In this document: positions 1 to 64,000 of the stretch, one piece after another
Numbering within the stretch: position 1 is the first letter of the stretch
Layout: each line of letters opens with the position of its first letter
Assembly (NCBI GenBank): GCA_947628005.1
Contig: CANQYI010000001.1
Span: 124,001-188,000, forward strand
DNA from: an uncultured Clostridia bacterium
Lineage (GTDB): Bacteria > Bacillota > Clostridia > TANB77 > CAG-465
Length of the DNA stretch: 64,000 bases
Reading direction: 5' to 3'
Made by a program: the position numbers and the translations under genes
Notes under the pieces: generated by a model
Told to the model about the DNA's origin: nothing
Database searches by the model: none
What the model saw: the letters and a program-made list of their open reading frames with translations, nothing else

Positions 1-657
1 CTCATTTAAAGCAAATACTAATATAGGAATTTTATTTTCCATACATAAAGTAATAGCTGTTGCATCCATTACTCCTAATTTATCAGATATTGTTTGCATA
101 TAAGTAACTTCTTCATATTTTTTTGCATCTTTGTTAGTTTTTGGATCTTTATCATATACACCATCAACATTTTTGGCTAGTAAAATTACATCTACTTCCA
201 TTTCTATTGCACGTAAAGCAGCTGCAGAATCAGTTGTAAAATATGGGCTACCTGTACCACAGGCAAATATAACAATTCTTCCTTTTTCTAAGTGTCTTAC
301 TGCTCTTCTTCTTATATATGGTTCTGCTACTTGTCTCATCTCTATTGCAGTCATAACTCTAGTATATACATTTTTACTTTCTAGCATATCTTGTAATGCT
401 AGGGCATTAAGAGTTGTTGCAAGCATTCCCATATAATCAGAAGTCGTTCTTTGCATATAATCTTTACCATATTTTCCTCTCCAAAAGTTTCCTGCTCCTA
501 TAACTACGCAAATCTCCACTCCTGCCTTTGAAAGTTCTACTAGCTGTGTTACAACTTTTTCAAGTTTTTTATCATCTATTCCTCTTCCGTCCTCTTTTCC
601 TATGGCTTCACCACTAAGTTTCACCAATATTCTCTTATATTTAGAATTTATATTCAT
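1..657 (-). CDS. pyrH: UMP kinase, C-terminus cut by window edge
   Basis: Phosphorylates UMP to UDP with ATP, the cytosolic step that feeds pyrimidine nucleotide synthesis. The translation starts [18 protein letters not shown] and shows the amino-acid-kinase glycine loop ([12 protein letters not shown]), the [17 protein letters not shown] stretch and [14 protein letters not shown], all typical of bacterial PyrH. About 219 residues are visible of roughly 240; the stop lies beyond position 1. A GGAGGTAT ribosome site precedes the ATG. In many Firmicutes pyrH directly follows rpsB-tsf. Here those genes also lie on the minus strand but 5 kb upstream, with a hydrogenase operon in between, and pyrH has its own promoter. 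Confidence 0.95.
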
Positions 658-676
658 AATATACCTCCACATTTTT

Positions 677-705
677 ATTATATATTAAACTAATTACTTT
701 TTCAA
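677..705 (-). promoter_or_regulatory. Sigma-A type promoter for pyrH
   Basis: On the minus strand TTGAAA (700-705), a 17-base spacer and TATAAT (677-682) form a near-consensus housekeeping promoter about 20 bases upstream of the pyrH start. pyrH is therefore probably transcribed independently of rpsB-tsf. Confidence 0.7.
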
Positions 706-767
706 TAGTATATAAAGTATATAAACTTAATAGCACACATAATTATATATAAATTCATTTTTATTTA

Positions 768-796
768 TTGATTTGTTTTTTTAAATATTATATAAT
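768..796 (+). promoter_or_regulatory. Sigma-A type promoter for the hydrogenase operon
   Basis: TTGATT (768-773), a 17-base spacer and TATAAT (791-796), 26 bases before the first hydrogenase ATG. It diverges from the pyrH promoter within a 165-bp intergenic region. Confidence 0.7.
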
Positions 797-822
797 CAAA
801 ATATATGTATTAGGAGGTTTTT

Positions 823-1311
823 ATGAAGCATTGTGAAGGATGTAATGGATCAAAAATAGATGATAAATTAGAAAAAATAGGGCAAAAATATAAAAATAAT
901 CCGTCTAGTATTATTGAAGCCCTTCATGAAGTTCAAGATACTTACGGTTATATTTCTACAACTGCTCAAAAATACTTGTCTGAGACAGTAAATGTCCCTA
1001 TGTCTGAAATTTATGGAATAATTACTTTTTATTCAAGATTTTCACTAAAGCCTAAGGGTAAATACAATATTCAAGTATGTATGGGTACTGCATGTTATGT
1101 TAAAGGCTCTGAAAAAATACTTAATACTTTTAAAGAAAAACTTGGAATTAGTGAAGGACAAACAACAGATGATGGACTTTTTTCACTGGAGTCTATTCGT
1201 TGTATTGGAGCTTGTGGTCTTGCTCCAGCTATTGTAGTAAACAATGAAGTTTATGGTAGATTTACTCCTGATAAAGTTGAAGAAATTATTGAAAAATATA
1301 AAAATATGTAA
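823..1311 (+). CDS. hydC: NuoE-like [2Fe-2S] subunit of NADH-linked [FeFe] hydrogenase
   Basis: 162 residues, the usual size of HydC/HndA/NuoE subunits. The thioredoxin-like [2Fe-2S] fold is visible: CMGTACYVKG near residue 88 and CIGACGLAP near residue 128 supply the four cysteines. The N-terminal half has the family helical region (EALHEVQDTYGYIS, EIYGIITFYSRF). It should pass electrons between the NuoF-like subunit and the catalytic subunit encoded just downstream. An AGGAGG site precedes the ATG, and the next gene starts 18 bases after the stop. The family is clear; use of this symbol rather than hndA or nuoE is a naming choice. Confidence 0.93.
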   Translation: MKHCEGCNGSKIDDKLEKIGQKYKNNPSSIIEALHEVQDTYGYISTTAQKYLSETVNVPMSEIYGIITFYSRFSLKPKGKYNIQVCMGTACYVKGSEKILNTFKEKLGISEGQTTDDGLFSLESIRCIGACGLAPAIVVNNEVYGRFTPDKVEEIIEKYKNM

Positions 1312-1328
1312 AGAAAAGGAGAGGTTAT

Positions 1329-3155
1329 ATGAAACTTATAGATAAACTAGATGAAATTAAAAAAGAATATTCTAAAAAATTACAAAAAAGTAGAATAATG
1401 GTTTGCTGTGGAACAGGTTGTACCTCTTCTAAAAGTGACCTTTTACTAAAAAATATTCAAGATGAATTAAAAAAATTAGATATAAAAAATGTTACTGCAG
1501 AAAAAACAGGATGTTTTGGATTTTGTGCAAAAGGGCCAATTGTTGTAATTGACCCAAAAGAAACTTTCTATGAGCAAGTAAGTCCAGATGATGCAAAAGA
1601 AATTGTTGAAGCTTTCTTGAAAGGAACTGAAGTTGAAAGACTTTTACCAAAAGAAAAAGACGAATATGTAAAAAAATGGCATGAATTAAATTTTTATAAC
1701 AAACAATCTAGAATAGCCCTTCAAAATTGTGGAAAAATTAATCCTGAGAAAATTGAAGAATATATTGCAGTAGATGGTTATTTAGCAATTTATAAAGTTT
1801 TACAAATGACTCCTGATGAAGTAATAAAGCAAATAACAGATTCTGGACTTCGTGGTCGTGGTGGAGCAGGATTTCCTACTGGTAAAAAATGGCTATTTGC
1901 AAAAAACTCTAAATCAGATAAAAAATATGTATGTTGTAATGCTGATGAAGGAGATCCAGGTGCTTTCATGGACAGAAGTATCTTAGAAGGTGACCCTCAT
2001 TCAGTAATTGAAGCTATGATGATTGCAGGATATGCTATCGGTTCAAATCAAGGTTATATATATGTTAGAGCAGAATATCCTATTGCTGTAAAAAGACTAA
2101 GCATTGCTATAGAACAAGCAAAGAAATTAGGATTACTTGGCAAAAAAATATTTGATACAGATTTTTCATTTAATCTTGAGCTAAGACTTGGAGCTGGAGC
2201 TTTTGTCTGTGGTGAAGAGACAGCACTGATGAATTCTATAGAAGGTAAACGTGGAGAGCCACGTCCAAGACCACCTTTCCCTGCTGTTAAAGGATTATTT
2301 GAAAAACCAACTATTTTAAATAATGTAGAAACTTATGCTAATGTTCCTAAAATAATCTTAAAAGGAGCAGATTGGTTTAATAAAATAGGAACTAAAACTT
2401 CTAAGGGTACTAAAGTATTTGCTCTAGGTGGTAATATAACTAATGTAGGACTTGTAGAAGTTCCTATGGGAGTAACTTTAAAAGAAATTGTAGAAGATAT
2501 TGGTGGTGGAATTCCAAAGGGCAAAAGATTTAAAGCCGCTCAAACAGGTGGCCCAAGTGGCGGATGTATTCCTAAAGAGCATTTTGATACTCCAATAGAT
2601 TATGAATCTTTGCAAAGTATTGGTTCAATGATGGGCTCTGGTGGACTTATAGTAATGGATGAAGATAAATGTATGGTAAATCTTGCAAAGTTTTTCTTAG
2701 AATTTACCGTTGATGAATCCTGTGGAAAATGTCCTCCATGTAGAATAGGTACAAAGAGAATGCTTGAAATACTTACTAGAATTACTGAGGGTAAAGGCAA
2801 AGATGGAGATATAGAAAAATTAGAAAACCTTGCACAAAATATTAAGAATGCCTCTTTATGTGGACTTGGTCAAACAGCTCCAAATCCTGTACTTAGTACA
2901 TTGAAATATTTTAGAGATGAATATGAAGCACATATTTATGAAAAAAGATGTCCTGCTGGCGAATGTAAATCACTTACTCAAGTAAAAATTGACCCTGAAA
3001 AATGTAAGCAATGTGGAGTATGTGCAAGAAATTGTCCAGTTTCAGCTATTGAAGGCGAAGTTAGAAAAGGACCATTTAAAATTAATCAAGATAAATGTAT
3101 AAAATGTGGCGTTTGTATAACTAAATGTCCATTTAAAGTAATTTCTAAAGTATAA
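1329..3155 (+). CDS. hydB: NuoF-like FMN/NADH subunit of NADH-linked [FeFe] hydrogenase
   Basis: 608 residues. Domains in order: an N-terminal thioredoxin-like [2Fe-2S] domain (CCGTGC near 26-31, GCFGFC near 61-66); the NADH/FMN-binding NuoF core with GLRGRGGAGFPTG at 173-185 and GAGAFVCGEETALMNS near 294; a SLBB segment; the NuoF 4Fe-4S site SCGKCPPCRIG plus a later CGLGQ; and two C-terminal ferredoxin clusters (CKQCGVCARNCP, CIKCGVCITKCP). This is the layout of HydB/HndC diaphorase subunits, which oxidise or reduce NAD(H). No separate HndB-like gene is present. Whether the complex bifurcates electrons with ferredoxin or uses NADH only cannot be decided from sequence alone. Confidence 0.93.
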   Translation: MKLIDKLDEIKKEYSKKLQKSRIMVCCGTGCTSSKSDLLLKNIQDELKKLDIKNVTAEKTGCFGFCAKGPIVVIDPKETFYEQVSPDDAKEIVEAFLKGTEVERLLPKEKDEYVKKWHELNFYNKQSRIALQNCGKINPEKIEEYIAVDGYLAIYKVLQMTPDEVIKQITDSGLRGRGGAGFPTGKKWLFAKNSKSDKKYVCCNADEGDPGAFMDRSILEGDPHSVIEAMMIAGYAIGSNQGYIYVRAEYPIAVKRLSIAIEQAKKLGLLGKKIFDTDFSFNLELRLGAGAFVCGEETALMNSIEGKRGEPRPRPPFPAVKGLFEKPTILNNVETYANVPKIILKGADWFNKIGTKTSKGTKVFALGGNITNVGLVEVPMGVTLKEIVEDIGGGIPKGKRFKAAQTGGPSGGCIPKEHFDTPIDYESLQSIGSMMGSGGLIVMDEDKCMVNLAKFFLEFTVDESCGKCPPCRIGTKRMLEILTRITEGKGKDGDIEKLENLAQNIKNASLCGLGQTAPNPVLSTLKYFRDEYEAHIYEKRCPAGECKSLTQVKIDPEKCKQCGVCARNCPVSAIEGEVRKGPFKINQDKCIKCGVCITKCPFKVISKV

Positions 3156-3170
3156 TGGAGGTATTAAAAT

Positions 3171-4937
3171 ATGAGTAATAAAAAAATGATTACACTTACA
3201 ATTGATTCAAAACCTGTCACAGTTGAAGAAGGTACTACAATACTTGAAGCAGCCAGAAAAATAAATATTGATATACCTACTTTATGCTTCTTAAAGGATA
3301 TCAATGAAGTTGGAAATTGCAGAATGTGTTTAGTAGAAATTGAAGGTGTTAAGGGCTATAAAGCTTCTTGTGTGTACCCAGCAGAAGATGGTATGGTTGT
3401 AAGAACTAACACTAAAGATCTTATTGATACTAAAAGAACTATTTTACAATTAATTTTATCTGCACATGAGAAAAAGTGTTTAACTTGTGTAAGGAATACT
3501 AATTGTAGATTACAAGATTTAGCTAAAAAATTCCAAATAGATGAATTAGAATTTGAAGGAGAACTTCCAAAAGCTGATTTAGACGATTCTTCTGAATGTA
3601 TTGTTAGAAATACAGCTAAATGTATTCTTTGTAAAAGATGTGTAAATGTTTGTAAACATGTTCAGGGAGTAGCTGCAATTTCTACTATAAATAGAGGATT
3701 TAAATCTAAAATAGGTCCTGCTCTAGATGTTGGTATGAGAAATTCTACTTGCGTTGGATGTGGACAGTGTGTAATACATTGTCCTGTAGGAGCACTTACT
3801 GAAAAAAGTAATGTAAAAGAATTAAAAGAAATGTTAAATAATAAAGATAAAGTTGTAATTATTCAAACTGCTCCTGCAGTTAGAGCAACTATTGGCGAAG
3901 AATTCGGTATGCCTATAGGAACTCTTGCAACAAACAAAATGGTTACTGCTTTAAAAGCTCTAGGATTTGATAAAGTTTTTGATACTGACCTAGGTGCTGA
4001 TGTTACAATAATGGAAGAAGCTACTGAGTTTATAGATAGACTTAAAAATAATAGAAATCTTCCAATGATAACATCTTGTAGTAGTGGTTGGATAACTTTT
4101 GCAGAAAAATTTTACCCAGAACTTCTTAATCACTTATCTTCAACTAAATCTCCTATGGAGATTCTAGGTACACTAATCAAAACATATTATGCAAAAACTC
4201 AGGGAATAGATCCTAAAAATATATATTCTGTAGCTTTAATGCCTTGTTCTGCAAAAAAGGCTGAAATTATTAGGGATGAACTAAAACTAGAAGGTAACAT
4301 TCAAGCTGTTGATAATGTAGTTACAACAAGAGAAATGGCAAGACTTCTAAAAGAAGCAAATATTGATTTATCTTTATTAGATGAAAGTGAATTTGATAAT
4401 CCTCTAGGGCTAGCTACTGGTGCAGGTCACATATTTGGTACTACTGGTGGTGTTATGGAAGCAGTTCTAAGAAGTGTATCTTATCTTCTTGATAAAACTG
4501 AACTTAAAAATGTAGAATTTAAAGCTGTTAGAGGAACAAAAGGTATTAAAGAAGCAAAAATTGAAATACAAGGAAAAACACACTATATTGCAGTTTCACA
4601 AGGTCTTGCAAATGCCTCTAAAATATTAGATGACATTAAAAATAATAAGAGTAAATATAGTTTTATTGAAATTATGACTTGTCCTGGTGGTTGTATAAAT
4701 GGTGGTGGTCAGCCTTTAGTAAGTGATTTTAAAGCTTCTAAAATAGACTATAAAGACTTAAGAGCAAAAGCTTTATATAAGGCAGATAAAAATTCAAAAT
4801 ATAGATGTTCACATCAAAATCCTCAAGTAAAAGAACTATATGAAAAATTTTTAGGAAAACCTAATTCTAAAAAAGCTCATGAACTATTACATACTCATTA
4901 TAATAAACAAGATACATACGTAATAGAAGACAAATAA
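3171..4937 (+). CDS. hydA: [FeFe] hydrogenase catalytic subunit
   Basis: 588 residues, close to HndD/HydA-type subunits. N-terminal plant-type [2Fe-2S] cysteines are C39, C50, C53 and C67. A His-Cys3 4Fe-4S site follows (H99, C103, C106, C112), then two ferredoxin clusters (C151/154/157/161 and C194/197/200/204). The H-cluster domain has L1 TSCSSGW (301-307), L2 MPCSAKKAE (358-366) and L3 EIMTCPGGCINGGGQP (cysteines 504 and 508), and a C-terminal small-subunit-like tail ending near HTHYNKQ. L1 reads TSCSS instead of the textbook TSCCP. It reduces protons or oxidises H2 in the cytoplasm with the two upstream gene products. Maturases HydE, F and G are not in the window. Confidence 0.95.
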   Translation: MSNKKMITLTIDSKPVTVEEGTTILEAARKINIDIPTLCFLKDINEVGNCRMCLVEIEGVKGYKASCVYPAEDGMVVRTNTKDLIDTKRTILQLILSAHEKKCLTCVRNTNCRLQDLAKKFQIDELEFEGELPKADLDDSSECIVRNTAKCILCKRCVNVCKHVQGVAAISTINRGFKSKIGPALDVGMRNSTCVGCGQCVIHCPVGALTEKSNVKELKEMLNNKDKVVIIQTAPAVRATIGEEFGMPIGTLATNKMVTALKALGFDKVFDTDLGADVTIMEEATEFIDRLKNNRNLPMITSCSSGWITFAEKFYPELLNHLSSTKSPMEILGTLIKTYYAKTQGIDPKNIYSVALMPCSAKKAEIIRDELKLEGNIQAVDNVVTTREMARLLKEANIDLSLLDESEFDNPLGLATGAGHIFGTTGGVMEAVLRSVSYLLDKTELKNVEFKAVRGTKGIKEAKIEIQGKTHYIAVSQGLANASKILDDIKNNKSKYSFIEIMTCPGGCINGGGQPLVSDFKASKIDYKDLRAKALYKADKNSKYRCSHQNPQVKELYEKFLGKPNSKKAHELLHTHYNKQDTYVIEDK

Positions 4938-4943
4938 AATAAT

Positions 4944-4977
4944 AAAACAGGAGTAATTTTTAAATTACTTCTGTTTT
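4944..4977. terminator. Bidirectional rho-independent terminator
   Basis: A 16-bp stem (AAAACAGGAGTAATTT / AAATTACTTCTGTTTT, one G-T pair) with a two-base loop and T/A tracts on both sides. It ends the hydrogenase operon and reaches the stop codon of the convergent DUF421 gene. Confidence 0.85.
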
Positions 4978-5681
4978 TATATAAATAAATCATGTGTATT
5001 TTCACGCTTTACGATTTCGTATACTGATAAATCGTCATTATCACAAGTAGCCAAAAATATATTTTTTAATGTTTTTATATTTTGTTCTTTTAGCTTTTTA
5101 TTTAGCCATTTTTCATCTTTTCCTATAGATTTTAAGTTATTATACATTATATTTCCATCAAGAATAACATTTGTTACTATATTTTCTTGCTCTGGAGTTA
5201 AATTTAAATCTTTAGGTGTAGCGGGTCTAGTTTCTGCTTTAGGTAAAATACTTATTTTCCCGTTTGGTTCTAAAAGAGCAGTTTGTATATCAGACAAATT
5301 AAAATAACCTTGAAATCTACATTCTATCAAGAATTCACATATATCAAGTTTTGCACGTTTAAAATTGTCCTTATATAATTCTCCATTATTTAATAATATT
5401 AGTGTCTTTCCATTTACTATTCTTCTAAATTTTACAGATTTATTGGCGATAAATGCAATAGTTATAATCACTGAGGTATATACAATCATAGCAATTAATG
5501 GTTCTAAAAAATTATCTTCTAGAGATGTAGCCATTTCAGCTGCAATTGAGCCAATTGTAATACTATTTATATAATCGAACATACTAAGTTGTGACATTTC
5601 CCTTGTCCCAATTATTTTAGTTAATATAAATAATACAAATATTGATCCTAGTGATAATAACACTATTTTTAAAATAAGCAT
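4977..5681 (-). CDS. DUF421 (YetF/YdfR-like) membrane protein
   Basis: 234 residues from the chosen start. Three N-terminal hydrophobic segments are followed by the DUF421 signature region KIIGTREMSQLSMFDYIN and a cytoplasmic C-terminal domain (GEL..DNFKRAKLDICEFL, ETRPATPKDL). The family is widespread in spore formers and has no settled biochemical role. A longer reading frame begins at 5714, but AGGGAG lies six bases upstream of the ATG at 5681 and nothing comparable precedes 5714. The gene sits alone between the convergent hydrogenase operon and tsf. Confidence 0.85.
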   Translation of the reverse strand: MLILKIVLLSLGSIFVLFILTKIIGTREMSQLSMFDYINSITIGSIAAEMATSLEDNFLEPLIAMIVYTSVIITIAFIANKSVKFRRIVNGKTLILLNNGELYKDNFKRAKLDICEFLIECRFQGYFNLSDIQTALLEPNGKISILPKAETRPATPKDLNLTPEQENIVTNVILDGNIMYNNLKSIGKDEKWLNKKLKEQNIKTLKNIFLATCDNDDLSVYEIVKRENTHDLFI

Positions 5682-5744
5682 AACTTTCTCCCTATCAAAA
5701 GTTATTATTTGCATTAAAAAATATTTTATTCTTAGTTTTAAGTT

Positions 5745-5773
5745 AAAAAAATAAGGAATGATTTGTTCATTCC
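5745..5773 (-). terminator. Terminator of rpsB-tsf
   Basis: Stem GGAATGA / TCATTCC (5755-5773) immediately after the tsf stop, followed on the minus strand by TTATTTTTTT. Confidence 0.85.
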
Positions 5774-6424
5774 CTATTCACCTTTAACTTGTTTCATAAC
5801 TTCTTCTGCAAAATTAGTTTGTTCTTTTTCGATTCCTTCTCCTCTTTCAAATCTTGCAAATCTTCTTATTACTATGTTTTCACCAATTTTTGCAATAAGT
5901 TCTGTTAAAAGTTGTCCTACAGTTATATCAGGATTCTTTACAAATGGCTGATCTAATAGACACATTTCAGATAAAAATTTATCTATTCTTCCTTCTACCA
6001 TTCTTTCAACTATTGCTTCTGGTTTTCCTTCATTTAAAGCTTGTGCTTTTAAAGTTTCTCTTTCTGCAGAAATAACTTCTTGAGGAACCTCATCACGACT
6101 AATGTATTTTGGTCCAACTGCTGCTATGTGCATTGCAATATCTTTAACAAAAGCTTTAAATTCTTCATTATTAGAAACAAAATCTGTTTCTGAGTTTACT
6201 TCAACTAAAGCTCCATATTTTCCATTATGTATATAAGCTTCAACCAAACCTTCAGCTGCAACTCTTCCTGCTTTTTTAGCAGCTTTTGCAATTCCTCTTT
6301 CTCTTAAAAGTTCAATTGCTTTTTTTATATCTCCATCTGTTTCAACTAAAACTTTTTTGCAGTCCATTATACCTGCATTTGTTAAATCTCTTAATTCTTT
6401 AACTTGTTCAGCTGTTACTGCCAT
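5774..6424 (-). CDS. tsf: Elongation factor Ts (short form)
   Basis: Guanine nucleotide exchange factor that recycles EF-Tu-GDP. It begins [18 protein letters not shown] and has the family signature blocks [15 protein letters not shown] and [16 protein letters not shown]. At 216 residues it is the short form seen in several lineages; Bacillus EF-Ts is near 290 residues and has a longer dimerisation region. An AGGAGG site precedes the ATG. It lies 17 bases downstream of rpsB in the same operon. Confidence 0.96.
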
Positions 6425-6441
6425 AATAAATACCTCCTAAA

Positions 6442-7251
6442 CTATTTCTTATCTTCTGTTTTTCTAGTATTTCTATTTTGTCTTGGTTTTCTTTCAATTT
6501 TATCTACACCAACTTCAGCTACTAATTCATCCATTGTTTCAACTTCTTCATCTTCTGCTTCAGCTAAATTTCCTTCTTTAGCTTCTATAATAGCGTCAGC
6601 TATTTTACTTGCTATAAGTCCTACAGATCTTACTGCATCATCATTTCCTGGAATAACATAATCTACATCATCTGGATTACAGTTAGAATCTATTAAACCT
6701 ATTGTAGGTATATCAAGTTTTCTTGCTTCCTTAGTGCAAATATATTCTTTCTTAGAATCAGCTAAGAATATAAGTGCTGGTAATTTTTCCATATCTTTAA
6801 TACCACCAAGATTTGTATTTAAGATATCCATTTCTTTTTTTAGACCGATAACTTCTTTTTTAGGTAAAACATCAAAAGTTCCGTCTTCTTCCATTTTTTC
6901 TAATTCTACAAGTCTTGCTATTCTTTTCTTTATTGTATTAAAGTTTGTTAAAGTACCACCTAACCATCTACTGTTAATGTAGTACATTCCACATCTTTCA
7001 GCTTCTGATTTGATTGTTTCTTGTATTTGTTTTTTAGTTCCTACAAATAGAACTGTTCCTCCTTGAGCTACAACTTTTTTAGTTAAGTTATAAGCTTCTT
7101 GAACTTTCTTTAAAGTTTTTTGCAAGTCTAGAATATAAATTCCATTTCTTGCTGTGTAGATGTATGGAGCCATTCTAGGATCCCATCTTTTTGTTTGGTG
7201 TCCAAAGTGTACACCGGCTTCTAGTAATGATTTCATAGGTATAATTGCCAT
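6442..7251 (-). CDS. rpsB: 30S ribosomal protein S2
   Basis: 269 residues from the ATG at 7251 ([20 protein letters not shown]), which has AAGGAGG 11 bases upstream. A longer frame opens at 7401 but would be translated from inside the promoter and leader. S2 signatures are present: [48 protein letters not shown]. The acidic-then-basic C-terminal tail ends in [11 protein letters not shown]. It is required for assembly of the 30S head and is co-transcribed with tsf. Confidence 0.96.
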
Positions 7252-7345
7252 TTTTAAATTCCTCCTTCTTTCTTCCTCCATAGATATCAACATCTTTTTG
7301 CAACCATAATGGCAGAAGCAAAAGACTTCTTCTATGTGTGTATTT

Positions 7346-7401
7346 ACTTGTATAAAACATACAAGTGAGTATATTATAACATAAAAAAGCTGAGAGTGCA
7401 A
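7346..7401 (-). promoter_or_regulatory. rpsB promoter and leader hairpin
   Basis: On the minus strand TTGCAC (7396-7401), 17 bases, then TATAAT (7373-7378). The promoter overlaps the terminator of the upstream gene: its -35 box lies in the terminator loop and 3' arm. The transcript would begin close to an 8-bp hairpin (ACTTGTAT / ATACAAGT, 7346-7366), leaving about 100 bases of leader before rpsB. A role in S2 autoregulation is possible but unproven. Confidence 0.6.
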
Positions 7402-7414
7402 TACTCTCAGCTTT
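7383..7414 (-). terminator. Terminator of the 7419-7763 gene
   Basis: Perfect 12-bp stem AAAGCTGAGAGT / ACTCTCAGCTTT (7386-7414) followed on the minus strand by TTTTTT. The T-tract and loop are shared with the rpsB promoter. Confidence 0.85.
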
Positions 7415-7418
7415 GATT

Positions 7419-7763
7419 TTATGAAATTTGCAAAACCGAATCAGGCAAAATATACATCATCAGGCAGCAAGCAATCTCTTTTATCTTCTGCTTAGCTGGT
7501 TTGTTTGAACAAATAACCGGATCACATATATTATGGTCATAAACCATAAAAGTAATTTCTTTGGCCTTCGATGAAAAAGCATCTTTAAGATAATCTTTAA
7601 CTTCTTCGCTAGCCGTGTTACATGGCAAATCATCCGTCTCGAACTTTATAACCTCATCTACATCAAGATTTTTCCCGTATCTTGTGCACCCCGCGATGTA
7701 AGACAAGCTTCCAACGAAATAGTCATAAGTCCTCGGATTCTTTGGCATAACGATTGTCTGCAT
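7419..7763 (-). CDS. Hypothetical protein, 114 residues
   Basis: I do not recognise the family. The protein ([19 protein letters not shown]...) is soluble, mixed alpha/beta in appearance, and has cysteines near 26, 48, 80, 84 and the pair CC near 97-98. A good AAGGAGG site precedes the ATG and a strong terminator follows, so it is probably a real single-gene unit. Its codons use far more G and C in third position than the flanking rpsB and ftsH genes, which suggests a different origin. It sits between two conserved housekeeping operons. Confidence 0.6.
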
Positions 7764-7869
7764 AGTAATTTCCTCCTTAATAAATAATTGTCTAAAATTT
7801 TAGATATTCTACACTATGTCATAAAATCTTAGACATAATAATAATTACCATGTCTTCTATTATACTACA

Positions 7870-7891
7870 AAATTTGACACGAGTCAAATTT
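7870..7891. repeat. Inverted repeat between ftsH and the orphan gene
   Basis: Perfect 9-bp palindrome arms AAATTTGAC / GTCAAATTT around ACGA. It lies beyond the ftsH terminator and upstream of the 7419-7763 gene, so it could be an operator for that gene or a second terminator. Confidence 0.45.
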
Positions 7892-7909
7892 ATTTTTACT
7901 TTTTTATAA

Positions 7910-7943
7910 AAAAATGATAGTATTCGAAAAATACTACCATTTT
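7910..7943 (-). terminator. Terminator of the gdpP-rplI-dnaB-tilS-ftsH operon
   Basis: Stem AATGGTAGTATT / AATACTATCATT on the minus strand just after the ftsH stop, followed by TTTTTTTAT. Confidence 0.8.
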
Positions 7944-7950
7944 TAACTTA

Positions 7951-9765
7951 CTAATTAAATATAGCCTCAAATTCTTCTGCATCCATCTTTTCTTTTTCCA
8001 TTAAGATTTGTGCTACTTTATGAAGTTTATCAATATTATCTTTTAGTAATTTTTCTGCATAATTGTATGCTCTAGTAATAATTTCTTTTACTTCATCATC
8101 AATTTCTGCAGCAATTTTTTCACTATAATTTCTTTGATTATTTATATCTTTTCCAAGGAAGACTTCATCATTTGATTGACTAGCCCCAAAAGTAATTGGT
8201 CCTAATCTATCAGACATACCGTACTTCATAACCATATTTCTTGCAATCTTAGTTGCTCTATCTATATCGCTTGAAGCTCCTGTACTAATATCATCTAATA
8301 CTAACTGTTCAGCAACTCTTCCGCCTAAAAGTGATACAATATGTTCTTTCATTTCTGACTTTGATCTATAACTCTTATCTTCATTTGGTTTATACATAGT
8401 ATAACCACCTGCCATACCTCTTGGAATAATAGATATTTGATGTACTGTATCATGTGTTGGTAAAAATCTAGATACCACTGCATGACCTGCTTCATGGTAA
8501 GCAGTAAGTTTTTTCTCTTTTTCACTAATAATTTTACTTTTCTTTTCAGGTCCCATCATAACTTTTACCATTGCTTCTTCAACATCAGTCATGGAAACTG
8601 TCTTTCTATCATGTCTTGCTGCAAGAAGTGTAGCCTCATTTATCATATTTTCCAAATCTGCACCTGAAAATCCAGCTGTATTTTTAGCAATTACTTTAAA
8701 ATCTACATTTTTAGCAAATGGTTTATTTTGTGCATGAAGTTTTAATATTTCTTCTCTTGCTCCAATATCTGGATCATGTACTACAATTTGTCTATCAAAT
8801 CTACCAGGTCTAAGTAGAGCTGGATCCAATATATCTGGTCTGTTTGTAGCAGCCATTACTATTATACTTTCATTTGTAGCAAATCCATCCATTTCAACAA
8901 GTAATTGATTTAATGTTTGTTCTCTTTCATCGTGGCCTCCACCAAGTCCTGCACCTCTATGACGACCCACAGCATCAATTTCATCAATAAATATTATACA
9001 AGGTGAATTAGCTTTTGCTTGACCAAATAAATCTCTTACACGTGAAGCTCCTACACCAACAAACATTTCAACAAAATCTGAACCACTTATTGAAAAGAAA
9101 GGTACATTAGCTTCTCCTGCAACAGCTTTCGCAAGTAAAGTTTTTCCTGTACCAGGTCCACCAACAAGTAAAACACCTTTTGGTATTCTTGCTCCCATAT
9201 CTTGATATTTTTTTGGTGCTTTTAAATATTCAACTAATTCTTCTAATTCTTCTTTTTCCTCTTTAAGTCCGGCAACATTATTAAAAGTTATTTTATTCTT
9301 AGAATTTTTATCAAACATTCTTGCTCTATTTTTTCCAAAGTCCATTGCCTTATTATTTCCATCTGTAGTCTTCTTTATCATAAATATAAATATAGCTAAA
9401 GTCCCTACAAGTAGTAATATATTAGGTAAAAGTGGAGCTAACATCTCCCAAAATGAAGGCTCTGAAACAGTAAGTTCAAGTTCGCCTGCTATAACTCTAG
9501 GTTGCAATGATTCAATGAATACAGAAGGAGAAGGAATTGTTACAACTCTTACAACATCTGGTTCATCTTTTAATGTAACATTTGCAGTTTCCCTATCGCT
9601 AGATACTTTTATTGAAGAAACTCCAGCACTTTCAATCTTTTGCATTAATTCTGTATAAGACATTTCTTTAGTTATATTTGAACTTAAAGAATTAATAGCT
9701 ATAATTACTAAGGTAATTATTATAACATAAGTTATTATCGTACTTATAATACTTTTCTTTCTCAT
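7951..9765 (-). CDS. ftsH: ATP-dependent zinc metalloprotease FtsH
   Basis: 604 residues. Two membrane segments (about 8-27 and 108-130) flank a short extracytoplasmic domain. The AAA module has Walker A GGPGTGKT (202-209), Walker B IIFIDEID (about 257-264) and the second region of homology [19 protein letters not shown]. The M41 peptidase has HEAGH at 424-428 and the third-ligand region [11 protein letters not shown]. It degrades misfolded membrane proteins and regulatory substrates at the inner face of the membrane. Its start codon overlaps the end of tilS by four bases, an order often seen in Firmicutes. The C-terminus ends soon after the peptidase domain, without the long tail of some homologues. 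Confidence 0.97.
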
Positions 9766-10784
9766 ATTTCCTCCTCAACAAAAATCTTGGCTAAATTCTT
9801 TTTTAAAATTATTATTTGAAATTTTCCTGATTTTATATATTTTTTTCCTTTTATATTTTTAGTTAATAATTCTAAAATATCTTCTATATTTACACTTTGT
9901 GTTCCATTATACATTCCTAAACTATCTAACAATTTTAGTATAAATCTATTCTTTATAGATAGGTGTTCATTTAATAACTTTAAATAATTAAAAGTTATAG
10001 AATTACTGTCCCTGCTAACTATACTTTCATTAAATATTTTATCAGTATATTGTTCTATAAAATCATCATCACAAGAAACAATTTTACTCATCCTGATTAT
10101 ATTTTGCACTATATTTGAATTATATTCATCTTTTAGAGTAGGTATTAATATATTTCTAATTTTATTTCTAAGATATATACTTTCATTATTTGTCTTATCA
10201 AAGCAAGGATTTAATTTGTTAATTTCAGCATATAGTAATATATCACATTTTTTAACATTTAGCAATGGTCTAATAATAGTATTATTTTTATATTTCATTC
10301 CTCTAAGACCTTTTAAACCTGTGCCTCTAATTAAATTTAGCAAAATAGTTTCCACATTATCATCTAGATTATGTGCTATAGCAATTTTATTTGCTTTTTT
10401 TTCTTTGAGTAATGAATTAAAGAATTCATACCTCTTTTCACGTCCAGCCATCTCTTCAGAAATCTTTAATTCTTTTGCTATCTTTTTAATATCGACTTCT
10501 AAATAATTAAATTCTACATTATATTTTTTGCACAAATTTTCTACATATTCTTTTTCACTATAAGATTCTTCCCTTATCATGTGATTTACATGTGCAACAA
10601 TAATCTCATAATCAATTTTTAATATATCTTTTAACTTATATAAAATATCTAATAATGTAACGGAATCTGGGCCACCAGACACAGCAACAATTATTCTATC
10701 ATTATTGCAAATTAAATTATTTTTAGTTATATTATCTTTAACATTTTCTATTATATCATTTATAATATTTTGATTTTCAATCAT
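9762..10784 (-). CDS. tilS: tRNA(Ile)-lysidine synthase
   Basis: Converts C34 of the CAU-anticodon isoleucine tRNA to lysidine using ATP and lysine. The PP-loop motif SGGPDSVTLLDIL starts near residue 36, and HVNHMIREES, AHNLDDNVETILLNLIRGTG and IRPLL follow in the usual order. At 340 residues it is shorter than Bacillus TilS (about 470). The N-terminal catalytic part and linker are intact, while the C-terminal tRNA-binding domain looks reduced. It overlaps dnaB upstream and ftsH downstream by four bases each, pointing to translational coupling. Confidence 0.93.
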   Translation of the reverse strand: MIENQNIINDIIENVKDNITKNNLICNNDRIIVAVSGGPDSVTLLDILYKLKDILKIDYEIIVAHVNHMIREESYSEKEYVENLCKKYNVEFNYLEVDIKKIAKELKISEEMAGREKRYEFFNSLLKEKKANKIAIAHNLDDNVETILLNLIRGTGLKGLRGMKYKNNTIIRPLLNVKKCDILLYAEINKLNPCFDKTNNESIYLRNKIRNILIPTLKDEYNSNIVQNIIRMSKIVSCDDDFIEQYTDKIFNESIVSRDSNSITFNYLKLLNEHLSIKNRFILKLLDSLGMYNGTQSVNIEDILELLTKNIKGKKYIKSGKFQIIILKKNLAKIFVEEEI

Positions 10785-12121
10785 TGTTCAGGACCTCTAT
10801 ATAAATTAGCAAATTTTGTATATTGTGGGAACCAAGCAAGATTTACATTTCCAGTTGAGCCATTTCTATTTTTAGCAATTATTATTTCTGCTACATTTTG
10901 TTTTTCTGTTTCCTTTTCGTAGTAATCTTCTCTATGTATAAACATAACTATATCTGCATCCTGTTCTATTGATCCAGATTCACGAAGATCACTTAGCATA
11001 GGTCTATGATCAGATCTAGATTCTGTAGCACGGCTAAGTTGTGATAGAGCTATTACTGGTACATTTAACTCCTTAGCTAAAATTTTTAATGAACGACTTA
11101 TTTCTGATACTTCTTGTTGTCTAGAAGGGCTCTTTATTCTAGATTCCATTAATTGTAAATAATCTATTATTATTAATCCTATACCCTTTTCTATTTTTGC
11201 TTTTCTGCACTTTGCTCTTAGCTCTGCAGAAGTAAGCCCTGGTGTATCATCTATATATATTGGAGCCTCTGATAGCTTACCACTTGCCTTTCCCAACTTT
11301 AACCAATCTTCTGAGTCTAAGTCAGCATTTCTAAGTTTCATACTATCTACTTCGCTCTCGCTACACAAAATTCTATTTACAACTTGTTCTTTTGACATTT
11401 CTAGGTTAAATATCATAACCGGTGTCTTCATATGTTGTGCTACATAACTTGCTATATTTAATACAAAAGCACTTTTTCCCATTGCAGGTCTAGCTGCAAT
11501 TATTATTAAATCAGAAGGATTTAAGCCAGAAGTTTTTTCATCCAAATCTATAAAGCCAGATTCTATTCCTGATAGCTTACTCTTATTTTGAAATTTCTTT
11601 TCAAGTTCGTCAAAAGCTCCTATTAAAACTTCTTTTATGCTAGAATATCCCCTTGTATTTCTATTTTGAATTAAATCAAATATTTTCTTTTCAGTTTGCT
11701 CAATTACTGTTTCTACATCTTCACTACCATCATAGCCTAATTTTATTATATCATTTGCAGTTTTTATTAAGTTACGAAGTACAGATTTTTCTTCAACAAT
11801 TCTTACATAATTTTCAATATTTGAGGTAGTTGGCACTGTATCAATCAATGTGGCAATATAACCTATTCCACCAACTTTTTCTAAAGTAGATCTAAGTAAT
11901 AATTGTTCTTTTAAAGTTATCATATCTATAGGTTTTCCTAAATTGTATAACTCTAACATTGCAGCATAAATTTCTTTATTGTCTTCCCTATAAAAATCTG
12001 ATGGTTTTAATATTTCTATTGAAGCTATAACAGCATCTTTGTCTACAAGCATTGAACCCAGTACAGCCTGCTCAGCTATAACATCATTAGGTTGTACTTT
12101 AATTAAATTTTCATTTTCCAA
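10781..12121 (-). CDS. dnaB: Replicative DNA helicase
   Basis: 446 residues, a usual DnaB length. The N-terminal primase-interaction domain (AEQAVLGSMLVDKDAV, PSDFYREDNKEIYAAM) is followed by the RecA-like motor with Walker A ARPAMGKSAF, the Walker B region IIIDYLQLM, and the signature SRSLKILAKELNVPVIALSQLSR. It unwinds DNA at the replication fork as a hexamer. No intein is visible. It lies directly after rplI, the common rplI-dnaB order, and is the third gene of the gdpP operon. Confidence 0.97.
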   Translation of the reverse strand: MENENLIKVQPNDVIAEQAVLGSMLVDKDAVIASIEILKPSDFYREDNKEIYAAMLELYNLGKPIDMITLKEQLLLRSTLEKVGGIGYIATLIDTVPTTSNIENYVRIVEEKSVLRNLIKTANDIIKLGYDGSEDVETVIEQTEKKIFDLIQNRNTRGYSSIKEVLIGAFDELEKKFQNKSKLSGIESGFIDLDEKTSGLNPSDLIIIAARPAMGKSAFVLNIASYVAQHMKTPVMIFNLEMSKEQVVNRILCSESEVDSMKLRNADLDSEDWLKLGKASGKLSEAPIYIDDTPGLTSAELRAKCRKAKIEKGIGLIIIDYLQLMESRIKSPSRQQEVSEISRSLKILAKELNVPVIALSQLSRATESRSDHRPMLSDLRESGSIEQDADIVMFIHREDYYEKETEKQNVAEIIIAKNRNGSTGNVNLAWFPQYTKFANLYRGPEQ

Positions 12122-12131
12122 AACTTAACAC

Positions 12132-12578
12132 CTACATTCCGACTACTACTATTTTTAATTTTGCGACTACACCTTCATATAATTTTATTTCAGCAGTATA
12201 AGTTCCTACATTTTTAATTGGATCTTTAAGAGTTATCTTTTTCTTATTTATATCTACATTTAGCTTTTGATTTAATTTTTCTGATATTTCCTTTTCAGTT
12301 ACACTACCAAAGAGTTTTCCACCTACGCCTTGTTTTTCTTTAAATTCAATATATATCTTTTCTATTTTTGCTTTTAATTCAACAGCTTCTTGCTTTTCAG
12401 TAGCTTTTTTAAATTGTTCTGCCTCTTTTTTTGTCTTAGCTTCACTCACATTTTTATTATCTGCAAGATTTGCTAATTTTTTAGGTATTAAATAATTTCT
12501 TGCATAACCTTCACTCACATCAACAATTTGAAGCTTTTTTCCTATTCCTTTTATATCTTTGTTAAGTACAACTTTCAT
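12132..12578 (-). CDS. rplI: 50S ribosomal protein L9
   Basis: 148 residues, the standard length. The N-terminal RNA-binding domain has VDVSEGYARNYLIPKKLA, then a long charged helix and the C-terminal domain (GKLFGSVTEKEISEKL). GGGGAG precedes the start. The position between gdpP and dnaB is conserved in Firmicutes. Confidence 0.97.
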   Translation of the reverse strand: MKVVLNKDIKGIGKKLQIVDVSEGYARNYLIPKKLANLADNKNVSEAKTKKEAEQFKKATEKQEAVELKAKIEKIYIEFKEKQGVGGKLFGSVTEKEISEKLNQKLNVDINKKKITLKDPIKNVGTYTAEIKLYEGVVAKLKIVVVGM

Positions 12579-12593
12579 AAAATATCTCCCCTT

Positions 12594-14567
12594 TTAACTT
12601 TTTTGAAGGTAATCATTTATTTGTTCTAATAATTTTTCTTTTGCTTCTTCAATAGTTATTCCAGCAATCTGAGCGCCAGCGAAAGTTAAATGACCTCCGC
12701 CGCCTATTTTTTCAAGTATAGCTTGTACGTTTATATCTCCCATTGATCTACCTGAAATCATAACAACATTATCAACTTTACAAAGTACGAATGATGCTAA
12801 AATACCAGATATATTTAACAATTCATCTGCCGCTTGTGCAGCAATTATTGGCATTTCAGAGTAACTTTCTTCTGTGACAGATAAAGCTATCTTTCCATCA
12901 ATTATTTCAGCATTTTTTACAATTTCAACTTTAGCTACATAAGTTTCAAAGTCGCTTTGGAATAACTGTTTAACCTCAGTTAAATCTATTCCAAATTTTT
13001 TAAGATAAGCAGCCACCTCAAAAGTACGCACTCCTGTTTTAAAAGTGAAGTTTTTAGTATCTATAACAATTCCTGCATATAGACTTTCTGCTTCTTGTGA
13101 TGTTAGTTGTATATTATCAAGATAAGTCAATATTTCTGTTACTAACTCACAAGTAGATGAAGCATAAATTTCGTGATATGTTAATAGTGTGTTCTCTATG
13201 AATTCAGGACCTCTTCTATGATGATCAATTACAACTACTTTTTCAAATTCATCTAATATATCTGGATATGCTAAATATGTTTTTTTATGAGTATCTACAA
13301 TGACTAATAGTGCATTTGTATAATCCTGTTTTTTTAGATTTTCTTTAGTAATGAAAACATCATCATATTCTTTTTGACTTTTTACATGGTCGATTACTGT
13401 CTTTGTACTTAAATTACACTTTGAATCTATTATTATATGAACATCTTTATTTAAAGATTTTGCAATTTTTGTAATACCTACTGCTGCACCTATGCAGTCT
13501 ATATCTGTATTCTTATGTCCCATTATATATACAGTATCAGATTTTTCAATAGTGTCTTTTAAAGCTTGAGCAATTGTCCTTGCCCTTACTCTACTTGGTT
13601 TATCAATACTTACATTTGAACCACCAAAGAATTCATATTTTTTATCTCTTTTAACTACTGCTTGGTCTCCACCTCTTCCAAGAGCGATATCTAATGCAGA
13701 AGAACTTCCTGTATATCTATCATTTAGAGTATCTTCACTATAAGATATTCCAATAGATATAGTTATTGGTAATTTTGTTTCATCTGTTATTGTTTTTACT
13801 TTTTCTAATATATTAAATTTATTATTTTCCATCATATCAATATATTGCTTTTCAATGAAAACAACATATTTATCTTTATCAATTTTAGTTAATATTCCTT
13901 TATTTTCATTAACCCATAATTTTATTTCATTGGAAATTTTTGAAGCGATTTCAGCTTTAGTAATCTCATCTAGTCCTTGCATAGTCTCTTCATAATTATC
14001 TATAAAAATTATACCTATTGCTAATTTAGTATTCTCTAAGAAATCTTTAGCCTTTCTTTCTTCTGTTCTATTTATAAACATTACTAACAAATATTCATTA
14101 TCTTGAATATTTATATAATTTCCAATAGTCTCATAATATTCATCATTATAAAGTTTTATCAAAGAATCTGAATTTTGTTCCTGCTTCTTTGATTTTTCTA
14201 GCTTTGTAGCCACCTCGTATAGTAAATCTTTTGAAGCTATATGCTTACATTTAGAGTTTTGCCATATTACATCCGTATTATTTTTTAATATTGCCATTGG
14301 TATATCGACTTTGTCAAGATTGCTCTTAAGCAAATTATCAATTCCAAGTTTCATCTCTGAAAGTTTATCTTTTTTTGTCTTTATTTCATTTATACATAAA
14401 TACATTGTTAATAAAATTAGAGCTATACATACAGAGACATAAATATACACGTTACTTGTATTAAAAATAGTAACGAGTAACACTACAAAAATTATGACTG
14501 AAATGTATAATAATTTTACTGCTAATGATTTAAAATTTACCCAATTATTACCTTTATTTTTTTTCAT
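12594..14567 (-). CDS. gdpP: Cyclic-di-AMP phosphodiesterase GdpP
   Basis: 657 residues. Two N-terminal membrane segments (about 11-60) precede a PAS-like region, a degenerate GGDEF domain (near 170-305, lacking the GGDEF sequence) and a DHH/DHHA1 phosphodiesterase. Catalytic motifs seen are GHKNTDIDCIGAAVG, LVIVDTH, VVIDHHRR and a C-terminal GGGGHLTFAGAQ. GdpP proteins hydrolyse c-di-AMP and so tune cell wall and potassium homeostasis. It is the first gene of the operon that continues into rplI, dnaB, tilS and ftsH, and is divergent from a sortase gene. Confidence 0.93.
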   Translation of the reverse strand: MKKNKGNNWVNFKSLAVKLLYISVIIFVVLLVTIFNTSNVYIYVSVCIALILLTMYLCINEIKTKKDKLSEMKLGIDNLLKSNLDKVDIPMAILKNNTDVIWQNSKCKHIASKDLLYEVATKLEKSKKQEQNSDSLIKLYNDEYYETIGNYINIQDNEYLLVMFINRTEERKAKDFLENTKLAIGIIFIDNYEETMQGLDEITKAEIASKISNEIKLWVNENKGILTKIDKDKYVVFIEKQYIDMMENNKFNILEKVKTITDETKLPITISIGISYSEDTLNDRYTGSSSALDIALGRGGDQAVVKRDKKYEFFGGSNVSIDKPSRVRARTIAQALKDTIEKSDTVYIMGHKNTDIDCIGAAVGITKIAKSLNKDVHIIIDSKCNLSTKTVIDHVKSQKEYDDVFITKENLKKQDYTNALLVIVDTHKKTYLAYPDILDEFEKVVVIDHHRRGPEFIENTLLTYHEIYASSTCELVTEILTYLDNIQLTSQEAESLYAGIVIDTKNFTFKTGVRTFEVAAYLKKFGIDLTEVKQLFQSDFETYVAKVEIVKNAEIIDGKIALSVTEESYSEMPIIAAQAADELLNISGILASFVLCKVDNVVMISGRSMGDINVQAILEKIGGGGHLTFAGAQIAGITIEEAKEKLLEQINDYLQKS

Positions 14568-14765
14568 AAAAAAGCCTTTCTATTAAATATAATAATCTCA
14601 TTTTATTTTACTATTATTAAGCCATTTTGTCAAGAAAAACGTTAAATTATATAAACATATATTTTAGAATTATTTTTAAATTTAAAATGTATAAAGGTAA
14701 ATTTTATGATATAATGTCTTATTATATGATATAATCAAATTAATTTATTATTTTGGGGTAATTGT

Positions 14766-15518
14766 ATGGGGAGAAGAAATTTTAAAAAGAAAAAAAATAA
14801 AAAATTAAAAATCATAATTATATTAATTCAAATTGTTCTAATTTTTCTTATAATTTATAGTGCAATTCAAATATATAGATGGAATCATGAAAATGTTGAA
14901 AATAGTAAAATATTAGATGAAATCTATGATGTAATAATAGATGAGAGCACAGATGAGCCAGAAAGTAAAATTGACTTTAATAAATTAAAGCAGTTAAATA
15001 CAGATACGGTTGCATGGTTAAAAGTTAATGGTACTCAAATAGAATACCCTGTAGTAAAATCTAAAGATAACAGTTACTATTTAACTCACAATTTTTATAA
15101 TTCTTACAATAAAGCGGGTTGGATTTTTGCAGATTATAAAAATAAATTAGATGGTACTGATAAAAACATCGTTATATATGGCCATAACCGTGAAGACTCA
15201 AGCATGTTTGCAAGTTTAAAAAACATTTTAACTAAAGATTGGTATGAAAATGAAGCTAATTTAAAAATCAATCTGTCAACTGAACAAGAAAACTCTATAT
15301 ACCAAGTTTTCTCTGTTTATAAAATAAAAAATGAAGATTATTATATAACAACTCAATTTACACAAGAAAGTTTTAATTCATACATTGATACTATGAAAAA
15401 AAGAAGCATAAAAGACTTTGGAATTGATGTAAATCCAGATGATAAGATACTCACGTTATCAACTTGCGATAATAACACAAAATATAGGATTGTTTTACAT
15501 GCTAAAAAAGTATCTTAA
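14766..15518 (+). CDS. srtB: Class B sortase
   Basis: 250 residues: a basic N-terminus, one membrane anchor (about 16-37) and an extracytoplasmic sortase domain. The catalytic histidine is in YGHNRED, the cysteine in TLSTCDNN and the arginine in YRIVLHAK. Class B enzymes cleave NPxTG- or SPxTG-like signals and attach proteins to peptidoglycan. The only adjacent candidate partner is the short exported ORF just downstream. A second class B sortase (50076-51002) sits with a protein bearing an SPDTG signal. The start follows a weak GGGG site; ATGGGGAGAAG is the only ATG that fits. Confidence 0.9.
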   Translation: MGRRNFKKKKNKKLKIIIILIQIVLIFLIIYSAIQIYRWNHENVENSKILDEIYDVIIDESTDEPESKIDFNKLKQLNTDTVAWLKVNGTQIEYPVVKSKDNSYYLTHNFYNSYNKAGWIFADYKNKLDGTDKNIVIYGHNREDSSMFASLKNILTKDWYENEANLKINLSTEQENSIYQVFSVYKIKNEDYYITTQFTQESFNSYIDTMKKRSIKDFGIDVNPDDKILTLSTCDNNTKYRIVLHAKKVS

Positions 15519-15607
15519 TTTTTAAAAAAATACCTAAAAATGTTGAAAAATGTATTAATATTTTATATACTTATTATGATTATATGATTATGAGAGGGGA
15601 ATTTATA

Positions 15608-15823
15608 ATGAAAACTAAAGTTGCTGTGAAACATAGCAAATTATTTCTTTTTGTTGTCTTCTCATTAGTGACAGTTATTGCTATAGTGGGAGGTTTTGTT
15701 ATTGCCGCAAATGAATACAACGTACATGTAGAACTTAACAATAAAGATGTTGCAAGAACCTTAAAAAGATCCTTTATTTTTTTATTTTTTTATATTTTTG
15801 ATTTTTTTGCAAAAAATATATAA
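15608..15823 (+). CDS. Short exported or membrane protein beside sortase, possibly truncated
   Basis: 71 residues from the ATG at 15608, which has GAGAGGGG 8 bases upstream; the frame is open from 15584. A basic start and hydrophobic stretch (about 10-34, ending AAN) form a signal peptide or anchor, followed by about 20 polar residues (EYNVHVELNNKDVARTLKR). The rest is phenylalanine-rich and encoded by a nearly pure T run. The tail looks like frame reading into non-coding DNA, so this may be the 5' stump of a surface protein once served by the upstream sortase. Confidence 0.4.
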   Translation: MKTKVAVKHSKLFLFVVFSLVTVIAIVGGFVIAANEYNVHVELNNKDVARTLKRSFIFLFFYIFDFFAKNI

Positions 15824-15838
15824 AAAAAACACCTCATA

Positions 15839-15858
15839 TTTATTATTTTAATAATAAA
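15839..15858. terminator. Weak AT-only hairpin between convergent genes
   Basis: Arms TTTATTATT / AATAATAAA between the sortase unit and the end of spo0A. It contains no G-C pairs, so terminator function is only plausible from position. Confidence 0.3.
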
Positions 15859-15878
15859 CATAAAGTATTCTTAAAAAT

Positions 15879-16688
15879 TTATGCTGTTACTTCTGATTTA
15901 TCTTCAAGTCTTAATTTATCAGCTATCATAGCAATAAATTCTGAGTTAGTAGGTTTTCCTTTATTTGAATTAACAGTATAACCAAAAATTTTATCATGCA
16001 TTTCTATTTGTCCTCTATTCCATGCAACTTCTATAGCATGTCTTATAGCTCTTTCTACTCTAGATGGTGTTGTATTAAATTTTGAGGCTAATGTTGGATA
16101 TAATGATTTAGTTACTGCATTAATTATATCTTCATTTTGAACTGAAAGTAAAATTGCTTCTCTTATATATTGATAACCTTTTATATGTGCAGGAACTCCA
16201 ACATCATGAATTATATTTGTTACTCTAACTTCAAGTGGTGTTGATGAGCCTCTAGCACTATTTATAGTTGTTTTAGTATATGTAGATATATATTCATTTG
16301 AAAGTGTATTATCATCAATTAACACTCTCAATCTATCTACTAAAGTTGCCATATCGAAAGGTTTTACTACATAATATGTTGCACCTAAAGCTATAGCTTT
16401 CTGTGTTATTTTTTCTTGTCCGATAGCAGACATTACAATTGTAGTAGGTTTTTTTAGTTCACTATCTTTTACCATGTCTTCTAAAACTGAAAGACCATCT
16501 TTTTCAGGCATAATTATATCTAACAACAATATATCAGGTTTTGACTCCTTCATTTTGGTAGTAGCATCAATACCATCAAAACAAGTAGCAACAACCTCCA
16601 TATCATTTTGTGAATTAATATACATTGCTAATAATTTTACAAATTCCTTATTATCATCTATAATCATTACTTTAGTTTTGTCATTCAT
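15879..16688 (-). CDS. spo0A: Sporulation master regulator Spo0A
   Basis: 269 residues from the ATG at 16688 ([16 protein letters not shown]); the open frame extends to 16730 but a receiver domain normally starts here. The response-regulator domain carries the acidic pair DD near 11-12, the phospho-acceptor D57 in [12 protein letters not shown] and the KPFD lysine. The C-terminal Spo0A DNA-binding domain is diagnostic: [40 protein letters not shown] and [18 protein letters not shown]. It binds 0A boxes (TTTGTCRAA) to start sporulation. A perfect 0A box lies 100 bases upstream, consistent with autoregulation. No spoIVB gene is adjacent, unlike in Bacillus. Confidence 0.97.
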
Positions 16689-16787
16689 AAAAAACAACCT
16701 AACTTTACTCTTTTTTATAACGCAAGACAATTATATATAATTTTTTTGAAAAAATCAATATTTTTTGTTGTTATTTTTTCATCGAGT

Positions 16788-16796
16788 TTTGTCGAA
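16788..16796 (+). promoter_or_regulatory. 0A box upstream of spo0A
   Basis: TTTGTCGAA, an exact match to the Spo0A consensus TTTGTCRAA, in the 240-bp region between spo0A and the divergent SASP gene. It could serve spo0A autoregulation. Confidence 0.55.
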
Positions 16797-16928
16797 AATA
16801 GCTTGATTTAAACATTTTTTAACATTCCTGTTATTTCCAGTATTTTTATTTAATTACTACACAAATTATTAGTGTAAAACATTGTATAAATTTTTGTTTT
16901 ACTTTTTTAATATTGGAGGTGAATTAAT

Positions 16929-17111
16929 ATGGCATCAAGTAAAAATCCACAAGCTAGAGAAGCTTTAAACAGATTCAAAATGGAAGTTGCTAACGAAATA
17001 GGTGTTAACTTAAAACAAGGTTACAATGGTGATTTAACTTCTAAACAAGCTGGTTCTATCGGAGGAATGATGGTTAAAAAAATGATAGAAAAGGCTGCTT
17101 CTCAAATGTAA
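16929..17111 (+). CDS. Alpha/beta-type small acid-soluble spore protein
   Basis: 60 residues. SASPs coat spore DNA in the forespore, protect it from UV and heat, and are cut by Gpr protease at germination. The alpha/beta family signature is complete: FKMEVANEIGVNL (Gpr cleavage region), KQGYNGDLTSKQAGSIGG and MVKKMIEKAASQM. A GGAGGTGAATTAAT site leads to the ATG. A close paralogue is at 20696 and a broken copy at 20101. Forespore sigma-G control is expected from the family; I could not identify a convincing sigma-G promoter. Confidence 0.96.
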   Translation: MASSKNPQAREALNRFKMEVANEIGVNLKQGYNGDLTSKQAGSIGGMMVKKMIEKAASQM

Positions 17112-17134
17112 TTTAGAAAGCAAATAGTATTTAA

Positions 17135-17159
17135 AAAGAGGTGATAACTTCACCTCTTT
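17135..17159 (+). terminator. Terminator of the first SASP gene
   Basis: Perfect 10-bp stem AAAGAGGTGA / TCACCTCTTT with a 5-base loop, 24 bases after the SASP stop. Confidence 0.8.
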
Positions 17160-17167
17160 ATACATTA

Positions 17168-17875
17168 TTATTTACTTATATCATCTTTTTTGCTTAATGA
17201 TAAATCATCTTTTTCCTCATTTTTATTTTCTAAATCTCCATTTAATATTTCTTCATCTGATTTTACTAAACCTTTTAAACCACTTTGCAATTTATCTTCT
17301 TTAGTTTCTTGTTCAATTAATTTTTTTTGATAAGAAGTTAATTCTAGCTTTATGCTATCTATAAAAGCACTATCAATCGTTGGAATATACTTATTTAGTT
17401 CATTTACGGTATGCTCCCTAAGATTATCAGCAAAAATTTTTAATTCTGATTTTATTTTATCACACTTTGCAAGAGGCACATTATATGCTTGTAATAATTT
17501 GTCAACTTCAATTTCAGACCTTTCAAAAAATGTATCAATATGTTTAATTCCTTCTTTGATTGTACTTTCACTATCATAGTCTTTAGCTATGAGTGTTTCA
17601 TCTACTTTAGTAAAAACTTCATTTAAGTTTTTTACAATATTTCTTGAACTACAATTAAAAATATACATTAATCTTTCATCTAAATCACGAGCATTATCTG
17701 AAATTCTTCTTTCAAAGGTAGAATTCCTAATTCCATTCTATTTGCAAAAATCAATATATCTATCTCGTAAAGTTTTATCTATTTTATAAGCCTCATCCTT
17801 ATCAAATTTTTGCTTTTTTCTAGAAGCTTCCATTATACTAGTGGCACTATCAGACATTAAATTTTTCTCATTCAT
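17168..17875 (-). pseudogene. Coiled-coil-like hypothetical protein interrupted by an amber codon
   Basis: One continuous frame of 235 codons starts at the ATG at 17875 (GAGGTG site upstream) and runs to 17168, broken only by TAG at 17738-17740. Before it: MNEKNLMSDSATSIMEASRK...RYIDFCK. After it, in the same frame: NGIRNSTFERRISDNARDLD and a charged helical region with a lysine/aspartate-rich tail. The downstream 166 codons could be translated from an internal ATG at 17668. Family not recognised. TAG is a normal stop elsewhere in the window (for example rpsF), so I read this as a recent nonsense mutation. Confidence 0.5.
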
Positions 17876-17916
17876 TTAATCACCTCAAAATTAATTAATA
17901 CTATATTATCTATCAA

Positions 17917-18535
17917 CTATATTATATTTTTTATTTTTTCTGTAATTGATATAATTTTTAATGTATATTCAATATCTTTTTTACTTCCAAACAAATATTT
18001 ACTTTTTAAATGGTTTTGAAAAATATTATACTTAACCACATCACGTACATCAAGATTAATTATATTATTTTTATACGGCTTTTTATTGCAAATCAAAAAT
18101 TTTTCATCTGCTTCTTTGACTCGCATAATTATAGCTAACTTAGGATTAACAGGAAAGCATATATCATTAAATCCTAATGCAAATGATAAGAAAGGTTCAT
18201 TAGATATAATAAAAATCCTTCATCGTTTATTAAAGAAAAATCATTTTCAAATTTATTCAAATATTCCGTCATTTTACTTTCTAATCTTGAAAAAGCCTTT
18301 TCTATAAATTGAAGATGATTTAAAATTTCCTGATATTTAGTACCATTTGGAATATTGTATACTTTTTATATATAGAAAGTTCTTTTTCTAAATTTGAAGC
18401 ATCAGTATTATAAAAATATCTCTTACAAGCAAAATTTCTAACATCTGTATGTAATATATATTCCTTATTTTTATATCATAAACATCTATAACGTTTTAAA
18501 TAAGATTGTGATATCTAATGCTGTCTTTTTACCAT
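17917..18535 (-). pseudogene. Decayed DUF4238-like gene
   Basis: Pieces in different frames reconstruct a DUF4238-type protein. The start is MVKRQH-stop-ISQSYLKRY, matching the family opening RQHYIPQFYL with a stop where Tyr is expected. Then come EYILHTDVRNFACKRYFYNT, EKAFSRLESKMTEYLNKF, ISNEPFLSFALGF, and an intact C-terminal stretch from FPVNPKLAIIMRV to the TAA at 17917. At least two frameshifts and one nonsense codon are needed. Function of the family is unknown. It neighbours two other accessory or decayed genes, so this 2.6-kb stretch looks like a degenerating island. Confidence 0.6.
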
Positions 18536-18570
18536 TTTATGCTCATTTTTATAACGCTATATCAAATAAT

Positions 18571-19791
18571 CTAGAAAGTTTCTAATCTTTTTAAGTCGTT
18601 TTCTTCATTTAACCAATTAGCAATATCAACTATATCTATTCCTTCATATTGATAAGTATCATGTTTTGTTCTTGCTATTACTACTTTTGGATACGCATCT
18701 TGTATCTTTAACAAAGAGTCTATTTCTCTTTTAAATATATTCTCATTACTTATATCATCAGATACTTGTATATAAATCTTTTTGCCTTGCTTTTGTGCCA
18801 CAAAGTCTATTTCTTTTTTATATAAAGTACCTACATAAACTTCATATCCTCTTCTTAATAATTCTATAGCAACAATATTTTCATATATTCTACCATAATC
18901 CATATTGCTTGTGCCTAGCATTGCATATCTAAAAGATTGATCTGCTAAGTAATATTTGTTTTGCGTACTCAAAAATTTCTTACCTTTTATATCGTACCTT
19001 TTGATTTTATAGAAAGCAAAAGCATTACACAAATACTCTATATAATTATTAATTGTCTTATCTGTTATACTAACATTATTTGAATTTAAAACATGTGCGA
19101 TATTATTAGCAGATGTTAAATTTGAAACATTATCCATTAAGAAGTCAGTTAAATTTTGAATTATATCTGTATTTCTTATTTTATATTTTTGCTTTATATC
19201 TCTAACTATTAAAGTATCAAATACATCTTTTAGATACTGATACTTTTCTTCTTGTGTTTTATAAAGATATGAACCGGACATTCCACCTTCATATACATAT
19301 TTATCAAAAGCTTCTTGTAAATCATTGTACTCATAATACTTTTGAAATTCCTTAAATGAAAATGGATATACTTCTACTTTAAAAGTTCTTCCTGTAAATA
19401 ATGTTGCTAAATCGCTACTCATTAAGAATGCATTAGATCCAGTTATATAAATATCATATTTTTCTTCTGCATGGAATCCATTTATTGCTTTTTCAAAATC
19501 TTCACACATTTGCACTTCATCGATTAATAAATAATTTTCAGTTCCTTCTTTGTAATGTGATTCAACATATTCTACTAAAGCATCATAATTTCTTAAACTT
19601 TGAAATTTTGATAAATTATAGTTTATATGAATTATATTATTTCCCTTAATTGCTTGGCTTATATATTTATTAAATTCCTCTAAAAGTTTAGATTTTCCGC
19701 TACGTCTTATTCCTGTAATAACTTTTATGTCTGGTGTTCCTATTACATTTATCAATTTATTTAGGTATTCTTCCCTTTTTATCAATTTCAT
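18571..19791 (-). CDS. AAA_14/DUF4143-type ATP-binding protein
   Basis: 406 residues from the ATG at 19791; a GTG three codons earlier overlaps the AGGTG ribosome site. The N-terminal P-loop is GIRRSGKSKLLEEF, the Walker B region YLLIDEVQ, and YITGSNAFLMSSDLATLFTGR is the sensor stretch typical of the AAA_14 group. PFSFKEFQKYY and the C-terminal nuclease-like DUF4143 region (YENIVAIELLRRGYEVYVG, KEIDFVAQKQGKKIYIQV) follow. These proteins are common, highly mobile and often multi-copy in gut anaerobes, with no agreed function. A DUF234 restriction-like fold with E..D..QxK residues is visible in the last 100 residues. Confidence 0.88.
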   Translation of the reverse strand: MKLIKREEYLNKLINVIGTPDIKVITGIRRSGKSKLLEEFNKYISQAIKGNNIIHINYNLSKFQSLRNYDALVEYVESHYKEGTENYLLIDEVQMCEDFEKAINGFHAEEKYDIYITGSNAFLMSSDLATLFTGRTFKVEVYPFSFKEFQKYYEYNDLQEAFDKYVYEGGMSGSYLYKTQEEKYQYLKDVFDTLIVRDIKQKYKIRNTDIIQNLTDFLMDNVSNLTSANNIAHVLNSNNVSITDKTINNYIEYLCNAFAFYKIKRYDIKGKKFLSTQNKYYLADQSFRYAMLGTSNMDYGRIYENIVAIELLRRGYEVYVGTLYKKEIDFVAQKQGKKIYIQVSDDISNENIFKREIDSLLKIQDAYPKVVIARTKHDTYQYEGIDIVDIANWLNEENDLKRLETF

Positions 19792-19823
19792 ACTTATCAC
19801 CTATTTTAATTATATTATTTATA

Positions 19824-19858
19824 TTCCGAAAAATCAAGTTTTTTTGTTTTTTTCGGAA
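19824..19858. repeat. Inverted repeat in a 310-bp gene-free stretch
   Basis: Perfect 10-bp arms TTCCGAAAAA / TTTTTCGGAA separated by 15 T-rich bases, 33 bases upstream of the ATPase start. It may be an operator or a weak terminator. The rest of 19792-20100 holds only AT-rich sequence in which I see no gene. Confidence 0.45.
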
Positions 19859-20100
19859 TAGATTTTTAATTCTGTTGTTATTTGTGTATTTTAACCATTA
19901 CTTTTGTCATGGTTATTATCATTTTTTATAATTTTTTTGTGACTTTTTATTAAAAAATTTCGTATATGCATATATCAAGCTTGATAAAACTGCACATTGA
20001 AAATTATATATTGTACTTAATTTAGACAAATCATGAACATTTTTTACAGTATTAAATTTATAATCAGTGTAAATACTATTTGTAAATTAGGATGTAATTT

Positions 20101-20252
20101 ATGGAAAAAAAGAACAAAGAAAAAGAATCACCTTCGAAAATAGGTGTTAACTTAAAAAAGGTTACAATGGTGATATAACTTCTAAACAAGCTGGTTCTAT
20201 CGGAGGAATGATGGTTAAAAAAATGATAGAAAAGGTTGCTTCTCAAATGTAA
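20101..20252 (+). pseudogene. Frameshifted SASP copy
   Basis: From about 20137 the sequence is nearly identical to the 3' two thirds of the SASP gene at 16929, through its stop codon. One base is missing in the run that encodes KQGY (AAACAAGG became AAAAAGG), so translation ends 25 codons after the ATG at 20101. The upstream codons (MEKKNKEKESPS) do not match either intact SASP, so the 5' end is foreign or an older divergent paralogue. A T-to-A change (GATTTA to GATATA) would also alter the protein. Confidence 0.8.
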
Positions 20253-20273
20253 TTTAGTAAATAAGTAAAAAAT

Positions 20274-20307
20274 AAAGAGGTGACTTAATTAAAAGTCACC
20301 CCTTTTT
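20274..20307. terminator. Bidirectional terminator
   Basis: Stem AAAGAGGTGACTT / AAGTCACCCCTTT with flanking A and T runs, between the SASP fossil and the convergent small membrane protein gene. Confidence 0.8.
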
Positions 20308-20311
20308 AATT

Positions 20312-20539
20312 TTAAACAAGTGCTATTGCAAGCATCACAAATGATGCTGCAATAATAACAGATAAAACAAGTTTATTTGCCTTCTCCGTTCTTATACTAA
20401 TGCCTAACTTGGCATTATAGACAATTACTGCTATGACTGCAGAAATTATCTTTACCGAACTTAATTGGAATAGCAGACCAATCAAGAAAAACACGATGGC
20501 CATAAACCCAATTGCCGAAAGTTTTAATTCTTTTTGCAT
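20312..20539 (-). CDS. Small hydrophobic membrane protein, 75 residues
   Basis: Two to three hydrophobic segments (about 8-25, 27-44, 55-74) separated by a short basic loop (ISIRTEKANK). AGGAGG precedes the ATG and a terminator follows the stop. Family not recognised. Codon choice is richer in G and C at third positions than the SASP genes on each side, as in the orphan ORFs at 7419 and 31695. Confidence 0.55.
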   Translation of the reverse strand: MQKELKLSAIGFMAIVFFLIGLLFQLSSVKIISAVIAVIVYNAKLGISIRTEKANKLVLSVIIAASFVMLAIALV

Positions 20540-20695
20540 ATATTTGTGCCTCCTAAAATTATTTATTCGGTTAAATTTTAACCATTTGAATTATATCATA
20601 TTTACATAAAAAAGTCAAGTTTAATGATTTATTAGATTTTAAGTATAAAATATATTTTTTTACACAAATTAATACTAATATGGAGGTGAATTAAT

Positions 20696-20878
20696 ATGGC
20701 ATCAAGCAAAAATCCACAAGCTAGAGAAACTTTAAATAAGTTCAAAATGGAAGTTGCTTCTCAAATCGGTGTTAACCTAAAACAAGGTTACAATGGTGAT
20801 TTAACTTCTAAACAAGCTGGTTCTGTTGGCGGTGAAATGGTTAAAAGAATGATAGAAAAAGCTTCTACACAAATGTAA
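20696..20878 (+). CDS. Alpha/beta-type small acid-soluble spore protein (second copy)
   Basis: 60 residues, differing from the 16929 protein at about ten positions (FKMEVASQIGVNL, GSVGGEMVKRM). The Gpr-site region and DNA-binding helices are intact. Both genes share the TATGGAGGTGAATTAATATGGCATC-type start context and an upstream ACACAAATTA motif (here near 20660, near 16860 in the other), perhaps part of a common forespore promoter. Confidence 0.96.
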   Translation: MASSKNPQARETLNKFKMEVASQIGVNLKQGYNGDLTSKQAGSVGGEMVKRMIEKASTQM

Positions 20879-20892
20879 TTATATATGAGAAG

Positions 20893-20917
20893 ACCTAGTA
20901 AAATTACTAGGTTTTTT
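20893..20917 (+). terminator. Terminator of the second SASP gene
   Basis: Stem ACCTAGTA / TACTAGGT followed by TTTTTT. Confidence 0.85.
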
Positions 20918-20963
20918 CATTATAAATTTCTTTATTTATAATAATTACTTGATATTATTCATA

Positions 20964-20993
20964 TAAAAAAATAACACCCTTTCGGATGCTATT
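20964..20993 (-). terminator. Terminator after secY
   Basis: On the minus strand AATAGCATCC-GAAA-GGGTGTTATT with a GNRA-like loop, then TTTTTTT. It ends the S10-spc operon right after secY, so adk, map, infA and the alpha operon are not co-transcribed here. Confidence 0.88.
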
Positions 20994-20999
20994 TTAAAT

Positions 21000-22310
21000 T
21001 TAATTCAAAAATCCTTTATAATGCCTACTTACCATTTGTCCTTCAAGACTCTTAAGAATTTCTAAAGCAACACTTACAATGATTAGCACTGATGTACCAC
21101 CAAATGTAATTGATACTGGTGTTACTCCTTGAAGTAATATAGGAAGTACAGCAACTAAAGCTAAGAAAACTGCACCAACTGTTGTTACATATTTTAGTAC
21201 TAAAGATATGTAATCTGCAGTAGTTTTTCCTGCTCTTATTCCTGGAATGAATCCACCATTTTTCTTTAAATTATTTGCTATTTCAGTAGGATTTACCATA
21301 AATGTTGTATATACAAATGTAAATACAATTATAAGTAACATATAAATTAGTGAATAACCTACTAAATAATACCATGCACTTGAGCTTGATACTGTAAATA
21401 ATTCATATACTACTTTCCAAAATCCTGTAGGATTTGATTTTGTACAAATATTGATTATTGTTCCAGGGAACATCATAAATGACATTGCAAATATAATTGG
21501 CATAACTCCTGCCATTGCAACTTTTAACGGAATGTGTGTATTTTGTCCACCATACATTTTTCTACCAACTACACGTTTTGCATAGTTTACTGGTATTTTA
21601 CGTTCTGCTTGTTGGAAATATATAACGGCAGCTATTACTAAAGCCATAACTATTATTAATGCAGCTACTATTAATATTCCAGATATTCCTTGTTTAGCAA
21701 GGTTAAATAATGCTGTAGCACCTGCTGGAATACGAGATATTATACCAACAAATACTATTATTGAAATACCATTTCCTATTCCATATTCAGTTATTTTATC
21801 TCCAAGCCAAGTTAAAAGTGCTGTTCCAGCCATAAGTGAAACTACAAATAATAGTATACCAATTACTCTACCTGCACCTTCAGTTAAAGCTGGTAAAAGA
21901 TATGCTCTATAAGTTAAATATAGACCTATAGCTTCTACTAATCCAAAAGCTACAGTTAAATATTTAGTATATTTTGCAAGTGTCTTTCTTCCCTCTTCTC
22001 CTTCTTTTGATAATCTTTCCAAGCTAGGGATTACAACTTGTAATAAATTAAGTACGATAGATGCTGTAATATAAGGTCCAATAGTCATTGCAAATATAGA
22101 AAATCTACTAAATGCACCACCAGAAATTAGGTTAATTGTACCAGATATTCCAGTAGATGAAGCACCTACTTGTTTAATAAACTCCAACTTATCAACACCA
22201 GGAACAGTTATAAAAGATCCTAGTCTATAAAGAAGAATGATAAATATAGTAAATATTATTTTTTTTCTGATATCTTTTACACCAAAAATATCTTTTAAGG
22301 TTTGTAGCAT
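21000..22310 (-). CDS. secY: Preprotein translocase channel subunit SecY
   Basis: 436 residues with ten hydrophobic segments. Family signatures: ITVPGVDKLEF near the start, GGAFSRFSIFAMTIGPYITASI, GNGISIIVFVGIISRIP, and GGFIPGIRAGKTTADYI. It forms the membrane channel for exported proteins such as the large surface proteins encoded at 51-60 kb. It starts three bases after the rplO stop and is the last gene of the operon. Confidence 0.97.
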   Translation of the reverse strand: MLQTLKDIFGVKDIRKKIIFTIFIILLYRLGSFITVPGVDKLEFIKQVGASSTGISGTINLISGGAFSRFSIFAMTIGPYITASIVLNLLQVVIPSLERLSKEGEEGRKTLAKYTKYLTVAFGLVEAIGLYLTYRAYLLPALTEGAGRVIGILLFVVSLMAGTALLTWLGDKITEYGIGNGISIIVFVGIISRIPAGATALFNLAKQGISGILIVAALIIVMALVIAAVIYFQQAERKIPVNYAKRVVGRKMYGGQNTHIPLKVAMAGVMPIIFAMSFMMFPGTIINICTKSNPTGFWKVVYELFTVSSSSAWYYLVGYSLIYMLLIIVFTFVYTTFMVNPTEIANNLKKNGGFIPGIRAGKTTADYISLVLKYVTTVGAVFLALVAVLPILLQGVTPVSITFGGTSVLIIVSVALEILKSLEGQMVSRHYKGFLN

Positions 22311-22313
22311 AAT

Positions 22314-22754
22314 CTACTTCACCTCTATCTTTCCGCCTACAGATTGTATTTTTTCTTCTGCTGTTTTTGAAAATTTGTTAGCTACTACTGTTAATTTTTT
22401 AGTAAGATTTCCGTTGCCTAAAACTTTTAATCCATCTAGTTCTTTTCTAACAATACCTTCAGATAATAAAAGCTTAATATCTACAACTGTATCATTCTCA
22501 AATTTTTCTAAATCACTTAAATTTACAATAGCATACTCTGTTGCAAAATGATTTTTAAATCCTCTTTTAGGAATTCTTCTATATAATGGAGTTTGTCCTC
22601 CTTCGAATCCTCTTCTTATACTTCCACCAGTTCTAGCTTTTTGACCTTTATGTCCTTTTCCAGCTGTTTTTCCAAGTCCACTACCAACTCCTCTACCAAT
22701 TCTTCTCTTAGTAGTAGTAGCGCCATAAGCTGGTCCTAAATCATTCATTTTCAT
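22314..22754 (-). CDS. rplO: 50S ribosomal protein L15
   Basis: 146 residues. The glycine-rich N-terminus [21 protein letters not shown] and the C-terminal L15 signature ([28 protein letters not shown]) are clear. GGAGG lies eight bases before the ATG. It follows rpsE with a 29-bp gap; the usual intervening rpmD is not there. Confidence 0.97.
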
Positions 22755-22783
22755 TAGAGTTTCCTCCTCTCTTTAAATAAACT

Positions 22784-23275
22784 TTATTTTAAAATTTCTT
22801 CTACTGTTTTTCCTCTAAGTTTTGCTACTTCTTCAGCTGTTCTCATAGATTTTAGAGCTTTTAATGTTGCATATACAACATTTCTACTATTACGAGATCC
22901 TAAAGTTTTAGCAGTTACATCTTTTATTCCTGCAAGTTCTAGTACTGGTCTTACAGCACCACCTGCAATAACACCTGTACCTTCAGGAGCAGGCTTTAAT
23001 ATAACTTTAGAAGAACCAAAATTAGTTATATATTCGTGTGGTAATGTACCGTTAACTAAAGATACTTTTACTAAATTTTTCTTAGCGTCATCAGTTGCTT
23101 TCTTTATTGCTTCAGGAACTTCAGAAGATTTTCCTGTACCTACACCAACTCTTCCTTTTTCGTCTCCTACAACAACTAGAACACTAAATCTAAAAGTTCT
23201 ACCACCTTTAACAACCTTAGCTACTCTTTTTACATTAACAACTTTTTCTTTTAATTCTTGTTTTGCTTCAGCCAT
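22784..23275 (-). CDS. rpsE: 30S ribosomal protein S5
   Basis: 163 residues. [29 protein letters not shown] is the S5 RNA-binding signature region (shown here only by its motif positions 20-48), followed by [20 protein letters not shown]. It contributes to decoding fidelity at the 30S mRNA entry site. Confidence 0.97.
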
Positions 23276-23294
23276 TTAAGTTTACTCCTTTCTA

Positions 23295-23654
23295 TTAAAA
23301 TTCAAGTCCTGCTTCTCTTGCTGCTTCAGCAATTGCTTGAACTTTTCCATGATATAAATAACCGTTTCTATCAAAAACGACTGTTTTAATACCTTTTTCC
23401 ATTGCACGTTTTGCAACTAAAGCTCCAACTTCTTTTGCAGCTTCCACATTAGAAGCCTTTGTTTTTACTTCTTTATCAAGTGTAGATGCTGAAACTAATG
23501 TAACTTGTTTTTCGTCATCTATTACTTGAACAGAAATATTTTTCAAACTTCTAAATACGCAAAGTCTTGGTCTTGAGCTTGTTCCTTTAACTTTAGCTCT
23601 TACTCTTTTTTGTCTTGTTTCTCTAGACTCTTTTTTGCTTATTTTTTTTATCAT
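23295..23654 (-). CDS. rplR: 50S ribosomal protein L18
   Basis: 119 residues, standard length. [20 protein letters not shown] and the C-terminal [20 protein letters not shown] identify L18, which binds 5S rRNA with L5. It has a basic N-terminal tail and an AAGGAGAG site upstream. Confidence 0.97.
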
Positions 23655-23679
23655 TTCGAAGCTCTCCTTCCTTTAAATT

Positions 23680-24216
23680 TTATTTTTTACCGCCAGCTTT
23701 TCCTTCTTTTCTCTTAATTCTTTCGCTAGCATACTTAATACCTTTACCCTTATAAGGTTCTGGTAATCTATATTCTCTAATATTTGCTGCAACTTGACCA
23801 ACTAATTGTTTGTCAATTCCCTTTACAACAATTGTATTTTGAGATGGTACATCAATTGTTATTCCTTCTGGTTCTTCAACATCTACTGAATGTGAATAAC
23901 CTAAAGTTAATACCAATTTTTTACCTTGTTTTTGAGCTCTATAACCAACACCAGCAATTTCAAGTGTTTTTTCATAGCCTTGACTTACACCAATAACCAT
24001 GTTATTTATTAAAGTTCTAGTTAAACCATGTATATTTCTAACATCATCATTTTTTCTAGTAACAACAACTTTGTTATCTTCAACAGCTATATTTACACTG
24101 TCTAGAAATGTATCTGTTAGAGTACCTTTTGGTCCTTTTACTGTTACAGTTTGACCTTCTACTTTAACTTCTACACCTTGTGGTATTGCTATAGGATTTT
24201 TACCTATTCTTGACAT
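23680..24216 (-). CDS. rplF: 50S ribosomal protein L6
   Basis: 178 residues in two similar domains. [15 protein letters not shown] opens the protein; the C-terminal signature is [16 protein letters not shown]. It contacts 23S rRNA near the GTPase centre. Confidence 0.97.
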
Positions 24217-24250
24217 CTGGTATACCCTCCTTTATTTTAATTACATATAA

Positions 24251-24646
24251 TTACCAAATATATGCCATTACTTCTCCAGCAACATTTTGCTTTCTAGCCT
24301 CTTTATCAGTCATAATTCCCTTTGAAGTAGATATTATTGCAATTCCAAGACCATTTAATACTCTTGGTAATTCCTCAACATTTGCATATATTCTAAGACC
24401 TGGTTTACTTATTCTTTTTAGTCCTTGTAAAACTCTTGTCTTATTTTCATATTTAAGAGTTACTCTAACAGTCTTATGAGTACCTTCTTCTAAAACATCA
24501 ACTGCTTTTACAAAACCTTCATTTAGTAATATATCAGCTATTGCTTTTTTTGTTTTTGAATAAGGAATGTCAACTGTATCGTGTCTTTCTTGGTTAGCAT
24601 TTCTTATTCTTGTTAACATGTCTGCAATTGGATCTGTTGTAGTCAT
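24251..24646 (-). CDS. rpsH: 30S ribosomal protein S8
   Basis: 131 residues. [15 protein letters not shown] at the start and [20 protein letters not shown] at the end are S8 signatures. S8 binds the central domain of 16S rRNA and in other bacteria is the translational repressor of the spc operon. Confidence 0.97.
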
Positions 24647-24665
24647 TTTATTACCTCCTTCTCTT

Positions 24666-24851
24666 CTACCAGCTTGCTTTTTTAACTCCTGGTATTTCTC
24701 CTTGATATGCTAATTTTCTAAAGCATAAACGGCATACTCCATATTTTCTCATATATGAATGTGGTCTTCCACAGATTTTACATCTGTTATAATATCTTGT
24801 GCTAAACTTTGGCTCTCTTTTTTGCTTAGCAATCATAGATTTTTTTGCCAT
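24666..24851 (-). CDS. rpsN: 30S ribosomal protein S14, zinc-binding type
   Basis: 61 residues, the short form with two CxxC pairs (C24/C27 and C40/C43: CKICGRP and CRLCFRK), so it should bind one zinc ion. It ends with IPGVKKASW, the conserved S14 tail. Confidence 0.97.
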
Positions 24852-24862
24852 TTCAAGTCCTC

Positions 24863-25402
24863 CTATCTCTCAGAGAATGGTAAGCCTAGCATTTCAAGTA
24901 ATGCTTTTGCTTCTTCATCAGTTTTTGCTGTTGTAACAAAAATGATATCCATTCCTCTAACTTTATCAATTTTATCATACTCTATTTCTGGGAAAATCAT
25001 TTGCTCTTTTACTCCCATAGAATAGTTTCCTCTACCGTCAAAAGATTTTGGATTAACACCTTTAAAATCTCTTACACGAGGAAGAGCTACATTAAATAAC
25101 TTAGTAGCAAAATCATACATTTTATCAGCTCTTAAAGTTACTTTGCATCCAATATTCATGCCTTCTCTTACTTTAAAAGCAGCAATTGATTTTTTTGCTT
25201 TAGTAACAACTGGTTTTTGTCCTGTTATTAAAGTTAAATCTCCCATTGCAGAATCTAGTGCTTTAGAGCTTTCTTTAACATCAGAAACACCCATATTTAT
25301 AACTATTTTTTCAAGTTTTGGTACTTGCATAACAGATTTATATCCGAATTTTTCTTTTAATGCTGGTACTACTTCTGACTTATATTTTTCTTTAAGGTTC
25401 AT
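24863..25402 (-). CDS. rplE: 50S ribosomal protein L5
   Basis: 179 residues. [16 protein letters not shown] and the C-terminal [22 protein letters not shown] are L5 signatures. It binds 5S rRNA and the P-site tRNA. GGAGGGG precedes the start. Confidence 0.97.
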
Positions 25403-25417
25403 TTATTTTCCCCTCCT

Positions 25418-25738
25418 TTACTTAACTTCTTGACATTTTTTACAAAATCTTACTTTTGTTCCATCTTCTTGTACTTTAACTCCAAGTTTTACACCCTTAT
25501 CACACTTATTACAATAAAAAGCTACTTTTGAAGCGTGAATTGGGCATTCTCTTTTTATTATTCCAGATTCTTGTCCTTGTTTTCTGGCTTTAACGTGTTT
25601 AGTTCTAACATTAATATCTTTAACTATAACTTTATTTTCTTTTGCAGATACTGCTATAACTTCTCCTTTTTTACCTTTTTCAGAACCAGAAGTTACTATA
25701 ACTGTATCTCCTTTTTTTATTTTCATTTTAGCTATCAT
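25418..25738 (-). CDS. rplX: 50S ribosomal protein L24 with cysteine-rich tail
   Basis: 106 residues. The KOW motif KKGDTVIVTSGSEKGKKGEVIAV is at the N-terminus (residues 8-30). The C-terminal half carries CPIHASKV, CNKC and CKKC, a zinc-ribbon-like arrangement of five cysteines found in some clostridial L24 proteins but absent from E. coli L24. Assembly initiator protein of the 50S subunit. Confidence 0.96.
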   Translation of the reverse strand: MIAKMKIKKGDTVIVTSGSEKGKKGEVIAVSAKENKVIVKDINVRTKHVKARKQGQESGIIKRECPIHASKVAFYCNKCDKGVKLGVKVQEDGTKVRFCKKCQEVK

Positions 25739-25758
25739 TTATAAATTCACCCCCAAAA

Positions 25759-26127
25759 TTATAGAACTTCTGGAGCTAGAGATATTATTTTCATATAGTC
25801 TTTTTCTCTAAGTTCTCTTGCTACTGGTCCAAAAATACGTGTTCCTCTTGGTGTATTATCTTCTTTTATAATAACAGCCGCATTTTCATCAAATCTTATA
25901 TAAGATCCATCTTCACGTCTTAGACCTCTTTTTGTTCTTACGATAACTGCTTTTACAACGTCACCTTTTTTTACAACTCCGCCTGGTGCTGCTTTTTTAA
26001 CTGAAGCAACGATTACATCACCGATGTTTCCCCATTTTCTATGGAAACCACCCATAACTCTTATACACATAATCTCTTTTGCTCCTGTATTGTCAGCAAC
26101 CTTTAATATTGATTGTTGTTGTATCAT
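25759..26127 (-). CDS. rplN: 50S ribosomal protein L14
   Basis: 122 residues, invariant family length. [19 protein letters not shown] and the signature [24 protein letters not shown] (last 24 residues) are present. It forms an inter-subunit bridge. Confidence 0.97.
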
Positions 26128-26162
26128 GGATTAGTCCTCCCTTCAAATTTACAATTTAAATA

Positions 26163-26420
26163 CTATTTTACTTTTTCCACAATTCTTACTAATCTGTATC
26201 TTTTATCTTTGCTTAGTGGTCTAGTTTCCATTACTTCAACTGTATCACCTATGCTGCATTCATTATTTTCATCGTGTGCTTTTACTTTTAAAGTTCTGTT
26301 TTTAATTTTTCCATAAAGTGGATCTTTAACTTTTGTATCAATTCTTACAACGATTGTTTTATCCATTTTATTACTTACAACTTTACCAAGTTTTACTTTT
26401 CTTAAATTTCTTTCTTCCAT
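26163..26420 (-). CDS. rpsQ: 30S ribosomal protein S17
   Basis: 85 residues from the ATG at 26420 ([12 protein letters not shown]). A longer frame begins at 26444, but that ATG lies inside the AAGGAGG ribosome site, so 26420 is the sensible start. [17 protein letters not shown] and the C-terminal [18 protein letters not shown] are S17 signatures. Confidence 0.96.
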
Positions 26421-26443
26421 ATTTGTCTTTAACCTCCTTACCA

Positions 26444-26644
26444 CTAATTACTTTTTTTCATAGTTAAAACTGTATTTACTCTTGCTATATTTTTTCTAAC
26501 CATAGTAATTTTTTTAGGGTTATCAAGACCATTTAAGGCATGTTGAAATCTTAATTTAAATAATTCTTGTTTTAAAGCCTTTAATTCATTTCCTAGCTCT
26601 TCAACTGACATATTAGTATATTCATTTAGCTTACTAGATTTCAT
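26444..26644 (-). CDS. rpmC: 50S ribosomal protein L29
   Basis: 66 residues from the ATG at 26644, eight bases after GGGGG; the ATG at 26650 is too close to that site. The protein is two helices ([23 protein letters not shown]) ending in the family motif [16 protein letters not shown]. The start overlaps the end of rplP by 11 bases, indicating translational coupling. Confidence 0.95.
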
Positions 26645-27068
26645 CTTCATTACCCCCTTCTACTTCTCTTTTAACTATTTTACATTTAATTGGAAGTTTA
26701 TGCATAGCTTTTGTTAAAGCTTCTTTGCTTATTTCTTCTCCTAATCCAGCAACTTCAAATAAAATTCTTCCTGGTTTAACTGGTGCTACGAAATATTCAG
26801 GATTTCCTTTACCAGAACCCATACGAGTTTCAGCTGGTTTTTTAGTTATTGGCTTATCTGGAAATATCTTGATCCAAGTTTTACCAACTTTTTTAGTATA
26901 TCTTGATAATGTTACTCTGACAGATTCAATTTGATTTGCAGTAATCCATGCTGGCTCTAAAGCTTGAATACCATATTCTCCATCAGTAACTTTATTTCCT
27001 CTTAAAGCCTTACCTTTTATTAAACATTTTTGTACTTTTCTAAATTTTGTTCTTTTTGGTGACAACAT
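26634..27068 (-). CDS. rplP: 50S ribosomal protein L16
   Basis: 144 residues. [15 protein letters not shown] at the start, [21 protein letters not shown] and [16 protein letters not shown] identify L16, which organises the A-site region of 23S rRNA. The C-terminal GGNEDEI extension overlaps rpmC. Confidence 0.97.
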
Positions 27069-27070
27069 TT

Positions 27071-27727
27071 TTAGTTACCTCCTTTTTCTTCTTTTTTTGC
27101 AGGTAACACTTCTCCTTTATAGATCCAAACTTTTACGCCGATTATACCATATGTTGTTTTTGCCTCTGCAAAACCATAATCGATATCTGCTCTTAAAGTT
27201 TGTAGAGGAATTGTTCCCTCACTATAATGTTCAGTTCTTGCAATTTCTGCTCCTCCTAAACGACCAGATACTGCTGTTTTTATTCCTTTAGCTCCTGCTT
27301 TCATTGTTTTTTGCATACATTGTTTCATAGCTTTTCTAAAAGATATTCTTCTTTCAAGTTGACCTGCTATATTTTCAGCTACAAGTTGAGCTGCAAGATC
27401 TACATCTTTAACTTCAACTATATTAATTGAAACATCTTTTCCTGTTAACTTAACAATTTTTGCTTTTAATTCTTCTATAGCTGCTCCGCCTTTTCCAATT
27501 ATCATTCCTGGTTTTGCAGTATAAATGTCTACTTTTACTAGGTTTCCTTTTCTTGAAATATTTAACTTATCTATTCCAGCTGGTTTAAGTAAGTTCTTTA
27601 AATATTCACGAATTTTATGGTCTTCTACTAGTTTGTCTGAAAATTCTTTTTTATTTGCATACCAAGTTGATGACCAATCTTTAATGATACCAATTCTAAG
27701 TCCGTGTGGACTAACTTTTTGACCCAT
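27071..27727 (-). CDS. rpsC: 30S ribosomal protein S3
   Basis: 218 residues. [18 protein letters not shown] opens the protein, the KH domain has [14 protein letters not shown], and the C-terminal signature is [17 protein letters not shown]. It lines the mRNA entry channel. Confidence 0.97.
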
Positions 27728-27747
27728 CTTAAACTTACCTCCTTATT

Positions 27748-28080
27748 TTAAGCTTCTTTTAACACAATTGTTATGTGACTAGTTCTTTTTCTAATTCTAT
27801 TTGCTCTACCTTGAGCTCTTGGCATAATTCTTTTCATTGTAGGTCCTTGATTAGCATAAGCTTCTGCAACATATAATTTAGTTTCATCCATTGAATGATT
27901 ATTTACTGCATTAGCTATTGCTGATTTTAATAATTTTTCAAGTATAGGTGCTGCAGCTTTATTAGTATATTTTAAAATTGCAACTGCTTCGTTTGCTTTT
28001 TTACCTTTTATTAAATCAATAACTATTTTAGCTTTTCTTGCACTTATTCTTGCATGACGTAACTGTGCTTTTGCTTCCAT
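27748..28080 (-). CDS. rplV: 50S ribosomal protein L22
   Basis: 110 residues. [20 protein letters not shown] and the C-terminal [21 protein letters not shown] cover the family signature; its beta-hairpin reaches into the exit tunnel. Confidence 0.97.
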
Positions 28081-28111
28081 TTTAAAGCTCCTCCTTTTTT
28101 AAGATATATTT

Positions 28112-28390
28112 TTATTTTACCTTACTCTTCTTATCTCCTGCATGACCTCTGAATAATCTAGTTGGTGCAAATTCTCCTAATTTATGTCCAACCATTTCTT
28201 CAGTTATATATACTGGTACATGTTTTCTTCCATCATGTACAGCTATTGTATGACCAATCATTTGTGGATATATTGTAGAAGCTCTTGACCAAGTTTTTAA
28301 AGCTTCTTTTTTGTCTTGTTCATTAAGTTTTTCTATTCTTGCTAGTAATCTTTCATCACAGTAAGGTCCTTTTTTAAGCGATCTTGACAT
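28112..28390 (-). CDS. rpsS: 30S ribosomal protein S19
   Basis: 92 residues. [16 protein letters not shown] and the signature [23 protein letters not shown] (residues 52-74) are typical S19. It binds the 30S head with S13. Confidence 0.97.
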
Positions 28391-28407
28391 ATTCTATCCC
28401 TCCAATA

Positions 28408-29241
28408 TTATTTTTGATTTCTTCTTTTAACAATATATTTGTCTGTTCTATGATTTTTATTTCTAGTTTTATATCCGTGAGCTGGTTTACCCCAAGGAGT
28501 TCTTGGACCAGTGTGTCCTACTGGTGCTCTACCTTCACCACCACCATGTGGGTGATCATTAGGATTCATAACACTACCTCTAACTGTAGGTCTTATTCCC
28601 ATGTGTCTAGTTCTACCTGCTTTACCAAGTTTAACATTTTCATGATCTAAATTTCCAACTTGACCAATACATGCTCTACAATCTACAGATATAAGTCTCA
28701 TTTCTCCTGATGGCATTCTAACATGAGCATATTTTCCTTCTTTTGCCATAAGTTGAGCAGACATTCCTGCACTTCTAACAAGTTGAGCTCCTTTTCCTTT
28801 ATGAAGTTCAATATTGTAAATCATTGTACCAACAGGTATTGCAGATATTGGTAAGCAGTTAGCAGGTTTTATATCTGCTTTATCACTAGCTATAACCTTA
28901 TCTCCATCTGTAAGTCCTACTGGAGCAATTATATATGCTCTTTCTTTATCTTCATATTCAATTAAAGCAATATTAGCTGTTCTGTTTGGATCGTATTCAA
29001 TTCCAATTACAGTAGCTTCCATATCAACTTTATTTCTTTTAAAATCAATAACTCTATACTTTCTTCTGTTTCCACCACCATGATGTCTTACAGTTATCTT
29101 ACCAGCATTATTTCTTCCAGCAGTCTTTTTAACTGTTTTTAATAGTTTCTTTTCTGGCTCAAACTTTGTAAGTTCTTCGTTTGTTAAAACTGTTGTATTT
29201 CTAAGTGATGGAGTAACAGGTTTAAAAGATTTTATTCCCAT
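28408..29241 (-). CDS. rplB: 50S ribosomal protein L2
   Basis: 277 residues, standard length. [21 protein letters not shown] near the N-terminus and [17 protein letters not shown], including the functionally important histidine, near the C-terminus. It is needed for peptidyl transferase centre assembly. Confidence 0.97.
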
Positions 29242-29259
29242 TTTAATTCCCTCCTAGTA

Positions 29260-29628
29260 TTATTGGTTATTACTTCCAAATGCTGAACTAATTTCTTCTA
29301 TTTCAGTTTTATATTTTTTATTTAATTTAGTTTCTTTTCCACCTTTTGCAAGATATTTTTCATCTGATGGATTTGTATCTATTTGAACAATAGCTTTTTT
29401 CCATGCCTTAGTTAATCCTTGGTGTACTCCAACTCTTTTCTTCTTTCCGTCATATCTTAAAGTGTTAACTTTCTTTACTTTTACTCCGAAAAGTTCTTCA
29501 ACAGCATTTTTAATTTCTACTTTTGTAGAATTTATATTAACTTCAAAAGTATATTTACCATCTGCTACACTTGAATAACTTTTTTCAGTCATTATAGGTT
29601 TTATTATAACATCTTCAGCGTGTTTCAT
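29260..29628 (-). CDS. rplW: 50S ribosomal protein L23
   Basis: 122 residues: the usual 95-residue L23 (DVIIKPIMTEKS, VKVKKVNTL) plus about 25 extra residues (KLNKKYKTEIEEISSAFGSN). It binds at the exit tunnel and docks signal recognition particle and trigger factor. The start follows the rplD stop directly (TAAATG), and its ribosome site GAGGAGG is inside the last rplD codons. Confidence 0.95.
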   Translation of the reverse strand: MKHAEDVIIKPIMTEKSYSSVADGKYTFEVNINSTKVEIKNAVEELFGVKVKKVNTLRYDGKKKRVGVHQGLTKAWKKAIVQIDTNPSDEKYLAKGGKETKLNKKYKTEIEEISSAFGSNNQ

Positions 29629-30249
29629 TTATGCGTACACCTCCTCTAATTTTTTAACAGCATCCTCAGTTACTACTAACTTGTTATATTTTAATAAATC
29701 AAAAATATTTATTGTACTAACTAAAGTTGTCTTTACATTAGCAATATTTCTTGCAGAAGCTTGAACATTTAAGTTCTTCTCGCTCAACATTACTAAAGCA
29801 TTGTTTGCATTTAAACTATCTAAAACTTTTAACATATTTTTAGTTTTTATTTCTTTAAGTTCTAGTTTATCAACAACTACTAATTCACCTTCTTGTAATT
29901 TAGAAGTCAAAACTGATTTAAATGCTAGTTGTCTCATCTTTTTAGGGATTGCATATTTGTAACTTCTTGGTTTTGGTCCAAGTGCAATACCACCTTTTAT
30001 CCATTGTGGAGCTCTAATACTTCCTTGTCTTGCTCTACCTGTTCCTTTTTGTTTCCAAGGTTTTTTACCACCACCGCTAACTTCTGCTCTAGTTTTAGTA
30101 GATTGTGTACCTTGTCTTTGATTTGCTAAGTAATTAACTAAAGCTGAATGAACAACTATGTCATTTACTTCTACTCCAAATACAGATTCTGAAAGTTCTA
30201 TATCTTTAACTTTTTTACCTTCCATATTTAAAACGTCTACTTTAAGCAT
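29629..30249 (-). CDS. rplD: 50S ribosomal protein L4
   Basis: 206 residues. RQGTQSTKTRAEVSGGGKKPW and GTGRARQGSIRAPQWIKGG form the tunnel-lining loop region of L4. In E. coli L4 also represses the S10 operon by binding its leader; that mechanism is not assumed for this organism. Confidence 0.97.
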   Translation of the reverse strand: MLKVDVLNMEGKKVKDIELSESVFGVEVNDIVVHSALVNYLANQRQGTQSTKTRAEVSGGGKKPWKQKGTGRARQGSIRAPQWIKGGIALGPKPRSYKYAIPKKMRQLAFKSVLTSKLQEGELVVVDKLELKEIKTKNMLKVLDSLNANNALVMLSEKNLNVQASARNIANVKTTLVSTINIFDLLKYNKLVVTEDAVKKLEEVYA

Positions 30250-30274
30250 TTTATATTTCCTCCTCTCTTAAAGA

Positions 30275-30901
30275 TTATTTTACTGTTTTTCTAATTTTTA
30301 CTATTGAGCCTTTAGCACCAGGAATAGATCCTTTTACTAAAATAACATTTTTGTCTACGTCTACTTTTACTACATCTAAATTAAGAATTGTAGATGTAAC
30401 ACTACCCATATGTCCTGGTAGTTTTTTACCTTTAAATACTCTTCCTGGAGTACTTGTAGAGCCCATAGAACCTGGTCTTCTATGATACATAGATCCGTGT
30501 GCCATTGGTCCTCTATGTTGTCCATGTCTTTTAATATTTCCTTGGAATCCTTTACCTTTTGAAGTACCTTGAATATCTACTCTGTCTTCAGTAGTAAAGG
30601 TATCTACTGTGATTTTACTTCCAATTTCATATTCATCAACATTTTCAACTTTAATTTCTCTTAAATATTTTTGAAGTTCAACTCCAGCCTTTGCAAAAAC
30701 ACCTTTTTGTGGTTTATTTGCATTTTTTTCTTTAACGCTACCAAAACTTACTACAATAGCATTATAACCTTCTTTATCAGCAGTCTTTTTTGCTACTACT
30801 GTACAAGGCTCAGCTTCAATAGCTGTTACTGGAATAGCAATTCCATCTTCAGAAAATATTTGAGTCATTCCAATTTTTTTACCGTAAATTTCTTTTACCA
30901 T
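30275..30901 (-). CDS. rplC: 50S ribosomal protein L3
   Basis: 208 residues. The start GKKIGMTQIFSEDG and the signature GKGFQGNIKRHGQHRGP with MAHGSMYHRRPGSMG are clear. It is one of the earliest assembling 50S proteins. An unusual 120-bp gap separates it from rpsJ. Confidence 0.97.
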   Translation of the reverse strand: MVKEIYGKKIGMTQIFSEDGIAIPVTAIEAEPCTVVAKKTADKEGYNAIVVSFGSVKEKNANKPQKGVFAKAGVELQKYLREIKVENVDEYEIGSKITVDTFTTEDRVDIQGTSKGKGFQGNIKRHGQHRGPMAHGSMYHRRPGSMGSTSTPGRVFKGKKLPGHMGSVTSTILNLDVVKVDVDKNVILVKGSIPGAKGSIVKIRKTVK

Positions 30902-31021
30902 TTTATTTCCTCCCTTTTAAAATACGATATCAATTTAAACCTTTATAAATAAAACAAATAAATAGTACAGGGTTTGTTATTGCCTGCAATCAGGATAACT
31001 ACTAAATATTTTTAGTTTAAA
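30902..31021 (-). promoter_or_regulatory. Structured rpsJ-rplC intergenic region
   Basis: This 120-bp gap is far longer than any other in the operon. Read on the minus strand it contains GTTATCCTG-ATTG-CAGGCAATAAC, an imperfect hairpin inside AGTA...TACT arms (about 30967-31006), followed by an AT-rich linker to rplC. It could be a site of translational or processing control. No promoter is obvious. Confidence 0.35.
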
Positions 31022-31339
31022 TTATAATTTTACTTCGATGTCAACACCAGCTGGCATATCAATTGCCATTAAAGCTTCTACAGTTGCTTGATTTGGTTTT
31101 AAAACATCAATAACTCTTTTATGAGTTCTCATTTCAAATTGTTCTCTTGAATCTTTATGTTTATGTGGAGAACGTAATATTGTAATAATTTCCTTTTCAG
31201 TTGGTAGAGGGATTGGACCTGATACTTCAGAACCTGTCTTTCTAGCAACTTCAACAATCTTGCTAGCTGCTTGTTCTAGCATTACATGATCATAAGCTTT
31301 AAGTCTTATTCTCATTTTTTTTGTTTCTACTTTTGCCAT
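31022..31339 (-). CDS. rpsJ: 30S ribosomal protein S10
   Basis: 105 residues. [21 protein letters not shown] and the signature [20 protein letters not shown] identify S10/NusE, which also acts in transcription antitermination with NusB. It is the first gene of the operon, preceded by an AAGGAG site and a long leader. Confidence 0.97.
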
Positions 31340-31552
31340 ATGTAAAACACTCCTTTTCTAACAATTCTGGTCTAGCAAGTTTTACACTACCCCGTGTGTT
31401 TCTTTTTTAGCATATATAAAAACCAAGATTTTATTACTAAAAACTTGGCAAATACATGTTAATATATACTTGCCGCCCGATTTAAAATCAGACATGCTCC
31501 ATAAGAGTTCCCTACTTCAAAGAGTAGCCACATCTTACTTCAACGCAAATCA
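31340..31552 (-). promoter_or_regulatory. Leader of the S10-spc operon with terminator-like hairpin
   Basis: About 210 nt lie between the promoter and rpsJ. Minus-strand structures include a stem GGCAAGTATAT / ATGTATTTGCC (about 31445-31472), then CCAAGTTTTTA...TAAAATCTTGG followed by TTTTTAT (about 31415-31447), which has the form of a rho-independent terminator before the first gene. The two stems share the CCAAG region and may be mutually exclusive. This suggests attenuation control, perhaps by a ribosomal protein such as L4; the ligand is inference. Confidence 0.55.
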
Positions 31553-31558
31553 ACATAT

Positions 31559-31587
31559 ATTATAGCTTAACTCTTTCAAAAAAGCAA
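31559..31587 (-). promoter_or_regulatory. Promoter of the S10-spc operon
   Basis: Minus strand TTGCTT (31582-31587), 17 bases, TATAAT (31559-31564). It is the best promoter-like sequence upstream of rpsJ. Confidence 0.75.
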
Positions 31588-31652
31588 GTATTTTTTCAAA
31601 AAAAGTCCAAAAAATTAACACTTTTTTATATTTATTACAAATATGTTACAGT

Positions 31653-31685
31653 CAAAAAAAATAGAAGTGCAAATTAATGCACTTC
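31653..31685 (-). terminator. Terminator of the 31695-32180 gene
   Basis: Stem GAAGTGCA / TGCACTTC (31664-31685) followed on the minus strand by TATTTTTTTT. It separates the membrane protein gene from the S10 promoter. Confidence 0.85.
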
Positions 31686-31694
31686 CATTTCAGT

Positions 31695-32180
31695 TTACGG
31701 ATGGTACTCTTCTTTTTTTCTTCGTGAGAAAAGCTTATCTCGTTCATCATTATAAAAGAATACTACTAAATATGTGATGAAGAACGAAACCGCTGATGCT
31801 ATCAAAACGATGAGTATTTTCCCTATCAGCGTCACACTTTTGTCTACCTTTTTACCCTCGATAAAACGTCCTTCACTGTCATAGGACAAAACTACATACG
31901 CTTTGTCGTTTTCAAATAGCACTTTTGTCTGATTATCTTCATAGACATGGTCGTCTGCCATTTTGAAAGCGTCTTCATTTGAGCCTGCTAGATATTCTTC
32001 ATTAAATGACTTTGCTCGTCTTAAAAGTTCTACGAAATCATTACTATCAGCCGGTTCAATTTTTGAGACAGCCAATATTGATGAAATCATTGTTAGTACC
32101 ATTACGAGCAACGGTACGATTATCTGCGCCCCTAAGCGCCTATATCTTCTTTTCCGTTTTCTACTATATTTGTTTTTCAT
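31695..32180 (-). CDS. Hypothetical bitopic membrane protein, 161 residues
   Basis: A strongly basic N-terminus (KNKYSRKRKRRYRRLG) precedes a membrane segment (about 17-38), an extracytoplasmic region of about 80 polar residues and a second membrane segment (about 118-143) with a charged cytoplasmic tail. Family not recognised. It has its own terminator and a GGAGGTAG ribosome site. Its codons are richer in G and C at third positions than those of the ribosomal operon next to it, as with the orphans at 7419 and 20312. Confidence 0.6.
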   Translation of the reverse strand: MKNKYSRKRKRRYRRLGAQIIVPLLVMVLTMISSILAVSKIEPADSNDFVELLRRAKSFNEEYLAGSNEDAFKMADDHVYEDNQTKVLFENDKAYVVLSYDSEGRFIEGKKVDKSVTLIGKILIVLIASAVSFFITYLVVFFYNDERDKLFSRRKKEEYHP

Positions 32181-32329
32181 GATAATTCTACCTCCATTTA
32201 AGTTTAAATTGTGGATCCTTTAATAACCTAATTTGCATTATATCATATTTACATAAATATTTCAAGGGTATGCTACAAATTAATTTAATTTGTTATCAAT
32301 TAATAAAATTTGCCGTTATATATTAATGA

Positions 32330-32358
32330 TTGATTAAATATATTTTTTATTGTATAAT
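32330..32358 (+). promoter_or_regulatory. Promoter of the transglycosylase gene
   Basis: TTGATT (32330-32335), 17 bases, TATAAT (32353-32358), 19 bases before the ATG. Confidence 0.65.
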
Positions 32359-32377
32359 TTAGTTAGGAGATTGTTAT

Positions 32378-33076
32378 ATGAAAAAATTAAAAATATTTTT
32401 TACATTTATTGTTTTAGTCTTAATTATTGCCACTTCAGCAATAATAAAAAGTGGTCATAACATCTATAAAGATGCAATTAAAAAAGTACCTATAGACGAA
32501 AAAGTTTCATCTATTGAGAGCAAGGATGACTTTGTAAAACTAAATGATATTTCCAAAGATTTTACCAACGCAATTTTGGCAATTGAAGACCATAGATTCT
32601 ATGAACATGGACCTATAGACTTAATTTCAATTTTTAGAGCTATTGCAAAAGATATAAAAGAGTTAAAACTTGTCGAAGGCGGGAGCACTATAACTCAACA
32701 ATTAGCTAAAAATATGTATTTTACTCAAGAAAAAAAATTTACAAGAAAAATAGCAGAAATATTTGTAGCATATGATTTAGAAAGATTATATGATAAAGAT
32801 GAAATATTGGAACTATATATTAATACATTATATTTTGGTGATGGGCATTATGGTATTAAAGAAGCCTCTGTAGGCTATTTTGATAAATTGCCAGACAAGC
32901 TTAATTTTGAAGAAGCAACTATGCTTGCTGGTATTCCAAATGCTCCTAGTATATATGCATTAGGTAATAATTCGCAATTATCTTATCAAAGGCAACAGCA
33001 AGTTATAGATGCAATGGTAAAATTTGAATATATAACTCAAGAAGATTTAAATTTTAAAGTAAACACTGAGCAATAA
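32378..33076 (+). CDS. mtgA: Monofunctional peptidoglycan glycosyltransferase (GT51)
   Basis: 232 residues: one N-terminal membrane anchor (about 4-26) and a GT51 domain that polymerises lipid II into glycan strands outside the membrane. Motifs: AILAIEDHRFYEHGPIDL with the catalytic Glu, EGGSTITQQLAKN, RKIAEIFVAYDLE, ILELYINTLYFGDGHYGI and EEATMLAGIPNAPS. There is no penicillin-binding transpeptidase domain. The symbol is by function; the gene may equally be called sgtB-like. Confidence 0.92.
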   Translation: MKKLKIFFTFIVLVLIIATSAIIKSGHNIYKDAIKKVPIDEKVSSIESKDDFVKLNDISKDFTNAILAIEDHRFYEHGPIDLISIFRAIAKDIKELKLVEGGSTITQQLAKNMYFTQEKKFTRKIAEIFVAYDLERLYDKDEILELYINTLYFGDGHYGIKEASVGYFDKLPDKLNFEEATMLAGIPNAPSIYALGNNSQLSYQRQQQVIDAMVKFEYITQEDLNFKVNTEQ

Positions 33077-33163
33077 GCCAGTAGTTTTTAAATTATATTA
33101 AATTTATTTTCGTTAAATAAATGAGCTTTAAACTACTTTTAACATAAATATTTGTTAAAACTA

Positions 33164-33192
33164 TTGCTTTTTTTATAAAATTATGTTAGAAT
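33164..33192 (+). promoter_or_regulatory. Promoter of rpsT
   Basis: TTGCTT (33164-33169), 17 bases, TAGAAT (33187-33192), about 40 bases before the rpsT ATG. Confidence 0.6.
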
Positions 33193-33232
33193 GTTTGGGT
33201 AATATCTTATTTTTATATGAGGGAGGTGCACT

Positions 33233-33487
33233 ATGCCAAATATTAAGTCAGCAAAAAAAAGAGTAAAAATAATAGAAACAAAGACTGCTCAAAACAGAAT
33301 AACTAAAAAGCAATATAAAGAAGCTATAAAAGCTTTTGAAGCAGCAGTAAAAGAGAACAGTGCTAATAAAGAAGAATTATATAAAGAAGCTGTTAGCTCA
33401 GTTGATAAAGCTTGGTCTAAAGGAGTTCTTGCAAAGAACACAGCAGCTAGAAAAAAAGCAAATTTATCTAAATTATTAAGTAAATAA
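33233..33487 (+). CDS. rpsT: 30S ribosomal protein S20
   Basis: 84 residues, basic and helical. MPNIKSAKKRVKI at the start and KGVLAKNTAARKKANLSKLL at the end are S20 signatures. GGGAGGTG precedes the ATG. Single-gene unit with its own promoter and terminator. Confidence 0.97.
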   Translation: MPNIKSAKKRVKIIETKTAQNRITKKQYKEAIKAFEAAVKENSANKEELYKEAVSSVDKAWSKGVLAKNTAARKKANLSKLLSK

Positions 33488-33511
33488 GAAAATCATTTTG
33501 ATTTTCTTTTT
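33488..33511 (+). terminator. Terminator of rpsT
   Basis: GAAAATCA / TGATTTTC stem immediately after the stop, followed by TTTTTTT. Confidence 0.85.
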
Positions 33512-33547
33512 TTATTTCTTTCAAATTCACACATGTGCCACAATTTA

Positions 33548-33576
33548 TTGACATTAACATAATTTCGTTATTAATA
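33548..33576 (+). promoter_or_regulatory. Promoter of the 33641 orphan gene
   Basis: A consensus TTGACA (33548-33553), 17 bases, TTAATA (33571-33576). Confidence 0.5.
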
Positions 33577-33640
33577 CTACAATCAAAAATATTTTATCCT
33601 ACATTAAAACATAAAGATTAATTTTTTAGGAGGTATTAGA

Positions 33641-33856
33641 ATGAACAAGCGTATTGAAGACGCAATAAACTTACGGATAGGATTAATTGAGTATATTCGA
33701 GCGGCTAAAAAAATAGATAGTACTATTTTAGGCTTTGATTTTTTGCGTTACAATCCTGGCGTAAAACAAATTTGTGAATTTGCGATATGGGACGCCTGGC
33801 GTAAACTTGCTAGTGACTTTAAATCCAACAAATTGCCTTTAGTAAAGTTATATTAA
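33641..33856 (+). CDS. Hypothetical protein, 71 residues
   Basis: MNKRIEDAINLRIGLIEYIR... is a short, soluble, probably helical protein with no motif I recognise. TTAGGAGG lies nine bases upstream and a promoter with a consensus -35 box precedes it, so it is likely expressed. Its last codons overlap the end of the convergent ABC permease gene by four bases. Confidence 0.55.
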   Translation: MNKRIEDAINLRIGLIEYIRAAKKIDSTILGFDFLRYNPGVKQICEFAIWDAWRKLASDFKSNKLPLVKLY

Positions 33857-34647
33857 TTTCCTGTACTTCTGTATTTATTTAATGCTAAATCCCACAATTT
33901 TACTGCAATTATCCATAAAATTATAGCAATAATTGGTGACAAATATACAATATAATTATTAAGTCCTAAATATGCCATTGTTGGATAATATGAAACAAAA
34001 GCAAATGGTAGTATTATGGTTATTAATATTCTTATAAATTTATTGTATATAGTTATAGGATACTCAGTAAAAGTATACATTCTATAAAATGACCATATTA
34101 CTTCGTTTGATCTATATGTCCAGAACGATGAAATGCTAAATATAGTGTTAATAGCACCTACTATTAAAGCACCTATTATACTGAAGAATATTATCTTTAT
34201 GATTAAAAGTGCTGTTATTGGTATTGATAGTTGAATTAACATATAAATTGTAATTGCTAACCCTATAAAGAAATCTGCTATCGAAACAAACTGTCTTGAA
34301 TCTCCAATTATTGATAGGAGAGGATGAACTGGTCTTAATAGTATTTTATCAAAATCTCCATTTCTTATATATTTTGGTCCAATATCATATAATGCATCAA
34401 AACAATATCCTGCAATTCCTATTGGTATTCTTGTTACTCCAAATAGTAATAATATTTGTTGAAAATTCCACCCAGCAATATTTTCTGTATTTTCAAATAC
34501 AACAAATATAAATATTAAACTTACAAGTTGAACAACAAGTTGAGAAATAATACCAACAATACAGTCTATTCTATATATAAGTATTTCTTTCAAAGATATT
34601 TTCAGTAGTGAAAAATATAAGCTTATATTATCTAATATTCGCATCAT
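33853..34647 (-). CDS. ABC-2 type exporter permease (COG3694-like)
   Basis: 264 residues with six hydrophobic segments. NGDFDKILLRPVHPLLSIIGD is typical of the DUF990-type ABC-2 permeases that occur as pairs with a COG4586 ATPase. Third gene of a three-gene export operon, starting directly after the second permease. Substrate unknown. Confidence 0.88.
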   Translation of the reverse strand: MMRILDNISLYFSLLKISLKEILIYRIDCIVGIISQLVVQLVSLIFIFVVFENTENIAGWNFQQILLLFGVTRIPIGIAGYCFDALYDIGPKYIRNGDFDKILLRPVHPLLSIIGDSRQFVSIADFFIGLAITIYMLIQLSIPITALLIIKIIFFSIIGALIVGAINTIFSISSFWTYRSNEVIWSFYRMYTFTEYPITIYNKFIRILITIILPFAFVSYYPTMAYLGLNNYIVYLSPIIAIILWIIAVKLWDLALNKYRSTGN

Positions 34648-35439
34648 TTATCCTCCATTTATTGTTAAATTTTTAACTGCATGTTTAAAAAATATTTTAG
34701 CTATAATATATAAAATAACCGCCCATATTATCTGTTTTATTATAACAAATAATATTTCATTATAAGGCATTTTTCCTAACCAGATATTTATTGGTGTATA
34801 TATCAATTCTTTAAAAGGTAAAAATTTTGATATATTTTGGAACCATATAGGAAATAAGCTTATTGGAGCTATAATTCCAGAAAAAATCTTTATCACAGCT
34901 TTTCTTAATATCTGCATTCCCCAAATTGAATTAGTATAAAAGCCTACTGTTCCCACAATAATTTGTATGAAAAATGTTACAGGTATTCCAAGCAATATAA
35001 CTAGTATGCATAATATAAAATCTAAAAAGTTGACAGGTAAAGCTAATTTCCAAAATATTGCACATAATGTAAATGACGCAAATCCTATTACAACAGCAAA
35101 AGCTAATTCACCAAGGTTAAGACCAAAGTAATATTGGAAATAACTTAGAGGATTTAATAATTCTTTATTAATTTGGCCATTCCTTATAGAATGTGCCATA
35201 GTTTGATTTATTCCCCATAATGCTATAGAACTAAATGCTGTTGCTAAAATATAATATGTTATCATTTGAGATAGAGTAAAGCCACCTGCATTTCCAGTTT
35301 GATTATATATTGCTTGCCATACAAATATGTATACTATTATTTCTACAATTCTATTTAATGTAAATAAGTAAAAATTTGACTTATATATATTGTAGTGATT
35401 AAATTGCATCTTTGCAAGTTGAATCATTGTTTTTAACAT
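34648..35439 (-). CDS. ABC-2 type exporter permease (COG4587-like)
   Basis: 263 residues, six hydrophobic segments, with ALWGINQTMAHSIRNGQINKELLNPL matching the cytoplasmic loop of this permease family (positions about 57-82). Its start overlaps the ATPase gene by seven bases. It pairs with the downstream permease to form a heterodimeric channel. Confidence 0.88.
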   Translation of the reverse strand: MLKTMIQLAKMQFNHYNIYKSNFYLFTLNRIVEIIVYIFVWQAIYNQTGNAGGFTLSQMITYYILATAFSSIALWGINQTMAHSIRNGQINKELLNPLSYFQYYFGLNLGELAFAVVIGFASFTLCAIFWKLALPVNFLDFILCILVILLGIPVTFFIQIIVGTVGFYTNSIWGMQILRKAVIKIFSGIIAPISLFPIWFQNISKFLPFKELIYTPINIWLGKMPYNEILFVIIKQIIWAVILYIIAKIFFKHAVKNLTINGG

Positions 35440-36419
35440 TTGTGTGCTCCTTTATATATTTCTTTTAATATGTCTTCTAATTCTTCTTCTTTCATATGTA
35501 TATCTTCAATATTGCAAAATTTAGATATTTCATCCATAATTTTTACTATTGTTGTTTCATCGTGTCTAAATTTAATTTTTAATTTGTTTTCAAATTGTTC
35601 CAATATTTCTGCATCATTTAATACTATGTCTTTTTTCTTATCTTTTATTATTAGTTCTGCAATAACGTATTTTCCATAGCTATCTTTAAATTTTTGTTTA
35701 TCTCCATCATAAATTATTTGTCCTTTATCAAGTAAAATAATTCTGTTGCAAACATCTTCAATATCTCTTAAATCATGAGTAGTAAGTATTACTGTTGTTT
35801 TCTTTTCTTTATTTATATCTTTTATAAATTTTCTTATATTCTCTTTAACAAAAACATCTAATCCTATTGTTGGCTCATCTAAATACACTATTTTAGGATT
35901 ATGTAAAAATGTTGCAGCAATTTCACAGCGCATTTTTTGTCCTAAGCTTAAATTTTTTACTTGTTTTTCTAGTAATTCACCTAAATCCAATATTTCTGTA
36001 AACCTTTTTAAGTTTTTTCTATATTCATTTTCTGGAATTTTATACATTTTTTTTATTAAGCTAAAAGATTCAATAACTGGTAAATCCCACCATAATTGAG
36101 TTTTTTGTCCAAATACTGCACCTATATTTTTATTATTTTCAATTCTATTTTTATTAGGTATTATTCCATTTACTGATACACTTCCAGAAGTAGGAGTTAA
36201 TAGGCCTGTAAGTATTTTTATAGTAGTTGATTTTCCTGCTCCATTTTCTCCAATATAGCCTACTAATTCACCCTCTTCAATACTAAAATTTATACCCTTA
36301 ATAGCATCAAATTCTCTATATTTTGGCTTTATTAAATTTTTAAAATAACCAATTAACCCCTCTTTTTTTTCCATGATTTTATAAGTTTTTACTAAATCTT
36401 TTACTTCTATTATAGCCAT
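35433..36419 (-). CDS. ABC exporter ATP-binding protein (COG4586-like)
   Basis: 328 residues. Walker A GENGAGKSTTIKIL, the unusual Q-loop segment GAVFGQKTQLWWDLPV found in this subfamily, signature NLSLGQKMRCEIAA, Walker B KIVYLDEPTIGLD and H-loop TTHDLRD. A C-terminal regulatory extension of about 70 residues follows. First gene of the exporter operon. Related operons have been linked to peptide or antibiotic resistance, but nothing here names the substrate. Confidence 0.92.
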   Translation of the reverse strand: MAIIEVKDLVKTYKIMEKKEGLIGYFKNLIKPKYREFDAIKGINFSIEEGELVGYIGENGAGKSTTIKILTGLLTPTSGSVSVNGIIPNKNRIENNKNIGAVFGQKTQLWWDLPVIESFSLIKKMYKIPENEYRKNLKRFTEILDLGELLEKQVKNLSLGQKMRCEIAATFLHNPKIVYLDEPTIGLDVFVKENIRKFIKDINKEKKTTVILTTHDLRDIEDVCNRIILLDKGQIIYDGDKQKFKDSYGKYVIAELIIKDKKKDIVLNDAEILEQFENKLKIKFRHDETTIVKIMDEISKFCNIEDIHMKEEELEDILKEIYKGAHKC

Positions 36420-36488
36420 TTTTATAACTCCTTTTTTATTTTAACATTTTTCAAATGTGCTACTTTATAAGTATATAATAAAATATAA

Positions 36489-36512
36489 AAAAGTCAACAT
36501 TCGTTGACTTTT
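36489..36512 (-). terminator. Original terminator of yabG
   Basis: AAAAGTCAAC / GTTGACTTTT stem with TTTTTTAT after it on the minus strand, 15 bases downstream of the TAA that ends the detached yabG C-terminus. It supports this being the natural 3' end of yabG. Confidence 0.8.
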
Positions 36513-36526
36513 GTAATTAAATAAAT

Positions 36527-36651
36527 TTATAATCCAGGCATACCTGTTCTATACGTTCCTCTAGTTTGTATACCACCTACTCCATTTATTCCTTCTCTAG
36601 TATTAGATATTATGTTTGCAAGTGGTACATATTCATCAACAGGTGTGTATG
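36527..36651 (-). pseudogene. yabG: Detached C-terminal end of yabG
   Basis: Read on the minus strand this encodes TPVDEYVPLANIISN, then TREGINGVGGIQTRG and TYRTGMPGL before TAA, the conserved tail of the YabG peptidase with its GGI.TRG motif. It has no start or promoter of its own. The matching N-terminal part is at 43513-44322 and breaks at exactly the same residues (...AYTP). Fusing at the shared 10-bp core gives an 894-base frame (297 residues), close to the roughly 290 residues of known YabG proteins. It may be a developmentally reassembled exon rather than a dead fragment. Confidence 0.85.
36642..36651 (+). other. Left attachment core
   Basis: GGTGTGTATG at the junction between the yabG 3' fragment and the element; the element side continues ACATACAGTAGTACC. 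Confidence 0.75.
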
Positions 36652-36755
36652 ACATACAGTAGTACCTTTTTTTAGATGTATTGTTTTTAACAAAAAAATA
36701 CATCTATTTCAAAATTTCATCTATATTCATTTTTAATTTAAACTCTATATTATTA
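36643..36755 (+). repeat. Element-end repeat, copy 1, with recombinase-gene stump
   Basis: Nearly identical to 40955-41063 apart from a few small indels. It includes the attachment core, an AT-rich hairpin (AGATGTAT...ATACATCT) and the last ~16 codons plus TAG of a serine recombinase gene (minus strand, IEFKLKMNIDEILK). The rest of that recombinase gene is missing here. Homology stops at 36755, and the CYTH gene ends at 36759. Confidence 0.85.
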
Positions 36756-36758
36756 TAA

Positions 36759-37238
36759 TTATATTTTATTATGTATGTTTTCAACAACTTCTTTATATAT
36801 ATTATCTACTTTTTCATTTTTACCTTCAATACCGACAACGAACATTATATCAGGGGATATATATGAATCTAACTCAAATTTTACATCCTCTTTCTGATAT
36901 ACTACTCTTGTTCTATTCAAAATTTTATCTTTTTTATAGCCTAATATTTCTAATATTGAATTTATTGCATCTATATTATCATCTTTAATAGTTAGTGGTA
37001 TTGTTTCCCTCGATATCTTTAATATATCATCAGTATTATTATCATCTTTAAAATCTAATAATTTTTCAATTCCACTATCGTTTATCTTAGTAGTTATTCT
37101 AGCCAATATTTTATTTTGATTTCTATATAATTCTCTAATTTGCCTATTTTCAGAAATTAATTTATAATTATTTTTTTCACAATAGTCTATATATGGTTTT
37201 ATATCTTTTACTTTAAAACTATACTCATATTCTTTCAT
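36759..37238 (-). CDS. CYTH-domain protein (CyaB/ThTPase-like)
   Basis: 159 residues. An N-terminal E.E.SFKV strand, alternating charged strands (ILARITTKI, KLLDFKD) and RTRVVYQKEDVKFELDSY match the CYTH tunnel fold of class IV adenylate cyclases, thiamine triphosphatases and inorganic triphosphatases. These act on triphosphate substrates with metal ions. Which reaction applies here is unknown. It begins directly after the glycosyltransferase stop and is the last gene of a three-gene set. Confidence 0.72.
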   Translation of the reverse strand: MKEYEYSFKVKDIKPYIDYCEKNNYKLISENRQIRELYRNQNKILARITTKINDSGIEKLLDFKDDNNTDDILKISRETIPLTIKDDNIDAINSILEILGYKKDKILNRTRVVYQKEDVKFELDSYISPDIMFVVGIEGKNEKVDNIYKEVVENIHNKI

Positions 37239-38492
37239 TTAAAAGTTCTCCTTTTTTAAAATTTTTAAAATACAAGATTCACAATTTTTCTCCAAATCAT
37301 AATCTTTTTTTAGCCTTATTTGTGCATTTTTATTTAACTCTTTCATTTTTTCTGTTGTAAAATATTTTTTTATCTCTTTACATGCAAAATCAATATTTGC
37401 TAAATTTACAAGAACGCCATCAACTCCTGAAGTTATTTGCTCGTGCATTCCTCCTATATCATTTGCAACTATTAAAACATTATCTTTATTCATTTTTCTT
37501 ATTTCATTAATAATTAAACCAAATATCTCCTTTTGAGATGGTATTAATAAAATCATATTTTTATTATAATTTTTAACAATATATTGAGCTAAATAAAAAG
37601 GAACATCTACAAAAAGCATTGAGTCATATTCTTTTGCCATATCTTTCAATTCATTTATAAGTGGTTGTCCTTTAAAATATCCCTGAGCAATAACAACAGA
37701 TTTTATTTTTAATTTTTTGCCTATTTTCATTGTAGCATCTAAATTTTTATATTTTTCTGCTCTTCCAAACGATAAAATAATATTATCATAATCTTTTATT
37801 TTATTAAAATAATCAATAGTAATATCATCAAAAGTATAATTAGTTTTATAATCTAATATTTCTCCATTAATAATATCAACCGCTTTTTTAGGTAACAATC
37901 CATATTCATCGATTAGATGTTTTCCAATATATTTACTAGTAACTCCTAAATAGCAATCTTTAGAACTATTTATATAATCAACTGCATCTTTTTCCCATCT
38001 TATTCTTTCATCTAGTATCAACTGACTATTTTTAATAGATGAATCTACTAAATGAATTTTACCTGTTGAATGAGGGATCCATATTTTTATATGTTTTTTA
38101 TCATTATTTAAAAACTTCAACATACCAGCAAAAGGAGTATCATTTGCGATTGTTATAACATAATCATACTCATCTATATTAATTTTATTTATTTCTTTAG
38201 AAGTATTTAACGATAATGTTTCCCAAATATCTGGTGTGCCATATGTAATCTTTCCTAAAGTACCATTTTCTATTTGAAAAACAGGAAATTTTTCATGCAT
38301 TTTTAATGTTTCATCAGAAAATCCAAATGTATCTACATTATATTTAGGAGTATACAAATTCATCTTATATTCTATATTATTTTTCTTTAGTATTTTCTCC
38401 AATACTGTAATATATCTTTTTACTATCGTTCCAACTCCAGCATAATGGCTTATTATACCATCATGTGCACATAAATTAATTAATAATTTCAT
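37239..38492 (-). CDS. GT-B type glycosyltransferase (family 4-like)
   Basis: 417 residues. N-terminal LINLCAHDGIISHYAGVGTIV is the usual start of GT4 enzymes with a glycine-rich acceptor loop. The nucleotide-sugar half has ILSFGRAEKYKNLDATMKI, PSQKEIFGLIINEIRKM (the E-x7-E motif) and ANDIGGMHEQITSGVDGVLV. It should transfer a sugar from an activated donor; the acceptor is unknown. Its start overlaps the kinase-like gene by 17 bases. Confidence 0.8.
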   Translation of the reverse strand: MKLLINLCAHDGIISHYAGVGTIVKRYITVLEKILKKNNIEYKMNLYTPKYNVDTFGFSDETLKMHEKFPVFQIENGTLGKITYGTPDIWETLSLNTSKEINKINIDEYDYVITIANDTPFAGMLKFLNNDKKHIKIWIPHSTGKIHLVDSSIKNSQLILDERIRWEKDAVDYINSSKDCYLGVTSKYIGKHLIDEYGLLPKKAVDIINGEILDYKTNYTFDDITIDYFNKIKDYDNIILSFGRAEKYKNLDATMKIGKKLKIKSVVIAQGYFKGQPLINELKDMAKEYDSMLFVDVPFYLAQYIVKNYNKNMILLIPSQKEIFGLIINEIRKMNKDNVLIVANDIGGMHEQITSGVDGVLVNLANIDFACKEIKKYFTTEKMKELNKNAQIRLKKDYDLEKNCESCILKILKKENF

Positions 38493-39015
38493 GTATCACC
38501 TCCATTATATTTTGTTGATGATATTCATTCACAATAACATTTTTAGAATATTTAAAGCAATTATATAATGTGATGCTTTCTAATAATTTTTGATTTTCAA
38601 TTGAACCATAGGGATCATTTTTATTATTACTAGTTATAGAGAATTTTTTACCCTTATTAGTTAAAAATAAAATTATATGATTTTCAAAGTATATATTTTT
38701 AACTTTTTCGAACCATTCTTCAACCATATTTTTATCAAAATCTTTATCTATAATGTTTTTTGTTTGATTATACGATAATGTACTTATCGGGCCTCTATCC
38801 ATTACAAATATTCCATTTTTATTTATCATAGATATTTTCATATCATCATTAATTATATAATCTTTTTCACTATCAGATACTCTATTTTTAATATCTTCTT
38901 TTATTATTTCATCAATTGTGTATACATCTTTTAACTTTAGTTTTTTTATAGTATTTAAAATAGTAGTTTTTCCAACGCCAGGCAATCCTTCTAAAAAAAC
39001 AATTTTTCCTCTCAT
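38476..39015 (-). CDS. P-loop nucleotide kinase-like protein
   Basis: 179 residues. Walker A is GLPGVGKTTIL near residues 9-19 and the DR(G/H) motif of deoxynucleoside/thymidylate kinases appears as FVMDRGPISTLSYN. The lid region is poorly conserved. It could phosphorylate a nucleotide, a deoxynucleoside or a small alcohol. It is the first gene of the kinase-glycosyltransferase-CYTH set, with a GGTGA ribosome site. Confidence 0.72.
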   Translation of the reverse strand: MRGKIVFLEGLPGVGKTTILNTIKKLKLKDVYTIDEIIKEDIKNRVSDSEKDYIINDDMKISMINKNGIFVMDRGPISTLSYNQTKNIIDKDFDKNMVEEWFEKVKNIYFENHIILFLTNKGKKFSITSNNKNDPYGSIENQKLLESITLYNCFKYSKNVIVNEYHQQNIMEVIHEIIN

Positions 39016-39132
39016 AAGTTCACCAATCCATTACATTTTTTTACAACCATAACATATAAATTCCTTCATACTATATTTAAGTTTATTAACAATTATTTTA
39101 CTACATATTGTTTTAAATATCAATGCTAAAAA

Positions 39133-39180
39133 AAATGAAAAAGTTGAAACAAATTATAATTTTTTTCAACTTTTTCATTT
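39133..39180. terminator. Strong bidirectional hairpin
   Basis: A 17-bp stem AAATGAAAAAGTTGAAA / TTTCAACTTTTTCATTT after the stop of the 39185 gene, with a T-rich loop. It isolates that gene from the kinase set. Confidence 0.75.
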
Positions 39181-39184
39181 ACAA

Positions 39185-40513
39185 CTAGTAAATTAACCTT
39201 GGATTCGGATACATAAATCTGTTCATTACTTGGTATTCAGGAAATGCAGCTAAATAATGGCAAGCCACTTCACATGAATTATCAGTGGTGTGTATAAAAT
39301 TAGCAATAATCGGATCCCAATAAAACGGCTTATTATCAAACCAATTAACAATTTTATACTCAATTTTCTTTGACAACTCTTCTCTAGCCCTAATTTTTCT
39401 TTCATGTAATTTTTCTGCATATTCATGTACTAGCATAACATTGCAAGGACCTAACATTGATCTTTCATATTTATATCCATCTGGATGAAAGGCATTCATA
39501 ATTCTTATTCCATCTTTACTTTTCCCACCTAAAACTGATAAATACTCTCCACATACATACTTTTCCCTAACTAAACTTCTCTTTACTAATTCACTTTTAT
39601 TAACATAATAAGTAGATGGCTTCACAATAACGCAATTTAATTGTTCTTCGAAAAAGAATCTTGGTGTCAATTCCGTAAAATTTACTTTTTTTCCATTGAT
39701 AATCGTAGTTTTAACTTCCTCAGGAAAATATTTAATTTTTTCAGAATTAATCCATTGAGCAAGTTCTATTTGCCGTTCAACATTTTCATTTTTACTTATT
39801 AATTCAAACAACTCTGACCGCCATATTTCCATTTGTATTAGAATCAATCCTAAATTTTTATTTTTATTATCTATTAATAGTTTATTGTTGGAAATTCGTT
39901 CTAACAACAAAACGTAACTTTCAAAAGCGTCATACTTATTTATTTCATGTATTAAAGATTCGTTTTGCTGTAATTTTGTTTGAATATCTTCAGCCCTACT
40001 TATACTAATATCATATATTAATTGTCTAACACTTTTTAATAATTTAATGAGACTACTGTCTAGATAATAATAATTTGAGTAAAATAGGCCATCTTGCACC
40101 TTTCCAACCTTCCCATGACAATAGCCTATAGTAGGAGCACAATCAAGCTGGTAATAATTATGATTTTCATCTGAAACCAAAACAACAAAATGATTATCTC
40201 CATCTGCGCATATTTGAAATGGCTTTTTAGTAGCTAATACTAATGTATGATTAAATCCTATTTTATATTCTTTCATATATTCAATTGCAAGTATAGATGC
40301 CGTATATGAATCTCCTTTCATTTCTTCGAATTCATATTTGGGATTAGGAACACCTGTAATCAACATTGTTTGTCTTATTAAGTCTACAACTATTTGAAGT
40401 CTAGTTTCAAAGTTTAACTCCCAAAAGCTCTTTTTCATTTTACTATCCCCAAAAGTATTTCTATGACCAGTAATAACAAATAATTCATCCAATATAGGTA
40501 ATAAAGAATTCAT
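39185..40513 (-). CDS. Unrecognised 442-residue protein
   Basis: No family recognised with certainty. It is soluble and has no signal peptide. Residues 85-165 show GDSYTASILAIEYMK, DGDNHFVVLVSD and YYQLDCAPTIGYCHG, spaced like the Cys-His-Asp blocks of transglutaminase-like or papain-fold enzymes, but with Ser or Thr where the nucleophile would be; this is only a resemblance. The C-terminal half contains LSVLGGKSKDGIRIMN and SMLGPCNVMLVHEYAEKLHERK. A GGAG site precedes the ATG. It is cargo of the element in yabG. Confidence 0.6.
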   Translation of the reverse strand: MNSLLPILDELFVITGHRNTFGDSKMKKSFWELNFETRLQIVVDLIRQTMLITGVPNPKYEFEEMKGDSYTASILAIEYMKEYKIGFNHTLVLATKKPFQICADGDNHFVVLVSDENHNYYQLDCAPTIGYCHGKVGKVQDGLFYSNYYYLDSSLIKLLKSVRQLIYDISISRAEDIQTKLQQNESLIHEINKYDAFESYVLLLERISNNKLLIDNKNKNLGLILIQMEIWRSELFELISKNENVERQIELAQWINSEKIKYFPEEVKTTIINGKKVNFTELTPRFFFEEQLNCVIVKPSTYYVNKSELVKRSLVREKYVCGEYLSVLGGKSKDGIRIMNAFHPDGYKYERSMLGPCNVMLVHEYAEKLHERKIRAREELSKKIEYKIVNWFDNKPFYWDPIIANFIHTTDNSCEVACHYLAAFPEYQVMNRFMYPNPRLIY

Positions 40514-40636
40514 TTATTTTCTCCTTTCTCTTAATCAAAAAAAAGTTCTTATATTATGTAACATACATTATATCACTTATGCAGCAATATGTAAATATTA
40601 TATATAAAATATATAATATTTTTATTGTATATTGAA

Positions 40637-40857
40637 AACCACGGGTTTTTCCCGTGGTTCTAAAAAAGCGGAAGCGTTGAGTAGAAAAATCACTCCTTTT
40701 CTGTTATAATAAATAAGTCTGGCGAGGCTTAAATATTAATGGAAAGGAGTGATTTTAAATGTCTAATACAAGAATAGACTTAAATAGTTTAGCACATTCG
40801 AAATGGAATTGCAAGTATCATGTGGTGTTCGCGCCCAAGCACAGAATTTTGGATTAA
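40637..40857 (+). mobile_element. IS200/IS605-type fossil with truncated tnpA
   Basis: The left-end hairpin AACCACGGG / CCCGTGGTT (40637-40659) is typical of IS200-family ends. The ORF at 40759-40857 starts MSNTRIDLNSLAHSKWNCKY and HVVFAPKHRILD, the N-terminus of the HUH transposase TnpA, and then stops. AATCACTCCTTTTC and GGAAAGGAGTGATT form a longer inverted pair around the leader. The remaining transposase and the right end are missing, so it cannot move by itself. The stretch from 40858 to 40954 shows nothing else. Confidence 0.8.
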
Positions 40858-40954
40858 TTTCTATAAGTATAGTGATTAAAAATTATGAAGTAAAAACTCA
40901 GTAAAAATATCTATTTCGCATTTCATTTTTGAACTACTCATGTTGAATACAATA

Positions 40955-41063
40955 GTGTGTATGACATACAGTAGTACCTTTTTTTAGATGTACTTTTTTA
41001 CAAAAATACATCTATTTCAAAATTTCATCTATATTCATTTTTAATTTAAACTCTATATTATTA
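40955..41063 (+). repeat. Element-end repeat, copy 2, with internal attachment core
   Basis: GTGTGTATG (40955-40963) followed by the same 100-odd bases as at 36643-36755, up to CTCTATATTATTA. Here the recombinase gene continues intact. The sequence to the left, GAATACAATA, resembles the right end of the element (TCATACACTG), which fits a junction between two tandem elements. Confidence 0.8.
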
Positions 41064-42595
41064 CCATTAATATATGCTTTATCTAATACTTTACCTATAA
41101 TGTTTGGATTTAAGTCTTTTCCATCTATTATTTGTTTAAAAATTTCTAGATTGTCTTTTAAATCGTACTTTAACTTTTTCTTATCAATTGTTTTAATATT
41201 TTTTTTATATTCTTCTAACTTTTTTATTTTAGTTACAATTTGATTTTCCATTTGATTATATGTTTTTTCAACTAATACTTTTTCTTCATCAGTTATTCCA
41301 ACTAAGGCCTTTATTCTTTGTTCTATTATAAGTTTATATTCTGCCTTATTTCTTTCAATTTGTCTTTCTATTCTTTCTTTTTCTTTTTTACTATTATAAT
41401 CTTTATCATCTAATTCTATTTTCTTAATTACATCTTTGTAACTTTTACTTATTTCTTTTAATAAAACCTTAAATTGATCCAAAACATAATCTTCCCTTAT
41501 ATTATTATATGTCTTACAAAAACTTCTTTTTCTTGCATTTGTACATACATAACATTGTTTAGGTTTATAATCTTTTCTGTAACTCCTAACCCTTGTAATT
41601 CCCGACATTGTTGCTCCACAGTTACCACATTTTAAAAGTCCTCTAAATATATAATTCCTACTATTTCTTTTATAATATAATGCTTGAGATTCAGACCTAC
41701 TTTTTATTAATTGTTGTGCTTTATTAAATAGTTCTTTATCAATTATAGCCTCATGATGCTTTTTAAAAACATGATTTAAGTCCTTATCCATGCGTTTTGC
41801 TTTTCCATGTATAGTTATTCTTTCTGTCTTATGAGTCCTAAAATTTCCTATATATGCATCATCTTCTAAAATCCTACCAACAGTAGATGATATCCATCTA
41901 TCACTTACCCTATTTTGATATGTTCTTCCTATTTTATTATAAATTTCAGCTCTCCATTTAGATGGTGTTTTATAACCCATTTCATTTAAATAATTTGCAA
42001 TCCTTTGAAACCCATACAATTTATTAACATATAGGTCAAATATAAGTTTTACGATAGCTTTTCCCTCATCATCTATTAATAATTCTGTCCTATTTAATGG
42101 ATTTTTATAATATCCAAATGAGCCATTAGTTATAGCTGTCCCATTTTTTTGTTTACTGTGCAAACTTGACTTTACTTTATTTGAAACATCTCTTACTAAT
42201 CTTTCGTTATACCAAGTGGTAATACCCAAACAATCATCATTATTTTCCTTAATATTTAAAGTACCACCTAACTCTTTAACTAATACAAGGTTTTTGCCCA
42301 TTTCTTTTATATCATCTATCAAAGTCAAAACTCTTCCATTTTTTCTTCCTATTCTTGATAAATCTTTAGCATAAATTGTACTAATATTACCTGCATATAA
42401 TTCATCTAACATTCTATTAAAATTTGGTCTGTTAAACAAATAACCTGATACGTTGTCATCAATATAAAACTCATCAATTTTTTCATTTATAGAACTTGCA
42501 TAGTCATTTATCATCTGAATTTGTTCTTCGATACTGGAATAATTCTTTTTATCTTCATCTCTACTAAGTCTACAATATCCTACTTTTTTCCCCAT
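41012..42595 (-). CDS. Large serine recombinase
   Basis: 527 residues. The N-terminal resolvase domain has GYCRLSRDEDKKNYSSIEEQ with the nucleophile in YCRLS, then DDNVSGYLFNRPNFNRML and AKDLSRIGR. The recombinase domain follows (NGSFGYYKNP, RIANYLNEMGYKTPS, VGRILEDDAYIG). A zinc ribbon with CGNCGATM and CYVC, and a C-terminal coiled coil, complete the SpoIVCA/Tn4451-type layout. It should cut and rejoin the GTGTGTATG cores. The stop lies 50 bp from the internal core. GGAGG precedes the ATG. In skin-like systems the enzyme is made in the mother cell during sporulation; no sigma-E or sigma-K promoter could be assigned here. Confidence 0.93.
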   Translation of the reverse strand: MGKKVGYCRLSRDEDKKNYSSIEEQIQMINDYASSINEKIDEFYIDDNVSGYLFNRPNFNRMLDELYAGNISTIYAKDLSRIGRKNGRVLTLIDDIKEMGKNLVLVKELGGTLNIKENNDDCLGITTWYNERLVRDVSNKVKSSLHSKQKNGTAITNGSFGYYKNPLNRTELLIDDEGKAIVKLIFDLYVNKLYGFQRIANYLNEMGYKTPSKWRAEIYNKIGRTYQNRVSDRWISSTVGRILEDDAYIGNFRTHKTERITIHGKAKRMDKDLNHVFKKHHEAIIDKELFNKAQQLIKSRSESQALYYKRNSRNYIFRGLLKCGNCGATMSGITRVRSYRKDYKPKQCYVCTNARKRSFCKTYNNIREDYVLDQFKVLLKEISKSYKDVIKKIELDDKDYNSKKEKERIERQIERNKAEYKLIIEQRIKALVGITDEEKVLVEKTYNQMENQIVTKIKKLEEYKKNIKTIDKKKLKYDLKDNLEIFKQIIDGKDLNPNIIGKVLDKAYINGNNIEFKLKMNIDEILK

Positions 42596-42670
42596 TATAT
42601 ACCTCCAATTTTGGAAAAAAATATTATATTATTCTTACTATAATATAATAAAATTAGAATTATATAAAAG

Positions 42671-42871
42671 TCAATCCCTTATTTTTTTCATATTTTCTAA
42701 TACATCTTTTATACACATTTCTGCTGACATATTTCCACCAACAAAAACTATAATATTATTTTCTCCATTTTGTAATTTATCTATTTCCTTCTTGCATTTT
42801 TCATTTTCATACTCAGATTCCGATAAAAAAAAATATATTTTTTTATTTTCTCTATTATTTTTTATTTTCAT
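42671..42871 (-). CDS. Small protein upstream of the recombinase
   Basis: 66 residues: a charged, tyrosine-rich N-terminus (NRENKKIYFFLSESEYENE) and NNIIVFVGGNMSAEMCIKDVL. AGGTGG precedes the ATG and the recombinase starts 75 bases downstream. Family not recognised. By size and position it might be the recombination directionality factor needed for excision, but there is no sequence support for that. Confidence 0.5.
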   Translation of the reverse strand: MKIKNNRENKKIYFFLSESEYENEKCKKEIDKLQNGENNIIVFVGGNMSAEMCIKDVLENMKKIRD

Positions 42872-43099
42872 TAAGTACCACCTACTATATTCTATTACTA
42901 TAATATTTTACTAGAACTACATTATCTAATTATTTCTTTCTGTTTCATCATAATCAATTTGCCCATAATATTTTTAAATAAATACAATACTATTATAAAA
43001 AATGATATAGATTTCACTTTTTTCATCATCTACATTAATATGATATTGACTATACACATTTTTATTGCTATAATTCAAATATTACAAGGAGGCATATTA

Positions 43100-43489
43100 A
43101 TGAATAAAGAAGAACTATTAGAATTATTGAATAGTTTAAATTTACCTAAAACAGAATACTATATTTTATCAAGTGGCTCAATGTTATTTTACGGTTTGCG
43201 AGATGTTGCACAAGATTTAGATTTATGTGTATCTAACGAACTTTTTAAACAATTAAAAGAAAAATATAATCTTAATGAAAGTGATAAAAATGATTATGGC
43301 TTTTATCATATTTCAGAAAAAATTGAAATTGTACCAAATAGTAAAGAAAATTTCAAAATGGATTATAAAGATGGATATCCTGTTGAAAGTCTAAGTAATA
43401 TATTAGCATTCAAAGAAAAAAGAAATGCAGCTAAGGATCAAAAAGACATAGAAAATATAAAAAAATATTTAAAAAATAATGCAAATTAA
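43100..43489 (+). CDS. Nucleotidyltransferase-fold protein
   Basis: 129 residues from the ATG at 43100 with AAGGAGG nine bases upstream; a frame open from 42959 is AT-rich leader. SSGSMLFYGLRDVAQDLDLCVS resembles the GS...DxD core of MNT/AbiEii-type nucleotidyltransferases (about residues 21-42), and GYPVESLSNILAFKEKRNAAKDQKDI is the usual C-terminal pattern of that group. Many members are antitoxins or modify RNA or proteins; no toxin partner is adjacent. It is the only clear plus-strand gene in the element and points toward the yabG junction. Confidence 0.65.
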   Translation: MNKEELLELLNSLNLPKTEYYILSSGSMLFYGLRDVAQDLDLCVSNELFKQLKEKYNLNESDKNDYGFYHISEKIEIVPNSKENFKMDYKDGYPVESLSNILAFKEKRNAAKDQKDIENIKKYLKNNAN

Positions 43490-43512
43490 TGCTGTGTATC
43501 TTTAATAATTTT

Positions 43513-44322
43513 TTATTTTTGAGGCACCCGTTTTTCATACACTGGTGTGTATGCTATAGTTTCTGCTACAATTATTGGATCCATCATATCTATTAATACC
43601 CTTTTGGGAGCACTAGCAAAGTTAGCTCCAGCAGAAATAATTGCCTCATAATAGCTCTGACATGCTCCAGCAAATATTACTAGGTTGTCTAAGTTATGCT
43701 CATAACGTCTTGCTTCAAGTACACCTTGTATGTAATATCTTGAATTCTTGTAATTATCTAAATTATATATATCATTTCTTTTTCTTGCAAAAGCATCATG
43801 CCCAGTTAAAATAAGTATATTTGGTCTTATTCTTTGTAATAAGCTATAAACTTGTTTATATTGTTCTTGCTCAGGAATATTATAAGAATATGCTGTAAGT
43901 CCCATTTTCTTGTAACTTTCTCTACACTTTTTAGCATATTCTGCGTCTCCATCAATATGTAAGATTATTCCCGGTTTCTTTAATACATTATCTTTTTTAT
44001 ATATATTGGGATTATCAAAATTATTTTGTTCTCTTATATTATAATAATTTTTATTGTTATAGTTGTTATAGTAATTATTGTTTTTAAACCTTGAATAACA
44101 TCTATTCATTCTTGCCATTCTTGTATTTTCTTCTTTCTTTATATGTAAATCAAATTCTTCTTTTGATATATGTTTTAAATCATATTCTGGGCTATCTGCT
44201 ACAATTCTCACTGTTACTCCTACTAAATCTGCCATACCATTTCTTATATTAGTTATTCTAAATATTACATCATAATTATAAGAACGTCTTGCTACTATAT
44301 CTCCTACTTTAAAAATTTCCAT
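43513..44322 (-). CDS. yabG: Spore protease YabG, N-terminal 260 codons, interrupted
   Basis: As it stands the frame encodes 269 residues: 260 of YabG and nine from the element (VYEKRVPQK). YabG is a sporulation-specific peptidase (U57) that trims coat and cortex proteins in the mother cell. Visible blocks are FKVGDIVARRSYNYDV, ILHIDGDAEYAKKCRESYKKMG (near residues 123-144), LILTGHDAF, RRYEHNLDNLVIFAGACQSYYEA and GANFASAPKRVLIDMMDPI. The break falls after AETIAYTP, and the missing tail is at 36527-36651. The uninterrupted frame would be 297 codons. The ATG follows GGGGTGAT. Confidence 0.9.
   Translation of the reverse strand: MEIFKVGDIVARRSYNYDVIFRITNIRNGMADLVGVTVRIVADSPEYDLKHISKEEFDLHIKKEENTRMARMNRCYSRFKNNNYYNNYNNKNYYNIREQNNFDNPNIYKKDNVLKKPGIILHIDGDAEYAKKCRESYKKMGLTAYSYNIPEQEQYKQVYSLLQRIRPNILILTGHDAFARKRNDIYNLDNYKNSRYYIQGVLEARRYEHNLDNLVIFAGACQSYYEAIISAGANFASAPKRVLIDMMDPIIVAETIAYTPVYEKRVPQK
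43544..43553 (+). other. Right attachment core
   Basis: GGTGTGTATG at the yabG N-terminal side; the element side reads TTTCATACACT, forming an imperfect inverted repeat with the core, and the yabG side continues CTATAGTTTCTG. Confidence 0.75.
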
Positions 44323-44397
44323 AAGAATAATATCACCCCATACAGCATTATATGAATAATACGTATGTGGTGTGCTAACAAGCCCTTCACTATTTCA
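44194..44397. repeat. Direct repeat A: yabG 5' region
   Basis: 204 bp covering the first 43 codons of yabG, its ribosome site and upstream region. It matches 49728-49930 with only one substitution and one single-base deletion. On the minus strand the upstream part includes CATATAATG about 30 bases before the ATG with ACACC about 20 bases further up, which could be a mother-cell sigma-K/E promoter (weak call). Confidence 0.9.
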
Positions 44398-44405
44398 TAA
44401 AAAAA

Positions 44406-46281
44406 GGAGCTGTAAAAAAACTCCAATAAAAAATTAGGTTTGTATCTTAATATGATACAAATCTAATTTTTTTGGTTTAATTTCTTACAATAAAAATAAA
44501 TTTTTACTCATACTTGTCTTATTTAGACACAACAAAAGCAGGTATGGTAATAGCCATATCTGTATTATGTAAATATATGCGCTTATGCACATTTGCTAAT
44601 TCTCATCTTTTTGTTATGATATTTGCATAAATTAAATTCACAACAAATTAATGTTAATTCTAACATAACATTTTCAAGCCCTCGTCTTCTTATTCTTTTA
44701 TATTCTTTATCATTTTTTATAATTCCATACGTTCCTTCTGCTTGTATACTTCTATTCATACAAAGTAACGCACCTTGTATCGAACATAAATTTCTTAAAA
44801 CTTCTTCGTGCATTGATGTTAATTCTCTATTTATTTGTATTGTTCTATTATTTTTTGCTTTTGGACAACATTCTTGTTTATATGGACAATTTTGACAACT
44901 TTCACATTCATATATTTCTTCCGTTCTTCCATATTTGTTGCCATTAATATTTCTCTTAAATTTAAAATTAAATTTCTTATTATTTGGACAAATCAAATTT
45001 CCTTCTTCATTATATTTAAAGTTTGTTGATTTATATGGATTATTTTTATAATTTTCATCTTTTGTTTCTTTTTCAAACATTGTAAATTTCATATATTTTT
45101 CCATACCATGCTGCTGACAATATATGTAATTGTTAAATGAACCATATTCTGCATCTGCTACTGGATATTTTGGATATCTTCCATACTGCCTATTAAATTT
45201 TTCCATAAGTGGCTCAAAACATTCCATGTCTGATGCGTATTGCTTAACATCAACTGTTGCTATATATTCATCACATACTGCTACTTGCATATTATATGCT
45301 GGCAATAATTGATCATTTCCCATATAATCCCTTTTTATTCTCATGAATGTTGCACTCTTATCTGTCTTTGAATAACTATTTCTTTTATCACCACAAATTT
45401 CTATATGCCTTGCATATTTCTTTAATTTTTCTATATATTCATTTAATTTTTCATATTTTCTTTGATAATTTGTTTTTCTTACACCTCCGCCATATACAAA
45501 TTTTTTTACATCAATATCAAATGTTTTTTTATAATTTTCTATTATTTGTTCTAAATATTCTATAGTATATTCTTCCCTTTTTTCTATTTTTATACTCATT
45601 AGTTTTAAATCTTCTTCATTTATTATATCTATTATTTCAGATATTTTTTTAAATGTTTTATCTCTATTTTTTATACAAGATTTTTTCCATACCCAACTAT
45701 ATTTATTTGCGTTAGCTTCTATTTTTGTTCCATCTATATATGTATGTTCTAAATCAACATTTTCTTTTTTAAATATTATTTTATTAATTTCTATGAAAAT
45801 ATTTTCAATTGCATCTATTAAATTTTCTCTTATGAAATTTCCAATTGTTGCAAAAGATGGAGCTTTCATATCATCTAATATCCACATATATCTTATATCT
45901 GTCTTACATGCTTTTTCTATTTTTCTTAAAGATAAATATCCATTTTCCATAAAAGAAAAAAGTATAATTTTTAGAAGTTTAGTATAACTACATCTTGGTC
46001 TACCTGTTTTGTATCCTTTCACTACAAAAAATTTAGATAAATCAATTTGGTCTACTATTTCACAAAAAGAATATACTGGATCCGAAAAATCTATAATTTT
46101 TTCAATTTCTATTGGCAATTTTAATTGTTTTGGTGTATAATTATTTACGATATGATTGTGTTTTTTCATAGTTAAATTATATCAAAAAAGCTATCTTTTT
46201 TAAATAATTGATAGCTTTTTTTATGCAAAAATGAGTGAAATTTTTTCACTCATTTTTGGTAGGGACTTTTTTTACAGCCCC
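44406..46281. mobile_element. IS1182-family insertion sequence
   Basis: Terminal inverted repeats GGAGCTGTAAAAAAACTCC (44406) and, from the other end, GGGGCTGTAAAAAAAGTCC (46281), agree at 17 of 19 positions. The element carries one transposase gene and terminator-like hairpins just inside both ends (44428-44473; 46184-46221 and 46227-46257), which shield it from outside transcription. I could not identify a clear target duplication. It sits directly upstream of yabG repeat A. Confidence 0.88.
44583..46169 (-). CDS. IS1182-family DDE transposase
   Basis: 528 residues, intact. The N-terminal DUF772 region has GRPRCSYTKLLKIILFSFMENG and RYMWILDDMKAPSFATIGNF. HTYIDGTKIEANANKYSWVW holds the first Asp; the catalytic centre continues with VADAEYGS and, further on, SIQAEGTYGIIKNDKEYKRIRRRG. 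A cysteine cluster (CESCQNCPYKQECCP) lies in the DDE_Tnp_1_6 part. The frame has no stops, so the copy may be active. Confidence 0.93.
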   Translation of the reverse strand: MKKHNHIVNNYTPKQLKLPIEIEKIIDFSDPVYSFCEIVDQIDLSKFFVVKGYKTGRPRCSYTKLLKIILFSFMENGYLSLRKIEKACKTDIRYMWILDDMKAPSFATIGNFIRENLIDAIENIFIEINKIIFKKENVDLEHTYIDGTKIEANANKYSWVWKKSCIKNRDKTFKKISEIIDIINEEDLKLMSIKIEKREEYTIEYLEQIIENYKKTFDIDVKKFVYGGGVRKTNYQRKYEKLNEYIEKLKKYARHIEICGDKRNSYSKTDKSATFMRIKRDYMGNDQLLPAYNMQVAVCDEYIATVDVKQYASDMECFEPLMEKFNRQYGRYPKYPVADAEYGSFNNYIYCQQHGMEKYMKFTMFEKETKDENYKNNPYKSTNFKYNEEGNLICPNNKKFNFKFKRNINGNKYGRTEEIYECESCQNCPYKQECCPKAKNNRTIQINRELTSMHEEVLRNLCSIQGALLCMNRSIQAEGTYGIIKNDKEYKRIRRRGLENVMLELTLICCEFNLCKYHNKKMRISKCA

Positions 46282-46314
46282 ATTTCTTTACTATTTTACA
46301 AATATACATATCAA

Positions 46315-47475
46315 CTAAGTTGTATAAAAACTTATACCATATAAATTATAGTTTCTATTTTTTAACACAACTTCTTCAAATCCTAGTAATTCTAAATCTT
46401 TATAATTTATATTAAATATATAGTTTTTAGGATTAGAATCATCTGCATTAGTCAGTGTTAAATAAAAACCTTCACCATAATTTATTATCTTTGTCAAAGG
46501 TGTATTTTTTTTGAAATTTTCCAACTTTAGATCTGTAATTTCTGAAATTTCTTGATATTCTATAGAGTTATTATAAAATTTTTCCAAAAAAACTTTGTTT
46601 TCATTGATAGATAGTATAACTATATTATTATTCACATTTAATATTTCTTGAGCTGAATAGTTTGTTTTATACTTTTGAATTTCTTCTTTTGATATATTAT
46701 ATTTAATAACAAAATAATCTTTATATTTATTACTACTAGCTAAAAAATATAAATAACCATCTATATACTGAACTTTTGTATTATGAGGTCTTATATCTTG
46801 ATTACAAATTTCCCAAAAAAGTTTATTTATATCCCATTTTTGTATGCTTACTTCATAATTAGAATCTACTATACACAATCCTGAATCTAAATAGATATAT
46901 AGTTTTTTGCCTTCAAATTGCATTTTTAAAGCAAACCGAAAACTTTCCTCTGTTTCATCTTCCATATCACAAAGTTTTATAAAATTCCATGTTCCATTTT
47001 CCTCTACTAATAGATTCCAACAATTAGGATTACTGAATATATTTTGGCAAAGATAATAATTTTTTTCATCATGATATAAGCTCATATAAAGTACACCATA
47101 TTTTTGGCAAAAGTCAGATGTGGTCATATCATTGTTAGCTATGTAATTTTCTATCGGAACTACATTTGCAAAACCAGATGTACATCTAACATTATGAGTA
47201 TCAATATTTTTTACATTAGAATCGACGATACTATAACTTAACATATCTTCAAAAGGATTTTCTTTTCCGCAATAAGTAATATTAAGTATGGTATTATCAA
47301 CATTACCAACTTCTCTAGTAATAACTACATCTTGTGAGTTTGCTTTCTTATTTTCAGTACAAAAAAATACCAAAGCTATGAGCATTATAAAAATAATGCT
47401 CATAGTGGTAAAAAGTACTATTTTTTTCCTTTTACCTAAAATACTGACCGCCTCCTCAGTGTAGGTTAAATACAA
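46315..47475 (-). CDS. Unrecognised exported or membrane-anchored protein
   Basis: A short cytoplasmic start (GKRKKIV) and one hydrophobic segment (about 20-42) precede about 340 residues rich in aromatic beta-strand-like repeats (KKLYIYLDSGLCIVDSN, QYIDGYLYFLASSN), which suggests an extracytoplasmic propeller-type fold. The frame opens with a TTG at 47475 that has no ribosome site. A strong GAGGAGG lies eight bases before an ATT codon at 47442 in the same frame, so translation may begin at that rare codon. It lies 70 bp downstream of the exported hydrolase gene and probably shares its transcript. Confidence 0.6.
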   Translation of the reverse strand: MYLTYTEEAVSILGKRKKIVLFTTMSIIFIMLIALVFFCTENKKANSQDVVITREVGNVDNTILNITYCGKENPFEDMLSYSIVDSNVKNIDTHNVRCTSGFANVVPIENYIANNDMTTSDFCQKYGVLYMSLYHDEKNYYLCQNIFSNPNCWNLLVEENGTWNFIKLCDMEDETEESFRFALKMQFEGKKLYIYLDSGLCIVDSNYEVSIQKWDINKLFWEICNQDIRPHNTKVQYIDGYLYFLASSNKYKDYFVIKYNISKEEIQKYKTNYSAQEILNVNNNIVILSINENKVFLEKFYNNSIEYQEISEITDLKLENFKKNTPLTKIINYGEGFYLTLTNADDSNPKNYIFNINYKDLELLGFEEVVLKNRNYNLYGISFYTT

Positions 47476-47544
47476 AAATAAAAGCTATATATTCTACTAA
47501 CTTTCTAGGATATACTGTCTACCTAATCTAGTTTATCCTATTTA

Positions 47545-48282
47545 TTAGTCTCCCATCCAAGTATGTTGATTACCGCCCCACTGTGCATTAAAAACAGGGA
47601 CAAGATTGGTATCTTCTACAAGGTCTTTAGGAATTACCGTAGGACTGGAAGGATTCCCCAGCCCAATTGAATAGCCACCTGAATTCATCCAATTTCCATG
47701 TAAGTATGCTTTATAAACCAGAGTTGCACAGTTAACATTAGTTACATTTGTTTTTAATGACAAAGGTGCATATGAAAGTCCAATAAGGTTAGCTTGTGCA
47801 TAATCTGCAGCTGCTACCATTGTATTTACATCTTCCGCTGTTGTAGCGCCAGGCTTATGTACATTATATGTTCTTAATGTATGAACTGTACTCCACCATG
47901 TATCTCCTTCTCCCCAATCCCAAACATACATGTAACTGAGACCATCGCCTACTTGATTTCCATCATAGTCAGGCCCTGTCTTATAGCCCCTATGCTCTAT
48001 AAAAGCTCTATAATAAGGAGCATAGGCATACAATATTCCAGCGTGTCCATGATTTATGCTTGCATCACCTACACCAAAATTACCATCTTTAGTGATCCAT
48101 ATTTGACCTTTAAATCCATAAGATAAAGCTTCCTCATACAATTCTTCACCTATAGGATTAGCTGGTAATTCTGGATCACCAACATACGCATAAGTGGGAA
48201 TATTAAACATTGTAAGCATAATAGTCATACACATCAAGATAGAAATAATCCTTCCTGATCTTAAAAGCCGATTTTTTTTCAT
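47545..48282 (-). CDS. Exported NlpC/P60-fold (YiiX/LRAT-like) cysteine hydrolase
   Basis: 245 residues. A signal peptide is clear (MKKNRLLRSGRIISILMCM... ending TYAY). The mature part has INHGHAGILYAYAPYYRAFIE with the likely catalytic His, and later NVNCATLVYKAYLHGNW with a Cys, the His-before-Cys order of permuted papain-fold enzymes such as YiiX. It may act on wall peptides or lipids outside the cell. AGGAGGG precedes the ATG. A perfect 0A box lies 190 bases upstream. Confidence 0.65.
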   Translation of the reverse strand: MKKNRLLRSGRIISILMCMTIMLTMFNIPTYAYVGDPELPANPIGEELYEEALSYGFKGQIWITKDGNFGVGDASINHGHAGILYAYAPYYRAFIEHRGYKTGPDYDGNQVGDGLSYMYVWDWGEGDTWWSTVHTLRTYNVHKPGATTAEDVNTMVAAADYAQANLIGLSYAPLSLKTNVTNVNCATLVYKAYLHGNWMNSGGYSIGLGNPSSPTVIPKDLVEDTNLVPVFNAQWGGNQHTWMGD

Positions 48283-48469
48283 GTCAAGCCCTCCTATTTA
48301 ATATAATTTTATTATGTTATACATTAATAAAGTTTTTTCTTCAAGGGTGCCCGAATATAGTTCATATAAACTACCTCCTTCATTATTTAATATAGGATTA
48401 ATTTATCGTACGAGTACATTGTATATTATAAATTACTATTTTTCAAGAGAAATTCTTTTTTCGGCATTA

Positions 48470-48478
48470 TTCGACAAA
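48470..48478 (-). promoter_or_regulatory. 0A box upstream of the exported hydrolase
   Basis: TTCGACAAA, the exact complement of TTTGTCGAA, in the 234-bp gap (48283-48516) between the exported hydrolase and a small membrane protein gene. A second partial copy (TTTCGACG) follows at 48489. Apart from these the gap shows no gene. Confidence 0.45.
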
Positions 48479-48516
48479 ACCAGAAATATTTCGACGTTTT
48501 TTTGTTTTATATATCT

Positions 48517-48870
48517 CTAACTATCTAACTTTACTTTATGATTATATTTAGAAATATTTTTTACTGCAAACATAACAAAAAAGTACGCTGATATGAAAAT
48601 ACGCAAATATGTCGATGTCCATTTTGGAGTGTCTAATCTTCCTATTATTATTCCCCATATTAAATAAATAATAATTAAAATAAATCCAAAATATTTCATA
48701 TTTTTTTTGTTTGAAGAAAGCCCTATACCTATTCCTAATAAAAAAACTGAATGTATCAATACACGATTCCATAAAACATAACTGCCTATATAAAATTCTA
48801 AAACAATTTCTGCTATTAGAAATAGAAAAAATGGTAATAACAACACAACTTTAAAAAATTTATTCCACAT
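48517..48870 (-). CDS. Small integral membrane protein, 117 residues
   Basis: Four hydrophobic segments (about 5-26, 34-50, 59-77, 87-105) with short polar loops and a lysine-rich C-terminus. An AAAGGAGG site precedes the ATG. Family not recognised. Confidence 0.55.
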   Translation of the reverse strand: MWNKFFKVVLLLPFFLFLIAEIVLEFYIGSYVLWNRVLIHSVFLLGIGIGLSSNKKNMKYFGFILIIIYLIWGIIIGRLDTPKWTSTYLRIFISAYFFVMFAVKNISKYNHKVKLDS

Positions 48871-48984
48871 ATTTTTCCTCCTTTATGTTAATATACATTA
48901 AAGCATAATATAAATTTAAAGTCAATATTATATCTACTTCTAATTATTTTTTAATCTATTTCATATATAATTTTAATTATAAAA

Positions 48985-49143
48985 TTAACTATTTTTCTTT
49001 TTTCTTACAATTACAGGATTCAATACTCCATTTTTCTTTATACTACTAACCAATTCTTGCATTTTTTCATCTTCTATTACTTTATATGGATGATTAGGAA
49101 AATCAGAAATGTTTTCTATCAGTATATTCTCTTCATACTGCAT
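48985..49143 (-). CDS. ParB N-terminal-domain fragment, 52 residues
   Basis: The translation MQYEENILIENISDFPNHPY then KVIEDEKMQELVSSIKKNGV and LNPVIVRKKKNS matches the first ParB/Srx strand-helix unit (FPNHPF..ED..M.ELV.SI...GVL.PVIVR) found next to HTH proteins on clostridial mobile elements. It stops before the catalytic GHRR box, so it is a truncated ParB. It starts at the base after the stop of the HTH gene, with GGGAG as ribosome site. Confidence 0.65.
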   Translation of the reverse strand: MQYEENILIENISDFPNHPYKVIEDEKMQELVSSIKKNGVLNPVIVRKKKNS

Positions 49144-49713
49144 TTACATCTCCCTTTCACAATTATAATTTCTATATTCTTTCCAATATAAATACAATTT
49201 TCTATATATATTAGAATCTAATTTAACATCACCTTTTTTAGCTATCCAATGGTCTAAAGCAGAATGGCTTATTTTGCTTTGCCTACAAAATTCTCTTTTA
49301 TTTATTTTCTCTTGAAGTAAAATATCAATTATTTTAGTAAGTGGATAATCTCTAATAAATAAATTAAATTCTGGTATGTGTACTTTGTCCTCAATTCCCA
49401 ATCTTTTTATAAATATTTGTATATAATCATAATTTATTAAAGGTATTCTCTTAATTTCATAAGCTCTATATGTTTCTCCATCAATATTTGCTAAATTTGC
49501 CATTTCTAATTGTGTAACACCTTGTTCTACTCTGTAATAATGTATTATATCAATAACATCATCGCTCTCAAGTAAATATTCAAAAAGTCCAATATTTTTT
49601 CTTTGTAAATATACTTTTGTATCAATGTTTTTGTCCTTTATTTGTTTGAATAGATTTCTTACTCTACTAGTGTCAATCAACAATTTAGAGTTATTATTTG
49701 GCATTTCTGTCAT
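49144..49713 (-). CDS. HTH protein (XRE-like), 5' end rebuilt by recombination
   Basis: 189 residues. The middle region IIHYYRVEQGVTQLEMANLA with YRAYEIKRIPL is an XRE-type helix-turn-helix, and a second one may lie in NKREFCRQSKISHSALDHW. The start at 49713 has no ribosome site and overlaps the stop of the yabG 5' fragment (TGATG), so the original 5' end was probably replaced when the repeat formed. It is coupled to the ParB fragment downstream, a pair typical of mobile-element control modules. Confidence 0.6.
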   Translation of the reverse strand: MTEMPNNNSKLLIDTSRVRNLFKQIKDKNIDTKVYLQRKNIGLFEYLLESDDVIDIIHYYRVEQGVTQLEMANLANIDGETYRAYEIKRIPLINYDYIQIFIKRLGIEDKVHIPEFNLFIRDYPLTKIIDILLQEKINKREFCRQSKISHSALDHWIAKKGDVKLDSNIYRKLYLYWKEYRNYNCEREM

Positions 49714-49856
49714 CAGACTACTGTCGCATCTGCTACAATTCTCACTGTTACTCCTACTAAATCTGCCATACCATTTCTTATATTGGTTATTCTAAATATT
49801 ACATCATAATTATAAGAACGTCTTGCTACTATATCTCCTACTTTAAAAATTTCCAT
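49713..49856 (-). pseudogene. yabG: yabG 5' fragment, second copy
   Basis: Starts MEIFKVGDIVARRSYNYDV exactly like yabG and follows it for 43 residues (to RIVAD), then ATVV and TGA. Ribosome site and upstream region are the same as for the main copy, so the fragment is probably transcribed with it in the same cell stage and could drive the HTH gene by coupling. Confidence 0.85.
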
Positions 49857-49930
49857 AAGAATAATATCACCCCATACAGCATTATATGAATAATACGTAT
49901 GTGGTGTGCTAACAAGCCCTCACTATTTCA
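49728..49930. repeat. Direct repeat B: yabG 5' region
   Basis: 203 bp, about 99 percent identical to 44194-44397, in the same orientation 5.5 kb away. It is followed on the right by GCTGGTAGTTTTT rather than by the IS. Confidence 0.9.
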
Positions 49931-50016
49931 GCTGGTAGTTTTTTATTTTTAGCTAAAAATTGTACTACTATCTCCATTAAGGCATGCTTTGTAACTAACT
50001 TTTACTTATTAAATAC
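49909..50016 (-). other. Possible coding remnant upstream of yabG copy B
   Basis: One minus-strand frame between two stops reads KLVTKHALMEIVVQFLAKNK then KLPAEIVRAC, which looks protein-like but has no start or ribosome site. It may be the 3' end of a gene lost during the rearrangement. I cannot name it. Confidence 0.25.
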
Positions 50017-50041
50017 TCTACTTATATGTTCACAAAAGTTA

Positions 50042-50068
50042 CAAAAAAGAGAAGCTAATGCTTCCCTT
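50042..50068 (-). terminator. Terminator of the sortase/cohesin operon
   Basis: GGGAAGC-ATTA-GCTTCTC on the minus strand followed by TTTTTTGT, just after the sortase stop. Confidence 0.8.
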
Positions 50069-50075
50069 AAAGTTA

Positions 50076-51002
50076 TTATTTTTCTGTACTTTTTATAAGT
50101 TTTGCATGTATAACCACTCTATATTTTGTGTTATTTGAACATGTGGATAAAGTAAGGATCTTATCTTTAGTGGTTAGAGGTACTCCAAAATCATAAGTGC
50201 TTCTATTTTTAATAGTATCTAAGTATGATTGATAAGAATTGCTATCTTTAAAATATACATTTAAATACTTTGATTCTTTATCTATAGTGTATACAGAAAA
50301 TATTTGCCATAATGTGTTTTTAGTTTTAGTAGACAGGTTTATTATTCTATTTTCTTTATTGTCACACCATGATTTTTTTGTGGCATTTAATAAAGTTCCA
50401 AATAGTGTATTATTAAGTCTATTATGTCCATATATTATTGTATTATCTCTAAATTCATCCATGTTACATCTATAATCTGCGAATATCCAACCAGATGAAT
50501 TGTAAGATTTATCGAATGCATGTGTTAAATAATATGAATTATCTGTTGTCTGTACTACAGGATAATTTACATCTGTACCATTTACTTTTATCCATGCAAC
50601 AGTATCGTTATTTTTATTTATTAATTCATCAAAGTTTACTGATAAAAATGGAACTGACATATAATAATAATAGTCTGATACGTAATTATCATTAGTATCT
50701 GTAGGTGGATTCTGTTCTACTACTACTACATCACCTTGTTCTTCTGTAATATCAACTGTTTCAATTGTTTCATTATGTAATTTTTTTGAAGAATTATTTT
50801 CTTTAACCCATAATATAATTTTATAACATGAATATATAAAAAGAATAGTAAATAAAATTAATAATATATTAAGTAGCAATATTTTTTTCTTTTTAATTTT
50901 TCTAGATATCTTTCTACTACTTTTTTTATTTCTTGTATTCTCATTTGTAGTTTTTATATGATTACTATCTTCTATATTTCCTCTTCTTCTTTTTTCAGCC
51001 AT
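50076..51002 (-). CDS. srtB: Class B sortase of the cohesin locus
   Basis: 308 residues: a basic cytoplasmic start (MAEKRRRGN), one membrane segment (about 40-62), an acidic linker and a sortase domain. Catalytic residues lie in YGHNRLN (His), TLSTCSNN (Cys) and YRVVIHAK (Arg). Class B sortases of clostridia, such as that of C. difficile, accept SPxTG signals; the neighbouring 1008-residue protein carries SPDTG, so it is the likely substrate. The start overlaps the cohesin-like gene by eight bases. It is about 40 percent similar by eye to the sortase at 14766. Confidence 0.92.
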   Translation of the reverse strand: MAEKRRRGNIEDSNHIKTTNENTRNKKSSRKISRKIKKKKILLLNILLILFTILFIYSCYKIILWVKENNSSKKLHNETIETVDITEEQGDVVVVEQNPPTDTNDNYVSDYYYYMSVPFLSVNFDELINKNNDTVAWIKVNGTDVNYPVVQTTDNSYYLTHAFDKSYNSSGWIFADYRCNMDEFRDNTIIYGHNRLNNTLFGTLLNATKKSWCDNKENRIINLSTKTKNTLWQIFSVYTIDKESKYLNVYFKDSNSYQSYLDTIKNRSTYDFGVPLTTKDKILTLSTCSNNTKYRVVIHAKLIKSTEK

Positions 51003-51867
51003 TATTTTTTCTCCTCTTTTTTAATAATAGCATAATTATTATGAAAATAACAATTAAACATATACAAGCGCTAATTATTATTAATTTATACTTTCCAAAG
51101 TTTATACTACCTACATTATTAACTTCTTCATTTTGTATGGTATTTTCTTCTTTAATTGAGTCTTGTGGTATATTAATAGTTACTACATCGTGTGTACCAT
51201 CGCTATAGGTTGCAGTTATTTTTACTGTACCTTCAGATTTTGGTATAACATTTCCATCATCATCTACTATAGCAATATTCTCATCACTTGAGCTGTATTT
51301 TACTTCTTTGCCATCTTTTTGTGTAATTTTATAACTTGCATCGCTTTGTTTTTCTACATTTAAATTTCCACTTTCTGGTAATACAATTTCATTTTCTTTT
51401 ATAATTTTTATATATCCTTTATTGGCTGTATATTCAACTTCTTCAACATTACCTTTACCATCTTTATCGTTTATAATACTTTCAACGTTAATATCTAATG
51501 GTATATCTGCTGATGATATTCCATCTTTCAGTTTAAATTTTAATTTACACATATTACCTATTTTATCAATTTTTAATCCTACAAATACAAGTTTTACTTT
51601 TCCTTCATTACTTCCAAGTGTACTAATATTTCCATCAAATACTTCGCCCTTTTCTCCTTCTATATATTCTAATTTGTCTGATGGATATAATATACTTATT
51701 TCTCCTCCAACTATTCCAGAATTTTCAGATAAATTTAAGGCTATCTCTACTTCATCCCCGATATATGCATATTTACTTTCCATATCAATTTTTACACTAG
51801 CAAAAATTTTTGATGATGTAGTTAAAATTAAACAAAAAAATAAAAATAAAAAAACTTTTTTCCTCAT
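50995..51867 (-). CDS. Membrane-anchored cohesin-like/Big_2 protein
   Basis: 290 residues. Signal peptide (MRKKVFLFLFFCLILTTSS); a cohesin-like beta-sandwich about 24-160 (AYIGDEVEIALNLSENSGIVG, GEISILYPSDKLEYIEG, LKFKLKDGIS); a Big_2 repeat about 170-245 (YSSSDENIAIVDDDGNVIPKS); and a C-terminal membrane segment with KKRRKNN, a plain anchor without an LPxTG-like motif. Cohesins bind dockerins, and two dockerin proteins are encoded upstream in the same locus. It is coupled to the sortase gene. Confidence 0.75.
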   Translation of the reverse strand: MRKKVFLFLFFCLILTTSSKIFASVKIDMESKYAYIGDEVEIALNLSENSGIVGGEISILYPSDKLEYIEGEKGEVFDGNISTLGSNEGKVKLVFVGLKIDKIGNMCKLKFKLKDGISSADIPLDINVESIINDKDGKGNVEEVEYTANKGYIKIIKENEIVLPESGNLNVEKQSDASYKITQKDGKEVKYSSSDENIAIVDDDGNVIPKSEGTVKITATYSDGTHDVVTINIPQDSIKEENTIQNEEVNNVGSINFGKYKLIIISACICLIVIFIIIMLLLKKRRKNNG

Positions 51868-51883
51868 TTTATCACCTCTATAG

Positions 51884-51920
51884 AAAAAGAGGGTAAATCA
51901 CAAATATTATACCCTCTTTT
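51884..51920 (-). terminator. Terminator of the 1008-residue surface protein gene
   Basis: AAAAGAGGGTA / TTACCCTCTTTT stem on the minus strand, then TCTAT. It separates the large surface protein from the cohesin-sortase pair. Confidence 0.75.
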
Positions 51921-51942
51921 GATTATCATTCTATTGTATTAA

Positions 51943-54900
51943 TTATTTTGTTAATAATGCTTTTTTCTTAGATATTACTACTATAGCAACAAATGAAATA
52001 AACATTAATGACAACACAAATAATATATTTATATCTCCTGTATCAGGTGAATCTACATTTTCTACTAATTCTGGTTGTATATATACTTCAAAAGTATCTG
52101 TATATTCTTCACCATATTCACTTACAACAAATAATGTAAATACTACTTTTCCTTCTTTTAAAGCAGTTACTTTTCCATTTTCATCTATTGTAGCAATGCT
52201 ATCATCAGATGATAACCATTTATATGTATAATTATCTGTTGCTTCTTCAGGATTTAATGAATATGATAGATAAAATTCATCCCCTACTCTTAAGTCTTTA
52301 TCAGTATATTCATCTTTATCAATTAATACTGAACCAATATTTACCTCTTTAACAGTAAATTTAATAGTTGCTGGCTCTACACCTTCCATAGATGATTTTG
52401 CAGTTATAGTAACTTCTCCTGCTTTTAATGCAGTAACTACGCCATTTTCATCAACAATAGCTACATCTTCATCAGATGATGACCATTCAATGTCTCTTGG
52501 ATCAGTCGTATTATCTGGATCAAATATAACTTCTAACTTTTCACTTTTTCCTTTTAACATTTCAGTTATTACATTTTTTATAGCTATTGATCCTAATGGT
52601 ATTCTTTTTGTTTTTATAGTTGTTGTAGCAGTATATCCTGCTTTTTTAGCAGTTATAATAACTTCACCTTCAGTAAGAGCTGTAACTTTACCATTCTCAT
52701 CAACAGTAGCTATAGTATCACTAGATGATGACCATTCAACTTTTGACATATCATCAGTATCTTCTGGATTATTTACTAATGTTAAATCAAGTGTTTGTCC
52801 TAATAATAATTCTTGATCTTGTTCTTTAATTGATATTCCAAGTAATGGAACACTAACTGTTACTGTACATACTGCTGAGAAACCACCAGCACTTACAGTT
52901 ATTTGAGCTGTTCCATGGCCAACAGCTTTTACATTTCCTTCTTGATCAACTGTTGCAACACTACTATTACTCGTAGACCAAGTTACATCAGGTTTATCAG
53001 TTGTATCTTCTGGTGTTATTTTATAAGTTAAAGTGTAAGTATCTTCACCACTTATTCCTCTTTTTAAATTTAAACTCTTATCACTTATTTCAATTCCATC
53101 TTGTGGAACTAATACTGTAACTGAGCATTCATCAAACAAATCAGGATTTGCAACTGATGTTGCTTTGATAACTACGTTTTCGCATGCAGCTAATGCAGTT
53201 ATTTTTCCTTCTTGACTAACACTTACTTTTGTATTATCAGATGATGACCATGTAATTGCTTTACTATCAGTTGTATTTTCTGGTAATACAGTAGCTACAA
53301 GATTTTTACTTTCATTTTTATTTAATGTTAAATTACTATAATTTAATTGTACAGATGTAGCTTTTACTGGTTGTACTGTATATTCACATGTAGTAAATAC
53401 ATCTGGATTACTCTTTAATTCAGCCTTTATTTCAACTGTACCAAAAGTTTTAGTTTTAACTAAACCATTTTCTACAGTAGCTATATCTTCAGCAGATGTT
53501 GACCAAACTAATTCATCACTTTCGTTATAATCAGCTGGTAAAAATGTTACATTTAATTGATCATTTTGTCCTGCTGAAAGGCTTGAATCCTCAGTTTTTC
53601 CAAAAGATATAGAAGTAATTGCTGTTGTAACAGTAAATTTACAAGATGTTTCTTTTCCACCAATACTAGCAATTACTTTTGCAGTACCGTTTCCAACTGC
53701 TATTACATTTGCTGTATTATTACTTGTTTTTTCTACTTTTACTACACCTTGATTGTCTGATACCCAAACAACACTTGTATCTTCAGTTGCATCAACAGGA
53801 TCCACAGTAGCAACTAGAGTTGTTTGTTCACTACCTTCTATTCCTCTTCTTAAATGTTCATCACTTTTATCTAATTTTATACCTTTTATTGGAATTGTAA
53901 CATTTACAACACATTCTGCTGTAAACTTTTTATCGCTACTTTCAACAATTATTTTTGTTTGACCTTTTCCAACTGCTGTAACCATACCATTCTGTTCTAC
54001 AGTAGCTACACTATCACTTTCTGATCTCCAAGTAAATGTTGGTATACCTGTAGCTGGATCTGGTGTTGTTACGATATTTAATTGATATTTACTTCCTCTT
54101 TCAAGGCTTAACTCTTCTTTATCAAGTTTTATAGATTTAAGTGGATCTTCTACAGTTACCACGCAAGTATCAGATTTACCTGCATATGTAACAGTTATAT
54201 TAGCATTTCCAATTGCATGAGCAGTTATAACACCATCTTCTACTGTAGCAACTTCAGTTCTATCACTTTTCCAAGTTGCTACTTCTTTTGAACTAACACT
54301 TGCATCTGCTGGTAATAAAGTTATAGGTAATTTATTAGATGAAAAACCAACGTTTAAAGTTAATTTTTCTGGTATAGAAATTCCTTCTAATGGAACTGGT
54401 ACATATACATCAGTATTATTTGTAGTTGAAGTTGAAACTTCTGTTCCAGTACCGGTACCTTCAAGATCAGTTGCAAATTGAACTACTTTAAGCCCAAGAT
54501 CTATTTTACCTTTTACTCCATCCTTTACTTTTAATTTTATTCTACCAATAGTTCCACCTGATTTTATAGCATAATTACTACCTTGTGTAGTCATTACATA
54601 GTGATATTGACCTGCAGTATTTGTTCCTGTCACTATAGTCCAATATTTATCATATGCTGTGCCATCAATTAATGGGCAATATACTTTATAAGAATCAAAT
54701 TCATCTTTTTCATTTGCTAATTCTAGTTTTTGACTATCATATGTAATTACAAAATCTGCTGCTATAATTTGTGTGTTTTCATTAATATTAACATCTACTG
54801 TTATAACGTCGCCTGGGTTTACTTCTGTTTTATCTGCAGTAAGAGTAAGTTTTACTGGTGCAGCTTCTGGCTGTGCAGCTACTATAAAGTTAACCGGTAA

Positions 54901-54969
54901 ACCAGTAACTAACATTACAAATGACATTACAAAAGCAAATATTCTTTTTACTATTATATGTTTTTCCAT
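51943..54969 (-). CDS. Cell-wall-anchored cohesin-like protein with nine Big_2 repeats
   Basis: 1008 residues. Signal peptide to about residue 31 (ending VAAQPEAAP); a cohesin-like domain about 36-185 (LTADKTEVNPGDVITVDVNI, AADFVITYDSQKLELANE, GRIKLKVKDG); nine tandem Big_2 domains about 195-965, each with the pattern W.S.....ATV...G.VTA...G; then SPDTG at 974-978, a hydrophobic segment and SKKKALLTK. This is a complete sorting signal of the SPxTG type used by class B sortases. The repeats would act as a stalk holding the cohesin away from the wall. GGAGGAG precedes the ATG. The repeats are similar enough to recombine. Confidence 0.85.
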   Translation of the reverse strand: MEKHIIVKRIFAFVMSFVMLVTGLPVNFIVAAQPEAAPVKLTLTADKTEVNPGDVITVDVNINENTQIIAADFVITYDSQKLELANEKDEFDSYKVYCPLIDGTAYDKYWTIVTGTNTAGQYHYVMTTQGSNYAIKSGGTIGRIKLKVKDGVKGKIDLGLKVVQFATDLEGTGTGTEVSTSTTNNTDVYVPVPLEGISIPEKLTLNVGFSSNKLPITLLPADASVSSKEVATWKSDRTEVATVEDGVITAHAIGNANITVTYAGKSDTCVVTVEDPLKSIKLDKEELSLERGSKYQLNIVTTPDPATGIPTFTWRSESDSVATVEQNGMVTAVGKGQTKIIVESSDKKFTAECVVNVTIPIKGIKLDKSDEHLRRGIEGSEQTTLVATVDPVDATEDTSVVWVSDNQGVVKVEKTSNNTANVIAVGNGTAKVIASIGGKETSCKFTVTTAITSISFGKTEDSSLSAGQNDQLNVTFLPADYNESDELVWSTSAEDIATVENGLVKTKTFGTVEIKAELKSNPDVFTTCEYTVQPVKATSVQLNYSNLTLNKNESKNLVATVLPENTTDSKAITWSSSDNTKVSVSQEGKITALAACENVVIKATSVANPDLFDECSVTVLVPQDGIEISDKSLNLKRGISGEDTYTLTYKITPEDTTDKPDVTWSTSNSSVATVDQEGNVKAVGHGTAQITVSAGGFSAVCTVTVSVPLLGISIKEQDQELLLGQTLDLTLVNNPEDTDDMSKVEWSSSSDTIATVDENGKVTALTEGEVIITAKKAGYTATTTIKTKRIPLGSIAIKNVITEMLKGKSEKLEVIFDPDNTTDPRDIEWSSSDEDVAIVDENGVVTALKAGEVTITAKSSMEGVEPATIKFTVKEVNIGSVLIDKDEYTDKDLRVGDEFYLSYSLNPEEATDNYTYKWLSSDDSIATIDENGKVTALKEGKVVFTLFVVSEYGEEYTDTFEVYIQPELVENVDSPDTGDINILFVLSLMFISFVAIVVISKKKALLTK

Positions 54970-55068
54970 AGGTAAGTCTCCTCCTAAATTATACGATATT
55001 ATTATATAACAAAAAGGCTAAATCGTCAATATAATTTATACAAATTTCTGGGATTTTATGTATATTAA

Positions 55069-58000
55069 TTATTTGTGAGCCAAGAAATTAAGCAAGTTAT
55101 ATGCATCAAGTACACTTATACTATTATCATTATTCATATCTCCTGCAAGAAGTTTTTTACCTGTTACTTTTACGTTGTTTGCACAATCAACGAGTAACAT
55201 GTATGCATCTACTACTTCTACAGTTCCATTAAGATTATAATCTCCTTTTAATGCATCATATTCAACTGTAACATTACATTTTGCCGTCTTTCCATTAGCC
55301 GTAGTAGCAGTTATAACAGCATTTCCGCTGCCTTTTGATGTTACTACGCCATTTTTATCTACATCAGCCACATTTTTGTTATTTGTGGACCAAGTTATTG
55401 TACTATTTTTTATGTTTTCACTTGGATTAATTGTTGCTGTTAGATTTAATTTTTGATTTACGTTAGTAAACTTATATGAATTTTGTGACAATGTTATTTC
55501 TTTTATTGCATTATATGTTTTTACAGATGCTATATACTGGCAAATACCATCGATATAATCAGAATCTCCCAAATAAAGATTTTTTATATTAGTCATTCCA
55601 AATTTATTTTCTTTGTATGTACAGTCATCTTTTACTTTAAAAGTAATGTTTGCTAAATCTCCTTTAAAATCAACTAAATTATCATCTTGTACATCATATG
55701 TAAAGTGTATTATTCCGTCACTTGTTTTAACGCCTTTTATGCCATTAAATAATGGTTCTATTTTTACAACTTCTAAATTACTTGCATCATAAGTTAAGTC
55801 CCCATACATATTACTTATTGCTACAAGTTCATCTGTAGAAGCTTGTTTCCAAGTTACAACTACAGTATCTTTAGCATCTAATCTTTGATAAGTTTCTGTT
55901 GAAAGTTTATATCTTGGTGGATAATTTGTACCTGGTACTACTATTACGTTTGCAGTTACATTTTTTCCTTTATATGTTCCTGTTAATGTTGTTTGACCAA
56001 CAGATAGTGATTGTAAATATCCATTTGAGACTTTAGCTATACTACTATCTTGTAATTTCCAAACTATTTCTTTTTCGTTTATAACAATTCCACTTGTATC
56101 TATTACTTTTAGTTTTGCAACTGATTCTTGTCTAAGGCTTTTACTCATTTTTATTACATATGTACTATTTTCTAATTTTAGATTACTTGGCGCACTTACA
56201 CCATTAACAGCACATATTGCTTTTTGTCCATTTAATGTTTCCACAGTTATATTAGCATTTCCTGTTCCAACAATTGTAACCTGGCCAAATTGATCAACTT
56301 TTGCTACATTAGGATTAGATGTAGTCCATGTTGTTTTAACTTCTGTTGGGCTGTTTGGGAAAGTCGTTTTTAATTCAAATTTTGAATTTACAACAGCCTT
56401 TACAGATGTTTTATCAAGTTTAACAGAAGTAGGAAATACCTTTGTTTCGCTATCTTGTCCTATACTTTTAATTACAGCTCTATACTTATAATCTTGTGTG
56501 GCATTTGTACTATTATTTTTTACATTTTTTATTGTAATTTCATATACATATCCATTTGCTACTTTTACCATATCAGGATTAACAAATGAAACCATATTAC
56601 TTCCAGTATAAATACGTAGTTGATTTTGTCCTTTTTCAGTTTGATTTGGGAAATCCCACTCCAAATTATTATTTAGACATTTTACATGTACACTTGTACT
56701 ATTTGTTATAGAGTAATTTTTATAAAATTTAAAAGACCAATTTGCTGGACTATACGTGCTTAATGGAGTAACACCAATACTTGGCCATGCTACTGCATCA
56801 ACAGAATAAGAGCCACCTGTAGCAAATTTATGTACTGCTTGTCCTTCTGTAACTCCAATTCCCATTGTAGTTGCTGCTGGATTAAGTAAATTATATCTAT
56901 GTCCAGCTTCATATGGATCACCAGAAGCATCATTTATAGCATTCGAAATTGAAGTTATAAGATCACCAGAATATACATTTTCTGTCATATATTTTTGTGC
57001 CTCGTCATAATACTCACTCGATACACCTGTTGGCCTACCCGGATAATGAGGATTTGATACCAACTTTTTTAGTGTTTTAAGATAATATGTTAATAATGTT
57101 GCTTTATGCTGAGCACTATTAGACATATTTACATTATGTGTTAATTTTGGAAGGCCTGCTCCAACACGTATTGCATTTATATATCCGACAGCACCAACAA
57201 GCTTATTTTCTTTTATTTTTCCAGCTACAAGTGCGGATGTACTATAATCAGGTTCTTGAATATATTCATCTATTCCACCTTGATTATAAGTATTTACAGA
57301 ATCAATCAAAGTTTTTTCTATTTCATCAATTTTACTTTTTTCATCTGATGTAAATGTTACATTATTTGAAAAATCTTTTAAGAAGTCAGATGAAACATAA
57401 AAGCCATTTGAACCTCCAACATAATTTCCATCATCTTTTTTAAACACGTCATAATCTAAATACGCATATTTAAGATAATCAGTTGGTGAAAAATTAATTG
57501 CTGCGCTTACAGCTCTCAATGGATTTGGTAAATCTGCAATTAATGCATCTGCGTCATAACTATTATTTGCTACCTTATAATATAATTCTTTGTTATTTTC
57601 TTCTGCATATGTTTTAATAGTTTTTCCATTTTCTACTATTTTTGATAAACTGTCAAATATATCTTCGTTATATTCTGCAAGAGGGTATCCATTCTTTTTT
57701 AAGAAATAATTTAACATTATAATTGAATGTTGCATCATATATTTTTTATATGTTTCTTTATCAGATAAATACTCCTCTAAAAACATTTTTCTTGTTTGTG
57801 TAGTCTTTATATCGTCTACATATGTTATAATTCCTGCTACTTTTTTATCTATATATCCAATATTAGCTACTATGCCATCCATACTTGCATATGTACCTGA
57901 TTCTTTATCTCCCGCAGAATACCACGTACTTGTAAAATCATCTGAAAGTGCACCATATGAAACTATTTTTTCATCACTATTTGTTTCAACATATAATACA

Positions 58001-58266
58001 TTTTCATAATTTCCTTTACAATAAGTATATGCATGACCACCAAAAGCAGATGGTGTTTTAACAATTGGGTCTTCACCATATGCTGCAGTTATCTGTGCTA
58101 TAGTAGTAGATTTTGTAATTTTTACATTTCCAAGTGTAAGAAGTACTTCATCTCCATTTGTTGCTGCAAAAATACATTCATTTATTGGTGTAAAAATTTG
58201 TAGCATTAATGATAGTATAAGAAATATTATGCTAACATTTTTTATTTTTCTTATATATTTACTCAC
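55069..58266 (-). CDS. Exported CAP-domain protein with Big_2, cohesin-like module and dockerin
   Basis: 1065 residues from a GTG at 58266, seven bases after AGGAGG; the frame is open to 58326 but that part overlaps a hairpin. Signal peptide ending near ECIFAAT. A large N-terminal region leads into a CAP/SCP domain about 365-510 (INAIRVGAGLPKLTHN, GHRYNLLNPAATTMGIGVT). Two Big_2-like repeats, a cohesin-like segment (GDLTYDASNLEVVKIEPL, ANITFKVKDD), another Big_2 and a C-terminal type I dockerin follow. The dockerin has two calcium loops, DYNLNGTVEVVDAYMLL and DMNNDNSISVLDAYNLL. It has no wall anchor, so attachment would be through the dockerin. Confidence 0.85.
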   Translation of the reverse strand: MSKYIRKIKNVSIIFLILSLMLQIFTPINECIFAATNGDEVLLTLGNVKITKSTTIAQITAAYGEDPIVKTPSAFGGHAYTYCKGNYENVLYVETNSDEKIVSYGALSDDFTSTWYSAGDKESGTYASMDGIVANIGYIDKKVAGIITYVDDIKTTQTRKMFLEEYLSDKETYKKYMMQHSIIMLNYFLKKNGYPLAEYNEDIFDSLSKIVENGKTIKTYAEENNKELYYKVANNSYDADALIADLPNPLRAVSAAINFSPTDYLKYAYLDYDVFKKDDGNYVGGSNGFYVSSDFLKDFSNNVTFTSDEKSKIDEIEKTLIDSVNTYNQGGIDEYIQEPDYSTSALVAGKIKENKLVGAVGYINAIRVGAGLPKLTHNVNMSNSAQHKATLLTYYLKTLKKLVSNPHYPGRPTGVSSEYYDEAQKYMTENVYSGDLITSISNAINDASGDPYEAGHRYNLLNPAATTMGIGVTEGQAVHKFATGGSYSVDAVAWPSIGVTPLSTYSPANWSFKFYKNYSITNSTSVHVKCLNNNLEWDFPNQTEKGQNQLRIYTGSNMVSFVNPDMVKVANGYVYEITIKNVKNNSTNATQDYKYRAVIKSIGQDSETKVFPTSVKLDKTSVKAVVNSKFELKTTFPNSPTEVKTTWTTSNPNVAKVDQFGQVTIVGTGNANITVETLNGQKAICAVNGVSAPSNLKLENSTYVIKMSKSLRQESVAKLKVIDTSGIVINEKEIVWKLQDSSIAKVSNGYLQSLSVGQTTLTGTYKGKNVTANVIVVPGTNYPPRYKLSTETYQRLDAKDTVVVTWKQASTDELVAISNMYGDLTYDASNLEVVKIEPLFNGIKGVKTSDGIIHFTYDVQDDNLVDFKGDLANITFKVKDDCTYKENKFGMTNIKNLYLGDSDYIDGICQYIASVKTYNAIKEITLSQNSYKFTNVNQKLNLTATINPSENIKNSTITWSTNNKNVADVDKNGVVTSKGSGNAVITATTANGKTAKCNVTVEYDALKGDYNLNGTVEVVDAYMLLVDCANNVKVTGKKLLAGDMNNDNSISVLDAYNLLNFLAHK

Positions 58267-58308
58267 AACCATTCCTCCTAACATTAATATATTACATAAA
58301 TTGTAATA

Positions 58309-58332
58309 TAAGAGGTGATCGTTCACCTCTTA
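58309..58332. terminator. Hairpin between the two dockerin genes
   Basis: AAGAGGTGA / TCACCTCTT with a short loop, but only a short T-run after it. It may attenuate rather than end transcription. Confidence 0.45.
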
Positions 58333-58362
58333 TAAAATATATAAAATCCATTAAGTGATATA

Positions 58363-60558
58363 CTATTTTTGTGATAAGTAAACTAGTATACTATATGCGT
58401 CTATTACAGTTACTTTTTCGTCACTATTCATATCTCCTCTATCAATTTTTGGACCTTCAATTTTTTCACCATTTGCGCAATCTACAAGTAATTCATATAC
58501 ATCTGTTATTTCTACTTTACCATTGTCGTTATAATCACCTTTTATGTAATTAACTACCTCTACTTCACATTTTGCAGTAATACCATTTTTAGTTTCAGCA
58601 GTTATAACAGCACTACCCAGTTCATTTGCAGTGATTATTCCATTTTTAACTGAAGCAATTCTATCATTATCTGACTTCCATGTTAATTCCTTTGACATAG
58701 TTGTGTCTTCAGGTAAAATTGTTGTACTCAATGTATATGACGTATTAAGTTTTAGATATAACTTGTTTACATCAAATAGCAATTTATCAATTTGTAACTC
58801 ATTAATATTAAATGTTTTATTATCTACGATATTTTGTAATAATTTTTTATCTTCTTCATTTACATTACCGTCGCCATTTATATCAGCAATTAATACAATA
58901 TCACTTGTAATTTGTCCACTTTTAATAATATTGTTTAATTCTTCAACATCTTTGTCATCCATTGATTTATCAAAGTTCACATCTCCTGCATATACCTTTC
59001 TTCCATCGCTTAGTGTTAATGGATAAGAAACATATATTAGGCATTCTGCTTTTCCATATTCATTTTGTGCAGTTATAATACTAAATCCACCTGCATTTGA
59101 TGTTACTTTACCACCAGATACAGAGGCAACTTTTTCATTGCTACTACTCCATGTTACATCTGTAGTTTCTTCTGTACCAAGTTTTGCTGTAAGATTTAAT
59201 ACTTCGCCTTTTTTATTAAATTGATATGATTTTTTAGAAACAGAAACTTCAGGGAATTTAACAACTATATTACATTTTGCTTGAATATTTTCCTCATCTA
59301 AAGCTTTACATGTTATTATACATGAGCCATTACTTACTGGTGTTACTGTTCCTGTATCATCTACTGTTGCTACAGTAGGATCATTTGATTCCCATTTAAA
59401 GTTTGTAGCATTTGCTGGTTTCATAGTTGCATTTATTTTTAATGGTGTTTTATTGTTAAACGTATAATCCGTTCTATCAAAAGTTATTTCATCTACTAAA
59501 ATTTCATCTAAGCTAAAGAAATTAACTGTATATTTTATAACATAAGTATTTCCATCTTTATCTTTCAAACTATGAAATTCAATATCAACACTTTTACCTT
59601 TTTCATAAGCATAATTCATACTACTTTCTCTGCTAACCAAATAGCTATATAACCCGTCAGGTACACTGAAATAATATGTTTCATAGAAATCATCATACAT
59701 TAGCCAAGCGCCACTTACTTTGTATTCTTTACCATTTGCTTTTAATAAAACATAAGGATCTGAACTTCCATCTACGTTATAAGGACTATTGAATATATTT
59801 ATAGACCATAAAGCTCTATTATCAATTAATTCAACTGGAAAATATCCAGCAGATGGCCAAGCATGAAATTTATCACTGTTAAGTTTAAAGTATGTTTCAA
59901 ATATATTTACTGCACCGTATTTATTTAGTGAATTTTCTGCATATCCCATAGATACAGATGTGGCAAGTGGATCCAAAATACTTAATCTATGACCAATATT
60001 TGGTTCTAAATTGTTAACATCATCAATGTATCCTCTTATTGAATCAGGAAATCTATATACAGAATATGTTCTAGCATAAGAAATATTTGATGAATTACCA
60101 ATTTGAGCTGTTGTTGCTTTAAAGCCTTTTTGATATAAAGCTTCATCCATTCCGCTTGGTTTATTTGGAAAGTGAGTAAGTGAATCATTTGCTGCAATTA
60201 TCATTGCAGCAGTTTGCGAATATGACATATACTCCTCGTTTTTTGTAATACTATTTAAACCTGATAGCCATCTAAAGTAATTTATTTGATTTAATGTATC
60301 ATCTAATACTTGTTCCTTTAGTTTTCCTTCAGCATATGGACTTCTAATGCTAGGTACTACATCAAATACTGAAGATGAATAATTAAATTTTGGACTCATA
60401 CTATTATATTTTTCAATTATTTGCCTTTTAGTATGTGAATATGTTGTATGTTCTGTTATATCAATATTTTCTGCAAATACATTATTTATTGATACTACAA
60501 AAAAAACTAAAATCATTAAAAATGCTATTTTACTAATTTTATATATTTTTTCTTTCAT
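58363..60558 (-). CDS. Exported CAP-domain protein with Big_2 repeats and two dockerin-like modules
   Basis: 731 residues from the ATG at 60558, which follows AGGTGAGG; an upstream in-frame ATG at 60612 lies in a decayed dockerin. Signal peptide ending NNVFAEN. A CAP domain about 85-235 (LNQINYFRWLSGLNSITKN, NIGHRLSILDPLATSVSMGYA); two Big_2 repeats; a first EF-hand pair (AGDVNFDKSMDDKDVEEL, ADINGDGNVNEEDKKLL); a third Big_2; and a C-terminal dockerin (DYNDNGKVEITDVYELL, DMNSDEKVTVIDAYSIL). CAP proteins of bacteria are secreted and mostly uncharacterised. It pairs with the next gene and with the cohesin-like proteins downstream. Confidence 0.83.
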   Translation of the reverse strand: MKEKIYKISKIAFLMILVFFVVSINNVFAENIDITEHTTYSHTKRQIIEKYNSMSPKFNYSSSVFDVVPSIRSPYAEGKLKEQVLDDTLNQINYFRWLSGLNSITKNEEYMSYSQTAAMIIAANDSLTHFPNKPSGMDEALYQKGFKATTAQIGNSSNISYARTYSVYRFPDSIRGYIDDVNNLEPNIGHRLSILDPLATSVSMGYAENSLNKYGAVNIFETYFKLNSDKFHAWPSAGYFPVELIDNRALWSINIFNSPYNVDGSSDPYVLLKANGKEYKVSGAWLMYDDFYETYYFSVPDGLYSYLVSRESSMNYAYEKGKSVDIEFHSLKDKDGNTYVIKYTVNFFSLDEILVDEITFDRTDYTFNNKTPLKINATMKPANATNFKWESNDPTVATVDDTGTVTPVSNGSCIITCKALDEENIQAKCNIVVKFPEVSVSKKSYQFNKKGEVLNLTAKLGTEETTDVTWSSSNEKVASVSGGKVTSNAGGFSIITAQNEYGKAECLIYVSYPLTLSDGRKVYAGDVNFDKSMDDKDVEELNNIIKSGQITSDIVLIADINGDGNVNEEDKKLLQNIVDNKTFNINELQIDKLLFDVNKLYLKLNTSYTLSTTILPEDTTMSKELTWKSDNDRIASVKNGIITANELGSAVITAETKNGITAKCEVEVVNYIKGDYNDNGKVEITDVYELLVDCANGEKIEGPKIDRGDMNSDEKVTVIDAYSILVYLSQK

Positions 60559-60574
60559 AATTACCTCACCTATC

Positions 60575-60726
60575 TTATTTATTTGCAAGTAATATGAGAA
60601 GTGAATATTCATCTAACACACACTTATTTTTTTATTACCATTCATATTGTCTGCGAAAAGTTTTATTTTTTAAATTTTGGTACCTTTTGTGCAATTTGCA
60701 AGTAATATATACGCATTAACTTTAGT
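60575..60726 (-). pseudogene. Decayed dockerin module
   Basis: On the minus strand TKVNAYILLANCTKGTKI, stop, KIKLFADNMNGNKKISV, then after a one-base frameshift DEYSLLILLANK and TAA. This lines up over its whole length with the dockerin of the 55069-58266 protein (VVDAYMLLVDCANN..., LLAGDMNNDNSISVLDAYNLL). It is the 3' end of a former third dockerin gene immediately upstream. The rest of 60613-60930 holds AT-rich sequence, a 0A-like site and a terminator. Confidence 0.75.
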
Positions 60727-60817
60727 AAAAGATATTTCTCTAAAATTTAGTCCAAATCTTTCACCCCTTTTCATATTACTTTAGATTTTCATGTAAATTA
60801 TATAACAATTTATTCAA

Positions 60818-60826
60818 TTTGTCGAT
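60818..60826 (+). promoter_or_regulatory. 0A-box-like site upstream of the dockerin locus
   Basis: TTTGTCGAT, one mismatch to TTTGTCRAA, 260 bases upstream of the first CAP-dockerin gene. A single site with a mismatch is weak evidence. Confidence 0.25.
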
Positions 60827-60895
60827 ATTATATTGAATATTTTTGATTTTTTATCGTATATTTTCAATTATGTTAAAAAAATATTTCAATTTAAT

Positions 60896-60926
60896 AAAAA
60901 AAGTACCTAAAATTAGGTACTTTTTT
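60896..60926 (-). terminator. Terminator of the Clp-M41 gene
   Basis: AAAAAGTACCTAA / TTAGGTACTTTTT stem followed on the minus strand by TTTTTATT, just after the stop at 60931. Confidence 0.88.
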
Positions 60927-60930
60927 GATA

Positions 60931-62940
60931 TTATTTGGGAAGCTTTACTCCCTGTTTTTTAAATTCGCTCATTATTTGTTCAATAGAAATAATTCCATTA
61001 TCATACAGTAATTTAGCGATTATATCGAGTTTATCTCTATTATTATTTAGTATGATTCTTGTCTCTGTAGTTACTGTATTCATTATTTCTTTAATTCTAT
61101 CGTTTACTTTATCGACTGCTTCAGGGCTCATTGTACGAGTTTCATTTCCATAAGTACTCAGACTTATATTTGTGTATACACTCTCATCCATGCCCATGTC
61201 TACGATCATCCTTCTTATTATATCAGTCGATTTTACAAGGTCTTCTGAAGCTCCAAAATCCCAATCCTTCTCGACGAATTCTTGTGCAATTCTACCAGCA
61301 ATTTGTATTGAAGCTATTTCCATTACAGCATTTCTATTTATTGGAGATACATTTTCGCTGTCTTCCGAAATAGTTGCACCAAGATAGTCAGAGGTAGGGA
61401 TTATTGATACGATTTTTACATCTTCGCGTTTATGGTATTTTGCCAACATATGCATTAGAGCATGTCCTGCTTCGTGATAAGCCGTAGATAGCTTATTCTT
61501 TTTGCTCGTCTTTTTAAAAGCAAGGTAATTTTCTGCGTACACTTTATCAACATCTTTTTTGGTAAGTTCCTTTGCCCTTCTCATCTTTGCAATTGCCATG
61601 GACCGGTCTACTAAATCTATAGTAACATCGGGGTTATTTGCTTCAAAGTTCATCGCTTTTGCAGTTATAATTATATAGTCTATCAGTTCGTCGCTAATTG
61701 CAATTTTATGATAATCAGAAATGTTTTTAACCTTTTCTCTTATCATATCTTTTACTTCGCTAAGTTTTGGCTCTCGTATTTCGATTTTTTCAAATCTACG
61801 TTTAAAGGCAGGATCTACATTGAAGAATCTCTGATATTCCAAATTAGTAGTAGCACCGATAAACAGTACATCATCTCTTGCTAGTATTGGTTTCAACGAG
61901 CCACTAAAATCCAAGCCTGAATTCTCTGTAGCTCCAGCCCCAAATATATGATGGATTTCGTCAACAAAAATTATAATGTTTTCTGAATTTTCGATGAAAC
62001 TTATAAAGTTTTGAACTTTCATCTCAAATTCTCCTCTATATTTTGTACCAGCTACCATACTAGTAAGATCGAGAGATATAACGCTATAGTCTTTAAATTC
62101 CCTTGGGCATTTACCATTTACTATCTGCAAAGTAATTGCTTCTACTATTGCAGATTTACCAACTCCTGCTTCTCCAACTAAAATAGCATTTCTTTTTGTT
62201 TTTTTGGAGAATATACTCCAAACTTTAAATATTTCACGGTCTCTTTTCAGTATTTCGCATTTTTCACCGACCGAATAATCATTATTAAGAACTTTACAGA
62301 AAGTTGCAAGATTTGGCGGTATTCTTACTTTACTATTGGGATTATTCACATATATATTAGAATTATAAAGAAGTATATTTTTCAATTCTTCTATATCAAC
62401 TTCAAATTGTTCAAATAACCTGACAGCTGAGCAATCTTCCAAATTAAGTATGGAATATAACAAATTGTCTTCGTCAATGTATTGTAATTTAGAATTATAA
62501 CATCTAGTCTGTGCATCATCAAAAGCTTCCTTTAAGTTTTTAGAATATTTAGTAGTAAAATAATTTTCTGCAGAAGTATTGACAAAGCTTATTGTTACAT
62601 TAAGGGGCCTTTCTTTTTCAACATTTTCACTAGTTTCTTCTGTTTCATCAGATTCATCAGGTTCAGCTGGCTCTTCAATTTCCTCTTCAGGGAAGGGTTC
62701 GTTAAATACAACCTCATATAGTTCTTTAATGCTCATCAAACTGTAGGCAAAGCTGTTAGCGTCTACAGGCTCATAGCCGCCTTCTAAATAGTTCTGTTGA
62801 ATGATATTAGTGTCATCCATTAAGATTGTCAAAGCTAAGGCACAAGTAGTTATACTTGTTAGCTGTAAATCCTGTGTTAAATAGATAGCTTTTTCCAATG
62901 CCTCGCTGAGTTTTCCAGAGATGTTGTAGTTAGCATCCAT
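60931..62940 (-). CDS. Clp-type AAA+ ATPase fused to FtsH-type M41 peptidase
   Basis: 669 residues from the ATG at 62940; an ATG at 62958 lies inside the GGAGG site. A Clp_N-like helical region spans about 1-195, with an acidic insert near 85-112. One ClpA/B-D1-type AAA+ module follows: Walker A GEAGVGKS (256-263), pore-loop segment MVAGTKYRGEFE, Walker B IIIFVDEIHHIFGAGA, and GATTNLEYQRFFNVDPAFKRRFE. The last third is an M41 zinc peptidase with HEAGH (489-493) and the third-ligand block DFGASEDLVKSTDI. No membrane segment is visible, unlike FtsH. It is probably a soluble ATP-dependent protease; substrates are unknown. Codon use is less AT-biased than in neighbours. Confidence 0.88.
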   Translation of the reverse strand: MDANYNISGKLSEALEKAIYLTQDLQLTSITTCALALTILMDDTNIIQQNYLEGGYEPVDANSFAYSLMSIKELYEVVFNEPFPEEEIEEPAEPDESDETEETSENVEKERPLNVTISFVNTSAENYFTTKYSKNLKEAFDDAQTRCYNSKLQYIDEDNLLYSILNLEDCSAVRLFEQFEVDIEELKNILLYNSNIYVNNPNSKVRIPPNLATFCKVLNNDYSVGEKCEILKRDREIFKVWSIFSKKTKRNAILVGEAGVGKSAIVEAITLQIVNGKCPREFKDYSVISLDLTSMVAGTKYRGEFEMKVQNFISFIENSENIIIFVDEIHHIFGAGATENSGLDFSGSLKPILARDDVLFIGATTNLEYQRFFNVDPAFKRRFEKIEIREPKLSEVKDMIREKVKNISDYHKIAISDELIDYIIITAKAMNFEANNPDVTIDLVDRSMAIAKMRRAKELTKKDVDKVYAENYLAFKKTSKKNKLSTAYHEAGHALMHMLAKYHKREDVKIVSIIPTSDYLGATISEDSENVSPINRNAVMEIASIQIAGRIAQEFVEKDWDFGASEDLVKSTDIIRRMIVDMGMDESVYTNISLSTYGNETRTMSPEAVDKVNDRIKEIMNTVTTETRIILNNNRDKLDIIAKLLYDNGIISIEQIMSEFKKQGVKLPK

Positions 62941-63084
62941 AAAGCCTAGTTCCTCCATTCATCTAAAAATAAGATTAATTTGAATATTTAATGTAATATT
63001 CTTTACATTTTTTTATGCAATGATTATACAACACAAACCTCAAAAAGTCAATTATTAACAAGTTGAATTAATAAATTTGTAACA

Positions 63085-63118
63085 AAAATGGCATAACTTT
63101 ATAAAGTTATGCCATCTT
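63085..63118 (-). terminator. Terminator of rpsF-ssb-rpsR
   Basis: ATGGCATAACTTT / AAAGTTATGCCAT stem directly after the rpsR stop, followed on the minus strand by TTTTTG. Confidence 0.88.
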
Positions 63119-63119
63119 T

Positions 63120-63380
63120 TTATTTTACTGTATAAGGTAAAAGTGCAATATGTCTTGCTCTTTGAATAGCTTCAGTAACTTTTCTTTGGTGCTTAGCACA
63201 TGTTCCTGTAACTCTTCTTGGTAATATTTTACCTTTATCACTAACATATTTTTTTAATTTTTCTACATCTTTATAATCTATTGCATCTACTTTATCAACG
63301 CAAAAATTACAAACTTTTTTTCTTGGTCTTCTAAAAGGCTTTGCATCTTTTCCACCTTTTTTTGCATTTTTATCTGCCAT
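63120..63380 (-). CDS. rpsR: 30S ribosomal protein S18
   Basis: 86 residues. [36 protein letters not shown] and [13 protein letters not shown] are S18 signatures. The CNFC pair with CAKH suggests the zinc-binding form. Last gene of the rpsF-ssb-rpsR operon; rplI lies elsewhere, with dnaB. Confidence 0.97.
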
Positions 63381-63415
63381 ATAAAAGACTCCTCCCTTCT
63401 AATAAATTTATAAAA

Positions 63416-63826
63416 CTAGAATGGTAATTCTTCTGTATCATCAATAGTAATGAAATCTCCATCATTACTTTCTGTAGGAATTTCCATTTCTCCTTCATTT
63501 CCTGAATCTCTTCTAGAATCTGCAAAATAAGCATTTTCTACTATATAATCAGTAGAATATCTTTTTGTTCCTGTTTGATCTTCCCAAGTTCTATTTTGAA
63601 TTCTTCCTTCAACTAAAACTTGTTGACCTTTTTTATAATATTTTGAGCAAAATTCAGCTAATTTTCCAAAAGCAGTAACATTAAAGAAATCTGCCTTTCT
63701 TTCACCGTTTGCTTCAGTAAATCTCCTGTTTACAGCTACTGAAAAGCTAGAAACAGGTGTATTATTTTGTGTATATCTAGTTTCAGGATCTCTTGTTAAT
63801 CTCCCCATAAATTGAAATTTATTCAT
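63416..63826 (-). CDS. ssb: Single-stranded DNA-binding protein
   Basis: 136 residues. The OB-fold starts MNKFQFMGRLTRDPETRYTQ, continues FSVAVNRRF and ADFFNVTAFGKLAEFC.KYYKKGQ, and a short acidic linker leads to the conserved tip DDTEELPF that recruits repair and replication proteins. AAGGAGG precedes the ATG. Confidence 0.97.
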   Translation of the reverse strand: MNKFQFMGRLTRDPETRYTQNNTPVSSFSVAVNRRFTEANGERKADFFNVTAFGKLAEFCSKYYKKGQQVLVEGRIQNRTWEDQTGTKRYSTDYIVENAYFADSRRDSGNEGEMEIPTESNDGDFITIDDTEELPF

Positions 63827-63859
63827 AATTTTCCTCCTTAAAATAAGATTTTAAAAATC

Positions 63860-64000
63860 CTATTTTTCTAATTTTATTACAATATGTTTTAAAACTATTT
63901 CATCAAGTCTTAAAACTCTTTCAAATTCAGCAATAAATTCTGGCTTTGCATCAAATGTAAATAAAATGTAGTATCCTTCTTTTTGCTTATTAATATCATA
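63860..64000 (-). CDS. rpsF: 30S ribosomal protein S6, N-terminus cut by window edge
   Basis: The last 46 codons and TAG are visible: YDINKQKEGYYILFTFDAKP then EFIAEFERVLRLDEIVLKHI and VIKLEK. This is the C-terminal half of S6, which binds 16S rRNA together with S18. The order rpsF-ssb-rpsR is the conserved one. Confidence 0.92.
   Translation of the reverse strand, partial: YDINKQKEGYYILFTFDAKPEFIAEFERVLRLDEIVLKHIVIKLEK

Follow-up and report, generated by a model that had tools for sequence, protein, structure and literature searches.

A putative soluble AAA+ protease combining a Clp-type motor and an FtsH-type zinc peptidase on one polypeptide in an order of Clostridia

The analyzed stretch of DNA, referred to here as the window, comprises 64,000 nucleotides from an uncultured Clostridia bacterium. 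On its minus strand, an open reading frame of 675 aa without internal stop extends over positions 60931–62958, with an ATG at 62958. A second ATG (Met7) is present at 62940; GGAGGA is located about 10 nt upstream of it, and the N-termini of related proteins fall near Met7 in the alignment. Thus, 62940 is probably the true start, yielding a protein of 669 aa, and the extent given in the original prediction, 60931–62940, is probably right. Residue numbers below refer to the 675-aa frame. The encoded protein was divided into three regions, all on the minus strand. Residues 1–230 (62269–62958) resembled Clp_N helical repeats in profile comparison and contained a variable acidic linker (~90–120). 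This region is followed by an AAA+ module of the Clp/Hsp100 NBD1 type with AAA_lid_9 (residues 231–478; 61525–62268), assigned by profiles, trees and structure models, and by an M41 peptidase domain (residues 484–675; 60934–61509), assigned by Pfam, an M41 tree, an alignment with FtsH and a structure model.

Upstream of the hybrid gene, a gene for an 86-aa protein (read as rpsR) and a gene for a single-strand binding protein were found. The gap between the putative rpsR and the hybrid gene contained a terminator-like hairpin (63088–63115, no strand assigned), and a sigma-70-like promoter, TTGACT-17-TATAAT with 11 of 12 matches, was located upstream of the hybrid gene on the minus strand (63023–63051). 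A further terminator-like hairpin directly follows the gene (60897–60926, no strand assigned). The promoter-like site and the hairpins on both sides suggest that the hybrid gene forms its own transcription unit. These features are consensus matches only, and 21 promoter-like sites were found where 17 were expected in shuffles of the A+T-rich region. The segment 51943–60612 encodes, also on the minus strand, three large proteins of the secreted type. One of them (51943–54969) has a cohesin domain along with nine Big_2 stretches, and the other two (55069–58326 and 58363–60612) combine CAP and Big_2 with dockerin type I domains. A cohesin–dockerin pairing among them is possible, in a genome of 1.2 Mb. 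The gene neighborhoods of the hybrid differed among lineages and resembled those of ordinary chromosomal genes. In one lineage, the hybrid repeatedly lay close to a block of three genes, one ParB-like, one phosphoadenosine-phosphosulfate-reductase-like and one small, as assigned by eye (loci L193, L194, L210, L217–L219, L221, L224, L225 and L227).

Matches above the Pfam cut-offs were obtained for AAA (residues 259–392; E 7.5e-13), AAA_lid_9 (402–476; E 1.1e-6) and Peptidase_M41 (484–663; E 4.6e-28). Among the NCBIfam models, TIGR02639 (ClpA) matched residues 135–478 (E 5.5e-69), while TIGR01241 (FtsH_fam) matched only residues 462–662 (E 6.8e-28) with 97.8 bits, as compared to the full-length family cut-off of 600 bits. 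As expected of a hybrid, the protein scored far under the full-length cut-offs of both ClpA and FtsH. When sequences of solved structures were compared, the first part was closest to ClpC (E 5e-51; residues 125–472), with FtsH entries ranking after it, and residues 485–673 were matched by 2di4, the isolated protease domain of FtsH. No second AAA module was detected by Pfam or NCBIfam; a single AAA module is followed by M41 up to the C-terminus. Likewise, Pfam gave no match to FtsH_ext. The predicted absence of a membrane segment was borne out, since the highest 19-residue Kyte–Doolittle mean was 1.34, as compared to 2.88 for the FtsH encoded at 7951–9765. The latter gene had been named as a true ftsH, in agreement with its TIGR01241 score of 839.6 bits. 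The assignment of the N-terminus as Clp_N-like was weaker than originally stated, with a Pfam score under the cut-off (E 0.084), but was backed by hhalign profile–profile comparison with Clp N-domains, which gave 93.9% for the window protein and 96.4% for its sister clade.

The motifs from which a Clp D1-like motor had been predicted, GEAGVGKS, GTKYRGEFE and FVDEIHHIFGAGA, were all present, as were HEAGH and DFGASED in the predicted M41 domain. The motor sites comprise Walker A (262–269), the pore-loop tyrosine Y307, Walker B (D333, E334), the sensor-1 region (T370/T371) and the arginine fingers R387 and R388. The zinc site comprises HEAGH (495–499) and, as third ligand, D573 of GASED; this residue aligned with the Asp of GASND in AAA-M41 pieces of FtsH. 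When 14 sequences from the window's family were aligned, the pore-loop tyrosine, the Walker residues and the RR fingers were invariant. A wider survey covered 58 copies in 54 genomes. Every copy (58/58) kept HExxH together with the Asp of the third ligand, and 40 copies, including that of the window, kept the complete motor set, defined as Walker A, Walker B DE, the pore-loop pattern and RR fingers. The view that the protein is probably active thus gained support, activity itself being inferred.

The two halves grouped with different protein families. Placement of the AAA domain within FtsH-type AAA proteins would have refuted the original prediction; instead, FtsH AAA domains were split from Clp and hybrid motors by a very long branch with 100% support. 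Scored with the hybrid AAA profile, they did not exceed 16.5 bits, as compared to 377–436 bits for intact hybrids of the window's family. In the AAA tree with FtsH as outgroup, two long-branched hybrids fell outside. Without FtsH, a branch with 100% support separated all 37 hybrid motors from the 18 Clp D1 modules, and in the M41 tree 53 hybrids, degenerate copies included, were separated from 23 FtsH sequences by a 99% branch. A single origin of the fusion would fit both halves, but this is not proved. The trees were quick ones that contained some long branches and relied on a single type of support value.

Structure prediction gave a full-length model with a mean pLDDT of 75.5 and a pTM of 0.59, in which the motor and a large part of the peptidase were modeled confidently, whereas residues 1–140 were poor (pLDDT about 26–59) and the domain packing was unreliable. 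The motor model matched NBD1 of ClpC, ClpB and ClpA with Z of about 25–26 (~26 to ClpC), over ~260–270 residues for ClpC and ClpB. The M41 domain modeled alone reached a pLDDT of 89.1 and matched FtsH, AFG3L2 and YME1 with Z of about 21–22.5. The underlying alignments comprised the window protein and related loci, among which L066 was the sole other hybrid. Both alignments included Clp or FtsH sequences, which favors those folds, so that the models do not support the claim of homology independently. The motor was grouped with Clp and the peptidase with FtsH by profiles, by trees and by structure models alike.

The hybrid was found in 17 of 36 genomes of the window's family. In the order sample, 57 of 385 genomes passed the strict profile cut-off, and two of these (G433 and G548) were removed, their match beginning only at profile column 58, like that of FtsH. 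The remaining 55 genomes were spread over three families. A class sample of 341 genomes contained no clear hybrid outside the order, and in a phylum sample of 398 genomes the window's own genome alone passed. Two further phyla, sampled with 249 and 149 genomes, gave no match at all, which proves little by itself. As far as sampled, the hybrid appears confined to one bacterial order, although this rests on samples and one profile with a strict cut-off, which might miss an unrelated fusion. The host is a gut-type bacterium, and the architecture is common to dozens of related species, e.g., a 759-aa frame on CANQLD010000002.1 from an uncultured Clostridia bacterium of the window's genus. Close pairs are under purifying selection, with dN/dS of about 0.05–0.11 for intact and about 0.19–0.26 for degenerate copies.

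ClpP was present in all 35 searched genomes of the window's family, and the window's genome encodes three other Clp-type and two FtsH-like proteins. Since ClpP, Clp ATPases and FtsH are all retained, the hybrid is an additional protease, and replacement of ClpP or FtsH was ruled out by the 35/35 occurrence of ClpP and by the ftsH gene of the window itself. The patchy distribution within the family indicates that the hybrid is dispensable. A mobile or phage origin was rejected: the hybrid was on no viral contig examined, no plasmid record matched 80% of it at a single site, and its neighbors look like ordinary chromosomal genes. An anti-phage system was rejected as well, with PADLOC giving only very weak ATPase matches.

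We interpret the gene product as a soluble, cytosolic AAA+ protease with a single ring, probably a hexamer, in which the same polypeptide carries both motor and peptidase, at a probability of roughly 0.77. The architecture, the homology of each domain, the conserved catalytic residues, purifying selection and the one-order distribution as sampled are supported by the sequence analysis, and the hexamer, ATP dependence, zinc proteolysis, substrates and accessory role are inferred for the hybrid in the absence of biochemical or expression data. In the proposed mechanism, the Clp_N-like region would recruit substrates or adaptors. Six Clp NBD1-type modules would form a ring whose tyrosine pore loops would use ATP to draw in the chain. 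The M41 domains would sit where ClpA and ClpC have their second AAA ring, and would form an FtsH-type zinc peptidase disc that cuts the translocated chain, so that ClpP would not be needed. As FtsH protease domains form a hexameric disc beneath the AAA ring (PMC9020784), a six-on-six machine is a reasonable inference for the hybrid, but it has not been shown. The role inferred for the hybrid is an accessory one alongside ClpP and FtsH, in quality control or in regulation.

ATP-driven translocation does not extend to all members of the hybrid family, since 18 of the 58 copies failed the motor test. In 16 genomes, every copy found failed while the zinc site was kept. Two of these genomes rest on split frames (L212, L224), the copy at L211 failed only at the pore loop, and most other failing genomes lacked the Walker B Glu, the pore loop and the arginine fingers. 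This retention suggests that peptide cleavage is the selected output and that, in some relatives, the peptidase can persist without its own power stroke; in the degenerate-motor branch, selection may keep a zinc peptidase that is unpowered or aided by another protein. Degenerate motors with an intact zinc site were seen at L189, L203, L215–L221, L223 and L225–L229. It is conceivable that the hybrid in general is ATP-regulated rather than ATP-driven, the Clp-type module serving as a platform for assembly or nucleotide sensing and M41 cleaving small or already unfolded substrates. The 16 genomes, with HExxH and the third Asp persisting at the dN/dS of degenerate copies, speak for this possibility. 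It was nevertheless judged unlikely, given that 40/58 copies, the window's among them, retained all residues needed for hydrolysis and translocation, and that the key residues were invariant in the 14 family sequences.

The hybrid might also be a dedicated partner protease acting on a few specific substrates linked to a neighboring gene, e.g., that of the beta-CASP nuclease family. Such a metallo-hydrolase gene (RNA-type nuclease family) was located close to the hybrid at 19 of the 57 loci, i.e., at L190 (5088–6497) and 18 other loci among L190–L227, all in families f3 and f5 and in several neighborhoods. In the window's family it is not beside the hybrid and occurs independently of it, in 10 of 17 genomes with and 12 of 19 without the hybrid. 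It was therefore rejected as an obligate partner for that family. Since the window's hybrid gene also looks like a transcription unit of its own, a dedicated partner protease seems very improbable. That the gene merely reflects chimeric assembly or a decayed, functionless fusion could be suspected because many genomes are fragmented draft assemblies and L212 and L224 have split frames. This is refuted, and hardly deserves credence, since full-length relatives occur in many independent genomes, catalytic residues are strictly conserved and dN/dS is well below 1; with 55 of 385 sampled genomes of the order carrying it, the hybrid cannot be put down to a chance fusion or to misassembly.

The reading as a soluble Clp-motor metalloprotease can be compared with known systems. 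Normally, a Clp motor and an FtsH-type peptidase are found in different complexes. FtsH, i-AAA and m-AAA proteases (MEROPS M41) share with the hybrid a C-terminal M41 domain on an AAA+ chain and the same HExxH and Asp ligands, but in FtsH the motor is a classic AAA module with AAA_lid_3 and is preceded by membrane helices at the N-terminus, whereas the hybrid has the Clp NBD1 type with AAA_lid_9 and no membrane segment. ClpA, ClpC, ClpE and ClpB (Hsp100) share NBD1 with the KYRGEFE pore loop, GATT and RR fingers, which in the hybrid is preceded by a region resembling Clp_N in profile comparison; the second AAA module of ClpA and ClpC, at which ClpP docks, is replaced by a covalent zinc peptidase. 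Motor and peptidase reside on one soluble chain in Lon as well. Lon differs by its Ser-Lys peptidase and belongs to a different AAA+ clade, and no Lon family was among the Pfam and NCBIfam matches of the hybrid. The best plasmid matches were to a Clp-like ATPase gene adjoining an ftsH gene. ClpG and FtsH have been treated together in such islands (PMC8290217, PMC7685784), where two separate genes are involved, in contrast to the single polypeptide of the hybrid.

Five energy-dependent proteases are usually counted in bacteria, and a review of FtsH lists these AAA+ proteases for E. coli, namely ClpXP, ClpAP, HslUV, Lon and FtsH (PMC9020784). The hybrid meets the general criterion for AAA+ proteases, i.e., an AAA+ motor linked to a peptidase with the catalytic residues of both present. 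Judged by sequence, it fits AAA+ proteases generally and fails the tests for FtsH (motor type, membrane helices) and for two-ring Clp proteins. No earlier description of a Clp motor–M41 fusion, which would likewise have refuted the original prediction had the architecture been well described, was found in full-text literature, most subscription papers, many journals and domain-architecture databases being outside the scope of the search. The hybrid may represent a separate class of bacterial AAA+ protease that arose once within one order of Clostridia, when M41 replaced the second Clp ring, and later yielded a branch with a peptidase working without its own motor; for this wider proposal, we consider the chances even.

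The hybrid offers a natural test of motor–peptidase modularity: can a Clp NBD1 ring on its own deliver substrate to a peptidase, and does M41 depend on its cognate AAA partner or on a membrane? It would also allow a six-on-six machine to be compared with the mismatched six-on-seven arrangement of Clp and ClpP. The branch with degenerate motors and retained zinc sites provides a second, opposite comparison. In the plant FtsHi pseudo-proteases, the zinc motif is lost (PMC8197885). The degenerate hybrids show the reverse, i.e., loss of motor residues and retention of the zinc motif, both being M41-family proteins with one activity lost. Two hybrid copies per genome were observed in four cases (L198 in G529; L195/L196 in G683; L202/L203 in G665; L213/L215 in G580), and in G665 and G580 one copy had an intact and the other a degenerate motor.
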